From Thermococcus alcaliphilus (GTDB lineage: Archaea > Methanobacteriota_B > Thermococci > Thermococcales > Thermococcaceae): DNA of 64,000 nt. Every line of letters starts with the position of its first letter. Position 1 is the first letter of the stretch. The stretch spans positions 62,001 to 126,000 of the forward strand of contig NZ_JAMXLV010000018.1 of NCBI RefSeq assembly GCF_024054535.1, given 5' to 3'. The notes beneath the pieces are model-generated. The model did not search any database and had not been told where the DNA came from. It saw only the letters and a list, made by a program, of their open reading frames with translations. The position numbers were made by a program, and so were the translations under genes. Positions 1 through 64,000 of the stretch are shown one piece after another.

Positions 1-1
1 C

Positions 2-469
2 TTCGTTGCAGGGGCTATTGAGGACGTTATCTGGAGAGCTTGGAAAGAAGAAAATCCGGATGTTATTGTTACACACGGAGAGGGTTCTCTCCTCCACCCA
101 GCTTATCCAGGTGGATTTGAGTTAATAGCCTCAGGTAGACCAGACTACATTGTGCTCCAGCATGCCCCGGCAAGAAAATTCTTCGATGACTTCCCTCAGT
201 ACGAAATTCCACCATTAGAGAGGTACATACAGCTGATTGAACTCCTCTCTGGTAAGAAGCCAATAGCTATCACAATAAACTCTGAAAGACTTACGAAGGA
301 AGAAGCTATCCAAAAAGCCAGGGAAATAGAAGCAACTTACGGAATTCTAACGAGAGTACCTCTATATGAGGGTGTCGAAGACATAGTTAAGGCAATTCTT
401 GAAGACGCAGAACACTTAAAAGCAGTGGCCCAGCAAGAGGTGACTGCAAATGCCTCTCAAATGCTTTGA
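2..469 (+). CDS. DUF1611-family protein, C-terminal part (5' end outside window)
   Basis: The frame is open from base 2, so only the C-terminal ~155 residues are present. The stretch VTHGEGSLLHPAYPGG and the following VLQHAP segment are typical of the DUF1611 P-loop family, whose bacterial member DgcN is described as a D-glutamate N-acetyltransferase and is often found near dipeptide epimerases. The stop overlaps the next gene by 20 bases, implying translational coupling. Substrate in this archaeon is unknown; the D-glutamate link is an inference from family context only. Confidence 0.75.
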   Translation, partial: FVAGAIEDVIWRAWKEENPDVIVTHGEGSLLHPAYPGGFELIASGRPDYIVLQHAPARKFFDDFPQYEIPPLERYIQLIELLSGKKPIAITINSERLTKEEAIQKAREIEATYGILTRVPLYEGVEDIVKAILEDAEHLKAVAQQEVTANASQML

Positions 470-1883
470 TTACATATCCATTGAAAAGCCAAAGCTCTCT
501 TCTCGGAGGATCTCCTCCGTTTATACAATTTCTATTGATGGAAATGAGGAAAAATTTAGGCTCATTCACACCTACGAAGAAAAAATTCCCAGAAATGAAG
601 TCTTCGCAAAGCTTATGGTCATAACTCCAGCGATAAACTACGCTCTCTTCACCCCAGAAATTTTCTTTAACTTTCCCCTCGATCCAAGAGACCTGCAGTT
701 CTTTAAGGATATGATGGGGCTTACTGCAAATGATATCCTTGTGAACAGGATATACAAGAGGACAGGATTTGTCAGGGAAGAGTTCATCCCCAAAGAGATA
801 AAACCGCAGCCTTTAGCGGAGGTTGTCCCGGAAAGAGTTGAAGAGGAAAATGTAAAACTAACTCCCGGCTACAACAAATGCGCTGTAATGCTTAGTGGTG
901 GAAAGGAGAGCCTTCTCACCTATGGGCTTATGAAGGAGATCGGGTGCGAGGTTTATCCATTCTTTTTCAACGAATCCGGTGGACACTGGAAAGTTGCCCT
1001 AACAGCGTACAAGTGGTTCAAGGAGCATGAGCCAAATACCAAGAAAGTGTGGAGCAACGTGGACAGGCTTTACACATTTATAGAAAAGCACATGAAGATA
1101 CTTCAAAACGTAGGCAAGCCAAAGGCTGAGGTATATCCGATAAGGCTATTTTTCTTTGAGCATTACGTCTTCTCCTTCCTGCCACTAATTGAAAAGTACA
1201 ACATAGGAAATGTTTTGCTAGGCAACGAATATGACGACCCAAGAGGTCTCACCTACGAGTTCCATGGGATACCTCACTTTTATGCCGTCCTCGACCAGAG
1301 CCAGTTCTTCGACAAGTATATGACGAGATGGTTCGCCGAGAGGGGCTTAAATATAAGGCAGTGGTCTGCCGTAAGACCAATAACGGGACTTATCGTTGAG
1401 AGAATCCTCTACAACCGCTATCCGGAGCTCTTTAAACTCCAGAGGAGCTGTCACTCAGTTCACAAGGAGGGTGAAGATTATGTCCCCTGTGGCACATGCT
1501 TCAAGTGTAATGGTATCCAAACTTTTCTGCTCGCCAATGGAATAGATCCCCAGCTCATCAAATACAAACCACACCATATAGAAACACTCCCCAAGAGGAT
1601 AGCGAAAGGAAAAGTTAGACTTGACGAAGATGAACTCCAGCACTCACTCTATCTAATAAAGCAGAGAACCCCCAATTTTCCGCTAAGCGGGAAGAGGAGA
1701 GACCACGTGGAGATGCTCCACTTCGATGATAGAAATTCTCACTTCGACAACATCCCCCTGGAGTTCAGGAAGAGGATATACTCAATCTTTGAGCAGTATA
1801 CAAAAGGATATGCCTATCTAAAGGAAGGCAAATGGGTTGAAATAACAAGGGAGGAGGTGCTTCATGGAGTACACGATAGTTGA
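450..1883 (+). CDS. PP-loop ATPase with QueC-like zinc cysteines
   Basis: A 477-residue protein. Residues 1-140 form an unrecognised N-terminal domain. A PP-loop ATP-pyrophosphatase motif SGGKES lies at about 149-154. Cysteines near 334, 348, 351 and 354 (SCHS..., then CGTCFKC) resemble the zinc site of QueC-like enzymes. PP-loop enzymes adenylate a substrate and release PPi. The bacterial glutamate epimerase MurL is also ATP-dependent and makes AMP, so an epimerase-like role is one possibility; QueC-like or amide-forming chemistry is another. It overlaps DUF1611 upstream and a GNAT gene downstream by 20 bases each, so the three are probably one operon. Confidence 0.7.
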   Translation: MPLKCFDYISIEKPKLSSRRISSVYTISIDGNEEKFRLIHTYEEKIPRNEVFAKLMVITPAINYALFTPEIFFNFPLDPRDLQFFKDMMGLTANDILVNRIYKRTGFVREEFIPKEIKPQPLAEVVPERVEEENVKLTPGYNKCAVMLSGGKESLLTYGLMKEIGCEVYPFFFNESGGHWKVALTAYKWFKEHEPNTKKVWSNVDRLYTFIEKHMKILQNVGKPKAEVYPIRLFFFEHYVFSFLPLIEKYNIGNVLLGNEYDDPRGLTYEFHGIPHFYAVLDQSQFFDKYMTRWFAERGLNIRQWSAVRPITGLIVERILYNRYPELFKLQRSCHSVHKEGEDYVPCGTCFKCNGIQTFLLANGIDPQLIKYKPHHIETLPKRIAKGKVRLDEDELQHSLYLIKQRTPNFPLSGKRRDHVEMLHFDDRNSHFDNIPLEFRKRIYSIFEQYTKGYAYLKEGKWVEITREEVLHGVHDS

Positions 1884-2328
1884 CGGGGAGATATATCTGG
1901 AAGAGATCAAAAAGCTTGACAGGGAAATAAGCTACTCATTCGTTCGCTTTTCCATTCCCTATGAGGACTTCGCAAAGAGGCACGAAGAACTCTTTAGAGA
2001 GCTCCTTTCACATGGAGAACACAAGTTCTTCGCAGCCCTCGATGAGAAAGGAAAGCTACTGGGCCATGTCTGGGTTTGTTTGACCCTCGATACTGTTGAT
2101 TACGTTAAAATAGCCTACATTTACGACATCGAAGTTATTAAAAAGGCAAAAGGGCTTGGAATCGGTTCAGCCCTTTTAAGAAGAGCTGAAGCATGGGCAA
2201 GAGAGAAGGGAGCAAAGAAAGTTGTACTTAGGGTGGAAGTTGATAACCCTGCAGTAAAATGGTACGAAGAAAGGGGATACAAGGGAAGAGCACTTATAAT
2301 GGAGAAATTGCTAAACTTCAAAAATTAA
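1864..2328 (+). CDS. GNAT-family N-acetyltransferase
   Basis: A 154-residue single-domain GNAT protein. The acetyl-CoA pyrophosphate loop reads KAKGLGIGSALL near residues 96-107, followed by the usual VEVDNPAVKWYEERGY motif of the last strands and helix. The ATG has a GGAGGTG site just upstream and lies inside the 3' end of the PP-loop gene, so it is probably translationally coupled. Its substrate is unknown; a small molecule made by the two upstream enzymes is a reasonable guess. The 3' end overlaps the convergent nitrilase gene by 18 bases. Confidence 0.8.
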   Translation: MEYTIVDGEIYLEEIKKLDREISYSFVRFSIPYEDFAKRHEELFRELLSHGEHKFFAALDEKGKLLGHVWVCLTLDTVDYVKIAYIYDIEVIKKAKGLGIGSALLRRAEAWAREKGAKKVVLRVEVDNPAVKWYEERGYKGRALIMEKLLNFKN

Positions 2329-2976
2329 GAGCTTATCTCCTTTACTTTGGCTCAAGAGATTTCCGCTCTCATCAAACACCCAAGTCCCGCCCGGAGGGTA
2401 ACTGTTCACAATGAAAGTTTTAACACCAAGTAGTTTAGCCCTTTCGGACATTGCCTTAAGGTCTTCTTCACTTATCTTTCCGCTCTCGGGTGAATATTCC
2501 ATGGGTACGAACAGAAAATCGGGCTTTTTCTTTCTTATCCACTTCGCTATGCGCTTGTTGTAAAGATCACCACAGATGATGATTGCAACCTTACCGAACT
2601 CAGTCTTAGCGGTCTTCACTGTATTGCCCGTACAGAACTTCATTGGTTCCTGAAACTTCCGGTGCTTAAGAATAACTTCTCCTTCACGGTTTATCAAGAG
2701 AGCAGAGTTATAAACACAGTTCTTATACGGTTCCAAGAGCCCAAAGATTACATACACAGCATTATTCTTCGCAAGAGTGCTCACTCTCTCGACAATTTCA
2801 TCATATAGCTTTGCTCCACCGAAGTCCCACTCTCTAAAGCCAGTTAGGCAGTACTCCGGAAACACCAAGATATCTGGATTGTACTCTAATGCCTCTTTAA
2901 ACCTCTGTTTGAACTCCTTCCAGTTAGTCTCAAAGTTTCCATCTTCAACGTGCATCGAGATTAGGACAACTTTCAC
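2311..2976 (-). CDS. Carbon-nitrogen hydrolase (nitrilase superfamily)
   Basis: About 222 residues. The Glu-Lys-Cys catalytic triad is visible: FPEYCLTG (Glu), KHRKFQEP (Lys) and IIICGDLY (Cys). Such enzymes hydrolyse amides or nitriles, for example omega-amides. The chosen GTG reads MKVVLISMH and has a GGTG site 6 bases upstream; a second in-frame GTG lies 9 bases further out at 2985. At this length it is shorter than the ~260-residue archaeal members. It converges on the GNAT gene. Substrate is not predictable from sequence. Confidence 0.8.
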   Translation of the reverse strand: MKVVLISMHVEDGNFETNWKEFKQRFKEALEYNPDILVFPEYCLTGFREWDFGGAKLYDEIVERVSTLAKNNAVYVIFGLLEPYKNCVYNSALLINREGEVILKHRKFQEPMKFCTGNTVKTAKTEFGKVAIIICGDLYNKRIAKWIRKKKPDFLFVPMEYSPESGKISEEDLKAMSERAKLLGVKTFIVNSYPPGGTWVFDESGNLLSQSKGDKLLIFEV

Positions 2977-3009
2977 CTTACACACCAGAAAAATTAAACA
3001 ATAAAAGTG

Positions 3010-3672
3010 CTAGAGTTTTAGTTTAAAGCCCTCCGTCTCTGTGTTAATAGCCTTTAAAACCATAACATACACGTATGGCTTGGTTTCTTCCCCATCTTTT
3101 GCTCTCACAGCTCTTATTACAGTGGTTGCCAATTCTTCCAAGAGAGACATTACGTATCTGGAACCATCACCCAAGACATCCATGTTCACAAAGTAAAATA
3201 TAGTCTTTTTCTGGGAGTTCCCGTATTTCACAAGAAGGTCAATGAGCATAAGGGCTTCAAACTTTGATTCAGCAAGCAAAAACACTCTAGATAAGCCTAA
3301 AACAACAACGATGGTTTGTTTGGTTTCATTTTGGGAGAAGTAGGGAGTGCAAGTTAATTCAAAATCCTTAATGAGCTTTGGAATATCACTCGCGGGTAGC
3401 CTAGCAAGTACTTTGCCTACGTTTAAGCGACCACCAACTTTAATGACCTTTAAGTTCTCAAAAAATTCCGTTTCCAAGTTTGCAAGGCTTATCTGGGTTT
3501 TGTACAAGGATAGAGTATCGAGAATATCAATGATCATTACGTCATAGCCTTTTTTTCTGGCCCAGGTGAGCAAGTAGTAGAACCCCTTGTAGGGAAGTGT
3601 CAGTGAATCGTACTCTATCAAGACACTCTCTCCCGGAACAATTGACTCCCATATTTTAGCACCTTCGGTCAT
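3010..3672 (-). CDS. DUF257-family protein (Thermococcales-specific)
   Basis: About 220 residues starting MTEGAKIWESIVPGES after a strong GGTGGAGATC site. The pattern of an N-terminal VPGESVLIEYDS strand and alternating hydrophobic strands matches the DUF257 family, which I recall only from Thermococcales and which looks like a RecA/KaiC-type fold without a clear Walker A. No membrane segments. Function unknown. It stands alone between a nitrilase and a secreted protein gene. Confidence 0.7.
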   Translation of the reverse strand: MTEGAKIWESIVPGESVLIEYDSLTLPYKGFYYLLTWARKKGYDVMIIDILDTLSLYKTQISLANLETEFFENLKVIKVGGRLNVGKVLARLPASDIPKLIKDFELTCTPYFSQNETKQTIVVVLGLSRVFLLAESKFEALMLIDLLVKYGNSQKKTIFYFVNMDVLGDGSRYVMSLLEELATTVIRAVRAKDGEETKPYVYVMVLKAINTETEGFKLKL

Positions 3673-3766
3673 TGCGATCTCCACCTTATACCACCATTGT
3701 ATAGTTGTTAGGTTCATTATTTATTAGTTTTTGGATCAAAAGTCAAAACACCTTGTACCGTGGGAG

Positions 3767-4285
3767 CTACCACTTCAGCTGTTTACTTAGGTTGAATGCT
3801 TTTTCTGCAAGCTCATCAGGAATATCAAACGGATCTCGGTACTTGTTGAGTTCTTTGAACAAAATATCGAACTGTTTCAGCGTTTCAACGTTTTCACTTA
3901 GCATCATTTTTCGTTCCTCGTGTGGCTTAAAGGCGGCGGAATTCAAGAAAACCTCCAGATTTGACATCGCCACTCTAAGTTTCCAGAATTTCTCCCTTTC
4001 ATCTTTAGAGTGAGACCAAAGGAACTCAAACAAGTTCTTAACAACATACACATGATCTCTGTAGTTCACGGCGTAAAGGAAGATAACCTCATTAGAGGCA
4101 TTGTTCTGAAGAAGATATTCAAAACTCGCCCCTATATGCTCAAGCTCCCATCTGTTTATCTCAAATTTCGTATAGGTATCTTTTAACATCTCTTTATTTT
4201 TCTCTTTACACTGCCACCAAGAATATGTTGAAAAGGCTGAAGCTAAGAGTAATGTTATGAGAAGGAAAGACAAGCCCTTCTTCAT
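3767..4285 (-). CDS. Small exported or membrane-anchored helical protein
   Basis: About 172 residues beginning MKKGLSFLLITLLLASAF, a signal peptide or N-terminal anchor, placed after a GGTGG site. The remainder is charged and predicted mostly helical, with no motif I recognise. A TTTATC/TTTAAA-rich promoter region lies at about 4300-4325. No function assigned. Confidence 0.6.
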   Translation of the reverse strand: MKKGLSFLLITLLLASAFSTYSWWQCKEKNKEMLKDTYTKFEINRWELEHIGASFEYLLQNNASNEVIFLYAVNYRDHVYVVKNLFEFLWSHSKDEREKFWKLRVAMSNLEVFLNSAAFKPHEERKMMLSENVETLKQFDILFKELNKYRDPFDIPDELAEKAFNLSKQLKW

Positions 4286-4419
4286 GCAACCACCAAATTT
4301 AGTTCCTTGATAAAGATTTAAAAAGCCTTTTGCATTGTGTAATTTCAAGGTTGCCATGTTTAAAACCCCCAATCTGCTGGTGAACCTTTTTTATGTTTAT
4401 GAAAAGACTCAAAAGAACT

Positions 4420-4515
4420 ACCTATCAGAGATGACGTTCTCGTAGAGGGAGAAGTTGGGAAACTTCATGGTCACGGTCGTTGAAGGAATAAAAAGGCTGG
4501 ATTTAGAACATTAGG
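4420..4515 (+). pseudogene. Possible decayed coding fragment
   Basis: Two short coding-like stretches in different frames follow each other: RDDVLVEGEVGKLHGHGR then stop, and MVTVVEGIKRLDLEH then stop. The residue composition is protein-like and the frame change would fit an old frameshifted gene. There is no family match I can name and the region is short, so this is only tentative. Confidence 0.25.
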
Positions 4516-4517
4516 AT

Positions 4518-5000
4518 TTACTCCAAATGAGATTTTCTTTCTTCCAAAAACCTCTTCAACATCTTCGCTTTTTTAATTCTCCCAAGCTTGAGATAGGCTT
4601 GATATTCATATTCTAAATCCAAAACGGGGATTTTCATGCCCTCAATTTCTACGAAGCTTTTGTATCTGTTTATATCTACTGGTTCTTCCCACTCATCATT
4701 GACTTTTTTCTGTATGTCGCCCATTATCTCAACCTTAACCCCATCGATCATCAGCACTCCAAAGTGAGACCGGATTTTCTCGCTCTCCTTGAACCTGACA
4801 GGCTCGACCACGAACTCAGAGAAGAGCCTTTCAATTTCGTATGCCCCTTCCCTGTCTGTCTGGATGTCAATGTCATGGGGCTCAACTGGAACGCCCTGGA
4901 GGGCAAAGCCAAGGCTCCCCGTAACCGCCCAGGTGACGTCGCTTTGGCTTAACCTTTCATATAACCTGCGGAGGACTTCGAGGTGTTTTCGGGGAATCAT
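4518..5000 (-). CDS. Nucleotidyltransferase-fold protein with mosaic base composition
   Basis: A 160-residue protein with the Pol-beta/MNT nucleotidyltransferase signature: VTGSLGFALQG near residues 26-36 followed by the metal-binding HDIDIQTD. The third acidic residue is probably in VKVEIMGD. Such domains serve in minimal nucleotidyltransferase or AbiEii-like toxin systems, but no HEPN or antitoxin partner is adjacent. The 5' half (about 4780-4990) is GC-rich while the 3' half is AT-rich. It lies between gene remnants, which suggests a rearranged locus. Confidence 0.7.
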   Translation of the reverse strand: MIPRKHLEVLRRLYERLSQSDVTWAVTGSLGFALQGVPVEPHDIDIQTDREGAYEIERLFSEFVVEPVRFKESEKIRSHFGVLMIDGVKVEIMGDIQKKVNDEWEEPVDINRYKSFVEIEGMKIPVLDLEYEYQAYLKLGRIKKAKMLKRFLEERKSHLE

Positions 5001-5102
5001 TTCAACACCCTAAATGGATTAAGGCTGGTCTTTATAAAAAGATTTTTAGGATACCGCATAAGCGTTTCAAAACCTTGATACTGCCTACTATATGCTCCAC
5101 TG

Positions 5103-5228
5103 CAAGATCGCTATGATTTGGACAAATTCGCAACAGCCCAAAAAGCAGGAATCTATTACCTCTACATAGTTGTCCTCGGAGATAATGGCTGGAAGAGCTG
5201 GGATGTAATTAAGATCGAGGTAAGCTAA
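5103..5228 (+). pseudogene. C-terminal remnant of a lost gene
   Basis: An open 41-codon stretch with a stop at 5226-5228 encodes QDRYDLDKFATAQKAG, then IYYLYIVVLGDNGWKSWDVI and KIEVS. It reads like the beta-strand end of an extracellular domain. There is no start codon or ribosome site, and the sequence before it is not coding, so it appears to be the tail of a deleted or truncated gene. The parent family is not identified. Confidence 0.45.
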
Positions 5229-5298
5229 ATCTCGAAAGCCTGTGTGTTGTTATATGTAAAAATTATACGCAAATAAGTAATACTTAATTCAAGGAAAA

Positions 5299-5310
5299 AC
5301 TTTATATATA
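5299..5310 (+). promoter_or_regulatory. TATA box with long AT-rich leader for the 5448 gene
   Basis: CTTTATATATA preceded by an A-rich BRE-like run is a strong archaeal promoter. Transcription should begin near 5330, leaving about 115 bases of leader before the ATG at 5448, much longer than usual in this window. The 5229-5447 interval holds only this promoter, the leader and a GGAGG site at 5434-5438. Confidence 0.6.
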
Positions 5311-5447
5311 GTAAGTGCAACTTTCAATTAAAAGTCCAACAAGAAGGGGAGTGTTAAAAAGCTGGAGCACAAAAGTACAATATGCTCTCCTCTTCTGGAT
5401 GCTCCCTCCAGTGTGTAAAATTGAGGAAAAGTTTGGAGGTGTTTTAG

Positions 5448-5759
5448 ATGCCAATGTACCTCATAACTCACAGATACCCGAACGAAGAGCTCTTAAACGC
5501 TGTAAAAGAGGCCGCAGAATTCTTTGAGCGGATACCCTCATTGCCCAATGGTATAGAGTTCCTTGCAAGCTACAACACAGACTTTGGTGCCTATACACTG
5601 TGGAAAGCACCAAACAAAGAAGTGCTAGAGAAAGTGTTAGAGGACTCTCCGACGTTTAAGAAGAACGCGGAGATAGTGGAGGTCGTGCAGAGCTATCCAC
5701 CCACATCCGAATACACTGTTAGGGTATGGAGAATGTTGCTCGCAATGGCCAAAAAGTGA
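5448..5759 (+). CDS. Small conserved protein of unknown function
   Basis: A 103-residue soluble protein beginning MPMYLITHRYPNEELLNAV after a GGAGGTG site. The alternating strands and helices (YLITHRY, then a helix, then EFLASYNTDFGAYTLWKAPN) suggest a ferredoxin-like alpha/beta sandwich of the dimeric alpha-beta barrel type. I do not recognise the family. It is a single-gene unit with a strong TATA box upstream and a T-rich run after the stop. Confidence 0.65.
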   Translation: MPMYLITHRYPNEELLNAVKEAAEFFERIPSLPNGIEFLASYNTDFGAYTLWKAPNKEVLEKVLEDSPTFKKNAEIVEVVQSYPPTSEYTVRVWRMLLAMAKK

Positions 5760-5765
5760 GGATAT

Positions 5766-5788
5766 CCCTTTTCTCATTTTATTTTTTA
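5766..5788 (+). terminator. T-rich terminator
   Basis: CCCTTTTCTCATTTTATTTTTT follows the stop codon of the 5448 gene by a few bases. Oligo-T tracts of this kind are the intrinsic termination signal of Thermococcales RNA polymerase. No strong hairpin is needed or seen. Confidence 0.5.
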
Positions 5789-5861
5789 CACCTCAAAATT
5801 TCCATCTTTTTAGGGCATGAAGCTTAAAAGGGTGAGTAAAGATATTCGACCGGTGGATTAT

Positions 5862-6686
5862 ATGGATCCTATAATTCGCGAAGCTAGGCCTGAGGACAAG
5901 CCATTCATCGAAGAGATAGCAAAGCTAACATGGGAAGGTGAAGACTACCTTGCTAGGGTTTTTGATAGCTGGGTAGAAGATGGGAACTTCTACGTTCTTG
6001 AACTTGAGGGAAAAGTCATCGGAACGGCAAAGCTGACTCTTTTACCCGATAAGGTCGGGTGGCTTGAAGGGCTTAGAGTACACCCTAACTACAGGGGCAA
6101 GGGCTTTGGAAGAATGATTCACAATTTCATGATACAGAAAGGAAGGGGACTTGCAAAAGATGGTATCATAAACGCTCTGGAGTTTTCGACTTATTTCCTC
6201 AACAAGGAGAGCATAGCAATGGCAAAGAAAGATGGTTTTAAGATCGTCAAGCGCTACTACATTATGGGGAAAGCTGTAGAAGGAATTAAACCTTCAAAGC
6301 CATCCGACAGCACAATAACCTCTTTAGAAGAGCTTGAATACGAGGAGTATATTCCCGTGGGATGGAAGTTCGTTCATAAAGTCCCGGAAGCTTTAGACTG
6401 GCTCAGGGAAAAAGCTATTATCAAAGAATGCGGCGGAGCCAAGTTCATGATGCCCAAAGACTCTGAGAGTGCTTTTGTACCGTTTCACCTTTCAAAGTCA
6501 TATGTAGAACAACTCCTCCCCTGCATGGCACAAGAAGCTTTGAACGCAAATCAAAAATACATTGAAATTATGGTGCCCGAAGAAAGGAAGGAATTACTTG
6601 AGCCCCTCAGAGAGCTTGGCTTTGAGGTCTGGGACAACTGCAAGGAGCCCAATGTGTTGGTGTTCAGGAAGGAGTTAAAAGTTTGA
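5862..6686 (+). CDS. GNAT acetyltransferase with extra C-terminal domain
   Basis: About 274 residues, starting MDPIIREARPEDKPFIEE after a GGTGG site. The acetyl-CoA loop VHPNYRGKGFGRMIH occupies roughly residues 74-88. After the GNAT core (to ~150) there is a second, degenerate alpha/beta half to the end, as in tandem-GNAT proteins. The earlier in-frame ATG at 5817 lies at or before the likely transcription start (TATA-like CTTAAAA at 5822-5828). Substrate unknown. Confidence 0.75.
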   Translation: MDPIIREARPEDKPFIEEIAKLTWEGEDYLARVFDSWVEDGNFYVLELEGKVIGTAKLTLLPDKVGWLEGLRVHPNYRGKGFGRMIHNFMIQKGRGLAKDGIINALEFSTYFLNKESIAMAKKDGFKIVKRYYIMGKAVEGIKPSKPSDSTITSLEELEYEEYIPVGWKFVHKVPEALDWLREKAIIKECGGAKFMMPKDSESAFVPFHLSKSYVEQLLPCMAQEALNANQKYIEIMVPEERKELLEPLRELGFEVWDNCKEPNVLVFRKELKV

Positions 6687-6695
6687 AAAAAGATT

Positions 6696-6986
6696 TCATT
6701 CCTCCAAAAACCTTTCCACCTTCTCTACCTTCCCTTCTATTGCTTCAAGCCTTTTTTCAATACCTTCTAGCTTTGAAACAAGTCTGGAGATTTCATTTGC
6801 CGTTTTAATTTCTTCCCTGTCATGCAAAGAGTAGCCAACAGAATAGGAGATGCCTGCCGCCATCAGGAACAATAGTATTGCAATGCCGATGTTCGGGTAG
6901 TTTGCGCCCCCTTTCAGGATTATTACTGTAGACAGAACTATTGCGACTAACCAACTTGCTAAAATAATCACATCTCTCGTTCTCAT
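6696..6986 (-). CDS. Small membrane protein with coiled-coil tail
   Basis: A 96-residue protein with two hydrophobic segments (about residues 7-25 and 31-50) and a heptad-like C-terminal coiled coil (EISRLVSKLEGIEKRLEAIE...). The start overlaps the stop of the upstream ArsR-type regulator by 4 bases, so the two form one operon. A membrane partner or sensor for the regulator is plausible but unproven. Confidence 0.65.
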   Translation of the reverse strand: MRTRDVIILASWLVAIVLSTVIILKGGANYPNIGIAILLFLMAAGISYSVGYSLHDREEIKTANEISRLVSKLEGIEKRLEAIEGKVEKVERFLEE

Positions 6987-7276
6987 CCAACCACCTCCTT
7001 CAGGATATCAGGAGAGACCTTAATATCAAACGGGACAAGTTCATAAAACCTCAAGGCTATTCCTCGTTTTTCATCTATCACGACTCTGCTCTTAACTATT
7101 CCCGCCTTTTCAAGCTTTTTTAAGTGGATTTTTGCAAGGGCCCTGCTTATTCCCAGTGCTACGGCTATCTCATTAAGGTACATTGGTCTGTTCTCTTTGG
7201 CAAGCACCCCCACAATTTTGAGCCTTAGTGGATGTCCCAGCCCATCAAGTATTCTTGCCAGTTCTTCCACATCCAT
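6983..7276 (-). CDS. ArsR-like winged-helix transcription regulator
   Basis: About 97 residues, MDVEELARILDGLGHPLRLKIV, followed by LNEIAVALGISRALAKIHLKKLEKAG, a classic winged-helix recognition region with a wing at VVIDEKRGIALRFYEL. An alternative in-frame ATG at 7294 would give a nearly leaderless product. Two perfect palindromes cover its promoter and start, implying autoregulation. The divergent neighbour is the MFS transporter of a GC-rich block, which may be a target. Confidence 0.8.
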   Translation of the reverse strand: MDVEELARILDGLGHPLRLKIVGVLAKENRPMYLNEIAVALGISRALAKIHLKKLEKAGIVKSRVVIDEKRGIALRFYELVPFDIKVSPDILKEVVG

Positions 7277-7312
7277 GTTATCACTTGATAACATGTAATC
7301 AAATGATTACAT
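7275..7312. promoter_or_regulatory. Two tandem 20-bp palindromic operators
   Basis: ATGTTATCACTTGATAACAT (7275-7294) and ATGTAATCAAATGATTACAT (7293-7312) are each perfect 9-2-9 inverted repeats of consensus ATGTWATCA-NN-TGATWACAT, with centres 18 bases apart. They overlap the minus-strand TATA (ATTTATAT, about 7311-7320) and the regulator start. This is the expected layout for cooperative binding by two dimers of the ArsR-like protein. Confidence 0.75.
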
Positions 7313-7472
7313 ATAAATTTTTCGGTAATTCGTTCAAGATTTGAGAATGGAAAAAACATACAAGACCCTGCTATTTAAGTTCCCTCAAGGATGCTCCCAT
7401 TACTCCTGCCGAAAATTATTTAAAAATTGTTCACCCAAAACACGACGCTTTAAGCCTTCAGAGGGGTTCTTT

Positions 7473-8696
7473 ATGCGCTGGAGCGAGATTCCTAGGGAAG
7501 CCAGGACCTACATGATATACCATGCACTCATAGCGCCTGGACTCATAACTTGGACGCTCTTCCCCCTCTACCTCATGATGACGGGCTACTCCGTTCTCGA
7601 AGTCGGGGCGTTCTTCACGATAGTCAACATCGCCTCGATCCCGCTCACCTACCTCTTCGGCAGGCTCTTCAACCGCTGGGACATCAAAAAGGGCCTGATA
7701 GCGATAGACATCCTCGATGGGATAGCATACGTAATGTACGGCCTTGCCAAAGGAGCAATAGCGCCGCTGATGCTCTTCGGCGGAAAAGTGATCGACAAGC
7801 TCTCCACGCTCCTCTACCCTCTCTACCAGGCCTACGAGCAGATAATTTACCCTGAAGACAAGTATGAGGAGATATTTGCATGGCACCTCCGCCTGCCTGA
7901 GATAGCCACCTTAGTGAGCTTTCCGATAATGGGCTACCTCCTCGGGTATGTGTACAACAAGCCGGAGCACTACCGCCTGACCTTCCTCTTCTTCGGCCTT
8001 CTCTCTGTCGTGACTGTTGCCTACCTCTGGCTCTTCCTCCCGAGCGTTGGTAGGGAGGAGAGGATAAGCCCGGAAGGGTTCACATTCAGGGTTGGAGAGT
8101 TTAAACGCCTAATCGCGTTTGAGACCCTCTTAACGCTCGCGTGGGGACTTGCGCCGGAGTTCATCCTCATAAACTACATTGTCTTCGTTCTCCACAAGAC
8201 GGTCTTCGAGACAACGCTGATAACCGTTGCGAGCAGTCTGATGAGAATAGCTGGCACCTACGCCAGCGAGAGGGTTCCAAAGGAAAAGGGCTTCCATGCC
8301 ATAGCCCTTGGGATGTTCCTCAACGCCTTCTACGCATTCGTGATGGCGCTCTCTCCATCCTTCTGGCTAGTCCTGGCCGTTTACGCCGTTGGCGACTTCG
8401 GCAACGCGCTGTGGTTCCCGTTCTACCGCTCGTGGCTCTTCAAGCTCATTCCAAAGGAGAGGACAACAGAGTTCCACGCGGCGATATCGAGCTACCGGAA
8501 GGTTCTCGGACTCGTAACACCGGTCGCGGCAGGTTTCCTTGCGAGCATTCACCCAACGTTGCCCTACGGTGCAAGCCTTGTGGGCTTCATAGCGGCTGGA
8601 TTGTTACTACTTATGGATTTCGAGAAGAAAGTAAAAAACTCACGCCTCGCCCATCTGCGATGTGTAGAGCCTGTAGAAGTGGCCTTTCTTTGCTAA
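7473..8696 (+). CDS. MFS-type permease
   Basis: About 407 residues starting MRWSEIPREARTYMIY after GAGGGG. Roughly 11-12 hydrophobic segments alternate with short loops, and a FGRLFNRWDIKKGL loop after the second or third helix resembles the MFS loop 2-3 motif. Substrate unknown; drug or metabolite efflux is likely from the ABC exporter next door. The gene is markedly GC-rich (36 G+C in the 60 bases 7621-7680). Its 3' end overlaps the convergent ABC gene by 57 bases. Confidence 0.75.
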   Translation: MRWSEIPREARTYMIYHALIAPGLITWTLFPLYLMMTGYSVLEVGAFFTIVNIASIPLTYLFGRLFNRWDIKKGLIAIDILDGIAYVMYGLAKGAIAPLMLFGGKVIDKLSTLLYPLYQAYEQIIYPEDKYEEIFAWHLRLPEIATLVSFPIMGYLLGYVYNKPEHYRLTFLFFGLLSVVTVAYLWLFLPSVGREERISPEGFTFRVGEFKRLIAFETLLTLAWGLAPEFILINYIVFVLHKTVFETTLITVASSLMRIAGTYASERVPKEKGFHAIALGMFLNAFYAFVMALSPSFWLVLAVYAVGDFGNALWFPFYRSWLFKLIPKERTTEFHAAISSYRKVLGLVTPVAAGFLASIHPTLPYGASLVGFIAAGLLLLMDFEKKVKNSRLAHLRCVEPVEVAFLC

Positions 8697-10376
8697 CAGC
8701 TCCTCCGGAGAACCCTCCTCCACTATTCTTCCATCGTCAACCACCACGACCTTATCGGCGAAGCGCGTTATTCCGAGGCGGTGGGCGATTATGATGCTCG
8801 TCCTGCCCTCCATCAGCCTGAGCATGGCATCCTGCACCAGCCTCTCGGTCTTCGGGTCAACGCTTGAGAGCGCCTCGTCGAGGATAACTATGTCCGGATC
8901 CTTTAGAAGTGCTCTCGCGAGGGATATAAGCTGTCTCTCCCCAACGGAGAGGAGCTTTCCGGCCTCTCCCGCGGAGGTGTTGTAGCCCTGCGGGAGCCTC
9001 TCTATGAACTCGTGGACGCCAAGCTGCTTGCAGACCCTTATCACGTCCTCCTCGCTCGCCTCCGGGTTCGCCATAAGGATGTTCTCCATTATCGTCCCCG
9101 GGAAGAGATATGTCTCCTGCGGGACGTAGCCTATTCTCTTCCTCAGGCTCTTCCTACTGATCTCCCGCCCGTCGATTCCGTCGTAGAGCACTCTGCCGCT
9201 CGTCGGGTCGTAGAAGCGCATTATCAGGTTCGCCATCGTGGTCTTTCCGGCTCCAGTCTTTCCGACAACGGCCACCTTCGTGGCGGGAGGTATGTGGAGG
9301 TTTATCCCCTTGAGGACGGGGACGCCGTTCTCGTACTCAAACCAGACGTCCTCGAACTTAATCTCACCTTTCAGCCTTTCCACTTCTCTTCCAGAGTAGT
9401 CCTCAACGTTCTCGTCATCCAGAACCTCGTATATCCTCTCAAGCGCGGCCAAAGCCGACTGCAGGCTGTCGTAGAGGCCTATGACCTCGTTTATCGGCCC
9501 GCGGAAGCGCTGGGCGTACTGGATGAATGCAACGACGACACCCACGCTAACTGCGCCCTGGTAGGCTAAATATCCCCCGTAGGCTATGACGACTATGACC
9601 GAGAGCAGGCTGGTTATGTTCATGAGAGGCCAGAAGAGGCCCATATACACGGCCACCCTCAAGTAGGCCTTTATGGTCTCCCTTGAGACCTTCGAGAACT
9701 CCCTCTCTACATCGCTCTCCCTTCCAAAGGCCCTTATGGTCTCCACACCAGCGACGCTCTCCTCCACGACGCTCGAAATCCTCGCTATCTTCTGCCTCGT
9801 CTCCCTGTATGCCCTCCTCATCTTCCCGCCGAAGTAGTAAGCGACGATGGCCATCAGCGGGACGCTCGTGAGGGTCACAAGCGTCAGCTTCACGTCGAGA
9901 AGGAGCATGGCGATTATTATGCCTATGAGGCTGAGCAAACTTCCCAGGCTGCCGAGAAGGCCCGAGACGAGGACGTCGTTCACTATTCCGGTATCGTTCA
10001 CTATCCTCGAAACGAGGTCTCCGGTCGATTTGTCCTTGAAGAAGTCCAGACTTGAGCGGAGAACCTTCTCGTGGAGCCTCGCCCTCAGGTCTCGGAGGAC
10101 TTTCTGGCCAAAGATCTCGATGTAGAACATCTGGAGCGTGGCGAAGAACCACTGGGCCACGAGGGAGGCAAGGTAGAGCAGAGCCACAATCAGAAAGCCC
10201 GAATAATTGCCAGCTAGGATGTAGCGGTCTATCGCTATCCTCAGGATGTACGGGGGAGCGAGCGTGGCCAGGGCGGAGCCCACTATGCTCGCAACGACTA
10301 TCGCGAGGGTCCGTTTATGGGACAGGGCCTCTCCTATGAACCTTCTAAGGAGCGCGAGGGACGAGTCACTGGCCAT
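8640..10376 (-). CDS. ABC exporter half-transporter, catalytic subunit
   Basis: 578 residues starting MASDSSLALLRRF after a GGTGG site. Six transmembrane helices lie in residues ~20-310, then a nucleotide-binding domain: Walker A VGKTGAGKTT (~370), a degenerate signature LSVGERQ (~475), Walker B VILDEA with the catalytic Glu (~497), and H-loop IIAHRLG (~530). It overlaps the upstream half-transporter gene by 11 bases and should form a heterodimer with it. GC-rich. Confidence 0.9.
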   Translation of the reverse strand: MASDSSLALLRRFIGEALSHKRTLAIVVASIVGSALATLAPPYILRIAIDRYILAGNYSGFLIVALLYLASLVAQWFFATLQMFYIEIFGQKVLRDLRARLHEKVLRSSLDFFKDKSTGDLVSRIVNDTGIVNDVLVSGLLGSLGSLLSLIGIIIAMLLLDVKLTLVTLTSVPLMAIVAYYFGGKMRRAYRETRQKIARISSVVEESVAGVETIRAFGRESDVEREFSKVSRETIKAYLRVAVYMGLFWPLMNITSLLSVIVVIAYGGYLAYQGAVSVGVVVAFIQYAQRFRGPINEVIGLYDSLQSALAALERIYEVLDDENVEDYSGREVERLKGEIKFEDVWFEYENGVPVLKGINLHIPPATKVAVVGKTGAGKTTMANLIMRFYDPTSGRVLYDGIDGREISRKSLRKRIGYVPQETYLFPGTIMENILMANPEASEEDVIRVCKQLGVHEFIERLPQGYNTSAGEAGKLLSVGERQLISLARALLKDPDIVILDEALSSVDPKTERLVQDAMLRLMEGRTSIIIAHRLGITRFADKVVVVDDGRIVEEGSPEELLAKKGHFYRLYTSQMGEA

Positions 10377-12105
10377 TCCACCCACCCCTGCCAAGCATCT
10401 CGCTGAAGAGGCCTCCTTTCCCTGCCAGCTCCTCAGGCTTCCCGTCCTCAACGATCCTGCCATCGACCATAACTATGACCCTGTCCACGAGCCTCGCCAT
10501 TGAAAGGCGCTGGGAGACGATAACGGCGGTTTTGCCTTCGAGGATGTCCCTAAGGTCTTCGATCAGGCTCTCCTCGGTCTTTGCGTCGAGGTTCGAGACC
10601 GGGTCGTCGAGGAGGATTATCTTGGGCTCGAGGAGAAGGGCCCTCGCCAGGGCTATCCTCTGCCTCTGGCCGCCGGAGAGTGTTACGCCCTTCTCGCCGA
10701 CAACGGTGTCGTAGCCATCGGGAAGCGAGGAGATGAAGTCGTGGATTTTCGCTATCTTGGCAGCTCTGATGATCTCCTCAAGGCTCGCGTCGGGCTTCGC
10801 TAAGGCTATGTTCTCCCTTATGCTCCTGTTGAAGATGAAGGGCTCCTGGGGGACATAGGCGACTGTTTTCCGCAGGCAGGCCGTCTTTATCTTCCTCACG
10901 TCCACGCCGTCAATGAGGACTTCCCCCTTTTTCGGCTCGTAGAAGCGCGCTATGAGCTTTAACAGGGTGCTCTTCCCACTTCCGGGCGGCCCGGTTATGA
11001 GGACTTTCTCGCCCGGCCTTATTTTCAGGTTCAGTCCCTTTAGCACGGTCTTTCCAGTGTGGTATGTGAGCCATACATTCTTGAACTCGATCTCCCCGCG
11101 TGGGTTGGTGAGCTCGACGGCATCAGGCGGGTCAACCTCGGCCGGAGCGGAGTCGATAACCTCAAAGAGCCTTGAGGCAGCGGCAAGACTCCTCTGGATG
11201 TCGCCTATGGTGAAGCCGAGAGCTCTAAGGGGCCACGTCATGGTTAGCATGTACGTTAGAAAGGCGGTGAGTTCTCCAACGGTAAGGTTCTGGCCCATTA
11301 TCGCCCTTCCGCCGTAGTAGAGCATGACGCTCATCGCTATCCCCATCACGAGGAATGGCGCATTTCCGTAGAGGGCGGTTATCTTGGTGGCTTGGACGTT
11401 GAGCGTGTATAATTCCTCGTTCTCCTCCTGGAACTTCCCCTGGATTTCTTCCTCTACGGAGAGGGCCTTTATCGTCTTAACTCCTGCTATGCTGCCCGTC
11501 GAGACCGAGGCTATAACTCCCGTCTGGTGCCTCACCTCGTCGTATATGGGCCTCACTTTCTTCGCGTAGGTTGTGTTCAAAGCTACCACGAGGGCTATCG
11601 TGAGGAGAGCGACACCGGTGAGGGCCCTGTTCATGCGGGCCATGTAGTAGAGCGAGACAATGATGAGGAAGACGGAATAGACGAACATCCTTACACGGAA
11701 CGATAAAAAGCGCGTTATCCTCTCGGTGTCGTTGGTTATCCTGCTTATGAGCTGGCCGGAATAGGTCTTGTCAAAAAACTCCATCCTGTGCCGCTGGATT
11801 GCCCTGAAAGCGTCCATACGGAGATGATAGACGGCGTGCTGGGCCGCCTTAACCAAAAGGTACCTCCCGCTGAAGCTGAAGGCCCCGTTGAGGATAGCAA
11901 CGAGAAGCACGAGGAGAGCGTACCTGATAGCAACCCGATACTCGCCGGTGATTACACCCTGGTCTATGGCCTCCCTTATGAGGACAGGAATCACGCCGTT
12001 AGTGTAGGACATAAGGAGGACTATGGATAAGCCGCCTACGAAGTGGAATTTGTGGTCTCTGAGGTAGCTCAGGAGTCTTTTGAGTTGCCGCACTGAGTCG
12101 CTCAT
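10366..12105 (-). CDS. ABC exporter half-transporter, degenerate-site subunit
   Basis: 579 residues with an N-terminal six-helix transmembrane domain and an ATPase domain. Walker A ITGPPGSGKST (~370) and a canonical signature LSGGQRQRI (~475) are present. The Walker B end is ILLDDP, with Asp in place of the catalytic Glu, and the H-loop reads VSQRLS, with Gln in place of His. This pattern is that of the degenerate partner in heterodimeric exporters such as TM287/288. First gene of the two-gene ABC operon; GC-rich. Confidence 0.9.
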   Translation of the reverse strand: MSDSVRQLKRLLSYLRDHKFHFVGGLSIVLLMSYTNGVIPVLIREAIDQGVITGEYRVAIRYALLVLLVAILNGAFSFSGRYLLVKAAQHAVYHLRMDAFRAIQRHRMEFFDKTYSGQLISRITNDTERITRFLSFRVRMFVYSVFLIIVSLYYMARMNRALTGVALLTIALVVALNTTYAKKVRPIYDEVRHQTGVIASVSTGSIAGVKTIKALSVEEEIQGKFQEENEELYTLNVQATKITALYGNAPFLVMGIAMSVMLYYGGRAIMGQNLTVGELTAFLTYMLTMTWPLRALGFTIGDIQRSLAAASRLFEVIDSAPAEVDPPDAVELTNPRGEIEFKNVWLTYHTGKTVLKGLNLKIRPGEKVLITGPPGSGKSTLLKLIARFYEPKKGEVLIDGVDVRKIKTACLRKTVAYVPQEPFIFNRSIRENIALAKPDASLEEIIRAAKIAKIHDFISSLPDGYDTVVGEKGVTLSGGQRQRIALARALLLEPKIILLDDPVSNLDAKTEESLIEDLRDILEGKTAVIVSQRLSMARLVDRVIVMVDGRIVEDGKPEELAGKGGLFSEMLGRGGWNGQ

Positions 12106-12169
12106 GGTGGAAAGATTGAGTCCGCTACTATAAATATTTGTCGGTTAAGATGTCCATCTGATAAAGCTT

Positions 12170-12637
12170 TCAACATGCCCAGGGCTTGACCATCAGTGCC
12201 GATGTTGTTACAAACCATGTAAAAACCACCAGAGCGAGCTCGTCAATGCGTTTTTCATAATAGTCCCGCTGGAGGAGGTACAAAAGACCAGTTGCAAGGA
12301 AGAGGAAGATGAGCATCATCACAAAGCCTTCACCATATAGTTTTTTGCAGATGCCAACTGGAAGTAAAAGTAACCCAAAGAGAAGATGGCTTCCCGCATG
12401 TTCCTTCAAACCATAGCGCCTAAGGATGAAATAACCGAGAATGAGAGGTATTATTAAGAACCCAACTGCAAGGATCCAAGTGGATGTTACACAGTAAAAC
12501 GCGACACAGGGATCCTGTCCAACTCTTCGAGTAGTCATGTAGAGACTGACAACTTTCCAGTTGCCGATTCCAAAGTAGGTTTCGACGAAAAAGACAAAGA
12601 GGGAATATGCCACCATAAGAGCTGGCTTTCCCCTCAT
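12170..12637 (-). CDS. Four-helix membrane protein, unknown
   Basis: 155 residues with about four hydrophobic segments (residues ~8-24, ~52-72, ~82-115 and ~135-150). There is no motif I recognise. It starts 11 bases after the NadM stop and is the last gene of the SAM-hydrolase/NadM operon. Normal AT-rich composition shows it lies outside the GC-rich block. Confidence 0.6.
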   Translation of the reverse strand: MRGKPALMVAYSLFVFFVETYFGIGNWKVVSLYMTTRRVGQDPCVAFYCVTSTWILAVGFLIIPLILGYFILRRYGLKEHAGSHLLFGLLLLPVGICKKLYGEGFVMMLIFLFLATGLLYLLQRDYYEKRIDELALVVFTWFVTTSALMVKPWAC

Positions 12638-12647
12638 TTACTTCGCC

Positions 12648-13208
12648 TCAAAACTCCGGAATCCTTATAGGTGCCTGGAGTTCTTTTTCATTCTTTTCAA
12701 GATCCGTTGCGAGCATTCTTATCCTCTCAACCCCTTTGATCTCTTTGATATATTCCGCCACGCTCTTTGGTACCAGATCCTCCCATGGTTCGCCTTCAAT
12801 CATTCTTCTCCTTATTTCTGTAGCAGAGAGTATATCCTTCCTGAACATTGGCTGAACTACTACTTTATAACCCCTCTCTCTAAAAAGCTGTGCGACAAGG
12901 GAATTACCGGTAAAGACTACGTCAAACTTCGGCACCATTGCTTCTACATACGGAGCCCAAATAGAGTTGAAGTTTATATCTGGCAAAGCAACGAGGAAAT
13001 ATTTTCCTCTCGGAATTCCTTTTTCATCTAAAGCCCTTATAAGCATCTCCATTCTTTCGCTTGTTGTAAATGGGTTTTTCAAAGTATGGCTAACCTGAGC
13101 ACTTCCAATACCAATTATAACCTCATCAACCTGCTCAAAAACGTATTCGAGGGCTTTCAAATGTCCATTATGTACTGGCTGGAATCTACCAACGAAAAGA
13201 CCCCTCAT
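12648..13208 (-). CDS. nadM: Nicotinamide-nucleotide adenylyltransferase
   Basis: 186 residues. FVGRFQPVHNGHLKAL at the N-terminus carries the HxGH nucleotidyltransferase motif and LSATEIRRRM is the second ATP-binding motif of the archaeal NadM family. The enzyme joins NMN and ATP to form NAD. The ATG follows a GGAGGGATAG site that overlaps the end of the upstream gene. Length matches Pyrococcus and Methanocaldococcus NadM. Confidence 0.93.
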   Translation of the reverse strand: MRGLFVGRFQPVHNGHLKALEYVFEQVDEVIIGIGSAQVSHTLKNPFTTSERMEMLIRALDEKGIPRGKYFLVALPDINFNSIWAPYVEAMVPKFDVVFTGNSLVAQLFRERGYKVVVQPMFRKDILSATEIRRRMIEGEPWEDLVPKSVAEYIKEIKGVERIRMLATDLEKNEKELQAPIRIPEF

Positions 13209-13211
13209 TAT

Positions 13212-13997
<786 letters not shown>

Positions 13998-14043
13998 CTA
14001 AAAATTATTAAGGTTTATCTTTAAAAGAACTTTGGGGGAAAGC

Positions 14044-15654
14044 ATGAGGTATTTAAAATTTATTCCAATCGTGCTCATTCTTCTGATTTTCTCTTCTGGA
14101 TGCTTAGTTAAGGAACCGGCAAAAGTTGAGATTAATACAGACAAAAGCGCCGTTAAGGAGGGGGATATTTTTCATATAATAGTTAAGGTCAACAACACTG
14201 GAAAAGTCGCGATAACTGGGGTTAACCTGTATCTTAACAACCCGGACTTTAGGGTACTTCAAGCTCCTTCTTTGCAGGCACCTCTCAAAGTAGGTGAGAC
14301 CACAGAGCTTATATGGATAGTCCAGGCTCCTTCAAATCCCGGTAGATATATACTCAAAGCATCCGTAGAGATAGTGGATGAACTTCAGAGAACATGGGGT
14401 GGATTCTATAAAGAATTGATAATAAACGTCGTGGAAAAAGAAAGCGAGATACCTTTATTTGGGGTGTTGAGTGCAAGCGTTGCTTCTCCAGAGAAAGTTG
14501 AAGGGGGTAGTGAATTTAGAGTTGAGATAACACTAAAAAATACGGGCAACGCTCCCATAACACTTAGGGGAATCTCACTGAATCTATTAGATGGCATGGA
14601 AATTGTCAGAGAGCCAGAGGTTCCAGCAAATATTCTTCCTGGGGAAGAACATGGGCTGATTTATGTAATCAAAGCCCCCTACATGCCAGAAGAGGGATAT
14701 ATAACTATCTCCGTAATCTACTCTGAAAATGGAGAGGAGAAAAGGGAGCTTAAAAACAGATTCATCAAAACTCTTTGGAGACCGTGGAACTATGATGACG
14801 ACACTTTAAGACTCGCATATAGTGAGGAGTACTACTGGATAGAGCTACCTTACCTCGTTGATGGATTTTGGAAAGAAAAATTCAATTCTACATCTAAGAT
14901 AAACCGAGAACTATTAAAGAATGAATCACTTTCACTTGTGAAAAACGCTACCTCAGAGATTGAAGCTGCGAAGGCAGTTTATGATATGATTAAAAGCAGA
15001 TACACCTTTGGGGACATCACAACGACCACAAACCCCTCTAATATACTTCCCCAGAATAAGATAAGCTACGAAGAGGGCACACTTCTTTTTACAGGGATTT
15101 TAAGATCTTTGAATATTCCGGCTAGGGTTGTAACACTCTATAACGGGGAAGACTGCACGGAGAATGCAATTTCAGAGTTTTATTCAGCGGGGATATGGTA
15201 TGTTGTAGACTTCAAGAGAGAATTCTTTGGCTCGAGAGAAGAATACATAGCAACCCCATATTTCCCCAAAATCTATCAGATGGTAACAAATGGGATATAC
15301 AATCTTGTAGCTCAAGCACCGGAAGAAGAAAAAAAGCACGAGCACGTGGATGTAAGCCCCGAGTACTTGGCCAATATAGAGGACTCCTTAAAGAAGGTCG
15401 TCTCTGAAAGACTTAACCCTACAGTAAAGCCAAAATTATCAGTGGTGCTGATCAACATGAATCAAAACGAGCGTATATTCACCCTTTTCTTATTTGCTTC
15501 TGCCCCTGAAAGAGAACTAAACCTTGTCTTTCAGAAGGCTGATCCGAAGAATCTTGCAAAAAACGTTGATGCACTATACAAATTTTATAAAGACAAGCCA
15601 TGGCCAGAAAACTTTAGAGAGTACTGGGATATCCTGATGGAGGTGTACAAATGA
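14044..15654 (+). CDS. Lipoprotein with CARDB-like repeats and transglutaminase-like domain
   Basis: About 536 residues. [20 protein letters not shown] is a lipoprotein signal with the lipobox cysteine at about residue 20. Two beta-sandwich repeats (residues ~25-120 and ~140-245) resemble CARDB/DUF11 domains. A later region (~310-400) has the transglutaminase-like order [24 protein letters not shown], though Glu replaces the usual catalytic Cys context. A cell-surface binding or scaffolding role is likely. It overlaps trm56 by 4 bases. Confidence 0.7.
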
Positions 15655-16193
15655 TAGTAGTGCTTAGATTAGGACACAGGCCGGAAAGGGACAAAAGAAT
15701 AACAACCCATGTAGCCCTAACTGCGAGGGCTTTTGGAGCGGATAAAATCATAATAGCAGCCGAAAAGGATGAGCATGTGTATGAGAGCGTTACAGACGTT
15801 GTAAAACGCTGGGGAGGGCCGTTTGAGATTGAATTCAACCCACACTGGAGGCAGATTTTGAGAGAGTGGAAAGGAAAGATAGTTCATTTAACTATGTATG
15901 GAATACACATTGATGAAGCTATCCCAAAGATAAGGGAAGTGGCAAAGAAGGAGGACATCTTGATTGTTGTTGGTGCTGAGAAAGTCCCGAGGGAAGTTTA
16001 TGAGATTGCCCACTACAACGTGGCTGTTGGGAATCAGCCCCACAGCGAAGTTGCAGCATTGGCGGTGTTTCTCGATAGACTTCTTGAGGGAAAAGGACTT
16101 AAAAAAGAATTCAAAAATGCAAAGGTTAAGATAATCCCGCAAGAAAAAGGGAAGAAGGTAATATCTCTGGAGGAGCAGGGAGATGTTGAATAG
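15651..16193 (+). CDS. trm56: tRNA (cytidine(56)-2'-O)-methyltransferase
   Basis: 180 residues. [20 protein letters not shown] is the signature N-terminus of archaeal Trm56, a SPOUT-class enzyme, and the knot region [32 protein letters not shown] binds SAM. It methylates the ribose of C56 in the T-loop of tRNAs. It sits between a lipoprotein and a lipid synthase gene with short overlaps on both sides (4 and 11 bases). Confidence 0.92.
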
Positions 16194-16743
16194 ATACCGC
16201 TCAAACGTTAAGGGATACTTAGAGGCCATAGTAAAGCCTTTAGCTAAAATAGGAATTACCCCCAACCAGCTTACATTTGTTGGACTGTTGATATCTCTTT
16301 TGGGGGCGTATTTCTTTGCCCAAGGCTCTCAGAGGATTGCCGCATTAGTACTGCTCTTTGGATCACTTGTAGATGCCCTTGACGGAACTTTGGCACGGCT
16401 TACAGAAAAAACTTCACGGTTTGGAGCATTTTTGGACTCAGCCTTCGATAGAATAAGCGATGGGGCAGTGCTGTTTGGAATCGCATATGGAGGGTTGGTA
16501 AAATGGGAGATTGCAGTTATTGCGCTCATAGGTTCATATTTGGTTAGTTACGAGAGATGCAGGGCGGAACTTGCTGGAAGCGGTACTCTCGCGATTGGAA
16601 TAGCTGAGAGGGCAGAGAGGCTCCTCATAATAATTGTGACAGCCCTTTTCAACAGGGTCGATATTGGTGTTTATGCCGTTGCAGTTTTAGCATGGATAAC
16701 GGCATTCCAAAGATTGTGGGAAGCAAAGAAAAGATTAAGTTGA
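16183..16743 (+). CDS. CDP-alcohol phosphatidyltransferase (archaetidylinositol phosphate synthase type)
   Basis: 186 residues. The family motif D-x2-DG-x2-AR-x8-G-x3-D-x3-D is complete: [18 protein letters not shown] followed by AFLDSAFD. About five membrane segments follow. In Thermococcales this gene length and type corresponds to archaetidylinositol phosphate synthase, which joins CDP-archaeol and inositol phosphate. It overlaps trm56 by 11 bases. Confidence 0.85.
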
Positions 16744-16755
16744 GATGAAAAGCTA

Positions 16756-16817
16756 AAACGGGATGATGAAAATTTCGCTAGCGGAGCTGTGAAGATCCCT
16801 GCCGTTACTGACCGTTT
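16756..16817 (+). ncRNA. Box C/D sRNA
   Basis: C box ATGATGA (16763-16769), 12-base guide, D' CGGA (16782-16785), 3-base spacer, C' GTGAAGA (16789-16795), 12-base guide, D box CTGA (16808-16811). The ends AAACGG and CCGTTT pair perfectly. The 12/12 spacing is the hallmark of archaeal C/D RNPs, which guide 2'-O-methylation. The D' guide AAATTTCGCTAG is complementary to a TAGCGAAATT stretch that I recall near helix 71 of 23S rRNA. It overlaps the last codons of the convergent HAD gene. Confidence 0.78.
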
Positions 16818-17515
16818 AGCTCTTCAATTATTACCACTATCTCTCTAAGGTCGCTTATAACAAATTCACACTCTTTCCACAGCTCTTTTTTGTTTCCCTT
16901 CTTATCCAGCAGAACACTGACCATGTCAACCTGCCTAGCGCCTACACAATCTTTAAGAGGATTATCACCAACGTATATTGCCTCTTCTCCTTTAACATTT
17001 GCCTTTTCCAGAGCTAACTCAAATATCCGTGGGTGGGGTTTGTAAAAACCTGCCTCCTCACTTGTTGTTATGCTGTCAAAGAGTTCTAGAATACCCAAGG
17101 CTTCTAGTTGGGCTTTGAGATAGTCATTGTCAGAATCCGTGATGAGTCCTACATGATATCCATTGGCTCTTAAGGTTTTTAGAGTTTCGAGGGCTTCATC
17201 GTAGAGTTTCCCATACTTTTGATGCATTTTAAGGTGAATTTCCCAGAACTTGGGAGGGACTTCAAAATTGTATTTCTTAGCAAGCTCCTGCATAATTTCT
17301 TCCTCAAGCAACCTAATTGGTTTGTAGGGCTTCCCTGCAAATTTCTTAAATCTTTCACTTGTAAGAGCTTCGTATTCTTTCCATATCTCCACTGGATCAA
17401 CGTTCTCCGCTTTAACCCCTCTCAAAACTTCTTTTATTATGTTCTGGTGGGTAATGTCTTCATGTTCCTTGCTGAGCAGCGTACCAACGAAATCAAAAAA
17501 CACCGCCTTTATCAT
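16805..17515 (-). CDS. HAD-superfamily hydrolase with altered motif I
   Basis: 236 residues. Motif I is FFDFVGTLL with the nucleophile Asp8 but Val at +2 where phosphatases carry Asp. Motif II ITDSDND, motif III Lys in YKPHPRIFE and motif IV YVGDNPLKD are intact, with an alpha-helical cap at ~20-95. The Val at +2 suggests dehalogenase- or phosphonatase-like chemistry, or weak phosphatase activity. The last bases are shared with the C/D sRNA on the other strand. Confidence 0.8.
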   Translation of the reverse strand: MIKAVFFDFVGTLLSKEHEDITHQNIIKEVLRGVKAENVDPVEIWKEYEALTSERFKKFAGKPYKPIRLLEEEIMQELAKKYNFEVPPKFWEIHLKMHQKYGKLYDEALETLKTLRANGYHVGLITDSDNDYLKAQLEALGILELFDSITTSEEAGFYKPHPRIFELALEKANVKGEEAIYVGDNPLKDCVGARQVDMVSVLLDKKGNKKELWKECEFVISDLREIVVIIEELNGQ

Positions 17516-17712
17516 TACTTATCACCAATACAAAAATTGTCTCTCGTCTTAAAAATCCTTTATTGTGAAGGGATTAAATATCTAACAAGCGTGAAATATA
17601 GTTGGATAAAAGACAACTAAATGAAAATACTTTTGCCTGATTTTGCCATTTAAACGTAAAATCTTGGAAAATGTATTTATAGAGCAAGAGAATATAATCG
17701 AAGGGGGTGATT

Positions 17713-17943
17713 GTGCTCGAGGCTGTACTGCTGATATGGGGAGTTAGAGACGAGGTATTGGAAAAACTTCCAATAAAAGGTCACTGGCTGTACGGAGAAT
17801 ACGACTTCATAGCAGTTTTAAGATTTGAAGAGGGCAGAGAGCTGGAGGAGTTCAAGAGAGAGCTGCATCATCTAATTGGAAGTGAGAAGTTTAAAATATA
17901 TCCAGTAAAATATTCAGCAAGAAACAAACTTTTCCAGCCCTAA
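17713..17943 (+). CDS. Stand-alone Lrp/AsnC ligand-binding (RAM-like) domain protein
   Basis: About 76 residues. The arrangement LEAVLLIWGVRDEVLEKL, GHWLYGEYDFIAVLRF and a C-terminal strand KFKIYPVKYSA matches the dimeric alpha-beta barrel of Lrp/AsnC effector domains, without a DNA-binding domain. The GTG is preceded by GGGGGTGA; an alternative GTG lies 6 bases upstream. TATA at about 17671-17678. It may bind an amino acid or partner with a full-length Lrp protein. Confidence 0.65.
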   Translation: MLEAVLLIWGVRDEVLEKLPIKGHWLYGEYDFIAVLRFEEGRELEEFKRELHHLIGSEKFKIYPVKYSARNKLFQP

Positions 17944-17955
17944 AGCCAAATTAAT

Positions 17956-18525
17956 TCATAATTTCGGCTCCATAATGCCCATCTTCTTAAGTTCTTCATA
18001 AGCTTTCCTTAGGACTTCTCGGATTTTATACCTCTTGTTGAGCCCTCCAAGCTTATAAGCTGCTTTTCTAAGGCTGCCTGACTGCAAAAAGAGCTTTAAA
18101 AGTGCAACCTCTTCAAAACTTAAATCTTCCAAGTGCTTCAATGCGAGCTCTGCTATCTCGATTGGATTGTTGCCCTCATAGGGAAAATCTGCCGACAATA
18201 TGGGCTTATCCAGCAGCTTTGTGAATTCAAATTCAATTATAGTCACCTCCGTGTCAGATTTTATGTTTTTGTAGTGTTCTCTAAGGGCATCCAAAAGCTC
18301 CTCTTTGTTCTTAAACCCGTCCTTAACAGCGTCTTCATCAGTAAGCTCAGAAACTTTCTTCCTCTCAACTCTCTTTATCTTAGCCTTTCCAAGAACATAA
18401 CCTCCTGCATGGATAAGAACCTCATCTCCTGGTTTTAGGTTAACTTTGCCCATCCTTATAGTGGCATTTTTCTTCCCGCTAAGGAGCATATCTTTGTATT
18501 TTCCATCGAACTTTAGATTCTTCAT
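17956..18525 (-). CDS. ASCH-domain protein with C-terminal helical domain
   Basis: 189 residues. Residues 1-105 are an ASCH (PUA-like) domain: KYKDMLLSGKKNATIRMG, then a KPGDEVLIHAG strand and KIKRVERKKVSEL. ASCH domains are proposed RNA- or modified-nucleoside-binding modules, some being amidohydrolases. The C-terminal ~80 residues are helical with a helix-turn-helix look. It follows a second ASCH gene with a one-base gap. Confidence 0.8.
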   Translation of the reverse strand: MKNLKFDGKYKDMLLSGKKNATIRMGKVNLKPGDEVLIHAGGYVLGKAKIKRVERKKVSELTDEDAVKDGFKNKEELLDALREHYKNIKSDTEVTIIEFEFTKLLDKPILSADFPYEGNNPIEIAELALKHLEDLSFEEVALLKLFLQSGSLRKAAYKLGGLNKRYKIREVLRKAYEELKKMGIMEPKL

Positions 18526-18526
18526 T

Positions 18527-18868
18527 TTATTCCCTCCTTGGTCTTAGGAGGCGGAACTTTATGGCAATTACTCCATAGCGATTCTCCTTCCATTTTGGAT
18601 ACATGTTGTGGAATCTTTTCACAGCCTGTTCAAAGCTGGGCTTATCTGGAAAAATCTTTTCTATGGGTTCCTCCCTTAAAACCTGCCTAAAAGTCTCATA
18701 TTTTTTAACTGAGATAACCTCCGCAGGAACTTCGTTGTTAAATAGTATTTTATCTTTGGGCTTGATCCCCTTTAGCTGTGGATAGGCTACTCTAACCTCG
18801 ATCCGCTTTTCTCCGCTTTTTATCATCTCAAGATATTCATCCCTAACGTATAGTTTGTGCACTTTCAT
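18527..18868 (-). CDS. ASCH-domain protein, single domain
   Basis: About 113 residues starting [21 protein letters not shown], the typical ASCH opening (strand, helix, SGEKRIEVR). [10 protein letters not shown] and [14 protein letters not shown] follow as in the neighbour, so the two genes look like a diverged tandem pair. Such proteins may bind RNA. The start was chosen from a GGGAG site; longer in-frame starts lie upstream. Confidence 0.8.
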
Positions 18869-18964
18869 TGCTCCCTTAGTTAGTGGAGTAGATGCCTTAA
18901 AAAGATTGCACAAAAATGAAAAGGTTTAAATCATTTGAGAGCTAAATATACTTGGTGTGATAAA

Positions 18965-19129
18965 ATGCGAAGAGCTCAAAGTGCACTTGAGTATCTTTTC
19001 ATACTGGCTGCTGTTCTGATACTGGTTATGGTAACCATAAGAGTTGTTTTCACAAGTGTTCAGGCATTAAACTCCTCAGTAACTGAATACATCGATACCG
19101 TAAAGGACAAGATTCTTGAGACTCTGTGA
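18965..19129 (+). CDS. Class III signal-peptide pilin-like protein
   Basis: About 54 residues starting MRRAQSALEYLFILAAVLIL. The QSALEYL motif is the archaeal class III (type IV pilin-like) signal, cleaved before the Gln by a prepilin peptidase. The remainder is a short hydrophilic tail (VTEYIDTVKDKILETL). A GGTGTGAT site precedes the ATG. The prepilin peptidase gene follows after 9 bases, a good functional pairing. Confidence 0.85.
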   Translation: MRRAQSALEYLFILAAVLILVMVTIRVVFTSVQALNSSVTEYIDTVKDKILETL

Positions 19130-19138
19130 GGTGGTTCA

Positions 19139-20254
19139 ATGGAGCTCTTTTTAATAGGTCTCGGGGTTATAATGGGTATTCTAACCTCTTACACTGATAT
19201 AAAAACTGGATTTATAGATGATAAGCACGTTTTTCCAATTGCCGGGATTGGGATTCTTTATTATCTTTACTATGGGATTGCCGTAAAGCATGACGTTTTC
19301 TACGCATTCTCCGGATTAATAGGACTCGCCATCGGATTTTTGTTGGGTTATCTGCTCTATCTCATGGGAGGCTGGGCAAGTGGGGACGTTGTTATCTTAA
19401 TGGGCTACTCAGCTCTCTTTCCGTACGCATCAAGCTATGCAAAGATAGTTCCCCCGTATGCGGTAAGATATCCCCTGCACGGCATAACCCTCTTATTTAA
19501 CAGCATACTTGCTGTGTTCCCCTTCATTTTCTTTTATTCCCTCGCAGTGTTAGTAATAAGGAGAAAAACTACTCGATTAAAGGAGATTTTCATCGATAAA
19601 TGGCTCAAGCCCTTTGAGCTTGCCCTCTGGATATCCGCGGCTTTTGTGATTCTCAGAATTGTCGGGAGAGCTATTCCTCCTCAATTTGGGGTTTTAATAT
19701 GGGCAATAGCGATAGTTATCTTAGCAAAACTGCAAAAGGTTGGAGATGTCGTTGGGTTAATGCTTTTTGCTTATGGTGCATTTAAAACGCCGGAAATCAT
19801 CTACAGCTATTTGAAACTTGCCGCAACATTTTATACCTTTAAGGTGTTCTTTTCCCTTGTAAAGGTTTTAAGGGAGGAAGTATTGACAAAAAAAGTTTCT
19901 GCTAATGAGCTTAAGGAATGGGACATCCTCGGCGAGTGGATATATGAAAAGGACGGCAAAATCTATAGAGACAGAGAAAGTTCTTTTGACAAGGTTATTA
20001 GGGCTTTGAAAACTCTTAACCTAAATGCGCTGAGAGTTGAATACGACAAACTAATCGCCTCACCAACGGCTGAAGGGCTCAGAAAAGAGGACATAGAGAC
20101 CCTCAAAGCTCTTGTGAACGAAGGAAAGTTGGAAGATGAATTTGTTGTAAGGAATGCGATGCCCTTTGCACCGGCCTTATTTTTGGGCTTCTTAATATCG
20201 GTGTTTTACGGCGACTTATTCTGGTGGCTCGTGCTAAAAAGTTCAGGGCTTTAA
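19139..20254 (+). CDS. A24 prepilin peptidase
   Basis: 371 residues, a polytopic membrane aspartyl protease. The first catalytic Asp is in SYTDIKTGFIDD (~20) and the second in WASGDVVIL, corresponding to the GxGD motif with Ala in place of the first Gly. A soluble insertion lies at ~245-330 before the last membrane helix. The substrate is probably the class III pilin encoded just upstream. Confidence 0.85.
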   Translation: MELFLIGLGVIMGILTSYTDIKTGFIDDKHVFPIAGIGILYYLYYGIAVKHDVFYAFSGLIGLAIGFLLGYLLYLMGGWASGDVVILMGYSALFPYASSYAKIVPPYAVRYPLHGITLLFNSILAVFPFIFFYSLAVLVIRRKTTRLKEIFIDKWLKPFELALWISAAFVILRIVGRAIPPQFGVLIWAIAIVILAKLQKVGDVVGLMLFAYGAFKTPEIIYSYLKLAATFYTFKVFFSLVKVLREEVLTKKVSANELKEWDILGEWIYEKDGKIYRDRESSFDKVIRALKTLNLNALRVEYDKLIASPTAEGLRKEDIETLKALVNEGKLEDEFVVRNAMPFAPALFLGFLISVFYGDLFWWLVLKSSGL

Positions 20255-20286
20255 ACTTTTAAAAAACCTTGCAGAATTTAATATAG

Positions 20287-20352
20287 AAAAGGGATGATGA
20301 GCTTTTGCTTTGCTGATTGTGATGAACACGCCCTTCTCTGACCTACCCTTTT
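20287..20352 (+). ncRNA. Box C/D sRNA
   Basis: C box ATGATGA (20294-20300), 12-base guide GCTTTTGCTTTG, D' CTGA (20313-20316), 2-base spacer, C' GTGATGA (20319-20325), 12-base guide ACACGCCCTTCT, D box CTGA (20338-20341). AAAAGGG before the C box pairs with CCCTTTT after the D box. All four boxes match consensus. It lies between convergent genes and overlaps the last codons of the HAD phosphatase gene. Targets were not identified. Confidence 0.82.
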
Positions 20353-20972
20353 TCTTTTAGAATTTTCTCAATGATTTCCTTTACTTCATATAGGTTTCTC
20401 GCAAGATAGTCTCCTTCAACCCCCTCATGGGGGTTAATAGCTATGCTCACATCCGCAACTTTGAACATGGCTATATCGTTGTGCCCATCACCTACGGCTA
20501 TGGTCAGCTTTGGCTTGAGCTTTTCTTTAAGCTCGAGCAATATATCCCCTTTGTTTCTGAAGTCCACCCATGGAAGAACTTCTCCGGTTATCTTGCCTTT
20601 TTCGTCAAAGACAAGCTCATTTGCATACACAAAATCAGCCTTAAGTTCCCTTCCTACCCTCTCAGCAAGGCATTTAAGGCCGCCGCTGATTATTGCAATT
20701 TTAAAGTTCCTCTTTCTCAAGAATTGAAAAAGCTCTTCCACACCTTCAAAATACTCAACTGAATTTGCCCATTCCATAACTTCATCTTTTGTTCTCCCTT
20801 TCCAGAGAGAAGCGTCCAACTTTGCCCATGTTGCATAGTCAAACTCCCCAGCAAAGAACCTTTCTGCGTATTCTTTCCCTTTGTCCCACGTACCAAACTT
20901 TTTATGAAGCTCAACCCAGCTTGATTTGGATTTTACCAAGGTTCCTTCTAAATCAAACGCTATGAGGTACAT
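20343..20972 (-). CDS. SerB-like HAD phosphatase
   Basis: 209 residues starting MYLIAFDLEGTLV after a GGAGGG site. Motif I DLEGT carries Glu rather than Asp at +2. Motif II is IISGGLKCLAERV and motif IV is VGDGHNDIAMFK, as in phosphoserine phosphatases such as MJ1594. Phosphoserine phosphatase activity is plausible, but the motif I change and a poorly conserved cap leave substrate open. It starts 1 base after the pcm stop, so they are co-transcribed. Confidence 0.75.
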   Translation of the reverse strand: MYLIAFDLEGTLVKSKSSWVELHKKFGTWDKGKEYAERFFAGEFDYATWAKLDASLWKGRTKDEVMEWANSVEYFEGVEELFQFLRKRNFKIAIISGGLKCLAERVGRELKADFVYANELVFDEKGKITGEVLPWVDFRNKGDILLELKEKLKPKLTIAVGDGHNDIAMFKVADVSIAINPHEGVEGDYLARNLYEVKEIIEKILKEKG

Positions 20973-20973
20973 C

Positions 20974-22294
<1,321 letters not shown>

Positions 22295-22341
22295 TTTCCT
22301 CACCTTGCAGCTTTGGATGACTTTTCTTTATAAAGATTAGC

Positions 22342-23271
22342 TCAGCTTTCTTTTAATCTAACTAGATATGTTCTTCCCTCTTTAACCCTTTCTATTAAGC
22401 CTTTTTTCTCCATGTCTCTTAACAGCAAGCTGACTTTTGCCTTTGAAAAGCCAAGGCGCTTTACAAGATCGCTTTGGTAGAGTGGGCCTTCTTTAAGCAG
22501 TTCAAGAACCTTCTCTTCATCTGAGCGAAGGTCAATTAGGGTTTTTTCTTTTCTCTTATAGAGAGTTCCAGCAAAAAAGCCGCCTAAAAATGCTATAAAA
22601 ATTGTTGCCAGAAACATCGCTAACGGAAACTGGTTTGTCACCTCTCCTGAAAATCCCACTATAAAATAGAACTCCTCCTCTGGTCTAACGTCTGTCTTTT
22701 TCCATTCCAAAATCAGTGCATTTCCCGTGCTTTCAACTTTATCCGGGGAGGGAACTATGGGAGATAGAATTGCATAACCCTTGGGAACGTAGAGTCTCGC
22801 GTAAAAATACCCAACCGGCTGGTTAAATTTGACGTAGTATGAAAACTGCTTCTTTCCACTAACTTCTTGAAGCATCCCCTCTGAATAGAAGCTTATTCTT
22901 ATCTTTAACCTGCTTCCCGGCGAGACCTCAGGAAATTCAATATAAACGGCATTTATGTCACCCACAATTTTAGAAACACTTATGTTGGCTATTTGAGTTT
23001 TACCGTTGATCTCAATTATTGCCTCTGGGTTTTCGATTGGGTACTCAGAGTAGAAAGTGTAATAGGATATGGGAACGTTCGGAGATAAAACTAGTTCGAT
23101 GGTTTCTTTGACCTTATAATCCTCCAGAATATCAAAATAAAGGGAGTAGCTGTCCAAGTTGTATTCGTACTCCTGGGAAACTATAAATTTTGAAGGCAAG
23201 AGCAGGAAAAATAGCATGGCTATTAAAGCTGACTTCCTTCTTGAGGATTTTTTATTTTTAACAGTGGACAT
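22342..23271 (-). CDS. Membrane-anchored winged-helix regulator with extracellular sensor
   Basis: About 310 residues. A signal/anchor segment (IAMLFFLLLPSKFIV) leads to a beta-rich outside domain (~40-220), a transmembrane helix (AMFLATIFIAFLGGFFAG) and a cytoplasmic winged helix at the C-terminus (EEKVLELLKEGPLYQSDLVKRLGFSKAKVS). This architecture recurs in Thermococcales and suggests one-component signalling. The start lies inside the 3' end of the upstream gene (49-base overlap). Confidence 0.75.
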   Translation of the reverse strand: MSTVKNKKSSRRKSALIAMLFFLLLPSKFIVSQEYEYNLDSYSLYFDILEDYKVKETIELVLSPNVPISYYTFYSEYPIENPEAIIEINGKTQIANISVSKIVGDINAVYIEFPEVSPGSRLKIRISFYSEGMLQEVSGKKQFSYYVKFNQPVGYFYARLYVPKGYAILSPIVPSPDKVESTGNALILEWKKTDVRPEEEFYFIVGFSGEVTNQFPLAMFLATIFIAFLGGFFAGTLYKRKEKTLIDLRSDEEKVLELLKEGPLYQSDLVKRLGFSKAKVSLLLRDMEKKGLIERVKEGRTYLVRLKES

Positions 23272-25103
23272 ACTTCCATACACTCCCCACAATGAATACA
23301 TCTTGCTGAATCAACCTCTATCTTTTTTGTATGGGGGTTTATTCTTAAAGCATTTTCTGGACACTTTCCGACACAAACCCCACATCCAACACATTCATAT
23401 GCCCTCTTTATTAGGTAGTATGCCCTTATAGCATCTTCTCTGCTCTTTGCCCTAACCTCTTCCTCAGTAAACACTATAGTCTTTACCCTTATGGAGTTTT
23501 TATCTTCGCTTACTTCACCCAATATCGGGGCTACTTCTTTGATTCTTTTCAGGAGTATCTTCGTGTTTATTTTGAGAATAAAGTCCCCATCTCTCTCTTC
23601 AAGTGAATATCTTATAGGTTCCCATGCCCGTTTTTCCGGAATCTTTACTCCAAGTTCCTTTGCAATGGCCTTTTGCCCTTTAGTTAACCGCCTCCACCTC
23701 CAGAAGCCGTAAGTTATCCATTCCTCTGGCATTCCAAAGCGTTCTTTCCACTTCCTAAGCTCACTCTCCCATTTTTCCCACAGCTGCGGCTTTTCTTCCT
23801 TTAGCGTTTGAATTTCGGCTAGGGAAGAGCTTGGACACATAAAGCAGCCAATTCTATCCAAACGGTTCTCATAGAGGGGGTTGTATTTCAGCTTACGGGA
23901 GAATATGTAGAGCCACACCTCAAGGGCATTCCAATGGAATATTGGAGATGCTCCAATTTCGTTAGGCACCCATGGATTTTTCCACACTCTGGGCTGCTTG
24001 TATCTCTGCAGGCTCTCGTACTTTCTCTGGCCCACAAACATTAAGACACCATTTGGGTAGTGTTTCTTTATCGTTAAGGTTATTGGGCCCAGCTTTGTAA
24101 CTTTGCAGCACCATCTATAGTCTCTTCCCGGAGGTGAAAAAACGCTGAGAGAGCTCCAGAATGCATCGCCAGCATCAGCCACGATAAATTTTATATTTCT
24201 TCTCTCAAGCTCCTGCTTAATTTCTCTTACATACTCAAGGGTTTCTGGGAACTCTATTCCAGTGTTGTTGAAAAACACCGTAAAGTTCTCAAATTCCTCA
24301 AGGGCTAAACCCAAAACGGCTAAGCTATCTTTTCCACCGCTGAAGGCAACGGCAATTGGCTTATTTGTATTTTGAGCAGTTTTTCTCATAAATGCTCTGG
24401 CTTCTTTAACTCTCTCCTCTAGTGCCGATTTGTTGGCCTTTATTACCTCTTCCATAGTTGCTTTCTTACCTTCCCGGTATTGAACCTTTTTCTGGTGCCT
24501 TGTTTTTATCCCAGTGCCACGCTCTTTTTTATCAATCAGCTGTTCGTAATTCTTCTTAGCTATTCCTGTGGCAATCACTTCATCCTCACAGACCACTATA
24601 ACGTCGTCTCCAATTCTAATACTCTCTTCTGCCTCGATAACTCCCACAGGCAAAACGTTTGCACCGTTTTTTATCGGCTCTTTTGCACCCTTGTCAACTA
24701 TAACCCACTTCTTCATATTCTTTCCAAAGCGCTTCCATAAGGCTATGGCACCCTCGATCTTCAACCCCGGCTTCCACTTAAGTTCAAGCGGATCAAAGCG
24801 AAGCCACCCAAAAATGTAGCCGTCTACAATTATCTCATATACATCATCTTCCCCAGGGGTTTTGTTCAAAAGGACTACCTTACCGTCAAGTATCTCGCCT
24901 ACATCAACGCCGTAATGGGCTTTAAACTCCCTCTTAATAAACTCTAAATCCTTTTCAAAAGCAAATCTCACGTCTGCAGGTGGAGTTAAGTCTACCCTAA
25001 AGCCCTCACCATGCATATCACACTTCTCACTTATCAACGGAACGTTACATTCCTCGCACCAGTGAATGTGGGCTTTCCCTAAAAATACTGGCCCTTTTCT
25101 CAT
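23223..25103 (-). CDS. PAPS-reductase-family protein fused to zinc ribbon, PUA and ferredoxin domains
   Basis: 626 residues. A zinc-ribbon-like N-terminus has CEECNVPLISEKC near 16-28. A PUA-like domain lies at ~130-195 (VIVDKGAKEPIKNGANVLPVG). The PP-loop domain has AVAFSGGKDSLAVL (~250). Two cysteine pairs (WCCKV, GCFMCP) follow, then a C-terminal 2[4Fe-4S] ferredoxin with CVGCGVCVGKCP and CIHCGECMEVCP. Known archaeal members are annotated as phosphoadenosine phosphosulfate reductase, but the PUA domain suggests RNA thiolation is possible. Confidence 0.85.
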   Translation of the reverse strand: MRKGPVFLGKAHIHWCEECNVPLISEKCDMHGEGFRVDLTPPADVRFAFEKDLEFIKREFKAHYGVDVGEILDGKVVLLNKTPGEDDVYEIIVDGYIFGWLRFDPLELKWKPGLKIEGAIALWKRFGKNMKKWVIVDKGAKEPIKNGANVLPVGVIEAEESIRIGDDVIVVCEDEVIATGIAKKNYEQLIDKKERGTGIKTRHQKKVQYREGKKATMEEVIKANKSALEERVKEARAFMRKTAQNTNKPIAVAFSGGKDSLAVLGLALEEFENFTVFFNNTGIEFPETLEYVREIKQELERRNIKFIVADAGDAFWSSLSVFSPPGRDYRWCCKVTKLGPITLTIKKHYPNGVLMFVGQRKYESLQRYKQPRVWKNPWVPNEIGASPIFHWNALEVWLYIFSRKLKYNPLYENRLDRIGCFMCPSSSLAEIQTLKEEKPQLWEKWESELRKWKERFGMPEEWITYGFWRWRRLTKGQKAIAKELGVKIPEKRAWEPIRYSLEERDGDFILKINTKILLKRIKEVAPILGEVSEDKNSIRVKTIVFTEEEVRAKSREDAIRAYYLIKRAYECVGCGVCVGKCPENALRINPHTKKIEVDSARCIHCGECMEVCPLLKIKNPQEGSQL

Positions 25104-25211
25104 TATCTCACCTCTTGGAAAAAAGAAAGGAATAGGGTTTATAATTCCTGTGGTTCAGGAGAAATATTGACCAAAAAATTTATAAGAGCATTGCAATCCC
25201 TAACTTATCGA

Positions 25212-25289
25212 GGGCCGGTAGCTCAGCCTGGTTAGAGCACCGGGCTTTTAACCCGGTGGTCGCGGGTTCAAATCCCGTCCGGCCCGCCA
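25212..25289 (+). tRNA. tRNA-Lys (anticodon TTT), CCA encoded
   Basis: Acceptor stem GGGCCGG (25212-25218) pairs with CCGGCCC (25279-25285), then discriminator G and an encoded CCA. The anticodon stem CCGGG/CCCGG encloses the 7-base loop CTTTTAA, giving anticodon TTT (25247-25249). The T arm has GGTTCAAAT. No intron. A TTTATAAG TATA box lies about 30-40 bases upstream. Confidence 0.97.
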
Positions 25290-25357
25290 CTTAACAACTT
25301 TTCTAGGAATCGAAAGAGCTTAAAGTTCTGAATACCAATTATCTTACGGGTGATAGC

Positions 25358-25591
25358 ATGGATGTTTTTGAGCTGGCTAAAAAATATCATGTTGAACTGG
25401 GCATAAAAGAACCAAGTTTTGCCACGATGGCAGCGGAGCTTTTCGGAGACCTGGGATTGAGCATAATGAACCATCTGAAAGAGGAGGGATACACTTTAAA
25501 GGGCACAAGGTTCTTGGACTATGAGAAGAGCCTTGTGCTGGAAATAGTAAAAGAAAACAAGAGCTACGAAATCCTCTTGAGAAAGCTTTAA
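25358..25591 (+). CDS. Small protein, unknown
   Basis: 77 residues, MDVFELAKKYHVELGIKEPS, with a GGGTGAT site before the ATG. It is a helical soluble protein with a short beta hairpin at the end (TRFLDYEKSLVLEIVKEN). I recognise no family. It follows tRNA-Lys by 68 bases and its stop overlaps the convergent DUF4139 gene by 4 bases. Confidence 0.6.
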   Translation: MDVFELAKKYHVELGIKEPSFATMAAELFGDLGLSIMNHLKEEGYTLKGTRFLDYEKSLVLEIVKENKSYEILLRKL

Positions 25592-26907
25592 TAACTCACT
25601 TCATAGTCAAAGATTATTTCTTCCTTTTCTCCTGGACTAACCGTTACTTTGAATTCTACGTAGTTGGCTGTCTCTACTATTGGGCTCACTGAGCTTTCCA
25701 AGATTTTTCCACGCCACTTGTAGTGTCTGACAATTACTTCCTTGCTCTCTTTGCCGAAGTTTTCTATCGTGACTTTGATTTTATAGTAAGAATATCTTTC
25801 CCCGTGCTTTTCTTCCAGCACTTCCGTTTTTCCTTTTAAGTCCACATCTCTACCTAATTTAAGCCTCAAAATGTCGCCTTTTGCAGTGTGATCTATCATT
25901 TGTTCTCCAATCAAGACGTTCTTGTCTTCCATTTCTTTGTAGATTTCCACAACACCTCTGGGAAGGACTTCACTTGTCTTTAGGGAGATAATCTCATAAA
26001 CATCTTGACTTCCACCGTAGGGATGGCTTTCATAGAGGTATTCCCGCGTAAACTCGCTCTCTTGGTAGATGTAAGGGATGAGCTTTTTCTCAAACGCCTC
26101 AATGTCAATAGTTCCGAGTTTGTAGAGATAAAAAGCCTCCAATTTTGTCCTCTGGATTGGTTGCTGAGGTACTTCTTTTGTAGCTGCCTCTAGTGTATAG
26201 TATCTCTCCATAATTATCTGGGGAGGCTGATAAAACTGTACATCTCCCGAAACAAGAAGAACATCAGTGTTTTCAAAGCTCTTGTTCGTAGGATTGTCAA
26301 TCACCACATACCCATAAAACTCTGCCTTATCCCCTAGGTAAAGCTTGTACCTTGAGCTCCAGCCTATTCCTCCAACCCGGTAGATGAGCTTAAAGAAGTA
26401 CTTTCCATCCTCCTCAGCGTTTACTATGGCATAAACATCCGCAGTACTTTCTTCACCGATTGAGGCTATCTTCATATAGGCTATTTCCTCTGGACTTATC
26501 AAATAATAGCCATCTCCTTGGATTGCTATCTTCCCGTCTTTGTATCCCAGGAATTTTCCACTTAGTGTTTCTCCGCTTTTCAGTTTTATTGTTACCTCTT
26601 TTCCAATATTGGCTTCAATCAGATCCTTTCCTTTGAGCTCTTTACTTATGACTCCAAGAACCTTAACCTTCTCATCAAGAGGCTTCAGCGTAACTTCATC
26701 AATTTGAAGTCCTTTAAGCATCTCCAGCGGAACTTCATTTATGCCTTTCTTCAGCTCCACTTGAATGGTCTTTTCCACAACTCCAATCTTGGCTGAATCA
26801 TAGAGTGCAAGTGCAGTGTGGCTCTCTTCAGCTTTCGTTTGATGGAATACAATCATGGCTAGAAGAACAAAAACCACTAAAACTCCTCCAACAATTTTTC
26901 GCTTCAT
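25588..26907 (-). CDS. Exported DUF4139-like protein
   Basis: About 439 residues starting MKRKIVGGVLVVFVLLAMI, a signal peptide, after a GGTGA site. The mature part has the DUF4139 layout: N-terminal strand ALYDSAKIGVVEKTIQVELKKG, then a central YRVGGIGWSSRYKLYL motif, a VLLVSGDVQFYQPP strand and a C-terminal beta domain (LEEKHGERYSYYKIKVTIEN). Family function is poorly known; it is probably a cell-envelope protein. There is no lipobox. Confidence 0.75.
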   Translation of the reverse strand: MKRKIVGGVLVVFVLLAMIVFHQTKAEESHTALALYDSAKIGVVEKTIQVELKKGINEVPLEMLKGLQIDEVTLKPLDEKVKVLGVISKELKGKDLIEANIGKEVTIKLKSGETLSGKFLGYKDGKIAIQGDGYYLISPEEIAYMKIASIGEESTADVYAIVNAEEDGKYFFKLIYRVGGIGWSSRYKLYLGDKAEFYGYVVIDNPTNKSFENTDVLLVSGDVQFYQPPQIIMERYYTLEAATKEVPQQPIQRTKLEAFYLYKLGTIDIEAFEKKLIPYIYQESEFTREYLYESHPYGGSQDVYEIISLKTSEVLPRGVVEIYKEMEDKNVLIGEQMIDHTAKGDILRLKLGRDVDLKGKTEVLEEKHGERYSYYKIKVTIENFGKESKEVIVRHYKWRGKILESSVSPIVETANYVEFKVTVSPGEKEEIIFDYEVSY

Positions 26908-27039
26908 TTCAATCACCAAGAGGATATCACCCTCATTCTATTTATAGGAATCGACGGCTTCAATCACATTCGAAATGGAAAGACTTTTAACATTGTCAAC
27001 ATAACTGAAACTGTCATCACTATAATCGAGGTGGTAGAG

Positions 27040-27738
27040 ATGGATAGAGTTGCAAAAGCTAGGGAAATAATCGAAAAGGCAAAAGCTGAGAACAGACCAC
27101 TTGTGGAACCGGAGGCAAAGGAAATTCTCAAACTTTACGGCATTCCAGTTCCAGATTTTAAGGTTGCAAGAAATGAGGAAGAAGCTGTTCAATTCGCAAG
27201 AGAAATAGGCTATCCAGTTGTTATGAAGATAGTTTCTCCACAAATTATCCACAAGAGCGACGCTGGTGGTGTTAAGATCAACATAAAGAACGACGAAGAG
27301 GCTAGAGAAGCTTTCAGAACTATTATGGAGAACGCCAAAAACTACAAGCCCGATGCAGATCTTTGGGGAGTTATAGTGTACAAGATGCTCCCCCTTGGCA
27401 AGGAAGTTATCGTTGGTATGATAAGAGATCCACAATTTGGACCCGCAGTAATGTTTGGTCTTGGTGGAATATTTGTCGAGATTCTTAAGGATGTGAGCTT
27501 TAGGGTTGCTCCAATAAGCAAAGACGAAGCCCTTGAGATGATCAAAGAAATAAAGGCTTACCCAATCCTTGCCGGAGCAAGAGGAGAAAAGCCAGTTGAC
27601 ATCGATGCCCTTGCGGATATAATTGTCAAAGTTGGAGAATTAGCCTTAGAGCTTCCAGAGATCAAGGAGCTTGACATAAACCCCATCTTCGCTTACGAAG
27701 ACAGTGCAGTTGCAGTTGATGCTAGAATGCTCCTTTGA
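27040..27738 (+). CDS. acdB: ADP-forming acetyl-CoA synthetase, beta subunit
   Basis: 232 residues starting MDRVAKAREIIEKAKAENR after a GAGGTGG site. ATP-grasp domain: GYPVVMKIVSPQIIHKSDAGG, with the phosphotransfer histidine at position 71 as described for the Pyrococcus ACD I beta subunit, and MFGLGGIFVEILKDVSFR. With an alpha subunit encoded elsewhere it converts acetyl-CoA, ADP and Pi to acetate and ATP, the main substrate-level phosphorylation step in peptide and sugar fermentation. TATA near 26984. Confidence 0.93.
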   Translation: MDRVAKAREIIEKAKAENRPLVEPEAKEILKLYGIPVPDFKVARNEEEAVQFAREIGYPVVMKIVSPQIIHKSDAGGVKINIKNDEEAREAFRTIMENAKNYKPDADLWGVIVYKMLPLGKEVIVGMIRDPQFGPAVMFGLGGIFVEILKDVSFRVAPISKDEALEMIKEIKAYPILAGARGEKPVDIDALADIIVKVGELALELPEIKELDINPIFAYEDSAVAVDARMLL

Positions 27739-27771
27739 TTTCTCTTCTTTTTAAAAATTTGGAGAAGAAGC

Positions 27772-28569
27772 TCAATACCAGGTTTCAGCTATAACATCAT
27801 GCTTGTGTATGCTTTCATGACTTACAACCTTTACGTGGATTTTGCCCTTAAATTTCTGCTTTGCCTTGAATATTATCTCTCTCGCAACATCTTCCACGAA
27901 TTTTGGATTTGAGTACATATTCTGAACAACTGCGTTCTCATCAATGGTCTTCAATAAGGTATATGTCGGGGAGCTAAAAGAACTCTCTACCACATCTATC
28001 ATATCTTCTAGGGCTATTTCCTCATTGTAGTCTGTTCTTATTTCGAGTGTCGCAACTGCTCTCTGGATGTGGGTTTTCCCTTGATTGTTAGCCATCGCGT
28101 GTGGACAAGCGGTGTTTCCAATTACCTTAACCCTTAAAACTTTCTCAACTTGCCCGGGCTCTTTTATTACCCCAACCTCAACATCATACGTCTCAAGGCT
28201 GATTTTTTTGCTGGCAGGTGTTTCCCTCTCCATGATAAGCTGTGTTTTAATCCACACTTCAGCCCTCTTATGGGGATGCTTTCCTTCCAACCTCTTTATC
28301 ACCGCGAGACCAAGTTCTTCAAGAGAAGTGTGTGCTTCTTTCACTTCCTCCTCAACGGCCTCACTCATTGTTTCGGTGATGCTTTCAACAAGCCTGCTCA
28401 TGTGGATGCCTTTCTTTTCCTCAGGAACGTCTATCGTGATCTCAAATGTCGGGATAAAGGTGTAAAGCTTACCTTTCCAGTTTATTCTCGCTATTGTTCT
28501 CAAGTTTGTTATACCAACTCTGTGAAGTCTCTCTTTGATCTCTGGAATCTCTTCTTGAGTCTCGAACAT
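27772..28569 (-). CDS. mptA: GTP cyclohydrolase MptA (type IV)
   Basis: 265 residues. The region [19 protein letters not shown] holds the conserved metal-binding Cys/His of the MptA/FolE2 family, and the N-terminus [18 protein letters not shown] is typical. The Fe(II)-dependent enzyme opens GTP to 7,8-dihydroneopterin 2',3'-cyclic phosphate for archaeal pterin synthesis. The ATG has GGAGGTGAG upstream. It has its own TATA and an inverted repeat in the leader. Confidence 0.88.
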
Positions 28570-28581
28570 TTTCTCACCTCC

Positions 28582-28597
28582 ATTAGGAGAACCTAAT
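28582..28597. promoter_or_regulatory. Inverted repeat at the mptA transcription start
   Basis: ATTAGGAGAACCTAAT is a perfect 6-4-6 inverted repeat. It lies between a minus-strand TATA-like TTTAAAAG (about 28602-28609) and the mptA ribosome site, at the predicted transcription start. An operator or small leader hairpin is likely. Confidence 0.4.
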
Positions 28598-28611
28598 CGG
28601 TTCTTTTAAAC

Positions 28612-29376
28612 TTATCTCAAAAATCTCATAAGCTTCTCGTAACTTTCTTTTGCTACAGTAATATCTTCCCTGTTGAGTCGATACCCGTATTTTGCTTTCT
28701 CAAACACGCGGGTAAGTTTATCCAAATCCTCCAAATCCTCAAAAATATCCCTTAGCTTGTCCTCATGCTCCCAGTGGGTCCAGCTTTTTTGATAGGGATA
28801 ACCTTTCCTTATTAACCCCGCAACGACGTTTTTGTACATTTTGATTATTCTTTCCTCGGGACTCCCTTCAATTGAGTCAAAAGTTATCTCAGGATCAAAT
28901 TTGGCAATCTCAAGTTTTTCTGGTTTCCTTCTTCTAGTTATAAAAAGAAGAACAAGGATAAGGGCAAAAACGAAAATTGGGGCAAGATAAGCATAGCCTG
29001 GAAGGGGTTCATAAGTTATTTTGAAAGTATCATTAAAAAAGCTGAACTTCGGGTATTTTATTATAGGCGCTTGAACGCCCCTATAAGGCTCAACCCTCCT
29101 GCTGAAAAGAGCCCTCAGAGCTATTACAATCGCCAAAATAATTACAAGCTCTCGGAGATAATCTCCTTTTGTTCGCTTTCTTTTTTTAACTGACTGCAGA
29201 GGGATACCCTTCTCGAAAAGAAACCATACTGAATAGGCAAGAAGTCCAAAAAATAGTGCTGCCCACAGGATGTAAATCACTTCGATGTTGAAGGTGCTTT
29301 GTCCATGTTCCACAGTAGCCCTAAAGAGCACGGCAAAGAGCAACAACATAAGCAAAAATGGCAGTATTTGCCTCAT
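28612..29376 (-). CDS. DUF4129-type membrane protein
   Basis: 254 residues. Three or so transmembrane helices (residues ~5-20, ~32-52, ~75-90 and ~130-147), then a C-terminal cytoplasmic domain EERIIKMYKNVVAGLIRKGYPY and a final helical run that match DUF4129. In other archaea DUF4129 accompanies transglutaminase-like and MoxR genes; that context is absent here. Last gene of the eIF1A/topo VI operon, 2 bases after the DUF1699 stop. Confidence 0.7.
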   Translation of the reverse strand: MRQILPFLLMLLLFAVLFRATVEHGQSTFNIEVIYILWAALFFGLLAYSVWFLFEKGIPLQSVKKRKRTKGDYLRELVIILAIVIALRALFSRRVEPYRGVQAPIIKYPKFSFFNDTFKITYEPLPGYAYLAPIFVFALILVLLFITRRRKPEKLEIAKFDPEITFDSIEGSPEERIIKMYKNVVAGLIRKGYPYQKSWTHWEHEDKLRDIFEDLEDLDKLTRVFEKAKYGYRLNREDITVAKESYEKLMRFLR

Positions 29377-29378
29377 AT

Positions 29379-29768
29379 CTACCGCCCGTTTATTATGTAG
29401 TAGACGGTCCTCAGAGGGATGTTAAGTTCTTCACTTATCTCCCTAGGCGTTTTTCCGCTTTTAATGAGCTCTTCAATAAGTTTTAATGTAGCCGGATCAT
29501 ACTTTTTAGGTCTTCCTCGGGCGTGGTTCATAGGGACAAGCTTGATTCCCATTTGGTTAAGTGCTTTAATGATTTTTTTGGAAACCTTTGGATACAAACT
29601 CGGAGGGCATCCGATGACTTTCACATTTGGAGCCCTCTCAAGTATCTTCACAAGGATTATCTTGGTTGGTCTGAGATTTATGTAAACCTCAGTGACATCC
29701 CTATTAAGCTTCTCCTCTATTTTTCTTAAGAGCTCATCATTATTTCTCGCCTTTATCTCAACCCTCAT
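29379..29768 (-). CDS. DUF1699-family protein with C-terminal HTH
   Basis: About 129 residues. The N-terminal ~75 residues form an alpha/beta domain (DDELLRKIEEKLN-like start, VTEVYINLRPTKIILVKILER) recalled as DUF1699. A hinge GRPKKYDPATLKLIEELIKS resembling resolvase HTH regions leads to TPREISEELNIPLRTVYYII, a helix-turn-helix. It may bind DNA. GGTGA site 5 bases before the ATG. Next to DUF530 in the topo VI operon. Confidence 0.75.
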   Translation of the reverse strand: MRVEIKARNNDELLRKIEEKLNRDVTEVYINLRPTKIILVKILERAPNVKVIGCPPSLYPKVSKKIIKALNQMGIKLVPMNHARGRPKKYDPATLKLIEELIKSGKTPREISEELNIPLRTVYYIINGR

Positions 29769-29773
29769 CCTTC

Positions 29774-31021
29774 TCACCCTTGGAGGAGCTCCAAAAATTG
29801 TTTTGCCTTATCACTCTTTGGCATAAACTTCTCAAATTTGCTTGTATCCTCAAATAGCGCCATGTGTAAGCCAGAGAGTACAAACTTCTCTATAGCTTCT
29901 TTGAGTTCTTCTTCATCTATCCCAAGCAGCTTACTCACTTTTTCTTCATCAAAGGGGCTAACTCCATACAGAATAACTCCGCCCAAAAGGTAGTTGGGGA
30001 TGTTCGAAATCTCGCTCCTCTTCCCGCTTAAGAGAGTCTCAATTTCACATTTCTTAATAATAAGCATACTGCCAAATCCAGTACGGAACTCTGGCTCATC
30101 CATAAACGGCAGATCGAAGATTGAGTAATGGCAATCTATACAAGGCCTTATTTGGGGGTATAGGCCAATAGTTTCTCTCTCTTTTTCAGAGGTTAGGTAG
30201 TAATATCTGAATAAATCTAAGGCAAGAATTTTAGCCCCGTCTTCGGGATATAGGGAAGCATAGGCGAGTGATAGGTTGTCTATGGTGTAGTGACTGTTTA
30301 TTAAAACGCCCTTAGTTTTCACATAGGTTAAGAGCCTCCATCTGAATTTTCGACCAAAGCGCTTCTTGAGTTCCCCGTCTATATCGGCATCTACAGGGAG
30401 CTCAACTCTTTCTTTCTTTAACCTTCCTCCCTGCCAGTACTCCACCTCTATTCTCATCCCCTTTCTTTGAACCTGACCTTTTTCCTTGAGCTTGGACTTT
30501 ATCTCCTTAAAAGTATCTCTAGTTTTGTTGCTCTTTTGCCCCAGAATTCTAAGAACATCACCAGAGTAAGCCAAATGAGGCAATATTTCCATTCTTCCAA
30601 GCTTAATGGGCTTTTCAGAGATTCTTATTGAGTTGAGTTCTTCCTTGTTAGTGATGTCTTTAACTTCAATAATTTTCTTCCCTTTGTAAAATGTATAATT
30701 GGATTCTATTGTAGCAAGGGCCATTTTATGGGCTGTTATTGCCGTTCTAAGCCGTTCAAGGGTTAGCATGCGGTAGTGATTTCTCAGCAGAATTCTTCTG
30801 ATATGAGGATCTCGTTCCCTTTTACTTGACATTGTATAAGAGAGCGTCTCACCAACTCTACGGGAAAGTTCTTCTTCCAAATCTTTAAGGAAGCCAAGAT
30901 TGCGGTTTAAATTAAAAGCTAAATAAAGAGGGTCGAAATTCTCAAATAACCTGCCCATGTTTATTTTTATATCGTCCAAAACCCTATTTATCTGTGCTAT
31001 AAGCTCCTCAGTTGTCGTCAT
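29774..31021 (-). CDS. DUF530-family protein
   Basis: 415 residues, soluble, mostly helical at the N-terminus, matching the DUF530 family found in Thermococcales and some methanogens. CIDCHYS and KKCEIET contribute a few cysteines but no clear zinc site. The start overlaps the stop of top6A by 4 bases, so translation is probably coupled. Function unknown; co-transcription with topoisomerase VI suggests a link to DNA topology or replication. Confidence 0.75.
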
Positions 31022-32163
31022 GGCAGGAGTTCCTCATTGGCAATTTTTTCGGGGAGATATTTTCTCGCAACGAACTCCAAACTCTTGTTTGCCAGAGCCT
31101 GCTGTTCAATCCTAACCCCCCACTTGAGTGCCAATTTAAGCTGTCTCTGCCATTCCTTGTTCTGGAACCATGGGTAGTTCATCTCCTCTATAATACGCTT
31201 GTAATCCCCGGTTGGACCACCTTTCTTGTTTGGCGGAATTCCCTTGAGCTTTTCTGTAACGTTTTCAAGACCGTATTTCTTAATGTCGTCCATCGTCATG
31301 CCAACAAACTTTGCCTCCGGCGTTGCAAGCTTTTCACTGAGATAAGCGAGGTTTATTGATCCCTGCTTGATTGTAGAGTAGATGTACCATCCATAAGGGT
31401 CACCGTCAGTAAAGACAATTATCGGCAAACCTTCCTCGTAGTGAAGCCTGTGAATGAGCCTCCTAACGCCTCTTGAAGCCTGTCCCTGGGTAGCCACTAT
31501 GAGAGCTTTCTCCTTCTTCGGGTACTTTTCTTCTATAAGCCTGTCCGCCATAGCGGCAGTCTCTACTACAAGGACATAGTCCACATTAATTTCTGGGAAC
31601 TCTATATGCTCCACGGTTCCGGGGACTGCCCATCCACCCATACCGAGCTTTGACGCGTTGAACTCATCTTCTCCGTCCTTAATAACAATATCACCATAAA
31701 CATATCCTCTTCTGTCTGCAGTTATGTGCATTTCCTCTCTCAAAACACCGAACATTCTCTCCAGATCCTCTATTATGGGATCGCTCTCGCTCTGATCTTC
31801 GAAGGTGTTTTCCTTCGTACCGGGGATTGTGTGTTTGTTTGCATAATAGGCTTCTCTCAAGCTTGCGTGCTTACCCTCAGCAACCAATCTCTTTATGTAT
31901 GCCGCTATCAAGAGCGTCTGCATAAATTTCCTAGCATGGGCAACGTGAAAGAGGTACCTCCTTGAGGTCTTGTTGCCCATTTTAATTAAGCGATCTTTTT
32001 CATCGAAATAAACGTTGCTGAGGCCTCTTGTAGGAACATCTATAAAGGGATTTCTACCCGCTTTTATTTCTTCGAGAACTTCTTTTCCGAATTCCTCAAG
32101 CTTTTGAAGGACTTTCTTAGGATCGTAGCTGAAGCGTTCCTTAGGCTTCTCACGTTTAAGCAT
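31018..32163 (-). CDS. top6A: DNA topoisomerase VI subunit A
   Basis: 381 residues. The catalytic tyrosine is in [11 protein letters not shown] (Tyr106/107). The Toprim fold is marked by [11 protein letters not shown] (Glu) and [13 protein letters not shown] (Asp-x-Asp). Subunit A, the Spo11 homologue, cuts both DNA strands to allow passage of another duplex, relaxing and decatenating DNA with ATP. It overlaps top6B by 8 bases, giving equal co-expression. Confidence 0.97.
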
Positions 32164-33859
32164 TCTCCTCAGCCTCCAGTGGCTTTTCTTCTATGGTTTC
32201 AAATTTCTTTTCAATAATCTTTATCAGAAGGGTTTTTATTGTGTCTTCAGGCTCTCCGGTTAGAATGCTCAAAGCTCTACTTATCTCGGGAACGTACTTC
32301 TCAAACGTCTTCCTTCTTTTCACCTGGTAGAGCTTGCGGTGTTTTCCTCCAAGATATTTAGCAAGTCTTCTCGCAACTTCCATTACAGCAAGTCTTATTT
32401 CTTCGTATATCTCCTCTTCACTGGCGACGCTTTGCTTTCCTGTAGAGGTGTAGGGAACGTGCACACTGATTACATTAACCAAAAGCACCAGCGGCGTTCT
32501 TTCGAGATCATCCACTCTATATCTCTTCCAATCGATATTTCTTGCTGCGGAGGTTATAACACACGAACCGGCATCAAAGAGCAGAGGAACCCTGTTAGCG
32601 TATCTAAGAAGGTCAAAACCACTGCTCAGCTCTCCCCCAAATGCCAAGCCCACTTCTACTTGGAAAGGAATTCCACCACGATAGACTTTGGGAGGTCTTG
32701 TTACGGCGGTTACGAACTCTGGCTTTAAAATTCCTAAAAGTCCTTTTTCTATGTTTTCCTCTCCAATTGGTCTTAATCCATGGGTTGGGGGAGCTAAAAA
32801 TGTCATGTACTTAAACGCTTCTACAATTTCTTCAGCCTCGTGCCAAGTGAGCTTATCCGGAGACTTTTCCATAATTTTTCTGACTTCTCTGAGAACTTTT
32901 TTAGCTTTCTTTCCAAAACTTGCGAGTACTCTATCGACCTCTCCCTCAGCGAGCCTTTTTAAGAGTTGTTCCCTGACATTCTGTTCCTCTTCTTCCTTTA
33001 TAAGCCTCAATGCGGTTATATATTTTACAAGCTCGTCTATTTTTTTGTCGCTTATTCTTGAAAACTCCCCTATAAGAAAAGTCCTCACTGTTGTTCTTGT
33101 CGTTCTTCTGGCCATTCTGTAAACATCATCTGTCATTACTCCCTTTGGGTGGGGTTTCATCTCCTCCGGAGGCTCTGGAACTTCTTCACTGCTTCTCGGA
33201 AAGACTATCAACTTTCCATCAGGCTCTATAAGTTCAATATGGGCATGAGGATTAGCTATCGCGGTAAGCTTAAGATACCAGTAAGGGCCCTGCTTGGAGC
33301 GGATGTAACGAACTTCCTTAACTTCCATTTCTATTCTCGTTCCCCTCCATCCCGTAGGGTTGGGGTGTTTTATCTTTTTGAAAATTTTTCCTTCGTTTTT
33401 TTCCACATCTATGCCGACCCAAGCTTCTATTATCTCATCACCACCAGTGGAGGTTATAACTCTGGTGGCTTTTCCACTGGTGATTTGAGCAAACATTACG
33501 GCACCGCTAATACCAATACCCTGCTGACCCCTGCTTTGAATATTTCTATGAGCCTTTGTACCAGCAAGCATTTTACCAAAGACATGTGCTATGAACTTTT
33601 CTGGAATTCCAGGGCCGTTGTCTTCAACGATTATTTTATAGTGCTCATTTCCAAGTTCTTCTATCTCGACTCTAACGTAAGGCAGGATACCAGCTTCCTC
33701 GCAAGCGTCCAAAGAGTTTGTTACCGCTTCGTGGATAAGAGTCGTAAAGGAGCGCAGTTTTCCAGTATAGCCAAGCATTGCGGCATTTCTTCTAAAGAAC
33801 TCACTGACACTCTGGATTTTAAACTCTTTAAACAGCTTGTTTGCTTCAGAATTCGCCAT
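32156..33859 (-). CDS. top6B: DNA topoisomerase VI subunit B
   Basis: About 567 residues starting [13 protein letters not shown] after a GGAGGC site. GHKL ATPase motifs: [10 protein letters not shown] (N box), VEDNGPGIP (G1) and [13 protein letters not shown] (G2/lid). An H2tH-like region and transducer domain follow, with the C-terminus at the topo VI B stalk. ATP binding dimerises this subunit and drives DNA passage. The gene overlaps the KH-protein gene by 14 bases. Confidence 0.97.
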
Positions 33860-34508
33860 AATACATGCCTCCCTCAAGCTCTAAATCCTTTTTTCTTCTT
33901 TCAAGATATTTGTAAACGGTTCCGTGGGGGGAACCTTTGGCGAGCTTTTCAATAGCCGTTTTGGCTATTTGGACTTGAATTGGGTTTCCAATGATAGCAA
34001 CGGTCTTTCCATAGACACTTATGTCTGTCCCACTCATTTCTTCGATTATCTCCCTTGTCCTACCCTTTCTACCAATTATTCTCCCTCTAACCCTTGGAAG
34101 GGCATTCTTCTCATTCCCTACAACAACATCTGTCAGGTCAACGACTTCAAGAACCTCACCTTCGTTAAGCAGTCTGAATGCCCTCTCTGGAGAGAAGCCC
34201 CTTCCAATAGCCAACACAATATCTCTCGCTTTCCATACTGCCAAAGGATCGTCAGTTTTTTCTGTGGAAGTGATAAATACCTCCCCTGTTTGACTGTCTA
34301 CCTCTATCTTGGTTTTTGTCGCCTCTTCAATCTTTTTCTTTGTCTCGCCCTTTTTCCCTATAACTACTCCAATTCTCTCTTTAGGAATCCTCACAAACTC
34401 TTCCTGCTCGCCTAGGGCCTCAAACTCCTCAATTTCAAAGGACTCCTTTTTTTCTCCCTCTTTGTCTACATACTCATACTTTTTCAGCTTCTCTTCAAAC
34501 TCATCCAT
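33846..34508 (-). CDS. KH-domain RNA-binding protein (Dim2/Pno1-like)
   Basis: About 220 residues with an acidic N-terminal region (~1-35) and two KH domains: IGVVIGKKGETKKKIEEAT and the second GRIIGRKGRTREIIEEMSG. This is the archaeal Dim2/Pno1 type, which acts in late small-subunit rRNA maturation near the 3' end of 16S. GGTGA site 5 bases before the ATG. It follows rio1, a fellow 40S-maturation factor in eukaryotes. Confidence 0.85.
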   Translation of the reverse strand: MDEFEEKLKKYEYVDKEGEKKESFEIEEFEALGEQEEFVRIPKERIGVVIGKKGETKKKIEEATKTKIEVDSQTGEVFITSTEKTDDPLAVWKARDIVLAIGRGFSPERAFRLLNEGEVLEVVDLTDVVVGNEKNALPRVRGRIIGRKGRTREIIEEMSGTDISVYGKTVAIIGNPIQVQIAKTAIEKLAKGSPHGTVYKYLERRKKDLELEGGMYYGEF

Positions 34509-34509
34509 T

Positions 34510-35286
34510 TCAATCACCCGCTAGCTCTCTAAACTTTTCTTCAAGATTATCAACCGCCACTCCCTTTTTAGCGAAGTAATTGATGACATTTCTTAAATCA
34601 CGATAGAGCAGTGAGAGCGCCATTCTATTCCTCTTCACCGTTGCCTGAGACCAGTCAATTATTACAGGCTTATCCCAGATTAGGATGTTATACTCACTGA
34701 GATCACCGTGAACCATATCTCCTCTCTTCCAGAGCTTTTCAATTGAATCCATAGCAAAGTTATAGAGCTCTTCAAATTCTTCTTTAGTGAGTTCTTTTTC
34801 CACGTCTTTTAATCTTGGAGCGGGGTATTCATCCCCGATGAACTCCATTATGAGAACGTTATTGCTAAATGCTATTGGTTCTGGAGCCCTAACAGCGTAT
34901 TTCATTGCCCTCTGGAGATTTTTAAATTCCCTCCTAGTCCATACAAAGACCAGCTTTCTGATGTCTTTTGGTAGATAGCCAATTCTTGGATCCGCTGCTA
35001 AATACTCCCATATTCTCCTAAATTCGGTTGTATAGGTGCGATAGATTTTAACAGCAATAGGATTGCCATCGGCATCGATACCTCTAAACACATTCGCCTC
35101 TTTTCCCGTTGAAATCACACCAAGCAGTTTTTCTATGTTTCCCCTTCGATGGAAGTAGGAAAGGGTGTTAACAGTTGTCCTGTCAAATACTTCACTAAAC
35201 ACTTTATAGAGCTCACTATCCTTTTCCCTACGCTCTTCTAATCCTAGAATCTGCGATATCTCTTTATCTATGTCTTGGATTTTCAT
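34510..35286 (-). CDS. rio1: RIO1-type serine protein kinase
   Basis: 258 residues. P-loop-like GVISTGKEANVFRG (~55-70), the catalytic loop MVHGDLSEYNILI and metal-binding IIDWSQAT follow the RIO1 pattern, with a wHTH absent (as in RIO1, not RIO2). RIO1 is an atypical ATPase/kinase needed in small ribosomal subunit maturation. Its stop lies 1 base before the KH gene start, and it begins 6 bases after eIF1A. Confidence 0.93.
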   Translation of the reverse strand: MKIQDIDKEISQILGLEERREKDSELYKVFSEVFDRTTVNTLSYFHRRGNIEKLLGVISTGKEANVFRGIDADGNPIAVKIYRTYTTEFRRIWEYLAADPRIGYLPKDIRKLVFVWTRREFKNLQRAMKYAVRAPEPIAFSNNVLIMEFIGDEYPAPRLKDVEKELTKEEFEELYNFAMDSIEKLWKRGDMVHGDLSEYNILIWDKPVIIDWSQATVKRNRMALSLLYRDLRNVINYFAKKGVAVDNLEEKFRELAGD

Positions 35287-35292
35287 AATCCA

Positions 35293-35634
35293 TCACAGAG
35301 TTAAGCCGCCGGTAAGGAAATCCTGAGTGATCTTGTTCTTCCTGATAAGCCAGTCGACTTGGGTCTTCGTATAGCGATAAACTATGTCTCCCCTTTCGTC
35401 GCTTTGCACTTCCCAGGGTTGGACTATAACCACATCCCCAACTCTAATCCACATTCTCCTTCTCAGCTTCCCCGGTATTCTGCACCTTCTAACCTTTCCA
35501 TCCGAGCATCTAACATCCATCCATCCTGAGCCTAGAGCCTGCTCTACTATTCCGAACACTTGGTTATCCTTTGGGAGGGGAACTCTAATGACTTCCTCCC
35601 CTTCAACAGTTCTATTTTTATCGTTTCTTGGCAT
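35293..35634 (-). CDS. eif1A: Translation initiation factor aIF1A
   Basis: 113 residues, [20 protein letters not shown], an S1/OB-fold protein with [21 protein letters not shown] as its core. It promotes ribosome scanning and subunit dissociation at initiation. The ATG has a GGTGAT site 4 bases upstream. First gene of the 35.6-28.6 kb operon; TATA at 35665-35674. Confidence 0.95.
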
Positions 35635-35664
35635 GAACATCACCCCACGTAGTTTATTTGATAA

Positions 35665-35674
35665 CCTTATAAGC
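35665..35674 (-). promoter_or_regulatory. Promoter of the eIF1A-to-DUF4129 operon
   Basis: Read on the minus strand, GCTTATAAGG is a good TATA box with the purine-rich AAAGCTTAG just upstream. Transcription should start near 35645, giving a short leader before the eIF1A ATG at 35634. I see no comparable internal promoter before mptA. Confidence 0.6.
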
Positions 35675-35811
35675 CTAAGCTTTTTGCAAATATTTTCCAC
35701 TATCAATTAATTGAGATGTTTTTAAAATTTTTGCATGAATTCATTTAAACATCCATAAAGTTGAAAAGGAGAAGAGCCTAAACTCCAATTACGGAAAGAG
35801 GGGGATGAAAT

Positions 35812-36975
35812 ATGAAAGAAACAATACTCCTCACGGGCCCTCCCCTTAACGGACGGGATGAATATGCGGAAGAAGCGTTAAAGCTTGCAAAAAGTGAGAG
35901 CTTTCAGTATTATCACGTGTTTGACTATCTGAAGGAAGTCGGAAGAGAAAAGGGCGTCAAAATTACAAGAAAAAACGTTTTAGACTTTGCGATAAGCCAT
36001 CCGGATTTGATGAACAGCATTCGCGACGAGGCGTTCAAAAGGATAAAAGACGAAATCGAAAAGAGCGAAAAGGCTTTTCATTTAGTCTCAACTCCAGCTC
36101 TGTTTAGATGGGGAAGTGGGAGCGTTTTAGGTTTTACCCTAAGCAACCTCAAGCTCTTAAAGCCGAGTAGGGTCATCATAATGCTCGATGACATCCTAAG
36201 TGTCAGAAGAAGGATAATCCACGATAAGGAATGGTTTGAGCGCTTTGGAGAAGACAAAGAGAACATTAAGCTCACAACCCTTGTAATGTGGCGTGAAGAT
36301 GCCATAAACCACGTGAAAACCCTCGTGCATGAACTCAACAAGGAGGGGGTTCAGGTTAGGTATGTCCTTCATTTTGGAATTAGACACCCACCCCAGACGT
36401 TTATAGATTTAATCTTCCATGAAAAAGAAAAACCCTTAGTGTACCTAAGCTACCCCATGACAGGGCATGAGGAGGAATACTACCATAGGATTAGGGGATT
36501 TTACGAGAAGCTCAGCAGGCATTTCACGGTCTTAGATCCTGGAGCGCTTGACGACTGGTGGATTGTTGCAGAGTATGATGCCCAAGTAGAGAAAAACCCA
36601 GAAGTGCAGAGAATAAAAATCAAGAACATCTGGGATGGTGAAGAAATAGAAGAGCTCGACAGAGAGGATATAGAACAAGCCACCGATATTTTAAGGAGAC
36701 AGCTCGTTGAGAGAGATTTCAATTTAGTGGATGTGAGCAAGGCCATAGCGGTCTATCACTATGCCCAAGGAGTATCTGCTGGGGTCATAAGCGAGATGGC
36801 TGAAGCATATAGGACTCTAGGAGCTATTTATCTCTACTACCCGTTTAAAAAGAGGCCAAGCCCATTTATGGAATTCTACGGCATGCAAAATCCCTCAAGG
36901 AGAACAATGTTCAAGGACGAGGATGAGATGATCCAAGCTATGGTTGAAGAGAAGGAGTACTGGACAAAAGCATAA
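35812..36975 (+). CDS. NMP-kinase-like P-loop domain fused to nucleoside-deoxyribosyltransferase-like domain
   Basis: 387 residues. The N-terminus ILLTGPPLNGRDEYAEEAL looks like an adenylate-kinase P-loop with Arg-Asp where GKS/GKT is expected. The middle region VIIMLDDILSVRRRIIHD matches NMP-kinase segments. From ~205, PLVYLSYPMTGHEEEYYHRIRGF begins a second domain like nucleoside 2-deoxyribosyltransferases, with VDVSKAIAVYHYAQGVSAGVISEM holding the usual acidic residue. Nucleotide metabolism is likely; the exact role is unknown. Confidence 0.7.
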   Translation: MKETILLTGPPLNGRDEYAEEALKLAKSESFQYYHVFDYLKEVGREKGVKITRKNVLDFAISHPDLMNSIRDEAFKRIKDEIEKSEKAFHLVSTPALFRWGSGSVLGFTLSNLKLLKPSRVIIMLDDILSVRRRIIHDKEWFERFGEDKENIKLTTLVMWREDAINHVKTLVHELNKEGVQVRYVLHFGIRHPPQTFIDLIFHEKEKPLVYLSYPMTGHEEEYYHRIRGFYEKLSRHFTVLDPGALDDWWIVAEYDAQVEKNPEVQRIKIKNIWDGEEIEELDREDIEQATDILRRQLVERDFNLVDVSKAIAVYHYAQGVSAGVISEMAEAYRTLGAIYLYYPFKKRPSPFMEFYGMQNPSRRTMFKDEDEMIQAMVEEKEYWTKA

Positions 36976-37029
36976 ACTCTTGCTTTATTTTTAACAATCT
37001 AAAAGAACAATAAGAAAAGAGAGAAGAAA

Positions 37030-38292
37030 TCACTTCTTGACCCATCCGCGGTCTTTCATTGCTTGGTAGACTCTGCTGACTGCAACTACGTAAGCAGCGT
37101 CTCTCATGTTGATGTTCTTCTCCTTGTGGGTGTTGTAAACGTCCCAGAAAGCCTTGGTCATCTTCTTGTCAAGCTTTGCCCTAGTCTCCTCAACTGTCCA
37201 GTAGTCACCGGTTATGTTCTGTACCCACTCGAAGTAACTTACTGTAACACCACCTGCGTTACAGAGGAAGTCTGGGATTATGAGTATGCCCTTCTCGTAG
37301 AGGATCTCATCTGCTTCTGGTGTAGTTGGACCGTTTGCAAGCTCGGCAACGATCTTGGCCTTGATGTTGTCGGCGTTCTTCTTTGTGATGACCTCTTCGA
37401 TAGCTGATGGTGCAAGGACGTCAACTTCGAGCTCAAGGAGCTCTTCGTTGGTTATTGTTGTTGCTCCTGGGAAGTCCTTAACGCTACCGGTCTTCTTCTT
37501 CCATTCGAGGACTTCATCAGCGTTGAGACCATCTGGGTTGTATATACCGCCCTTGCTGTCGCTGACTGCAACAACCTTCATTCCGTACTCTTCGCTCATG
37601 ATCTTGGCCATGTAGTATCCAGCGTTACCGTAACCTTGTATGGCTATTGTCTTGCCCTTAAGTGTGTCCCATCCTAGAGCCTTTGCGGCTTCTCTAACGG
37701 CGTAGCTTGCTCCTCTAGCTGTGGCGTCCATTCTTGCTATGATACCACCAACGCTTGGTGGCTTACCTGTGATAACACCAAAGGATGGGTCCTTTCTTCT
37801 TGAGATTGTTTCATATTCGTCCATCATCCATGCCATGATCTGTGGGTTAGTGTAAACGTCTGGAGCTGGAATATCGGTATATGGGCTTATAACATCATAG
37901 ACAGCTCTTACATATCCTCTAGCAAGTCTCTCCTTCTCTCTGTCGCTCATTTCCTTTGGATTACAGATGACACCACCCTTACCTCCACCGTATGGGAGGT
38001 CCATAACAGCAGTCTTCCAGGTCATCCAAGCAGCCAAAGCCTTAACGGTGCTGAGTGTTTCTTCGGGGTGCCATCTAATACCACCCTTTGTTGGACCGCG
38101 AGCCCAGTTGTATTGGACTCTAAATCCTGTGAAAACTTTTACAGAACCGTCATCCATCTCGACTGGAATGCTGACCTCAACAATTCTTTGTGGCCTCTTT
38201 AAAAACTCAAGGGCCTCTTCACTTATGTCCATATATTGGGCAGCTCTTTCAAGCTGCTTAACGGCAATTTCAAATGGGTCTTGCTCAACCAT
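37030..38292 (-). CDS. gdhA: Glutamate dehydrogenase
   Basis: 420 residues starting [19 protein letters not shown] after a GGAGGG site. [21 protein letters not shown] and [19 protein letters not shown] contain the catalytic lysines; [11 protein letters not shown] is the dinucleotide-binding loop. It interconverts glutamate and 2-oxoglutarate plus ammonia with NADP(H), and is a very abundant enzyme in Thermococcales. The TATA at 38341 and a 38-base leader lie upstream. Confidence 0.97.
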
Positions 38293-38340
38293 GTTCATCC
38301 CTCCAATTTAGGTGATTGGCGATACAAATTTGAGCAATAG

Positions 38341-38350
38341 CCTATATAAA
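38341..38350 (-). promoter_or_regulatory. gdhA promoter
   Basis: On the minus strand TTTATATAGG with upstream CGAAAAG forms a strong TATA/BRE. The start should be near 38322, leaving a ~30-base leader with GGAGGG. This fits the high expression expected for gdhA. Confidence 0.7.
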
Positions 38351-38466
38351 CTTTTCGCCGAAAGTGGTTAGAGAACCGATATTTTTAAACAAAAGGTTAT
38401 GTACATACATTTTCCTATAAATAAAAAACATCTAAAAAAGTTTTCTGATGGAGGAGCTCCCAGAGG

Positions 38467-38498
38467 CTTTTTTTAGCATACATCAATGCCTAAAAAAG
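38467..38498. repeat. 13-bp inverted repeat with 6-base loop
   Basis: CTTTTTTTAGCAT (38467-38479) and ATGCCTAAAAAAG (38486-38498) pair at 12 of 13 positions across ACATCA. The T7 run makes it a possible terminator on the plus strand, and the A6 run reads as T6 on the other, so it could end transcripts from both sides. Confidence 0.5.
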
Positions 38499-38552
38499 TG
38501 TATTGACGTATGGAAAGTTTTAACTATGTCAAAATATTTTAAAAAAGTAAAA

Positions 38553-38616
38553 GTGCCCTCAGCGAGAAGTCGGTCATCACCATTCAGCTCACTCTTGTTC
38601 CAATCATCGGGACATA
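38553..38616 (-). ncRNA. Probable box C/D sRNA
   Basis: On the minus strand: CCGATGA (C box, weaker first bases), 16-base guide, D' CTGA, spacer ATG, C' GTGATGA, 11-base guide CCGACTTCTCG, D box CTGA, with CCC/GGG at the ends able to pair. The D', C' and D boxes are exact; the first guide spacing is longer than 12. It is less canonical than the two other sRNAs in this window. Confidence 0.55.
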
Positions 38617-38820
38617 CTTAATTATTCCCAAAATCCTTTTAAAGCTAAACCCACAGTCAACGTTATGCAGTTATATAATATTTCTCAATTGCGAAATTTT
38701 AAACAGTTGTCCAAAAAATCATATTACGCTAGTTTTAAGTATCGTCGTCTTGACAAATATCCAGATTCTAAGTTTTAAGTGTTTGTAAATCGTCTTTTGT
38801 CGAAATAAGCCAAGAGAAAA

Positions 38821-38873
38821 GTTTATTAATGGAAGAAAACATAGACACATTTGCCGATATTTGTACATCGGCA
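38821..38873 (+). promoter_or_regulatory. NSS transporter promoter with inverted repeat at the start site
   Basis: GTTTATTAA (38821-38829) is the likely TATA, preceded by AGAGAAAA. About 25 bases downstream TGCCGA (38852-38857) and TCGGCA (38868-38873) form a perfect 6-bp inverted repeat with a 10-base spacer around the predicted transcription start. Either a repressor operator or a leader hairpin would fit. Confidence 0.5.
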
Positions 38874-38908
38874 CAGCTTTCCATACAACACTATACGAGG
38901 TGAATTAG

Positions 38909-40483
38909 ATGGAGCAAAGGGATAGGTGGGCAACCAAAATTGGTTTGATCTTAGCTATGGCAGGAAACGCAATAGGTCTCGGAAACTTCTGGAGATTCCC
39001 CTATCAGGCCGCCAAGAACGGTGGCGGTGCGTTCATGATTCCCTACTTTGTCGCACTGTTCCTCCTTGGAATACCCATCATGTGGGTAGAGTGGGTCGAG
39101 GGTAGATATGGAGGTAAGTATGGCCACGGTACGTTGGGCCCAACATTCTACTTAATGGCCAGAGAAAGCTTGAAGCCAAAGACGGCATTGATATTTGGTA
39201 TGATCGGTGGTATGTTGGCATTCTCAGTTACAACATTGCTCAACAGCTATTATCTGCACATTATAGGATGGTCAGCAGCATACACCTACTTCAGCGCAAC
39301 CGGAGCATACTTTGGAAAAGACTCCGTGGAGTTCCTTATTAGCTATCTAAGCAACAATACCCAAGTGTTCATCTTCTGGGGTATCTCAGTTGCACTCCTC
39401 GGTGTTGCAGTAGGTCAAGGTGTTAGCAAAGGTATCGAGAGATGGGTTAAAGTAATGATGCCAGCTTTGTATGTGGCAGCTATCTTATTGGTTTTGAGAT
39501 CTCTCACCCTTGGTTCACCAGTAAAACCAGAATGGAGCTCAATTAAGGGATTTGAGTTCCTATGGGAGCCAAGATTTAGCGAAGTAACATGGCAATCAGC
39601 CCTTGCAGCTGCAGGACAGATATTCTTCACACTCTCCCTTGGTATGGGTATCATACAGAACTATGCCTCCTACCTGGGCCCAGAGGATGACGTTGCACTT
39701 TCAGGTTTGGCAACAGTTTCACTCAACGAGTTTGCCGAGGTTATCCTCGGTGGTTCAATTGCTATCCCAATAGCCTTCGCTTACCTTGGCCCAGAAAAGG
39801 CTATAGCAGGTGGTGTCGGTTTAGCATACATAGCTTTACCAAACGTCTTCATGAACATGCCAGCTGGACAGCTATTCGGTGCAATATGGTTCCTATTGCT
39901 CTGGTTTGCAGGATTCACATCAGCTATAGCCATGTACAACTATCTTGTCGCTCTGCTTGAAGAGGATCTAAAGATAAGCAGAAAGACAGGTTCAGTTATG
40001 GTGTTTATACTCTACTTCCTCTTGGGACTTCCAGTCGTCCTAGATCCAACAAAGAAGTTCTTAGAGCTTTACTACCTCACAGAGCTTGACAACTGGGTTG
40101 GAAGCTATCTCCTCGTAGTACTTGGTCTCTTTGACATTATAGTTGCAGTATGGCTCTTCAAGCCAGACAACTTCTGGGAGGAGCTTCACAAGGGAGCATA
40201 CATCAGAGTTCCAGAGTGGGTTAAGCCGATAATCCTTTACATAGCTCCAATTTATACAATAATCCTCTTGGTATTCACAACCAAGGACTATATAACTGGA
40301 GGATACTTCAAAGCAGTCCCAGCATACGTTAAACCAGAGCTTGCCCAGTATGCCAACTGGGTCTGGTACGCAAGAATAGTGATGTTCATAATACTCATCA
40401 TTGGTGCCATTGAAGCATACATGGCCATTAAGAAGAAGTATGGCGAGGAATTAGCAAAGAACGAGGTAATAATAAAGCTCTGA
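38909..40483 (+). CDS. Sodium-dependent NSS-family transporter
   Basis: 524 residues, about 12 transmembrane helices. The first helix WATKIGLILAMAGNAIGLGN followed by FWRFPYQAAKNGGGAF is the sodium- and substrate-binding motif of the neurotransmitter:sodium symporter (LeuT) family. The substrate is probably a hydrophobic amino acid. GAGGTG precedes the ATG. A MetS-like small subunit gene follows immediately, as in the MetPS system of Corynebacterium. Confidence 0.93.
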   Translation: MEQRDRWATKIGLILAMAGNAIGLGNFWRFPYQAAKNGGGAFMIPYFVALFLLGIPIMWVEWVEGRYGGKYGHGTLGPTFYLMARESLKPKTALIFGMIGGMLAFSVTTLLNSYYLHIIGWSAAYTYFSATGAYFGKDSVEFLISYLSNNTQVFIFWGISVALLGVAVGQGVSKGIERWVKVMMPALYVAAILLVLRSLTLGSPVKPEWSSIKGFEFLWEPRFSEVTWQSALAAAGQIFFTLSLGMGIIQNYASYLGPEDDVALSGLATVSLNEFAEVILGGSIAIPIAFAYLGPEKAIAGGVGLAYIALPNVFMNMPAGQLFGAIWFLLLWFAGFTSAIAMYNYLVALLEEDLKISRKTGSVMVFILYFLLGLPVVLDPTKKFLELYYLTELDNWVGSYLLVVLGLFDIIVAVWLFKPDNFWEELHKGAYIRVPEWVKPIILYIAPIYTIILLVFTTKDYITGGYFKAVPAYVKPELAQYANWVWYARIVMFIILIIGAIEAYMAIKKKYGEELAKNEVIIKL

Positions 40484-40494
40484 GGTGGTGAAAA

Positions 40495-40599
40495 ATGAAG
40501 GCAAGTGCTTTGGCATTTATGTCCCTTGCATGGGGCGTAATATTAATCTGGATGTACTTGGCAGTGAGCAAGTTGCTCAAGGCAGGGCAAAAATCTTAA
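40495..40599 (+). CDS. MetS-like NSS transporter small subunit
   Basis: A 34-residue single-helix membrane peptide, MKASALAFMSLAWGVILIWM then YLAVSKLLKAGQKS. A GGTGGTG site lies 5 bases upstream and the gene begins 11 bases after the transporter stop. MetS-type proteins are required partners of NSS transporters in bacteria. The Trp-Gly-containing helix and short basic tail match the family. Confidence 0.8.
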   Translation: MKASALAFMSLAWGVILIWMYLAVSKLLKAGQKS

Positions 40600-40642
40600 A
40601 GCCCTTTTCTTTTCTTTATAATATTTAGAGGAGGTGTTCTTT

Positions 40643-41371
40643 GTGAAAAGTCCAGAGCTTCTTAGGGAAACTGCAAAGGTTTTAGAAGAGACCGAGGAAA
40701 GAATTAAAAGTTTAACTTCCCTCTCACCAAGGAAGAAGCAAAGTGCTCTAAACAAAATAAGGGAGGCAAAAGAGAATTTTAAAAAAATGGCTGATGAAGT
40801 TGTTATTGATAACGAAGAGCTTGCTAACTTTTTCTTAAAGCGAGCTGTTAAGCTAAAGAACTCTACAAACGACAAGACCATAGAGCGATTAGGGGAGAAA
40901 GAGTACATGAAGAGCGTCGAGGCGATGTTTAGATATTCCAAAGCCGCACCGTATGATTTTGCGGGGTATATGAAATATGTAAACAGAGCTTACAAAGCAT
41001 ACGTGTGGGGTATGATAAGCTTTTTTGTTGTAACCGCGTTCTTGCCGGTGGAATTTAAAATAACTTCCCTCATATTGCTGATCCCGATATTGCTTTCTCT
41101 CCTGAGTTTAAGGAAGAGGGGATATACGGGACTTATGCTGGCTTTTGCAGCAACCCCAATTCCTCTAATAACAGGTGCCCTTGCAGTGAGGGCTTATTTA
41201 GATGTGTTCATAAGCCCCAGTGGACTTCAAGAAGCCGCTCAAGGATTGGGAGTATCTCCAACTACTGCCCAAATCGTCGCTGGAGTAATGGTGCTCTTTG
41301 GAATTGCCGAGCTGTTGCTGTTGAGCTATGCTATCTACATGTTTTACAAGCACAGACACGCATTCCTCTGA
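40643..41371 (+). CDS. Membrane protein with long helical N-terminal domain
   Basis: About 242 residues. GTG start with GAGGAGGTG upstream, TATA at about 40614-40622. Residues 1-115 are charged helices (ETAKVLEETEERIKSLTSL...), probably coiled coil; 4 transmembrane segments follow between ~120 and 240. I recognise no family. Confidence 0.6.
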   Translation: MKSPELLRETAKVLEETEERIKSLTSLSPRKKQSALNKIREAKENFKKMADEVVIDNEELANFFLKRAVKLKNSTNDKTIERLGEKEYMKSVEAMFRYSKAAPYDFAGYMKYVNRAYKAYVWGMISFFVVTAFLPVEFKITSLILLIPILLSLLSLRKRGYTGLMLAFAATPIPLITGALAVRAYLDVFISPSGLQEAAQGLGVSPTTAQIVAGVMVLFGIAELLLLSYAIYMFYKHRHAFL

Positions 41372-41393
41372 AAAGAAAATTAAAATTTAGCTC

Positions 41394-41711
41394 TCAATAG
41401 AGAGCTTCGTTTCCTTTTTCTCCCGTCCTTACTCTTATCGCTTCATAGACAGGCAGAATGAATATCTTGCCATCCCCGGGTATGCCTCGTCTCGCATTTT
41501 GAATTATTGTACTAACGACTTTTTCCACATCCTCATCTTTAACAACTATCTCAATCTTCATCTTCGGCATGAGCTCATAAGGTGGTACTCCTCCCTGCAC
41601 ACCCCTGCCCTTGACGGGATAAGCAGTCATGGGCACTATCCCCATTTGCTTCAAAGCCTTTTGAACTCTATCAAAATCCTCTTCCCTAACAACAGCTTCA
41701 ATTTTTCTCAT
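41394..41711 (-). CDS. PII-like nitrogen regulatory protein with short T-loop region
   Basis: 105 residues starting MRKIEAVVREEDFDRVQKAL after a GGTGG site. The PII fold is clear: MTAYPVKGRGVQGG, KMKIEIVVKDEDVEKVVSTI and GIPGDGKIFILPVYEAIRVRTGE (the ADP/ATP-binding B-loop and C-terminal region). The T-loop is shorter than usual and has no uridylylatable Tyr51. It may sense ATP/2-oxoglutarate but its usual partner AmtB is not nearby; gdhA and the NSS transporter are. Confidence 0.85.
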   Translation of the reverse strand: MRKIEAVVREEDFDRVQKALKQMGIVPMTAYPVKGRGVQGGVPPYELMPKMKIEIVVKDEDVEKVVSTIIQNARRGIPGDGKIFILPVYEAIRVRTGEKGNEALY

Positions 41712-41756
41712 AAGTTCCACCAAATATAATTAGGAAAGAAAAGAAGATAAACTTTT

Positions 41757-43718
41757 CTAACCCAGGTATTTCAAAGCTCTTTCAAGTCTCTTCTTTGGAA
41801 TTCTGGTTTCTTTTGCCAGTTTCACTAAATCGGCATTTTTAAGGTCTTCAATGTTTTTAATTCCAGCTTTCTTTAGTTTTTCAACGGTCTTTGGGCCTAT
41901 ACCCTTTATAGCCAGAAGCTTTTTCTCGAATTCTTTTTCTTCCTTTGTTATCTCTTCAAGCTCAAGCTGACGTTTGGCTTTACTGCTCTCCCACCTTTCC
42001 TCCAAGTTCTGAGCACTTGCAACGCTTATGCTTTCCCCTTTCTCTTCTTCATCTAAGGGAATTTCCGGTGGTTCAATGTAATCGGGAACACTCGGAGGCT
42101 CCTCACTCACGTAAACCTCGATGTTTATTGGGTGAAATGGATTGTCAATCTCCTCCACCTCTTCTAAGAATTCCCTTTCTTTGAATTCACGGCCTTTGAA
42201 GTACTCTTCTAGAGCGTTTGCCAAGCGGTGGAAGTAGTTTGTGTGCTCCAAAAGACGGTTTTTGCCATATTCCTTTGCTTGACCCGTGGTTATGAGGAAG
42301 GGCCAATCACTGCTCTCAATAAGCAAAAGCTCCCTTCCAAGCTGTTCTAAAACTCTATCGCCAAACTTGTCCTCATGGAGATATTTACTTGCAAGGGCGA
42401 CCATCCTTCTCTCTGCAAGATGTATATGCTCCCACATCCACTCCACTTCTGGATTCCACCATGTGTAATGAGTCCCGTACATTCCCCACGAACCCTCTGG
42501 AAGCTCTATCTCATACCTTTCCCCTTGATAGTTCTCAAGGAACCTTGATATCGTTGTGCTCTCTATGCCCTCCTTTTCCATAAGCTCCAGTACCCTTCCA
42601 AGCCATTTAACACCCTCAAACCACCAGTGACCAAAGAGTTCCGTATCGTAAGGTGCAACAACTATGCCTTTTTCTCCGTATTCTCTCTCATATTCTTCCA
42701 GGAGAGACTTAACTAAGCTTACAAAGTGTCTTGCATGTTCCTCAACCCTTTCTAAAGCCTTTTCTGGAACGTAGGGTTTTTTCCCCCCAAGGTCGACTTC
42801 TTTGGATGTAACCCTCCAGTACTGTCCTCCACTCTTTTCTGCTTTTTTGTGGAACTCCCTATACCAGAAATCCCCTGGATACCCTATATCCGCACTCCAA
42901 ACTTGGAGCCCAGTTTCCCTGTTCCTCGCGAACACAGCTATGTTCGTTCCCTTTATGAAGTAAGGTCTCAGTGTAGACTTCTTGGTCTTTGCAGGGAGGA
43001 TTTTCCCATAACCAAAGCTTGCTGGACCTTCATCTATCAGGTGGCTTTCAACGAAGAAAAACTCCAATCCGTACTTTTCTAAAAACTTTTCAATACCTTT
43101 TCTCCACAACACTTCTCCGCTGCTTGGGCTTTGCCAAAGCCCCTCTGGCCTGTAAGCACACTCTGGAAGCCATATACCCTTTGGCTTCCTTCCAAAATAT
43201 TTTTCGTAGGTGAAAATTCCATTGACAATCTGTCCCTCAATTGCTTCATCCCTCTCTAAGAGAGGTAGATAGCCGTGGGTTGCTCCAGATGTTATTATCT
43301 CTATGTATCCTTCATCTTGCAACTGCTTGAGAACCCCAAGTATGTCTCCGTTTATGCTCTTCCAGTACCCATAGACTCTAGTGAAGTAATCAAGCATGTA
43401 AGAAATTGCATGTTTAAGCTTTTCATCCTCGTATTTTTCCAAGTCCTCACGCATGGCTTTGAGTTTTCTCTCCATGTATTCCTCAAATCCCCTCTTTATG
43501 TACTCATCTGCAAGCTGCTCGGCTAATATCGGTGTGACACCTATTACCAGTTGAAACTTTACCCCTTTTTTCTTGAGCCTCTCAAACTCCATCAAAAGAG
43601 GTATGTAAGTCTCAGAGATAGCCTCAAAGATCCACTCCTCGCCAAAAGGCCATTTGCCATGTTTCCTTACATAGGGAATATGGGTGTGTAGCACAAACGT
43701 AAAATATCCTCTGACCAT
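41757..43718 (-). CDS. GH57 1,4-alpha-glucan branching enzyme with C-terminal HhH
   Basis: 653 residues. GH57 motifs: VLHTHIPYV (motif 1), GIWLPECAY with the nucleophile Glu186 and APYDTELFGHWWFEG with the acid Asp358, equivalent to E183/D354 of T. kodakarensis TK1436. The C-terminus (~600-653) has a helix-hairpin-helix IKGIGPKTVEKLKKAGI, as in TK1436. The enzyme makes alpha-1,6 branches in glycogen-like polysaccharides. Confidence 0.9.
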   Translation of the reverse strand: MVRGYFTFVLHTHIPYVRKHGKWPFGEEWIFEAISETYIPLLMEFERLKKKGVKFQLVIGVTPILAEQLADEYIKRGFEEYMERKLKAMREDLEKYEDEKLKHAISYMLDYFTRVYGYWKSINGDILGVLKQLQDEGYIEIITSGATHGYLPLLERDEAIEGQIVNGIFTYEKYFGRKPKGIWLPECAYRPEGLWQSPSSGEVLWRKGIEKFLEKYGLEFFFVESHLIDEGPASFGYGKILPAKTKKSTLRPYFIKGTNIAVFARNRETGLQVWSADIGYPGDFWYREFHKKAEKSGGQYWRVTSKEVDLGGKKPYVPEKALERVEEHARHFVSLVKSLLEEYEREYGEKGIVVAPYDTELFGHWWFEGVKWLGRVLELMEKEGIESTTISRFLENYQGERYEIELPEGSWGMYGTHYTWWNPEVEWMWEHIHLAERRMVALASKYLHEDKFGDRVLEQLGRELLLIESSDWPFLITTGQAKEYGKNRLLEHTNYFHRLANALEEYFKGREFKEREFLEEVEEIDNPFHPINIEVYVSEEPPSVPDYIEPPEIPLDEEEKGESISVASAQNLEERWESSKAKRQLELEEITKEEKEFEKKLLAIKGIGPKTVEKLKKAGIKNIEDLKNADLVKLAKETRIPKKRLERALKYLG

Positions 43719-43907
43719 AAAATACCACCTCTATGCTGCAATTCTGTAGAACTTTATTAACTTTTGAGTATTTAACGATTTCGGAATGGAAATTCCTTTT
43801 ATGGTTTAAAAATGGTTCATAACGATGAAATACTTGAGAATGTAGAGAATGTACAAGCACCGCTATAATTTAAAAGCATTTGGAACAACTTTCCCTAGGT
43901 GGGAAGA

Positions 43908-45860
43908 GTGAAGCAGGAAATGAGCAGTGTCGACATCAAATACATAGTAGAGGAGCTGAAGTCCTTAGAGGGGGCTAGGGTTGACAAAATATACCACGAT
44001 GGAGATCAGATTAGAATAAAACTCCACGTAGCGGGAGAAGGGAGGAAAGATCTTATTATTGAGGCAGGGAGAAGGATTCATCTAACAACCTATATAAAAG
44101 AAACTCCCCAACAGCCCTCTTCGTTCACCATGCTTCTCAGAAAATACCTGAGCGGCTTGAGGCTTGAAAAGATAGAACAGCACGATTTTGATAGAATAGT
44201 GAAACTCAAAATAGGGGAATATACACTAATAGCCGAGCTCTTTAAAAGGGGTAATGTTATTCTCGTTGATAAAGATAATGTCATAATCTCTGCCATGAGG
44301 TATGAAGAGTTTAAAGATAGGGCAATAAAACCAAAACACGAGTACAAACTCCCTCCTGCGAGAGAGAACCCCATTGACGTTTCTTGGGAGAAGTTTAAAG
44401 AGCTCATATCATCTCAAGAAGTTGAGATAGTTAGGGCTTTGGCGAGAAGCCTTAATATGGGCGGGTTATATGCGGAGGAGATTCTTCTAAGGGCTGGAAT
44501 AGAGAAAACCAAGAAAGCCAACGAGTTGAATGAAGATGAGCTCAAAGCTATCTTTGATAGGATGAAAGAAGTTTTTAACTCCCCGAAGAAGCCAAACATA
44601 GTATATAAAGACTCTGCACCCATAGATGTCCTTCCAATCGAGCTCAAGTGGTATGAAGGCTATGAGAAAAAATTCTTCGAGACTTTCAGCGAGGCTTTAG
44701 ATGAGTATTTTGGAAAAATCCTCATTGAGAGTGCAAAAATTGAGAGAACCAAAAAGCTTCAGGACAAAAAAAGAGGGTTAGAGATTACTCTTAGAAAGCA
44801 AGAAGAAATGATAAAAGGTTTTGAAAGGCAGATGCAGGAAAATCAGGAGATCGGCGACTTAATCTACGCAAACTTCACCTTTGTGGAAAACCTCCTCAAA
44901 GAGCTTTCAAAGGCAGTTGAAAAGCTTGGGTGGGAGGAATTCAAGAAAAGAATAGAAGAAGGTAGAAAATCAGGCAATAAAGTAGCTCAGATGATAAAAG
45001 GCGTAGATCCAAAAGAGAAGGCCGTAACGGTCGAACTCGAAGGTAAAAAGGTAAAGCTCTACCTCAACAAAAGCATAGGAGAAAATGCCGAGATTTACTA
45101 TGAGAAGGCCAAAAAAGCAAAGCACAAGCTTGAAGGGGCAAGAAAAGCTTATGAAGACACACTGAAAAAGATTCAAGAAATTGAAAAGCTCATAGAGGAA
45201 GAAGAGAAAAAAGAACTCAGCGTGAAGAAGCTTGAAAAAAGAAAGAAGAAGTGGTTCGAAAAGTTCAGATGGTTTGTAAGCAGTGAAGGCTTTCTGATAA
45301 TAGGGGGAAAAGATGCCACAACAAATGAGATAGTCATAAAGAGACATATGAGTGAGAACGACCTCTACTGCCATGCAGATATTTATGGAGCGCCACACGT
45401 GGTAATAAAAGATGGCAAGAAAGCTGGGGAGAAAACGATATTTGAAGCCTGTCAGTTCGCAGTTTCCATGTCAAGGGCATGGAAAGATGGAATATACTCC
45501 GGAGACGCTTACTGGGCAGATCCGAGCCAAGTAACAAAAAAAGCTCCAAGTGGAGAATACCTGGGTAAGGGAGCCTTCATGGTTTATGGAAAGAGAAACT
45601 GGATGCATGGACTACCCGTAAAGCTCGCCGTTGGAATAGTAGAATATGAAGGAGAGAAGCTCCCAATGTGTGGGCCTGTTGATGCCGTTAGGGCTCATAC
45701 GAATAAGTACATCATTATCCGCCCGGGAAGAACAAAAAAGAGCGAACTTGCCAAAAAAATAGCTAAAATTTTCGAGAAGTGGGGATACAAAGTGGATCTT
45801 GATGAGTTAATGCAAATCCTACCGCCCGGAAACGGTGAGATTGTGGAGGTGGTCGAATGA
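43908..45860 (+). CDS. RqcH/NFACT-family ribosome quality-control factor
   Basis: About 650 residues. NFACT-N domain at ~1-230 with HDFDRIVKL, the Asp-Arg motif conserved in Rqc2/RqcH; helix-hairpin and coiled coil (~280-440); NFACT-R domain beginning FRWFVSSEGFLIIGGKDATT with later DLYCHADIYGAPHVVIK and KGAFMVYGKRNW. Homologues bind stalled 50S peptidyl-tRNA and add alanine tails. GTG chosen from AGGTGG, with ATG 12 bases downstream as an alternative. It overlaps the next gene by 4 bases. Confidence 0.88.
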   Translation: MKQEMSSVDIKYIVEELKSLEGARVDKIYHDGDQIRIKLHVAGEGRKDLIIEAGRRIHLTTYIKETPQQPSSFTMLLRKYLSGLRLEKIEQHDFDRIVKLKIGEYTLIAELFKRGNVILVDKDNVIISAMRYEEFKDRAIKPKHEYKLPPARENPIDVSWEKFKELISSQEVEIVRALARSLNMGGLYAEEILLRAGIEKTKKANELNEDELKAIFDRMKEVFNSPKKPNIVYKDSAPIDVLPIELKWYEGYEKKFFETFSEALDEYFGKILIESAKIERTKKLQDKKRGLEITLRKQEEMIKGFERQMQENQEIGDLIYANFTFVENLLKELSKAVEKLGWEEFKKRIEEGRKSGNKVAQMIKGVDPKEKAVTVELEGKKVKLYLNKSIGENAEIYYEKAKKAKHKLEGARKAYEDTLKKIQEIEKLIEEEEKKELSVKKLEKRKKKWFEKFRWFVSSEGFLIIGGKDATTNEIVIKRHMSENDLYCHADIYGAPHVVIKDGKKAGEKTIFEACQFAVSMSRAWKDGIYSGDAYWADPSQVTKKAPSGEYLGKGAFMVYGKRNWMHGLPVKLAVGIVEYEGEKLPMCGPVDAVRAHTNKYIIIRPGRTKKSELAKKIAKIFEKWGYKVDLDELMQILPPGNGEIVEVVE

Positions 45861-46297
45861 TAAACCTCTATGCAATAGCCCAGAGAGAACTTGCAAAGGA
45901 TTTACTCTTCGAGGTTGACGATGAAGTAGTGACGTTCTCTGTAAAGGGGGTTATGATAGCAAAGACGAACTCAAAGGGCTATAATTTTTCTTTTGTTGAG
46001 ATTACAGACAATGAGTTTGTGCTGGCAGTTCAGATGAGAGGGTATGTGATTTATCTCGGCTTAGAAAGCGATGAAGTAATTGACGAGGATGCTTATCCAG
46101 AGCTTGTGAGGGCGTTGATAAACCACCTCTTGCCAGCCCTTCACACACTTATTAGGGAAGCCGAGAAGAGCTATAATGGAAAAGCAGATCTGCTTTTAGA
46201 TGACAATATGAGCCCCGAGATGAAAGAATTCTTTTATGAGTTACTCCTCAAACACAAGAGGGGACTGCCAACGCACGAGCAGGTCGATGTTGCGTAG
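45857..46297 (+). CDS. Conserved protein of unknown function after RqcH
   Basis: 146 residues, soluble. The N-terminal half is beta-rich (VVTFSVKGVMIAKTNSKGYN), the rest is helical with a long helix (LIREAEKSYNGKADLLLDDN). No motif is recognised. ATGA overlap with the RqcH-type gene implies tight coupling, so a role near ribosome quality control is possible. Confidence 0.65.
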   Translation: MINLYAIAQRELAKDLLFEVDDEVVTFSVKGVMIAKTNSKGYNFSFVEITDNEFVLAVQMRGYVIYLGLESDEVIDEDAYPELVRALINHLLPALHTLIREAEKSYNGKADLLLDDNMSPEMKEFFYELLLKHKRGLPTHEQVDVA

Positions 46298-46334
46298 CAA
46301 AGGTTTTTAAAGAATCTGCATGTAGGGAGGAACC

Positions 46335-47417
46335 ATGAAAAGAACCGAGTATTATTCGTATGCAGTTGGGGAGCTTCCAGAAGGATGTAAGCTTTGTGTT
46401 CAAGGAGCAAAGTTGGTGCTCTTTACAACCGGGGTTTGTCCCAGAGATTGCTTCTACTGCCCCCTAAGCCCCTGGAGGAGAGGAGATGTCAGCTATGCAA
46501 ATGAGAGGCCCATAAAGAGTCTTGACGACATAATAGAAGAGGCCAAAATCCAGGAGGCTTTGGGTGCGGGAGTTACTGGAGGAGATCCCCTTTCGAAGAT
46601 AGATAGGACTGTGGAATATATAAAAGTCCTAAAAGAGAACTTTGGAGAGAAATTTCACATCCACCTCTACACTACCGGAGCATTAGCCACAAGAGAGAAC
46701 CTTGAAAAGCTTTACTCAGCGGGTTTGGATGAAATACGCTTCCACCCAGATCTTTTTAACCCCAACTCCAGGCTTCTCCAGAAAGAGCTTGAGAACATAA
46801 AGAATGCTTTTGATTTTGATTGGGATGTTGGCGGAGAAGTTCCGAGCGTTCCTGGGCAGGAAGAGAGGATTAAGTGGTTTGCTGAGTTTTTAGATGCCCG
46901 TGGAGCTAAGTTTCTCAACATAAATGAGCTTGAGTTCAGTGAGACCAATTTAGATGCCCTTCTCTCAAGAGGACTTAGAACTGTTAGCGACGAAAGTTCA
47001 GCTATAGCGGGGAGCCTCGAACTGGGGCTGAAGATCCTTGAATGGGGAGAAGAGAACACCTCCCTGAACTACCACCTATGCACAGCCAAGCTTAAGGACG
47101 CCGTTCAGCTGAGAAACAGGCTCAAGAGGATGGCAAAGAATATCGCCAAGCCCTATATGGAAATCACGGAAGAGGGAACCTTAAGGTTCGGGATTGCGGA
47201 GTATGATGACCTAATAGAACTCTACAATTTGCTTGTAAATGAAGCGGAGGTTCCAGAGGAGTGGCTCTACATAAATACAAAGAAGGGAAGGATTGAAATG
47301 CCCATAGAGGTTGCAGAAGAGCTTGCCGATGCAATAGAAGGGGATGTAAAGTTCTACATAGTCGAGGAGTATCCGACGTGGGATCGAATAGAGGTCGAGA
47401 GGATTCCGCTTCCGTGA
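46335..47417 (+). CDS. Radical SAM protein
   Basis: 360 residues. GVCPRDCFYCPLSPW carries the C-x3-C-x2-C radical SAM cluster motif; GAGVTGGDPLSKIDR is the SAM-binding GGE-like strand. Later cysteines are not clustered, so no auxiliary cluster is obvious. Resembles archaeal PflA/NirJ-like proteins. The ATG follows GGGAGG. Substrate unknown. Confidence 0.85.
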   Translation: MKRTEYYSYAVGELPEGCKLCVQGAKLVLFTTGVCPRDCFYCPLSPWRRGDVSYANERPIKSLDDIIEEAKIQEALGAGVTGGDPLSKIDRTVEYIKVLKENFGEKFHIHLYTTGALATRENLEKLYSAGLDEIRFHPDLFNPNSRLLQKELENIKNAFDFDWDVGGEVPSVPGQEERIKWFAEFLDARGAKFLNINELEFSETNLDALLSRGLRTVSDESSAIAGSLELGLKILEWGEENTSLNYHLCTAKLKDAVQLRNRLKRMAKNIAKPYMEITEEGTLRFGIAEYDDLIELYNLLVNEAEVPEEWLYINTKKGRIEMPIEVAEELADAIEGDVKFYIVEEYPTWDRIEVERIPLP

Positions 47418-47476
47418 TTTGATTAGCTTTTTTGCTTTTTCGTTAACTTGAAAGTGATTTCGAAAAATTTATGTAG

Positions 47477-47530
47477 GGCTTTGAGCGCTTTAAGGAGTGC
47501 GGACTGAAGGTGGAGATTCTCGAGGGATAG
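47477..47530 (+). pseudogene. Possible tail of a lost gene
   Basis: A short open stretch encodes GFERFKECGLKVEILEG and then stop TAG. It is coding-like but lacks a start codon and ribosome site, and the surrounding 155-base gap is otherwise AT-rich. Could be chance. Confidence 0.2.
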
Positions 47531-47572
47531 ATTGGGATTTGTATAAATTAAAGAAATCAAAGAAAATAAAGT

Positions 47573-50500
47573 TCAGCTCTCAACCTTCTCAATTCCTATC
47601 TTTGCCTCAACTTCCGGCCACTCGACAACGTAGCCCTTAGCTTCTTCGAACCTAACATCAACCGCCCTTGTTTCTCCCTTTATGTAGTCAAGCATATTCT
47701 GCAAGAGCTCTTTGTTTTCTTCAGTTGTTTCAATATACACCATTATCCTATCGTTGACGTCTAAATCGAGGTGCTTTCTCATTTCCTGTATCCTTCTTAC
47801 GAACTCTCTTGCAAGCCCTTCCATCATGAGCTCCCTTGTGAGTGTCTTGTCAACAAATACCTTGCCGTGATCGAATTCTTCTCCTACAAGGAAGTCCGGG
47901 AGTTCTTCCTCAACTACAATGTGCTCCCTCTCAATTGTAAACTCCTTACCCTCTATCTCCACTTTCAGCTTTCCTTGCATGAGCTTCTCATAAAGCTCCC
48001 TGTCGTTTTGCTCGTCGATCCATTTTGCAATCAGCTTCGCATCTCCCTTGAAGTGAGGCCCAAGTTTAGCGAAGTTGGGCTTTACTCTTATTTCCCTCTC
48101 AACCTTGGCAACCTTGACTTCCTTAGCATTGAGCTGGTCTTTGAGGAGGTAGTTAAGTCTTTCAACGGCTTTCTTTGTTGTTTCGTCCTCGGTCTCTATG
48201 AGTATCTGCCTCACAGGATAACGGAGCTTTATCTTTGCCCTTTGTCTTGCCGCAGAGCCAGCCTCTACTATCCTTCTCACTATCTCCATTTCCCTTTCGA
48301 GCTCTTCATCAACCCAGCTCTCGTCTTTCTTCGGCCAGTCTTCGAGGTGGACGCTCTCCTTTCCGCTGAACGGTCTTATGAGGTTCTGGTAAATTTCCTC
48401 GGTGATGTAAGGTGTAAATGGTGCCATTAATCTAAGCAGAACGTCGAACACCTTCCACAATGTCCAATAAGCGGCAAGCTTATCTGGGTCGTCTTTCTCA
48501 ATCCAGAGCCTCTTCCTTATGAGCCTTACATACCACCTGCTTAAGTCCTCTATCACAAAGTACTCTATTGCCCTCGTTGCCCTTGTGAGGTAGAATGTCT
48601 CTATTCCATCTTCCACAGCATCTATGAGAGTGTTGACTCTTGAAAGTATCCACCTGTCCTCTTCCCTAAATGGAAGAGCCTCCGGATTGACCTTTGTGGG
48701 GTCGAACTTGTCCAGGCTCATGTATGTTGAAGCCAATATGTAGACGTTCCAGAGGATGTTGAGCATTCTCTTAACCTGTGCAAGCCCCTTCCAGCTGAAC
48801 CTTAGGTTCTCCCAAGGAGTCGTCGCCCAGAGCATGTAGAATCTAAACGGATCTCTTCCTTCCTTCTGGACAACTTCTTCTGGCCTTATTATGTTCCCAA
48901 GACTCTTGCTCATCTTATCTCCCTTTTCGTCCAAAACATAGCCATGCATTGCAACCTTCTTGTACGGAACGGTGTCAAACGCAACAACACTTGCCGCCTG
49001 CTGGGAGTAGAACCACTTTGTAACCTGGTCTTCTCCCTCAACTATGAAATCTGCAGGCCAAAGCCTTTCGAAGAGGTCTTTCCTCCTTGGATAGTCAAGA
49101 GAAGCCCAGCTCGCTATTCCACTGTCAAACCATACATCGAGAACGTCTTTGACCCTCCTCATGTCCCCTCCACACTTGGGACATCTGAGTACTATCGTAT
49201 CTACCCACGGTTTGTGGAGGTCTACTTCATGGAAGTCCTTCTCTATTGGCTCCTTGCTCATCTCTTTGAGCTCATCGAATGAACCAACCACATGAACGTT
49301 GCCACAGCTCTCACATACCCATATTGGTAGGGGTATTCCCCAATACCTCTGTCTTGAGATACACCAATCTCCGCTGTTCATGACTCCGTTGTCGTACCTT
49401 ATCTTTACCCAATCCGGATACCAGGTGACGTTCTTGTCGTTTTCTTCTATTATCTTATCTTTAACTTTGCTTATCTTAAGGAACCACTGGTCTGTTGCTC
49501 TAAATATCAGCGGCGTCTTACAGCGCCAGCAGTGTGGGTATTTGTGCTCTATTGTCCCCGCTTTCACAAGGAGGCCTTTTTCCTTTAGATACTCAATTAT
49601 CTCAGGATCAGCATCTTTAACGAACTTGCCTTGCCACTTCCCTTCGACGTATCTTCCTTCATCGTCGAGAGGTGAGTAGATTGGTAGGCCATACTGTTTT
49701 CCTATCTCAAAGTCTTCTTCACCGTGTCCCGGGGCGGTGTGAACTAATCCGGTACCCTCACCAAGGGTCACATGCTCTCCTAATATTACGCGGTGAGCCC
49801 ACTCGTATTTCTCTCTAAATTCCTTCTGCCTTGGGTACTCCTCCAAAAACGGATGCACATACCTTATGCCCTCAAGCTCTTCGCCCTTGAATTCCTCCAC
49901 GATCTCTCCTTTGGCACCAGCTTCGTGGAGAACCCTCTCAACTAACGCCTTCGCTATTATCCAGTACTCTTCCTTTCCATCAAGGAATACCTTCACTTTT
50001 GCATACTCGTATTCAGGGTGAACTGTAACGGCTAGGTTAGCCGGTAAAGTCCATGGTGTAGTTGTCCAGATGAGGAGGTACTCGTTTTCTTTTCCTTCTA
50101 CCGGGAACTTTACGTATATGCTTGGATCTTCCCTTATTTTGTATTCTCCCCTAACTTCGTGTTCAGCCAAAGCAGTTTCACATCTGGGGCACCAGTGGAG
50201 AACCCTCTGATCCTTCTCTAAAAGTCCCTTTTCCCATGCTTTCTTTAAAGTAAACCAAGCTGATTCTATATACTCGTTCTTGATTGTCATGTATGGGTTA
50301 TCCCAGTCCATCCAAACTCCGAGCATTTTAAACTGCTCTGTCATGATCTTGAGATTAGTCAGAGCGAACTCCCTACACTTCTTTATGAAGTTTTCAACAC
50401 CAACTTTCTCCTCTATATCCTTTTTGTATTTCAACCCAAGGGCTTGCTCAACTTTAACCTCTATTGGCAAGCCATGCATGTCAAAGCCCGGTTGCCTTCT

Positions 50501-50740
50501 AACGTTATAGCCCTGCATGGTTCTGAATCTTATCACCATATCCTTGATTATTTTGTTCCATGCAGTGCCCAAGTGTATGGCACCGCTTACATATGGTGGT
50601 CCATCAAGAAAATAGTAGTCCAGACCGTCTTCTCTTGCTTTTTTCACCTTGTTGTAGACGTCATTTTCTTTCCAGAATGCTTCTATTTTTTCCTCTAAGA
50701 CTTGTGGATTATACTCCCTCATCTCTGGCTCCTTTATCAT
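47573..50740 (-). CDS. ileS: Isoleucyl-tRNA synthetase
   Basis: 1055 residues, a class I synthetase: GPPYVSGAIHLGTAWN (HIGH motif, near 50) and DKMSKSLGN (KMSKS, near 590), editing domain with TTPWTLPANLAV, and zinc-like CPRCETAL and CWRCKTPL. It charges tRNA-Ile and edits Val. The ATG has GGAGG 9 bases upstream. A long leader of ~110 bases precedes it. Confidence 0.97.
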   Translation of the reverse strand: MIKEPEMREYNPQVLEEKIEAFWKENDVYNKVKKAREDGLDYYFLDGPPYVSGAIHLGTAWNKIIKDMVIRFRTMQGYNVRRQPGFDMHGLPIEVKVEQALGLKYKKDIEEKVGVENFIKKCREFALTNLKIMTEQFKMLGVWMDWDNPYMTIKNEYIESAWFTLKKAWEKGLLEKDQRVLHWCPRCETALAEHEVRGEYKIREDPSIYVKFPVEGKENEYLLIWTTTPWTLPANLAVTVHPEYEYAKVKVFLDGKEEYWIIAKALVERVLHEAGAKGEIVEEFKGEELEGIRYVHPFLEEYPRQKEFREKYEWAHRVILGEHVTLGEGTGLVHTAPGHGEEDFEIGKQYGLPIYSPLDDEGRYVEGKWQGKFVKDADPEIIEYLKEKGLLVKAGTIEHKYPHCWRCKTPLIFRATDQWFLKISKVKDKIIEENDKNVTWYPDWVKIRYDNGVMNSGDWCISRQRYWGIPLPIWVCESCGNVHVVGSFDELKEMSKEPIEKDFHEVDLHKPWVDTIVLRCPKCGGDMRRVKDVLDVWFDSGIASWASLDYPRRKDLFERLWPADFIVEGEDQVTKWFYSQQAASVVAFDTVPYKKVAMHGYVLDEKGDKMSKSLGNIIRPEEVVQKEGRDPFRFYMLWATTPWENLRFSWKGLAQVKRMLNILWNVYILASTYMSLDKFDPTKVNPEALPFREEDRWILSRVNTLIDAVEDGIETFYLTRATRAIEYFVIEDLSRWYVRLIRKRLWIEKDDPDKLAAYWTLWKVFDVLLRLMAPFTPYITEEIYQNLIRPFSGKESVHLEDWPKKDESWVDEELEREMEIVRRIVEAGSAARQRAKIKLRYPVRQILIETEDETTKKAVERLNYLLKDQLNAKEVKVAKVEREIRVKPNFAKLGPHFKGDAKLIAKWIDEQNDRELYEKLMQGKLKVEIEGKEFTIEREHIVVEEELPDFLVGEEFDHGKVFVDKTLTRELMMEGLAREFVRRIQEMRKHLDLDVNDRIMVYIETTEENKELLQNMLDYIKGETRAVDVRFEEAKGYVVEWPEVEAKIGIEKVES

Positions 50741-50850
50741 CTCAAAAACCTCCTGGGATTTGTAGAATAGACTAGGTTAGCAGAATAGCCCAAGGAATCA
50801 TGGGCAAAATGCAAAGCGAAGGATAAAACACTCCCCCCTCATGGGCATCG
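50741..50850 (-). promoter_or_regulatory. Long ileS leader
   Basis: The TATA box ATTTATAAATAG (about 50869-50880 in minus sense) predicts a start near 50848, so the leader is roughly 110 bases. It contains TGCCCATGA twice and a hairpin GCCCA-TGATTCCT-TGGGC. This could be a regulatory leader, but nothing proves it. Confidence 0.35.
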
Positions 50851-50920
50851 GTCAAAATTGTGGAGTTCTATTTATAAATCTTTTGCCAAGATTGAAATAA
50901 AGAGGGAAAGAAAGGAAAAG

Positions 50921-51298
50921 TCAACTCTTCTCCTCTATGGTTCTTTCCTCTTCTGGTTCCCCTTTTCTCCTGCTCTCGTTCTTTATAACCTGGATAACGT
51001 AATCTATGAACTTTCTGACTTCCTCTAAATCCTCTTCAGGGATATCCTGAATCTTTTTGTTCTTTGTTTTGTATGTGAGCAGTTTTAAGAGTGCTAATCT
51101 CCCAAGTGCTGTTTTTGTACTTATTTCGCCTTCTTTCCAATCATGCCATATAGCGTTTGCTATGCCATAGAATTCTGGTATGCTATCCAACCCCGGATCA
51201 CCAACATCCAGTACTTCTTTACCGAGATACTTGTACCTCTTTTCCTTCTCCTCCTTTGTGAACTCTTTTAATTTTTCTCTAATGTACTGGTGCACCAT
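50921..51298 (-). CDS. Small helical protein, unknown
   Basis: About 125 residues starting MVHQYIREKLKEFTKEEKEK after a GGAGGTG site. Charged, mostly helical, with an acidic C-terminal tail. No recognised family. The longer in-frame start at 51382 lacks a good ribosome site. Confidence 0.6.
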   Translation of the reverse strand: MVHQYIREKLKEFTKEEKEKRYKYLGKEVLDVGDPGLDSIPEFYGIANAIWHDWKEGEISTKTALGRLALLKLLTYKTKNKKIQDIPEEDLEEVRKFIDYVIQVIKNESRRKGEPEEERTIEEKS

Positions 51299-51421
51299 CC
51301 ACACCACCTCCAAAAATACGTTGTCCTCAATGTTTATTAACTTTTTGTTTCTAAAACTTGGGGATAATCTTATAAGCCCCAATAAGACACATATCTACAC
51401 ATTAATACAGTGGTGAAAACA

Positions 51422-52609
51422 ATGAATGAACTCCTCTACCTTTTGCTCTCCTTCGGAATTATAATAGGATTCATAAGACTAAAGGTGAATATCGGGCTTT
51501 CTATATTCCTAGGCTCCCTTCTGCTTGGAGTTCTCTTTGGATTAAAGCCAAGAGATCTTGTACTTTCCCTCTACGTATCTTCCACCGAGTGGCAGACCTT
51601 AAGGCTCATCCTGATTATAGTCTCTATAATGGCTCTAACGAGCATCTTTTCCCAAATCGGGTACCTCAAAATAATGGAGAGAGCAGCTAAAGAGCTGTTT
51701 CCAAGTGAAAAGTACTCTTTAGCCACACTCCCGGCGTTAATAGGGCTAATGCCAATGCCTGCTGGAGCTCTTGTTTCTGCTCCCATGATAGAGACCGTGG
51801 CTGACAAGCTCAACATTTCCCCAGAGAAAAAGACCATCATTAATTACTGGTTCAGGCATATATGGGAGCACTCTTGGCCAATGTATCAGGCGATAATAAT
51901 TGCCTCGGCAATTTTAAGCATCTCTGTAAGAGAATTCAGCAGCAAGATGTTTCCCCTAACAATACTTATGGCACTGATTGGATATCTTTTCTTTCTTAGG
52001 CCTATAAAATCAGCTAAGGATGAAAAAGGAGACATAAAAGAAGGGCTGAAGTTGTTCCTTAAAAGCACGTATCCGATAATTGTGATCATCTTTATCTCAA
52101 TTGTTCTCGGCTATGACATGGTTTATGGGGCATTTATAGGATTTCTATCAGCTTTGATACCCCATTTTAGGAGAATAAACAAAGGGGAAATTATAAAATA
52201 CGCCTTACAGCCAAAAATAATATTTCTTCTGCTTTCGGTCATGTATTTCAAAAAGCTTCTTGAAGTCACAGGAGCCGTTGAAGCCCTTCCAAGGATTATC
52301 TTAGAGTTAAACCTCCCAATAATGGCAGTAATAGTTTTAACTCCCTTTTTAGTTGGATTGATGACCGGCATAAGCTTCGCTTATGTGGGAATGACCTTCC
52401 CGTTGCTAGCACCGTTTTTTGGGAGCTTTGATAAAATTGCACTCGCGTATTTGAGCGGCTACATGGGGATGCTCTTCAGCCCGGTTCACTTATGCTTAGT
52501 CTTCTCCGCAGAATACTACAAAGCCGACCTAGGAAAGGTTTACAGAGCGATGCTGATTCCTGGATTGGCCCTCTTCCTTCTCGGAGTTCTCTATATTTCT
52601 TTCCTCTAA
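51422..52609 (+). CDS. DUF401-family membrane permease
   Basis: About 395 residues starting MNELLYLLLSFGIIIGFI after a GGTGA site. About 10 hydrophobic segments; PALIGLMPMPAGALVSAPMIE and GYMGMLFSPVHLCLVFSAEYY are conserved features of DUF401, an ion-transporter-like family. Substrate unknown. The 3' end overlaps the convergent HhH gene by 81 bases. Confidence 0.8.
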   Translation: MNELLYLLLSFGIIIGFIRLKVNIGLSIFLGSLLLGVLFGLKPRDLVLSLYVSSTEWQTLRLILIIVSIMALTSIFSQIGYLKIMERAAKELFPSEKYSLATLPALIGLMPMPAGALVSAPMIETVADKLNISPEKKTIINYWFRHIWEHSWPMYQAIIIASAILSISVREFSSKMFPLTILMALIGYLFFLRPIKSAKDEKGDIKEGLKLFLKSTYPIIVIIFISIVLGYDMVYGAFIGFLSALIPHFRRINKGEIIKYALQPKIIFLLLSVMYFKKLLEVTGAVEALPRIILELNLPIMAVIVLTPFLVGLMTGISFAYVGMTFPLLAPFFGSFDKIALAYLSGYMGMLFSPVHLCLVFSAEYYKADLGKVYRAMLIPGLALFLLGVLYISFL

Positions 52610-53065
52610 ACACCAGAAATGCTCTCTAAGTTCTTTAAGCCTTTTCTTTCCTATTCCCCTTACTTTTTGCAGTTCCTCAATACTGCCATAGGGTCGATTC
52701 CTAATTATGCGCCAAGCTAAAACCTTTCCAATACCTTTTACTCCCAAAAGAACATCCTCGGGGGCTAAGTTTATCTCATGGTTCATCCTCTCCCAGAGAG
52801 GATCGCCAGCAAATGCCCTTTTTTCATCTTCCAGTGCCTTTTTGTGTGCTTCTTCTACACTGCATCCCTCAGCTCGATGCTTTATCTCTCTCAACTCATG
52901 ATAGAGAATATAACGTTCATACGGTCTCAAAAGCTCAGATATCCAAATTTCATTGAGGGGAATTCCAAGCTTATCTGCCGCCGGTGGATAGATGAGTTTT
53001 CCCTGATAGACTACTCTGTAGCATGCATTGTATTCTTTGATGAGCTCATGGGACACGTACTTCAC
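52529..53065 (-). CDS. HhH-domain protein, start uncertain
   Basis: At least 178 residues. Helix-hairpin-helix motifs LLGVKGIGKVLAWRIIRNRP and KVRGIGKKRLKELREHF suggest DNA binding. Before it, WERMNHEINLAPEDVLLG and the region RYILYHELREIKHRAEG look like a metal-dependent hydrolase helix. The only standard start is GTG at 53065, but clear coding continues upstream in frame with no ATG, GTG or TTG before a stop near 53173. The true start may be non-standard. Confidence 0.6.
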   Translation of the reverse strand: MKYVSHELIKEYNACYRVVYQGKLIYPPAADKLGIPLNEIWISELLRPYERYILYHELREIKHRAEGCSVEEAHKKALEDEKRAFAGDPLWERMNHEINLAPEDVLLGVKGIGKVLAWRIIRNRPYGSIEELQKVRGIGKKRLKELREHFWCLEERNIENSEKEEGQSRNQHRSVNLS

Positions 53066-53205
53066 GCGATAGCCCAGTTTTGCAATTTCCTCTTTAACGT
53101 TCGTCTCAGCCCACCAATAAAAACTCCCTTTAGGGGTTTTAAGAATTATGGATGTAAGGCAAAGATGTTATATAGGTAGGACACTTAAATAGTAAGGGGG
53201 ACTAC

Positions 53206-54261
53206 ATGAACCACACACTACTACTCCTAGGACAGATATCCAGTCTCTCTGCAAAAATAGCCGGAGCTCTATTTCTCGCTTACATTTACTGGAAACACAG
53301 ACGAAAGCCCGCCCTCTGTTGGTCTCTCTCTTGGATAGCTGCTGCTTCTTCAATACTCTCCGACATAACCGGAAACATGTACATTGTTTCACTATCGGAG
53401 GCATTCTGGGCAATGTTCCTATTCTATGGCACAATCTTGCTACTGGAAGAGGAGGGAATCACAAACAGAGAAGTAGGGGTTCTGTCGATAATTCCCGTCA
53501 TAACAAGCCTATATGGCATTCTAATAGGCAATTTGGGTCGCTCCTCTGATTGGTTTGCACTTCTAGGTCTGCCCTATGCAGTCTCGGCACTCTTTATAAC
53601 CTCTTCTGGACTTATGATACTCTTTCTCAGAAAGCTCTATGACAGCAAGGCATTGTATTTAGGGGGCGTTATTACACTCTACGGTCTTCACGAGCTTGAT
53701 TATCCTGTTTTGAGACTTGTTGAGTGGTTCGCCCCAATAGGGTTTGCCCTCGGAGCAATATTTAGCATTCTATCTGCATACGTCATGATAAAATTCGTCT
53801 TTACAGAAGAGTTCATAAGAATTGAGAGGCCCCCAGTGGAGATGTATCTTAAGCCGGGAGTGATGATAATCAAGCCTGAGGAGTACAATACAATAAAAGA
53901 GAAGCTCGAAAAAGTGCCTGTATTGGCATTTGTTAGAAGTCTGCATGTACCTGAGAGCTGGAATGCTTTCTTCATAACGACCACCGGAGAGAGAAATTCC
54001 ATATTCCCCACTGATCTGGCAAAAATCGTCGATATAACAGTTAGATATCTAAGAGAAGCGAAGGAAAAGGGATTTGAAGGAATAATTGTTATAGACTGTC
54101 CAGAATACTTAAAAACATACAACGGCTTTGAAGCCCTCGTAAAATTCCTTGCTTCTCTAAAGGATTTCACGCTTTTATACAACGGGGTTCTAATTCTGGT
54201 AATTGAGGAGGAAGCTTGGGAAAAAAGAGAGCTTAAAATCCTAAAAAGAGTTCTCACCTGA
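53206..54261 (+). CDS. DUF835 membrane protein
   Basis: 351 residues. Seven or so hydrophobic segments in residues ~5-200 (LLLLGQISSLSAKIAGALF, etc.), then a soluble C-terminal DUF835 domain (~215-350) with VLAFVRSLHVPESWN and IIVIDCPEYLKTYNGF. DUF835 proteins abound in Thermococcales and resemble RecA-like domains, perhaps sensory. Function unknown. Confidence 0.75.
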   Translation: MNHTLLLLGQISSLSAKIAGALFLAYIYWKHRRKPALCWSLSWIAAASSILSDITGNMYIVSLSEAFWAMFLFYGTILLLEEEGITNREVGVLSIIPVITSLYGILIGNLGRSSDWFALLGLPYAVSALFITSSGLMILFLRKLYDSKALYLGGVITLYGLHELDYPVLRLVEWFAPIGFALGAIFSILSAYVMIKFVFTEEFIRIERPPVEMYLKPGVMIIKPEEYNTIKEKLEKVPVLAFVRSLHVPESWNAFFITTTGERNSIFPTDLAKIVDITVRYLREAKEKGFEGIIVIDCPEYLKTYNGFEALVKFLASLKDFTLLYNGVLILVIEEEAWEKRELKILKRVLT

Positions 54262-54309
54262 TTCCAAAGATTTATAACTTTCCATTATTCAATCTCAAGA
54301 GGTGAAAGG

Positions 54310-54924
54310 ATGGGGATTGATAACATAATCGCAAAGCTGGCATCAGTTGGAGCTGATCTCAGTACTAGAAATGCAGTAAGAATGGCGCTCTCTCTGATAA
54401 GCGAGGATGAAGAGCTTACAGACCAAATCTACGTAGAGATAAAGAACAAAGCGTACAAAGAAGACTTTGCAAAGGTGCCTGTTGAAAAGAGAGCTGTTTT
54501 CATCCCCCAGTGTTTAAGGAACGTGAAAGAATGCCCCGCAGAGTTTGGCGAATATGGGTGGAAATGCACAAAGTGTGGAAAGTGTTCAATTGGCGATATA
54601 ATTGAATACGGAGAAAAGCTCGGTTACAAACAATTCTACATAGTCCCAGGTGGGAGCTTGGTAAAAAAGATATTAAAGGAGAAAGTCCCTAAAGGAGAGA
54701 TAAAGGCTGCACTGGGGATAGCATGCTGGCCTGAGCTTGCAGAAGCCAATGAGAAGCTTTCCATACTAAAAATTCCACTCCAAGCAGTGCCCCTACTAAG
54801 GGCAGGATGTATAAATACCTTAGTTGACCTTGAAAGGGTCAGGATGGCCTTGGAAGTTGGCCTTACACAAGAAAGCAAAAACCCAGCATTTTCCACAGAC
54901 ATGAATCCCCAACCGACTCCCTAA
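54310..54924 (+). CDS. DUF116-family iron-sulfur protein
   Basis: 204 residues. KRAVFIPQCLRNVKECPAEFGEYGWKCTKCGKCSIG holds four or more cysteines near 64-98 for a metal or FeS site; later cysteines at CWPEL and AGCINT. DUF116 proteins accompany anaerobic metabolism genes. The ATG follows AGGTGA. TATA TTTATAAC at ~54271. Convergent overlap of 4 bases with the next gene. Confidence 0.8.
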   Translation: MGIDNIIAKLASVGADLSTRNAVRMALSLISEDEELTDQIYVEIKNKAYKEDFAKVPVEKRAVFIPQCLRNVKECPAEFGEYGWKCTKCGKCSIGDIIEYGEKLGYKQFYIVPGGSLVKKILKEKVPKGEIKAALGIACWPELAEANEKLSILKIPLQAVPLLRAGCINTLVDLERVRMALEVGLTQESKNPAFSTDMNPQPTP

Positions 54925-55760
54925 TGACTTTCATTTCTTATTTCATTCCAGATCGCAGTCAAAATCAACAGAGCACCTAGATAACCTCTCAAGCTTAGAA
55001 CTTCCCTGATAGTAAAAAATGCCGATATATGCCCAAAAATTGGTTCAGCGGAGTATATAAGAGCCGCTTTATGGGCTTTCGTTTCTTTCTGATACTTTAC
55101 CTGAAGAGTGAAAGCAATTACCGTTGCAAAGACTCCCGTGTAAATAATACCAAGCCACGGAGTTATCCCTACCGGCAGTGCAAATCCCTCAAAAATCAAG
55201 GCATAAATTGTCGAAAACACAAAATTCCAAAATATCTGCCAAAAGGCAAGGCTGAGGTAATCTCTTTCCCCAAATTTCTGGACAAGGACTATCTGGAATG
55301 CAAATGAAATTGCACAAAGAACTGTCAACAGATCGCCATAGTTAAAACTTAAGCTCGCTCCCGAGATTAGATATAAACCAGCTATTGCAACACTTAAGGA
55401 TAGAAAATCCCTTACCTTCAGCTTATCACCTAGAAGAAAATAAGCTATAAATGGAGTAAAGACTACGTAAAGGGAAGTTATAAAGGCGGAGTTGGATGCG
55501 GATGTGTATTTTAAACCCACTATCTGAAAACCATGCCCAAAAAAGAGGGTTGTTCCCAAAATAAACCCTTCAAAGAAGGTTTCGCTTTTCACAACTTTCT
55601 TTCTAAAAGCAAAGAGCATGAGAAGAGAAGCTATTCCAAAACGGTAAGCCAAAAATAGGACTGGGGGAATATAAGCAAGGCTAACTTTCATTGCTGGGAA
55701 CGTGAAGCCCCATATGACCGTAATCCCAAGAAGAATTAGCTCTGCCCTTTTCATGCCCAA
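54921..55760 (-). CDS. EamA/DMT-family transporter
   Basis: 279 residues with ten hydrophobic segments arranged as two EamA repeats (KRAELILLGITVIWGFTFPA and the second half). Such proteins export or import metabolites. A four-residue acidic/polar motif at the C-terminus ends the last helix. Substrate unknown. Confidence 0.85.
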   Translation of the reverse strand: MGMKRAELILLGITVIWGFTFPAMKVSLAYIPPVLFLAYRFGIASLLMLFAFRKKVVKSETFFEGFILGTTLFFGHGFQIVGLKYTSASNSAFITSLYVVFTPFIAYFLLGDKLKVRDFLSLSVAIAGLYLISGASLSFNYGDLLTVLCAISFAFQIVLVQKFGERDYLSLAFWQIFWNFVFSTIYALIFEGFALPVGITPWLGIIYTGVFATVIAFTLQVKYQKETKAHKAALIYSAEPIFGHISAFFTIREVLSLRGYLGALLILTAIWNEIRNESH

Positions 55761-55829
55761 ATCTAAACTCTCTCACTTTTTAAGCGTTTTCCTTTAGATA
55801 TGGGTTTAAACGTTCTAATTTTCGTAACC

Positions 55830-55840
55830 CTTATATAAAA
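55830..55840 (+). promoter_or_regulatory. Promoter of the AOR operon
   Basis: CTTATATAAAA with CGTAACC upstream is a strong TATA box. Expected start near 55858, inside the inverted repeat described next. The short leader ends with GGTGAT before the ATG at 55868. Confidence 0.6.
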
Positions 55841-55848
55841 TGAAAGCG

Positions 55849-55865
55849 TATCATTTTTGGTGATA
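55849..55865. promoter_or_regulatory. TGR-like inverted repeat over the start site
   Basis: TATCAT-TTTTG-GTGATA matches TATCAC-N5-GTGATA, the Thermococcales glycolytic regulator (TGR/TrmBL1) motif, at 11 of 12 defined positions. It lies downstream of the TATA, the position where TGR represses. GGTGAT is also the gene's ribosome site, so part of the match is expected by chance. Confidence 0.45.
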
Positions 55866-55867
55866 CT

Positions 55868-56419
55868 ATGAGTGAGGAAGAAGCTTATGAAGTCCAAAAG
55901 GAGAGTGTTGAACGGATATGGATTCTGATAACTCCCGATAAGTGCAGTGGTTGTAGGCTGTGTGAAGTTGCCTGTTCCCTTGAGCACGAAGGAATCATCT
56001 GGCCAGAGGCATCAAGAATCAGGGTCTTTGAGCTTTTGCCCGGAGTTAACGTTCCACATACATGTGTTCAATGCCCGGACTACCCATGTGTAAATGCTTG
56101 CCCTACAAAAGCCCTTAGTGTTGATGAAAAAACAGGGGCAGTGCTTGTTGATGAAGCGAAGTGCATAGAGTGTGGGGCGTGTATAACAGCTTGCCCCGGA
56201 GATGTCCCGAGAATTCCAGTTGGTAAGGGAAGTGTGGTCATATGCGACCTCTGCGGGGGAAATCCGAAGTGTGTTGGAGTTTGCCATGAGGCTGGGCACG
56301 ATGCCCTAAAGATTGTCACAGGAAACTACAGACCGATCTTCAGAACATTTGCAAAAGATCCCGTGGAAAAGAGCTCTGAGATAGCGAAAAAGGTCTTTGG
56401 AGAAGAGTTTCTGGGGTGA
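55868..56419 (+). CDS. Polyferredoxin subunit of AOR-type enzyme
   Basis: 183 residues with four [4Fe-4S] motifs in tandem: CSGCRLCEVAC (~26), CVQCPDYPCVNACP (~66), CIECGACITACP (~97) and CDLCGGNPKCVGVC (~125). This is the DmsB-like electron-transfer subunit seen with WOR5-type tungsten enzymes of Pyrococcus. It should pass electrons from the oxidoreductase to ferredoxin. It precedes the AOR gene by 5 bases in the same operon. Confidence 0.88.
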   Translation: MSEEEAYEVQKESVERIWILITPDKCSGCRLCEVACSLEHEGIIWPEASRIRVFELLPGVNVPHTCVQCPDYPCVNACPTKALSVDEKTGAVLVDEAKCIECGACITACPGDVPRIPVGKGSVVICDLCGGNPKCVGVCHEAGHDALKIVTGNYRPIFRTFAKDPVEKSSEIAKKVFGEEFLG

Positions 56420-56424
56420 GTAAA

Positions 56425-58299
56425 ATGTATGCATACACTGGGAAGCTCCTTGATGTTGACTTAACAAAGGAGGAGATTAAAGAAGTTGAGCTTGAGGAAG
56501 AAACTCTAAGGAAGTTCTATGGGGGAAGAGGACTTGGAACTTACCTCCTCTGGAAAGAGCTTGGAGACAAGTGGGAAAACATTGACCCTCTTGGCGAGGA
56601 AAACATTCTTCTAATCCTAAACGGACCTCTGACCGGTTACTACCCTGGCATGAAAACCGCCGTTGTTTCTAAATCCCCAGAGAGCAATGGTATTGTGGGG
56701 AGCGTTTTAAGCAGTGAGGTGGGATTAGAGCTCAAGGCATCGGGATACGATGGGATTATAATCAGAGGAAAGGCAAAAACGCCCGTTTATCTCTTCATTT
56801 ACAACGATACTGTGGAAATAAGAGATGCATCCAAATACTGGGGCATGGGAGGCATTGAGCTTCATAAAACCCTCTTAAAGGAAGTGCACGAAGAGATAAG
56901 AAAAAAGGAAATGCTGAAAGGGATCCCCAAAGAGCCCGCAATGATGTACATAGGCAAAGGAGGAGAAAACAAGGTTCGCTTTGCTGCTATAATGACAAAG
57001 CTCATGCATGCCGCAGGTTACGGGGGCTATGGAGCTGTTATGGGGAGCAAGAACCTCAAAGCGATAGTTGTAAAGGGAAGCAAATCCCTTCCAGAAGTTT
57101 ACGACAAAGAAAAAATGAAATCCCTCCTCAGAGAGTTCTGGAAGGAGCTCTTCTCAATGACCACATTTAGGGAATGGGGCACCGGAGCTGGAGGCTATAG
57201 TGTGGGACACGACCGCTCAAGCGAGCCGATAAGAAACTGGCAGGAGGAATATCATGACAACGAGGAGATAAGTGTCGTTAACTTCGAAAATAGGGCATGG
57301 ATAAAGAAGTACTGGGCTGATTACGGATGTCCGGTGAACTGTATGAAAATCTCATATCTCCGTTACGGCGAATACAAGGGCTCAATAACGGATGCACCTG
57401 ACTATGAGCTCCAAGCGTATATGGGAACCAACCTTGGAATATTTAAGCCCGAGAAGATCGTTTACCTATCATACCTTGTGGATGAACTTGGCTTAGATGG
57501 AATAAACGCCGGAAATACTTTAGGATTTGCAGCGGAGCTTTACCAGAGAGGGATCCTCACAAAGGAAGACATAGGATTTGAGCTCAAGTGGGGCGATGAA
57601 AAGGCATTTGCAAAGCTTTTACACCTAATAGCCGAGAAAGAGGGTATTGGAAAGATACTAGCCGAGGGCACTTACAGAGCAGCACTAAAGATCTCCGAGA
57701 TGAAGAGAGTGGATGCAACAAAATATGCAGTTCACGTGAAAGGAATCGGAGTAGGAGCCCATGGAATAAGGAGCGAGCTTGACTACACAAAAGACATAAG
57801 CTATGCAGTCTCAGTCCAAGGAGGGGATCACACTTCAACCGCTGGCCTTCCAGCAAGGAGCTATGAGGGAGAAATGGTAAATGCGTTCTATGACTCAGCG
57901 GTTGTGTGTATGTTTGTCACAAGGCCCGGATTTGAGAGAATTCTAGAATTTGGAAATGCTTTGACAGGGTTTGACATAACCCCAGAGCAGTGGTTTAATG
58001 AAGTCGGCTTGAGGATAATCCACCTCCAGAGAATACTTTTACTCCTTGGTGGACCGGATGTATACTGGGATCCAAGAAAAGACGATGACAATCCACCAAG
58101 ATTCTACGAACCACTACCAAGTGGGCCAGTTAGAGGAAAAGCACCCAGCAGGGAGGAGATAAAATCAAAGATCAGACAGTACTACGAGGAAATTGGTTAC
58201 GACGAAAATGGAATTCCAAAAGAGGAAGTCCTTGAAGAACTCGGCTTAAGCGAGGCAAAGAGGGAAGTTAGGAGAATTAAAAAGCGTCTAAACCTTTAA
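56425..58299 (+). CDS. Tungsten-containing aldehyde:ferredoxin oxidoreductase family (WOR5-like)
   Basis: 624 residues starting MYAYTGKLLDVDLTKEEIK after GGTGA. Tungstopterin-binding features: KFYGGRGLGTYLLWKEL, then GYGGYGAVMGSKNLKAIV. The cluster region reads ADYGCPVNCMK: Cys302 and Cys306 and distal Cys495 are present, but Asp299 occupies the first position of the usual C-x2-C-x3-C. Paired with a polyferredoxin as in WOR5, so oxidation of aldehydes is likely; precise substrate unknown. Confidence 0.88.
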   Translation: MYAYTGKLLDVDLTKEEIKEVELEEETLRKFYGGRGLGTYLLWKELGDKWENIDPLGEENILLILNGPLTGYYPGMKTAVVSKSPESNGIVGSVLSSEVGLELKASGYDGIIIRGKAKTPVYLFIYNDTVEIRDASKYWGMGGIELHKTLLKEVHEEIRKKEMLKGIPKEPAMMYIGKGGENKVRFAAIMTKLMHAAGYGGYGAVMGSKNLKAIVVKGSKSLPEVYDKEKMKSLLREFWKELFSMTTFREWGTGAGGYSVGHDRSSEPIRNWQEEYHDNEEISVVNFENRAWIKKYWADYGCPVNCMKISYLRYGEYKGSITDAPDYELQAYMGTNLGIFKPEKIVYLSYLVDELGLDGINAGNTLGFAAELYQRGILTKEDIGFELKWGDEKAFAKLLHLIAEKEGIGKILAEGTYRAALKISEMKRVDATKYAVHVKGIGVGAHGIRSELDYTKDISYAVSVQGGDHTSTAGLPARSYEGEMVNAFYDSAVVCMFVTRPGFERILEFGNALTGFDITPEQWFNEVGLRIIHLQRILLLLGGPDVYWDPRKDDDNPPRFYEPLPSGPVRGKAPSREEIKSKIRQYYEEIGYDENGIPKEEVLEELGLSEAKREVRRIKKRLNL

Positions 58300-58371
58300 C
58301 CTTTTCTTTCAAACTTTTGGTTTTGATGAACTTTTTAAGGCTTTATTGTCAAAAAATATGCGGTGATTGTT

Positions 58372-58803
58372 ATGGTAGAGTACAAAGACATGACAATCAA
58401 AGTTGTAGGGGAAAGGCTTTCTCCAACAAAAATGAAGGTCAAAGCCGGGAATTTTGAGATTACAATAGACAAACTCGGTGGGGAAGCTCCAAGCCCATTA
58501 GATTACACCCTTGCAGCCCTTGCAGGATGTCTAAATATTGTCGCGACCCTTGTAGCCAAGGACATGGGGATAGAAATTGAAGACCTGAGTGTTGAAGTTG
58601 AAGGTGTCTTTAATCCTGGAAAGCTCTACGGCAAAGGAACTCAAAGAGCCGGCTACAAAGAGATCAAGGCCAAAATTAAAGTGAAGACTGATGCTGATGA
58701 AGAGACCCTCAAGAAGTGGCTTGAACAAGTTGAGGAACGTTGTCCAGTTAGCGATAATCTAGCCAACCCCACTCCAACAAAGGTTGAATTTGAGAAGTGC
58801 TGA
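58372..58803 (+). CDS. OsmC-family protein
   Basis: 143 residues starting MVEYKDMTIKVVGERLSP after a GGTGA site. SPLDYTLAALAGCLNIVATLVAKDM contains the first redox Cys, and the second lies in VEERCPVSDNLANPTPTK. OsmC proteins are thiol-dependent hydroperoxidases. Located directly downstream of the AOR gene. Confidence 0.9.
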   Translation: MVEYKDMTIKVVGERLSPTKMKVKAGNFEITIDKLGGEAPSPLDYTLAALAGCLNIVATLVAKDMGIEIEDLSVEVEGVFNPGKLYGKGTQRAGYKEIKAKIKVKTDADEETLKKWLEQVEERCPVSDNLANPTPTKVEFEKC

Positions 58804-58845
58804 AAGTTTTTAAGCTTTTGTCTTTATCCTTTTCTGGTGAAGTTA

Positions 58846-59172
58846 ATGTGGCGTGAAAAGCTTAAGCAGGGGTTCCTTGAAAACGACAAGCTCATGATTG
58901 AGCTCAGCATAGGGGGAGAATGTGGGGAATGGTTCCCGAGCTTGGCTTTGTATGACAAAGAAAACGATAGCTGGTACTACTTCGACAACGACATCCCCCC
59001 TGGAGCCACTGAGGAGGAGGCACTAGAAAATGCCATCGAATTCTTTGAAAAAATGATTATAGGCTTGGAAAAGTGCAAAATAAAGATTTCACCTCTGAAA
59101 GAAGCCCCTGAGGAGATATATCTAAAGTTTAAGCAGTTCCTGGAGGAACTCAAGAATGAAGATAAAGGTTAG
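58846..59172 (+). CDS. Small acidic protein, unknown
   Basis: About 108 residues starting MWREKLKQGFLENDKLMIEL after GGTGA. A beta-alpha pattern (LMIELSIGGECGEW..., then a long helix at the end). Family not recognised. It overlaps the MoaD-like gene by 17 bases, and both follow the OsmC gene, so a shared transcript is likely. Confidence 0.6.
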   Translation: MWREKLKQGFLENDKLMIELSIGGECGEWFPSLALYDKENDSWYYFDNDIPPGATEEEALENAIEFFEKMIIGLEKCKIKISPLKEAPEEIYLKFKQFLEELKNEDKG

Positions 59173-59377
59173 GCTCTATGGCGAGCTTGCTCTAAAACAT
59201 GGTGCGGAGGTTGAGCTAGAGGTTAAAGAAGGAGCCAGGGTTAGAGATGTCCTCAAAATTTTGAAAATAAGTGATTCAGAGCATCATTTAATTTTGAATG
59301 AAAGAAAAGTTTCAAAAGACCACCCACTAAGCGATGGAGATACCTTAAAGGTTCTTCCGGTAGTTTATGGGGGTTAA
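59156..59377 (+). CDS. MoaD/ThiS-like ubiquitin-fold protein
   Basis: 73 residues with a beta-grasp fold: MKIKVRLYGELALKHGAEVEL, DTLKVLPVVYGG. The C-terminal Gly-Gly is the site for thiocarboxylate activation. In an AOR-bearing organism it likely feeds sulfur into the dithiolene of tungstopterin (MoaD role), but SAMP-like tagging or thiamine synthesis is possible. Overlaps the previous gene. Confidence 0.85.
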   Translation: MKIKVRLYGELALKHGAEVELEVKEGARVRDVLKILKISDSEHHLILNERKVSKDHPLSDGDTLKVLPVVYGG

Positions 59378-59658
59378 CCCTCTCCCAGTCCAACATCTTC
59401 TCCAAAAGTGAGCGTCAGGTAAAGTTCCACCAAGCCTTTCTCGATGTTCTCCAAGATTTTCTCTTCAAGCTTTTCAATCTCATCTGTAGAAAGGTACCTT
59501 CCCTCCTCCAAAACCTTTATTTTCCAATTTTGCCTGTCGAATACGATTGTCATCTCCTCCACTATAAGGGGGATGTACCTTATTCTAATCCCATAAAGCT
59601 CTTCTGCATAACCCGCTTTCCGATTTATATCCTCTAGATATGGTTTTAGCTTTTCCAT
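59374..59658 (-). CDS. Small protein, unknown
   Basis: 94 residues, MEKLKPYLEDINRKAGYAEE. Soluble with two helices flanking strands (IRIRYIPLIVEEMTIVFDRQ). No family recognised. Convergent with the MoaD gene (4-base overlap) and divergent from the GH57-like gene. Confidence 0.6.
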   Translation of the reverse strand: MEKLKPYLEDINRKAGYAEELYGIRIRYIPLIVEEMTIVFDRQNWKIKVLEEGRYLSTDEIEKLEEKILENIEKGLVELYLTLTFGEDVGLGEG

Positions 59659-59713
59659 AAAACCACCGCAACTCTTAATACCTCTCTCGACTTTAAACCT
59701 TTAGGGTGATATA

Positions 59714-61513
59714 ATGTACCAGAAGTTTGGATACCATTTTCATGCTTATCAACCCGGTGATCTAATCTATATCCACGATGGCTCTGGGTGGGATCCGATA
59801 AAATATTCAGAGCGATTAAGCCCAGTGTCCCTAAAAATAAGGGATATAGAAGTGAAATCCAGGAACTGGACAAGAACCGTTATTAAAGCATATGAATACA
59901 CCAGCGATGCCTTAGGATCTCTAAAATCCGGATGCGTGAGTGTTGATTTTGAGCCCTTCACACTTTACATGATCCTAAGATATAAACCAAAGATATACGC
60001 GGAAATAGTCGATCTGCTCATGAACAAAGTGGAACCGGTTCCAACAACGCCTTTTCATCCAATAATGCCCCACCTCAGCACTTTTGAACAGGAAATTCTT
60101 GCGAGAATCTCCTTCGATTTCTATGAACACTTTATCAAAGACAAGGATGTTGTTGGGTATTGGCTTCCCGAGAACGTTATCACTAAAGAAACTGCCAAAA
60201 TTGTTGCCGAATCAACACAAAAGGAGATAGTGTTCCTTCTGGACGAGCGGCAGTTTGTTGGCCTTCACTTTCCCCAAGCAAAGTTCTCCTGCAACACATA
60301 CAAATGCGACGATAAAATAGGATACGTCTTTGGAAGGGATCACCAGCTGAGCGATGCTTTTGCATTCAACACACTTGACGTTGATGGCCTTGTGAGGGCT
60401 GTTGTAGAAGGTAGAATAGATGTTTTCAAAGAGAACTCTGAGATTCCCTATTTGGTTTACCTCGCAAGCGATCTTGAGGCTTTGCTGAGCAACCCACAGC
60501 AGCTGGACAAGTTCATCAGCTGGGTTACAAAACTTGAGGAAAAAGGAGTTGAAACAATAAACGCAGTGGAGTTCATTAGAAAGAAGAGAAATGGGGAGTT
60601 CAAAAGGTTAGAAGGAGAGTGCAGTGAGCACTTTAGAATCAACGTCAAGGACTACTCGAGCTGGAGTGATTATTACGATCTCAGCATAGACGGAAGGACG
60701 AGTGACATCAGATGGCTCGGCATGAGAAGAGAAGACGGCAGAGTAATTAACCGTGTCTACAAAGGGAAGAAGGTTTCACAGCTTTGGAAGTATGCCTTTA
60801 CAAAGCTGTTCAGAGAACTAAATAGAAGCATACGCTTTGGTGTTATTGATTTGATTCACAAGTACCTCCCAGAGGCGAGCATAGAAGATATAAAGGAATT
60901 TCTGGTGAGATATGCGAGAATATTCTTTAGAGAACACTACGAATACTTTGAGATGGATACAACGGTGGAATACATAATGGAACCGCTTAAAGACCTTGAT
61001 CCAACGCTTGCTTTAAGATTGGGAAGGATATACTACATAATGCTGCTCGCCAACCACTCAGATCCCAGGTTCTGGGAGAACATCGACACAAGGGTAACAT
61101 TTGAGAACGTCTCCGCGATCAGCAAGGCACTTATAGAACTCATGAAGGTTTATATTGATGAGAACATGCACGAGAGAGCCAACTACATCCTCCTCGAATA
61201 CATGAAGCTTCTTGCTTTCCCCCAGCTCTACTACGACTACGAACTTTTCAAGATGCCCGGGCTTGAAGGATGGGAGACAAGTGAAAAAGCTTGGTTCGAT
61301 AGCCTAAAAAGCGAGGTTCCAAACTGTGATTACAATGTAATAACAAGGGCAGCCCTCTACGTTGGAAACGAAGACCTCCCAGAGGACATAAGAAACGCCC
61401 TAGAAGTTCTCTATGATATGAAAAAAGCGGTGGCAGATACAGGCCATATCTCCGGAGAAATGCACGGAAACTGGGAAAACAAGGAATGGTGCGAGCATAG
61501 GGCAAAGGTTTAG
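59714..61513 (+). CDS. GH57-like glycoside hydrolase
   Basis: 599 residues. GYHFHAYQPGD resembles GH57 motif 1 (HxHQP); VVGYWLPENV carries the probable nucleophile Glu153 and YLASDLEALLSN the acid Asp253. No signal peptide, so cytoplasmic. Substrate unknown; alpha-glucan is likely from the family. The ATG has GGTGATAT immediately upstream. Overlap of 4 bases with convergent cca. Confidence 0.75.
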   Translation: MYQKFGYHFHAYQPGDLIYIHDGSGWDPIKYSERLSPVSLKIRDIEVKSRNWTRTVIKAYEYTSDALGSLKSGCVSVDFEPFTLYMILRYKPKIYAEIVDLLMNKVEPVPTTPFHPIMPHLSTFEQEILARISFDFYEHFIKDKDVVGYWLPENVITKETAKIVAESTQKEIVFLLDERQFVGLHFPQAKFSCNTYKCDDKIGYVFGRDHQLSDAFAFNTLDVDGLVRAVVEGRIDVFKENSEIPYLVYLASDLEALLSNPQQLDKFISWVTKLEEKGVETINAVEFIRKKRNGEFKRLEGECSEHFRINVKDYSSWSDYYDLSIDGRTSDIRWLGMRREDGRVINRVYKGKKVSQLWKYAFTKLFRELNRSIRFGVIDLIHKYLPEASIEDIKEFLVRYARIFFREHYEYFEMDTTVEYIMEPLKDLDPTLALRLGRIYYIMLLANHSDPRFWENIDTRVTFENVSAISKALIELMKVYIDENMHERANYILLEYMKLLAFPQLYYDYELFKMPGLEGWETSEKAWFDSLKSEVPNCDYNVITRAALYVGNEDLPEDIRNALEVLYDMKKAVADTGHISGEMHGNWENKEWCEHRAKV

Positions 61514-62859
61514 CCCTTTATGTTCCATTTTTCTTTGCTGAGAAAGAGATAAGCCTCTTCCTCAAGTTCTGGAGGAACGAAGTTGATTAAAATTTCTGCA
61601 TTTTTTATAACCTCTCTCAAGTTTTTGCCAAGGGCAACTTGGTTTTTGATGAGAAGGTCTTCGATAACGTCCACTATGCTTTCCTTAACCTCTTTCTCAG
61701 AATAAAGCCTCTTTCCCCTTATCCATACTTTTTGGTTCTTTGTGTAAAAATCAAGCGCCCTCTCGCTCAAGAACTCTGGTCCGGGTTTTAAAATTACTCT
61801 TGGCCTCTCCACCCTATCGACTTCAAGCATGATGAACGCCTTCTCAGTGTATCCCCAGTTTAAGTCAAAAACTTCAAAACCTTCCCTTTTCAGGCTCTTC
61901 TCAAACCCCTTCGCACTTCTCTCCAGCTGAGGAAGGAGAACATCATCCACGAGCTCGGGCTTTGGGAAGAGGAGAGTAACCAGATTTGTGCCTTTTTTCT
62001 TGAGCAAGGCCTTATAATCACCAGCTTTTGCTTTTGATGGAAAGAAAAACTCAATTCCCGGCTTTTCGACAAATTCTTTCGCTTTAAAATAAAACACTCC
62101 AAACTTTTCCCAGCTAAGAGAAGAAGCAACGTTTCTTCTGGGATCAACGGGGTCTATAACAATTAAGGGGCTTTCCCTTTCTCTTTCCACAGTTTTGTAC
62201 GCTATTTCTGGCTCCTTCTTTAACCATCCCTCAAGGTCTATTATTTTGCTCTTCCCCAAGAACTCGACGTTCTCAAGCAGGTTCATAAAGGAACCGTATT
62301 TTATTATCAAAAGCTCCGTTAAGTAACCAGAGAAGCCTCTAACATAAACTTCACTGCCATATGCATTTATCCCTTTCAGAAACTTCTTGAGAAGCCTTAC
62401 CTCGTCGTTTCTCCCGTTTAAGTGCTTTATCACCCACTCGGTGTGGAGTAGGGATCTATCTACCGCCGTCTTTACTTCTCTCCAGCTTTTCACATTGTAG
62501 CAAGGTACAATGTCCACATCAAAACCCTTGTAAAAAGCTCTTACGTATGGATGTTCAGCGTAGGCTATTTCGTAACTCTCAAGTCTCTTACCGATGGCCT
62601 TCCCCAGCTCTAGCCCTATTTTCCTCAGCTCCTCAAGCGGAACTTCAAGGGGAAATGCCAAAAAAAGATCCACATCGTGGTCTCCGGATAGATAGGTGTC
62701 CTTCGCTATTGAGCCCACCAAACGAGGGGTAACCTCTAAGTCCTTTTTCCCTATTTCTTCTTCTGCAATCTCAACTATTTCCCGGGTTACAGCATTGACT
62801 AAGGCTCTCTCCTCCTCCGATGGCTCTATCCTCTCCAAAACTTCCTTCAGCAGTTCCAT
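61510..62859 (-). CDS. cca: CCA-adding tRNA nucleotidyltransferase (archaeal class I)
   Basis: 449 residues. GSIAKDTYLSGDHDVDLFLAF has the GS and DxD motifs of the class I family. The middle and tail domains follow (RGFSGYLTELLIIKYGSF). It adds or repairs CCA on tRNA 3' ends. Chosen ATG reads MELLKEVLERIEPSEEER with GGTGA upstream; a TTG lies one codon earlier. tRNA-Lys in this window already encodes its CCA. Confidence 0.95.
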   Translation of the reverse strand: MELLKEVLERIEPSEEERALVNAVTREIVEIAEEEIGKKDLEVTPRLVGSIAKDTYLSGDHDVDLFLAFPLEVPLEELRKIGLELGKAIGKRLESYEIAYAEHPYVRAFYKGFDVDIVPCYNVKSWREVKTAVDRSLLHTEWVIKHLNGRNDEVRLLKKFLKGINAYGSEVYVRGFSGYLTELLIIKYGSFMNLLENVEFLGKSKIIDLEGWLKKEPEIAYKTVERERESPLIVIDPVDPRRNVASSLSWEKFGVFYFKAKEFVEKPGIEFFFPSKAKAGDYKALLKKKGTNLVTLLFPKPELVDDVLLPQLERSAKGFEKSLKREGFEVFDLNWGYTEKAFIMLEVDRVERPRVILKPGPEFLSERALDFYTKNQKVWIRGKRLYSEKEVKESIVDVIEDLLIKNQVALGKNLREVIKNAEILINFVPPELEEEAYLFLSKEKWNIKG

Positions 62860-62870
62860 CAATGCTTCAC

Positions 62871-63428
62871 CTAATCCCTCAACTCAAATCTTGCAAGGGT
62901 TTCATAAATGGGCCCTTTTGGTGTTAAAGTGCTCTTCTTAAGCTCTATTGCGCTGACCTCGAACTCGCCGAACTCTTCGTTAGAAAGCTCTTTCAATGCC
63001 AGCATGAGCTCAACCTTATCCTTCACGAATTTTACCCTTCCTATTGTTATGTGAGAAACAAAGTCCTTCTCTCGCTTAAAGCCAAGTTTGAAAAGAGCGT
63101 TGTCTATCTCCTTTGCTATTTTCTTTATCTCCTCATCGTTCTCCACTCCAGCCCAGATGACCCTAACATAGTTGTAATTCGGGAACACCCCTATGCCCTT
63201 AACTTTTACGCTGTGCTTCTTGTGCTTTTTGGCTATCTGTTCTAAGAGTTTTTTGATATCCTCTGCCTGTTCCTCAGTTATTTCTCCCAAGAACTTTAGA
63301 GTAAGATGGAGGTTTTCCGGTTCAACAAATTTGATTTTCGCCGATTTTGTTTTTTCGATTTTCTCTTGTGCCTCTATGAGTTTTTGTCTAACTTCGTCGT
63401 TAATATCAATCGCTATGAACGCCCTCAT
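62871..63428 (-). CDS. thpR: RNA 2',3'-cyclic phosphodiesterase / 2'-5' RNA ligase
   Basis: 185 residues. Two HxT motifs, [10 protein letters not shown] and HITIGRVKF, are the catalytic signature of the 2H phosphoesterase superfamily (ThpR/LigT). Ligation or hydrolysis of tRNA-half ends is expected. It shares an ATGA overlap with the phosphoribosyltransferase gene and lies just upstream of cca in the operon. Confidence 0.93.
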
Positions 63429-63886
63429 TCTCTAACCACCACTGGGAACTCTTCCCATGGGAAAACTATCCACTTATCAGTCCTGAAAACGTAAAAATCA
63501 GGCACAACTGAAGTCCACGGCTTCATTGCCAAGCATGCCACCTTGATGTCTTTTGCACCTTTCTTCTTTACTTCCTCGATAACAACTTGGAGCGTCTTTC
63601 CAGTATCGCTGACATCGTCCACTATTACGACTTTCTTTCCTTTTAAGTCTCCGTGGAGCGGGATTGTTATCGTGGGTTTTTCTCCCCTCTTGTCAATGCC
63701 CTTGTAGAACTTTACGTCGATTACCTTGAACTCCACATCTCCTAAAATGTGACTAAGCCGTACTCCTGGAATAAGTCCTCCTCTCGAGATTCCAACAATG
63801 ACATCAGGCTTGTATTCTCTTAAACTATCAGCAAGTGAGAAGATTGCCCTATCCACCTGCCACCATGTGAGATAGACCTTGTCCAT
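63425..63886 (-). CDS. Purine phosphoribosyltransferase
   Basis: 153 residues. [17 protein letters not shown] is the PRPP-binding motif of type I phosphoribosyltransferases; [16 protein letters not shown] is the PPi loop. In Thermococcales this size is annotated as xanthine/hypoxanthine-guanine phosphoribosyltransferase, which makes nucleotides from free purines. First gene of the PRT-thpR-cca operon; TATA-like TTTTTAAAC at about 63930-63940. Confidence 0.88.
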
Positions 63887-64000
63887 TCTCTCACCCTCCC
63901 TTGATATATGGTAGAGTAGAAGAGTTAGAGTTTAAAAACCCAGCGTTTTCAAATGCTGAGGTTTAAGAGGGAAGAAAACATCATCATATCCTTTTGTATT

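Follow-up and report, generated by a model that had tools for sequence, protein, structure and literature searches.

The window, a stretch of 64,000 nucleotides of the Thermococcus alcaliphilus genome, opens inside an operon whose genes are listed in Table 1. Reading the genome sequence upstream showed that the operon begins outside the window with a gene for a PLP enzyme, and a divergent gene for an MFS protein lies upstream of it. The three enzymes encoded inside the window had been described in the initial annotation as coupled by 20-base overlaps, and the ORF coordinates give exactly 20 bases at both junctions, DUF1611/PP-loop and PP-loop/GNAT. Both overlapping start codons are preceded by GGAGGTG-like sequences (by eye), and comparable gene overlaps are also seen in related loci. 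On the opposite strand, an ORF resembling a carbon-nitrogen hydrolase (by eye) ends against the operon, and a relative of this ORF is found at the same place in several loci of the same genus.

Table 1. Genes of the operon and the ORF facing it. Unprefixed coordinates are window positions.
Feature	Coordinates	Strand	Matches and motifs
Fold-type-II PLP enzyme, 300 aa, first operon gene	L005:8467-9369, upstream of window		PF00291, NF004996
DUF1611 protein, full length, 367 aa	L005:9366-10469, mostly upstream of window		PF07755 1.1e-67 (whole), PF17396
DUF1611 protein, C-terminal part, 155 aa	2..469, open at window edge	+	PF07755 8.8e-38 (part)
PP-loop protein, 477 aa, MurL/QueC-like, without library family	450..1883	+	SGGKES loop, SC...CxxCxxC
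GNAT acetyltransferase, 154 aa	1864..2328	+	PF00583 2.2e-17
ORF resembling carbon-nitrogen hydrolase (by eye)	2311-2985	-	

Family and fold of the PP-loop protein

The PP-loop protein matched no model of Pfam, NCBIfam or PADLOC, searches of PDB sequences gave nothing usable, and tblastn of the window protein against plasmid and phage sequences returned no match. The QueC model did not match it in the Pfam scan, and QatC did not match it in the NCBIfam scan, in PADLOC or in its own genome, where the QatC model picked the QueC of the organism and not the operon gene. A match to a tRNA or deazapurine enzyme family, which the initial annotation had named as the result that would speak against its reading, was looked for in the Pfam, NCBIfam, PADLOC and own-genome searches, and none appeared.

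The AlphaFold model of the protein is confident (pLDDT 86.7). Its best PDB folds are QatC (3.8e-5) and QueC (4.1e-3), and MurL is absent among the listed structure matches. The cysteine motif SC...CxxCxxC aligns with QueC, as had been noticed before, and also with MurL. By predicted fold and motif, we can place the protein with good confidence in the MurL/QueC type. It shares with QueC and QatC the predicted fold and the four-cysteine pattern, but it differs from them in that neither family model recognises it and a separate QueC is encoded in the same genome.

The QueC-like predicted fold and motif would also suit a ligase or amide-forming enzyme, since many PP-loop enzymes yield amide or related bonds. 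Such an enzyme would couple an adenylated carboxylate to ammonia or an amine. The operon would then make and export a small modified amino acid or dipeptide whose configuration is unchanged. The MFS gene that adjoins most Thermococcales loci (intact in 17 of 22) fits such an export. However, the neighbours read include no recognisable amidotransferase or supply of ammonia, and the profile scores place MurL above QueC, so that we regard this explanation as unlikely.

Those scores were obtained with hhalign. A distant archaeal group (L097-L099) forms a bridge between the PP-loop family and MurL: family and bridge score 188, bridge and MurL 90, family and MurL 60.7, and family and QueC 38.4. Bridge aside, MurL scores highest by full profile of all families compared, and by profile the PP-loop protein appears, with moderate confidence, nearer to MurL than to QueC. 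The comparison with single sequences was repeated with five query versions. As a control, the family alone scored 34-47 with MurL and 28-35 with QueC. Other PP-loop proteins reached at most 43, for the most part in short segments around the loop. Over residues 200-390, which follow the PP-loop, the family alone scored 21-39 with MurL and 21-34 with QueC. Over the same residues, the family plus bridge reached 42-66 with single MurL sequences, against at most 35 with QueC, 24 with other PP-loop proteins and 20 with shuffled sequences, in an alignment that was built with MurL rows present and may slightly favour MurL. Clear separation of MurL is thus obtained only when the bridging archaeal family is included. 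Since the single-sequence scores of the family alone overlap those of ordinary PP-loop proteins, the direct link between the family and MurL is moderate. The likeness to MurL initially suggested therefore survives the profile tests, at moderate strength for the family alone.

The GGK(D/E)S loop, (G/S/A)NE, S306, Y324 and SC...CxxCxxC are co-linear between MurL and the PP-loop family, but identity is about 20% and the archaeal operon has no peptidoglycan context. The MurL motif HKPxECVG was not seen in the listed alignment rows of the family. When the bridging protein L098 was compared with plasmids by tblastn, a single match was obtained, a Xanthomonas murL (E 7e-3). While MurL has the MurD2 ligase as neighbour, the archaeal operon carries a DUF1611 or an ATP-grasp gene in its stead, and no Mur ligase was recognised among the operon neighbours read. 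A bacterial cell wall is lacking in these archaea, and a peptidoglycan substrate is not expected. With moderate confidence, we consider the PP-loop protein MurL-like by resemblance; MurL identity itself goes beyond the evidence.

Partner enzymes and conservation across archaea

The DUF1611 protein had been called DgcN-like. The DgcN model NF041892 does match it (169 bits over profile positions 52-325), but far below the 480-bit cut-off, and the protein is, judged by its sequence, a distant relative of DgcN. Its solved relatives in the PDB (2g0t, 2obn, 7xrj) have record names that give no tested function. The archaeal operon resembles the bacterial DgcN/DgcA pathway for D-glutamate in pairing a DUF1611 protein with a possible epimerase. 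It differs in this low score and in that the epimerase would here be of the PP-loop type. An enolase-superfamily epimerase, which the initial annotation had suggested looking for upstream, is not present in the upstream stretch read; the only such gene seen beside the operon belongs to a distant relative (L096).

The PLP enzyme belongs to the rare family PRK06381, and it matches the NCBIfam model NF004996, named threonine synthase, with 425 bits (cut-off 266). This score would favour a true threonine synthase, whose neighbours would serve threonine or a nearby pathway. However, several other threonine-synthase-like genes are present in the genome, one of them 3 kb away. Moreover, two residues invariant in five threonine synthases are changed in 31 of 31 operon PLP proteins (threonine to C65, lysine to R95), and the arginine of the NPxRIEG motif, which we take to have a phosphate role in threonine synthases, is not kept in the same comparison. 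We thus find this explanation very improbable.

Of the 115 genomes compared in the phylum, a PP-loop match is present in 27 (in some as a remnant only), a DUF1611 match in 25 and an operon-type PLP gene in 22, the last a count that leaves out two further weak matches. PP-loop and DUF1611 genes are shared by 24 genomes and unshared in 3 and 1. The genes are strongly coupled (Fisher 2e-20 and 4e-19, with related genomes counted as independent); as related genomes are not independent, we take these statistics as description. The order PLP-DUF1611-PP-loop is maintained in most Thermococcales loci. In Thermoproteota, strong PP-loop matches were obtained in 18 of 398 genomes, and in 15 of the 18 the three genes are adjacent, in the same order. 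Two genomes (G358 and G396) have PLP-DUF1611 separated from PP-loop-GNAT, and in G352 the PLP gene was not found. In one locus (L004), DUF1611 and PP-loop form a single in-frame ORF, for which a sequencing error is possible. The PLP, DUF1611 and PP-loop genes occur as a set in Thermococcales and Thermoproteota, and broken copies decay jointly. Judging by this decay and the patchy presence, the operon is dispensable.

Broken or remnant operons with internal stops and fragments were observed in the Thermococcales loci L053, L054, L038, L039, L030 and L031. Elsewhere, a DUF1611 gene without PP-loop partner has an ORF resembling an alanine-racemase fold (by eye) 3 kb away (L122:3152-4228 and 7272-8351).

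A possible epimerisation pathway

From the observed linkage, family assignments and sequence resemblance, we infer the reactions, substrates and direction that follow. Activated N-acyl amino acids epimerise readily, so the presence of an N-acylating enzyme beside an adenylating one suggests an epimerisation pair. We tentatively propose, as the reading that we find best and that is quite possible, that the operon encodes a pathway in which the DUF1611 and PP-loop enzymes switch an N-acylated amino acid from one configuration to the other. DUF1611 would acylate the amino group of the amino acid in the manner of DgcN, which has been reported to act in this way on D-glutamate. The PP-loop enzyme would use ATP to activate the alpha-carboxylate as an adenylate, which would render the alpha hydrogen acidic, perhaps by way of an oxazolone. 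The alpha carbon would epimerise, and hydrolysis of the adenylate by the PP-loop enzyme would follow, as has been proposed for MurL. The PLP enzyme may supply or consume the amino acid, a second position may be acylated by GNAT, and transport of the compound may fall to the divergent MFS protein. In L097, where DUF1611 is absent, a Ddl-like ATP-grasp/GNAT fusion adjoins the PLP and PP-loop genes, and so a substrate of N-acyl or peptide type could arise by another route.

MurL consumes ATP with release of AMP, and carboxylate adenylation has been proposed for it (PMC8788868, PMC5808125). That this mechanism is itself only a proposal counts against the pathway, and so does the DUF1611 score far under the DgcN cut-off. 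The initial annotation, which raised a D-amino-acid or peptide-modifying pathway, is supported in part; the product of the operon may be a D-amino acid or a peptide. It seems to us rather doubtful that, in archaea lacking peptidoglycan, DUF1611 provides an N-acylated amino acid as substrate for an ATP-driven epimerase of the MurL type. No such archaeal D-amino-acid route was found described in the literature consulted on the topic.

The variable neighbours in relatives, the ATP-grasp/GNAT fusion of L097 among them, suggest acidic amino acids or peptides as the compounds handled, in single or few cases. In L096, the enolase-superfamily epimerase and an M14 peptidase adjoin the operon; several Thermoproteota carry an Asparaginase_2 gene (isoaspartyl-peptidase type) that diverges from the PP-loop gene; and an M20-like gene, below the Pfam cut-off, lies in the vicinity of L097. 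These genes would agree with salvage, and bacterial DgcN does function in D-glutamate use. Heat-damaged protein or bacterial walls would in that case be the source of peptides, taken up by the cell, or of free D- or iso-amino acids, and these would be N-acylated, converted to L forms and degraded. However, MurL converts only L to D (PMC8788868), none of these peptidase neighbours was seen in the Thermococcales loci, and patchy presence fits either direction, so that salvage seems improbable to us.

If the epimerisation pathway is true, ATP-driven epimerisation would extend past bacterial walls, and a function would be assigned to a conserved archaeal protein family that has no model in the libraries searched. 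It would also hint at a novel metabolite of hyperthermophiles. Being compact and seemingly dispensable, the operon is amenable to knockout.

In Thermoproteota, a gene of about 245 aa (cluster c13) is conserved near the operon (L083, L084, L085, L087, L089, L090, L080 and L127, the L127 copy by eye) and resembles, by eye, a DNA-binding regulator.
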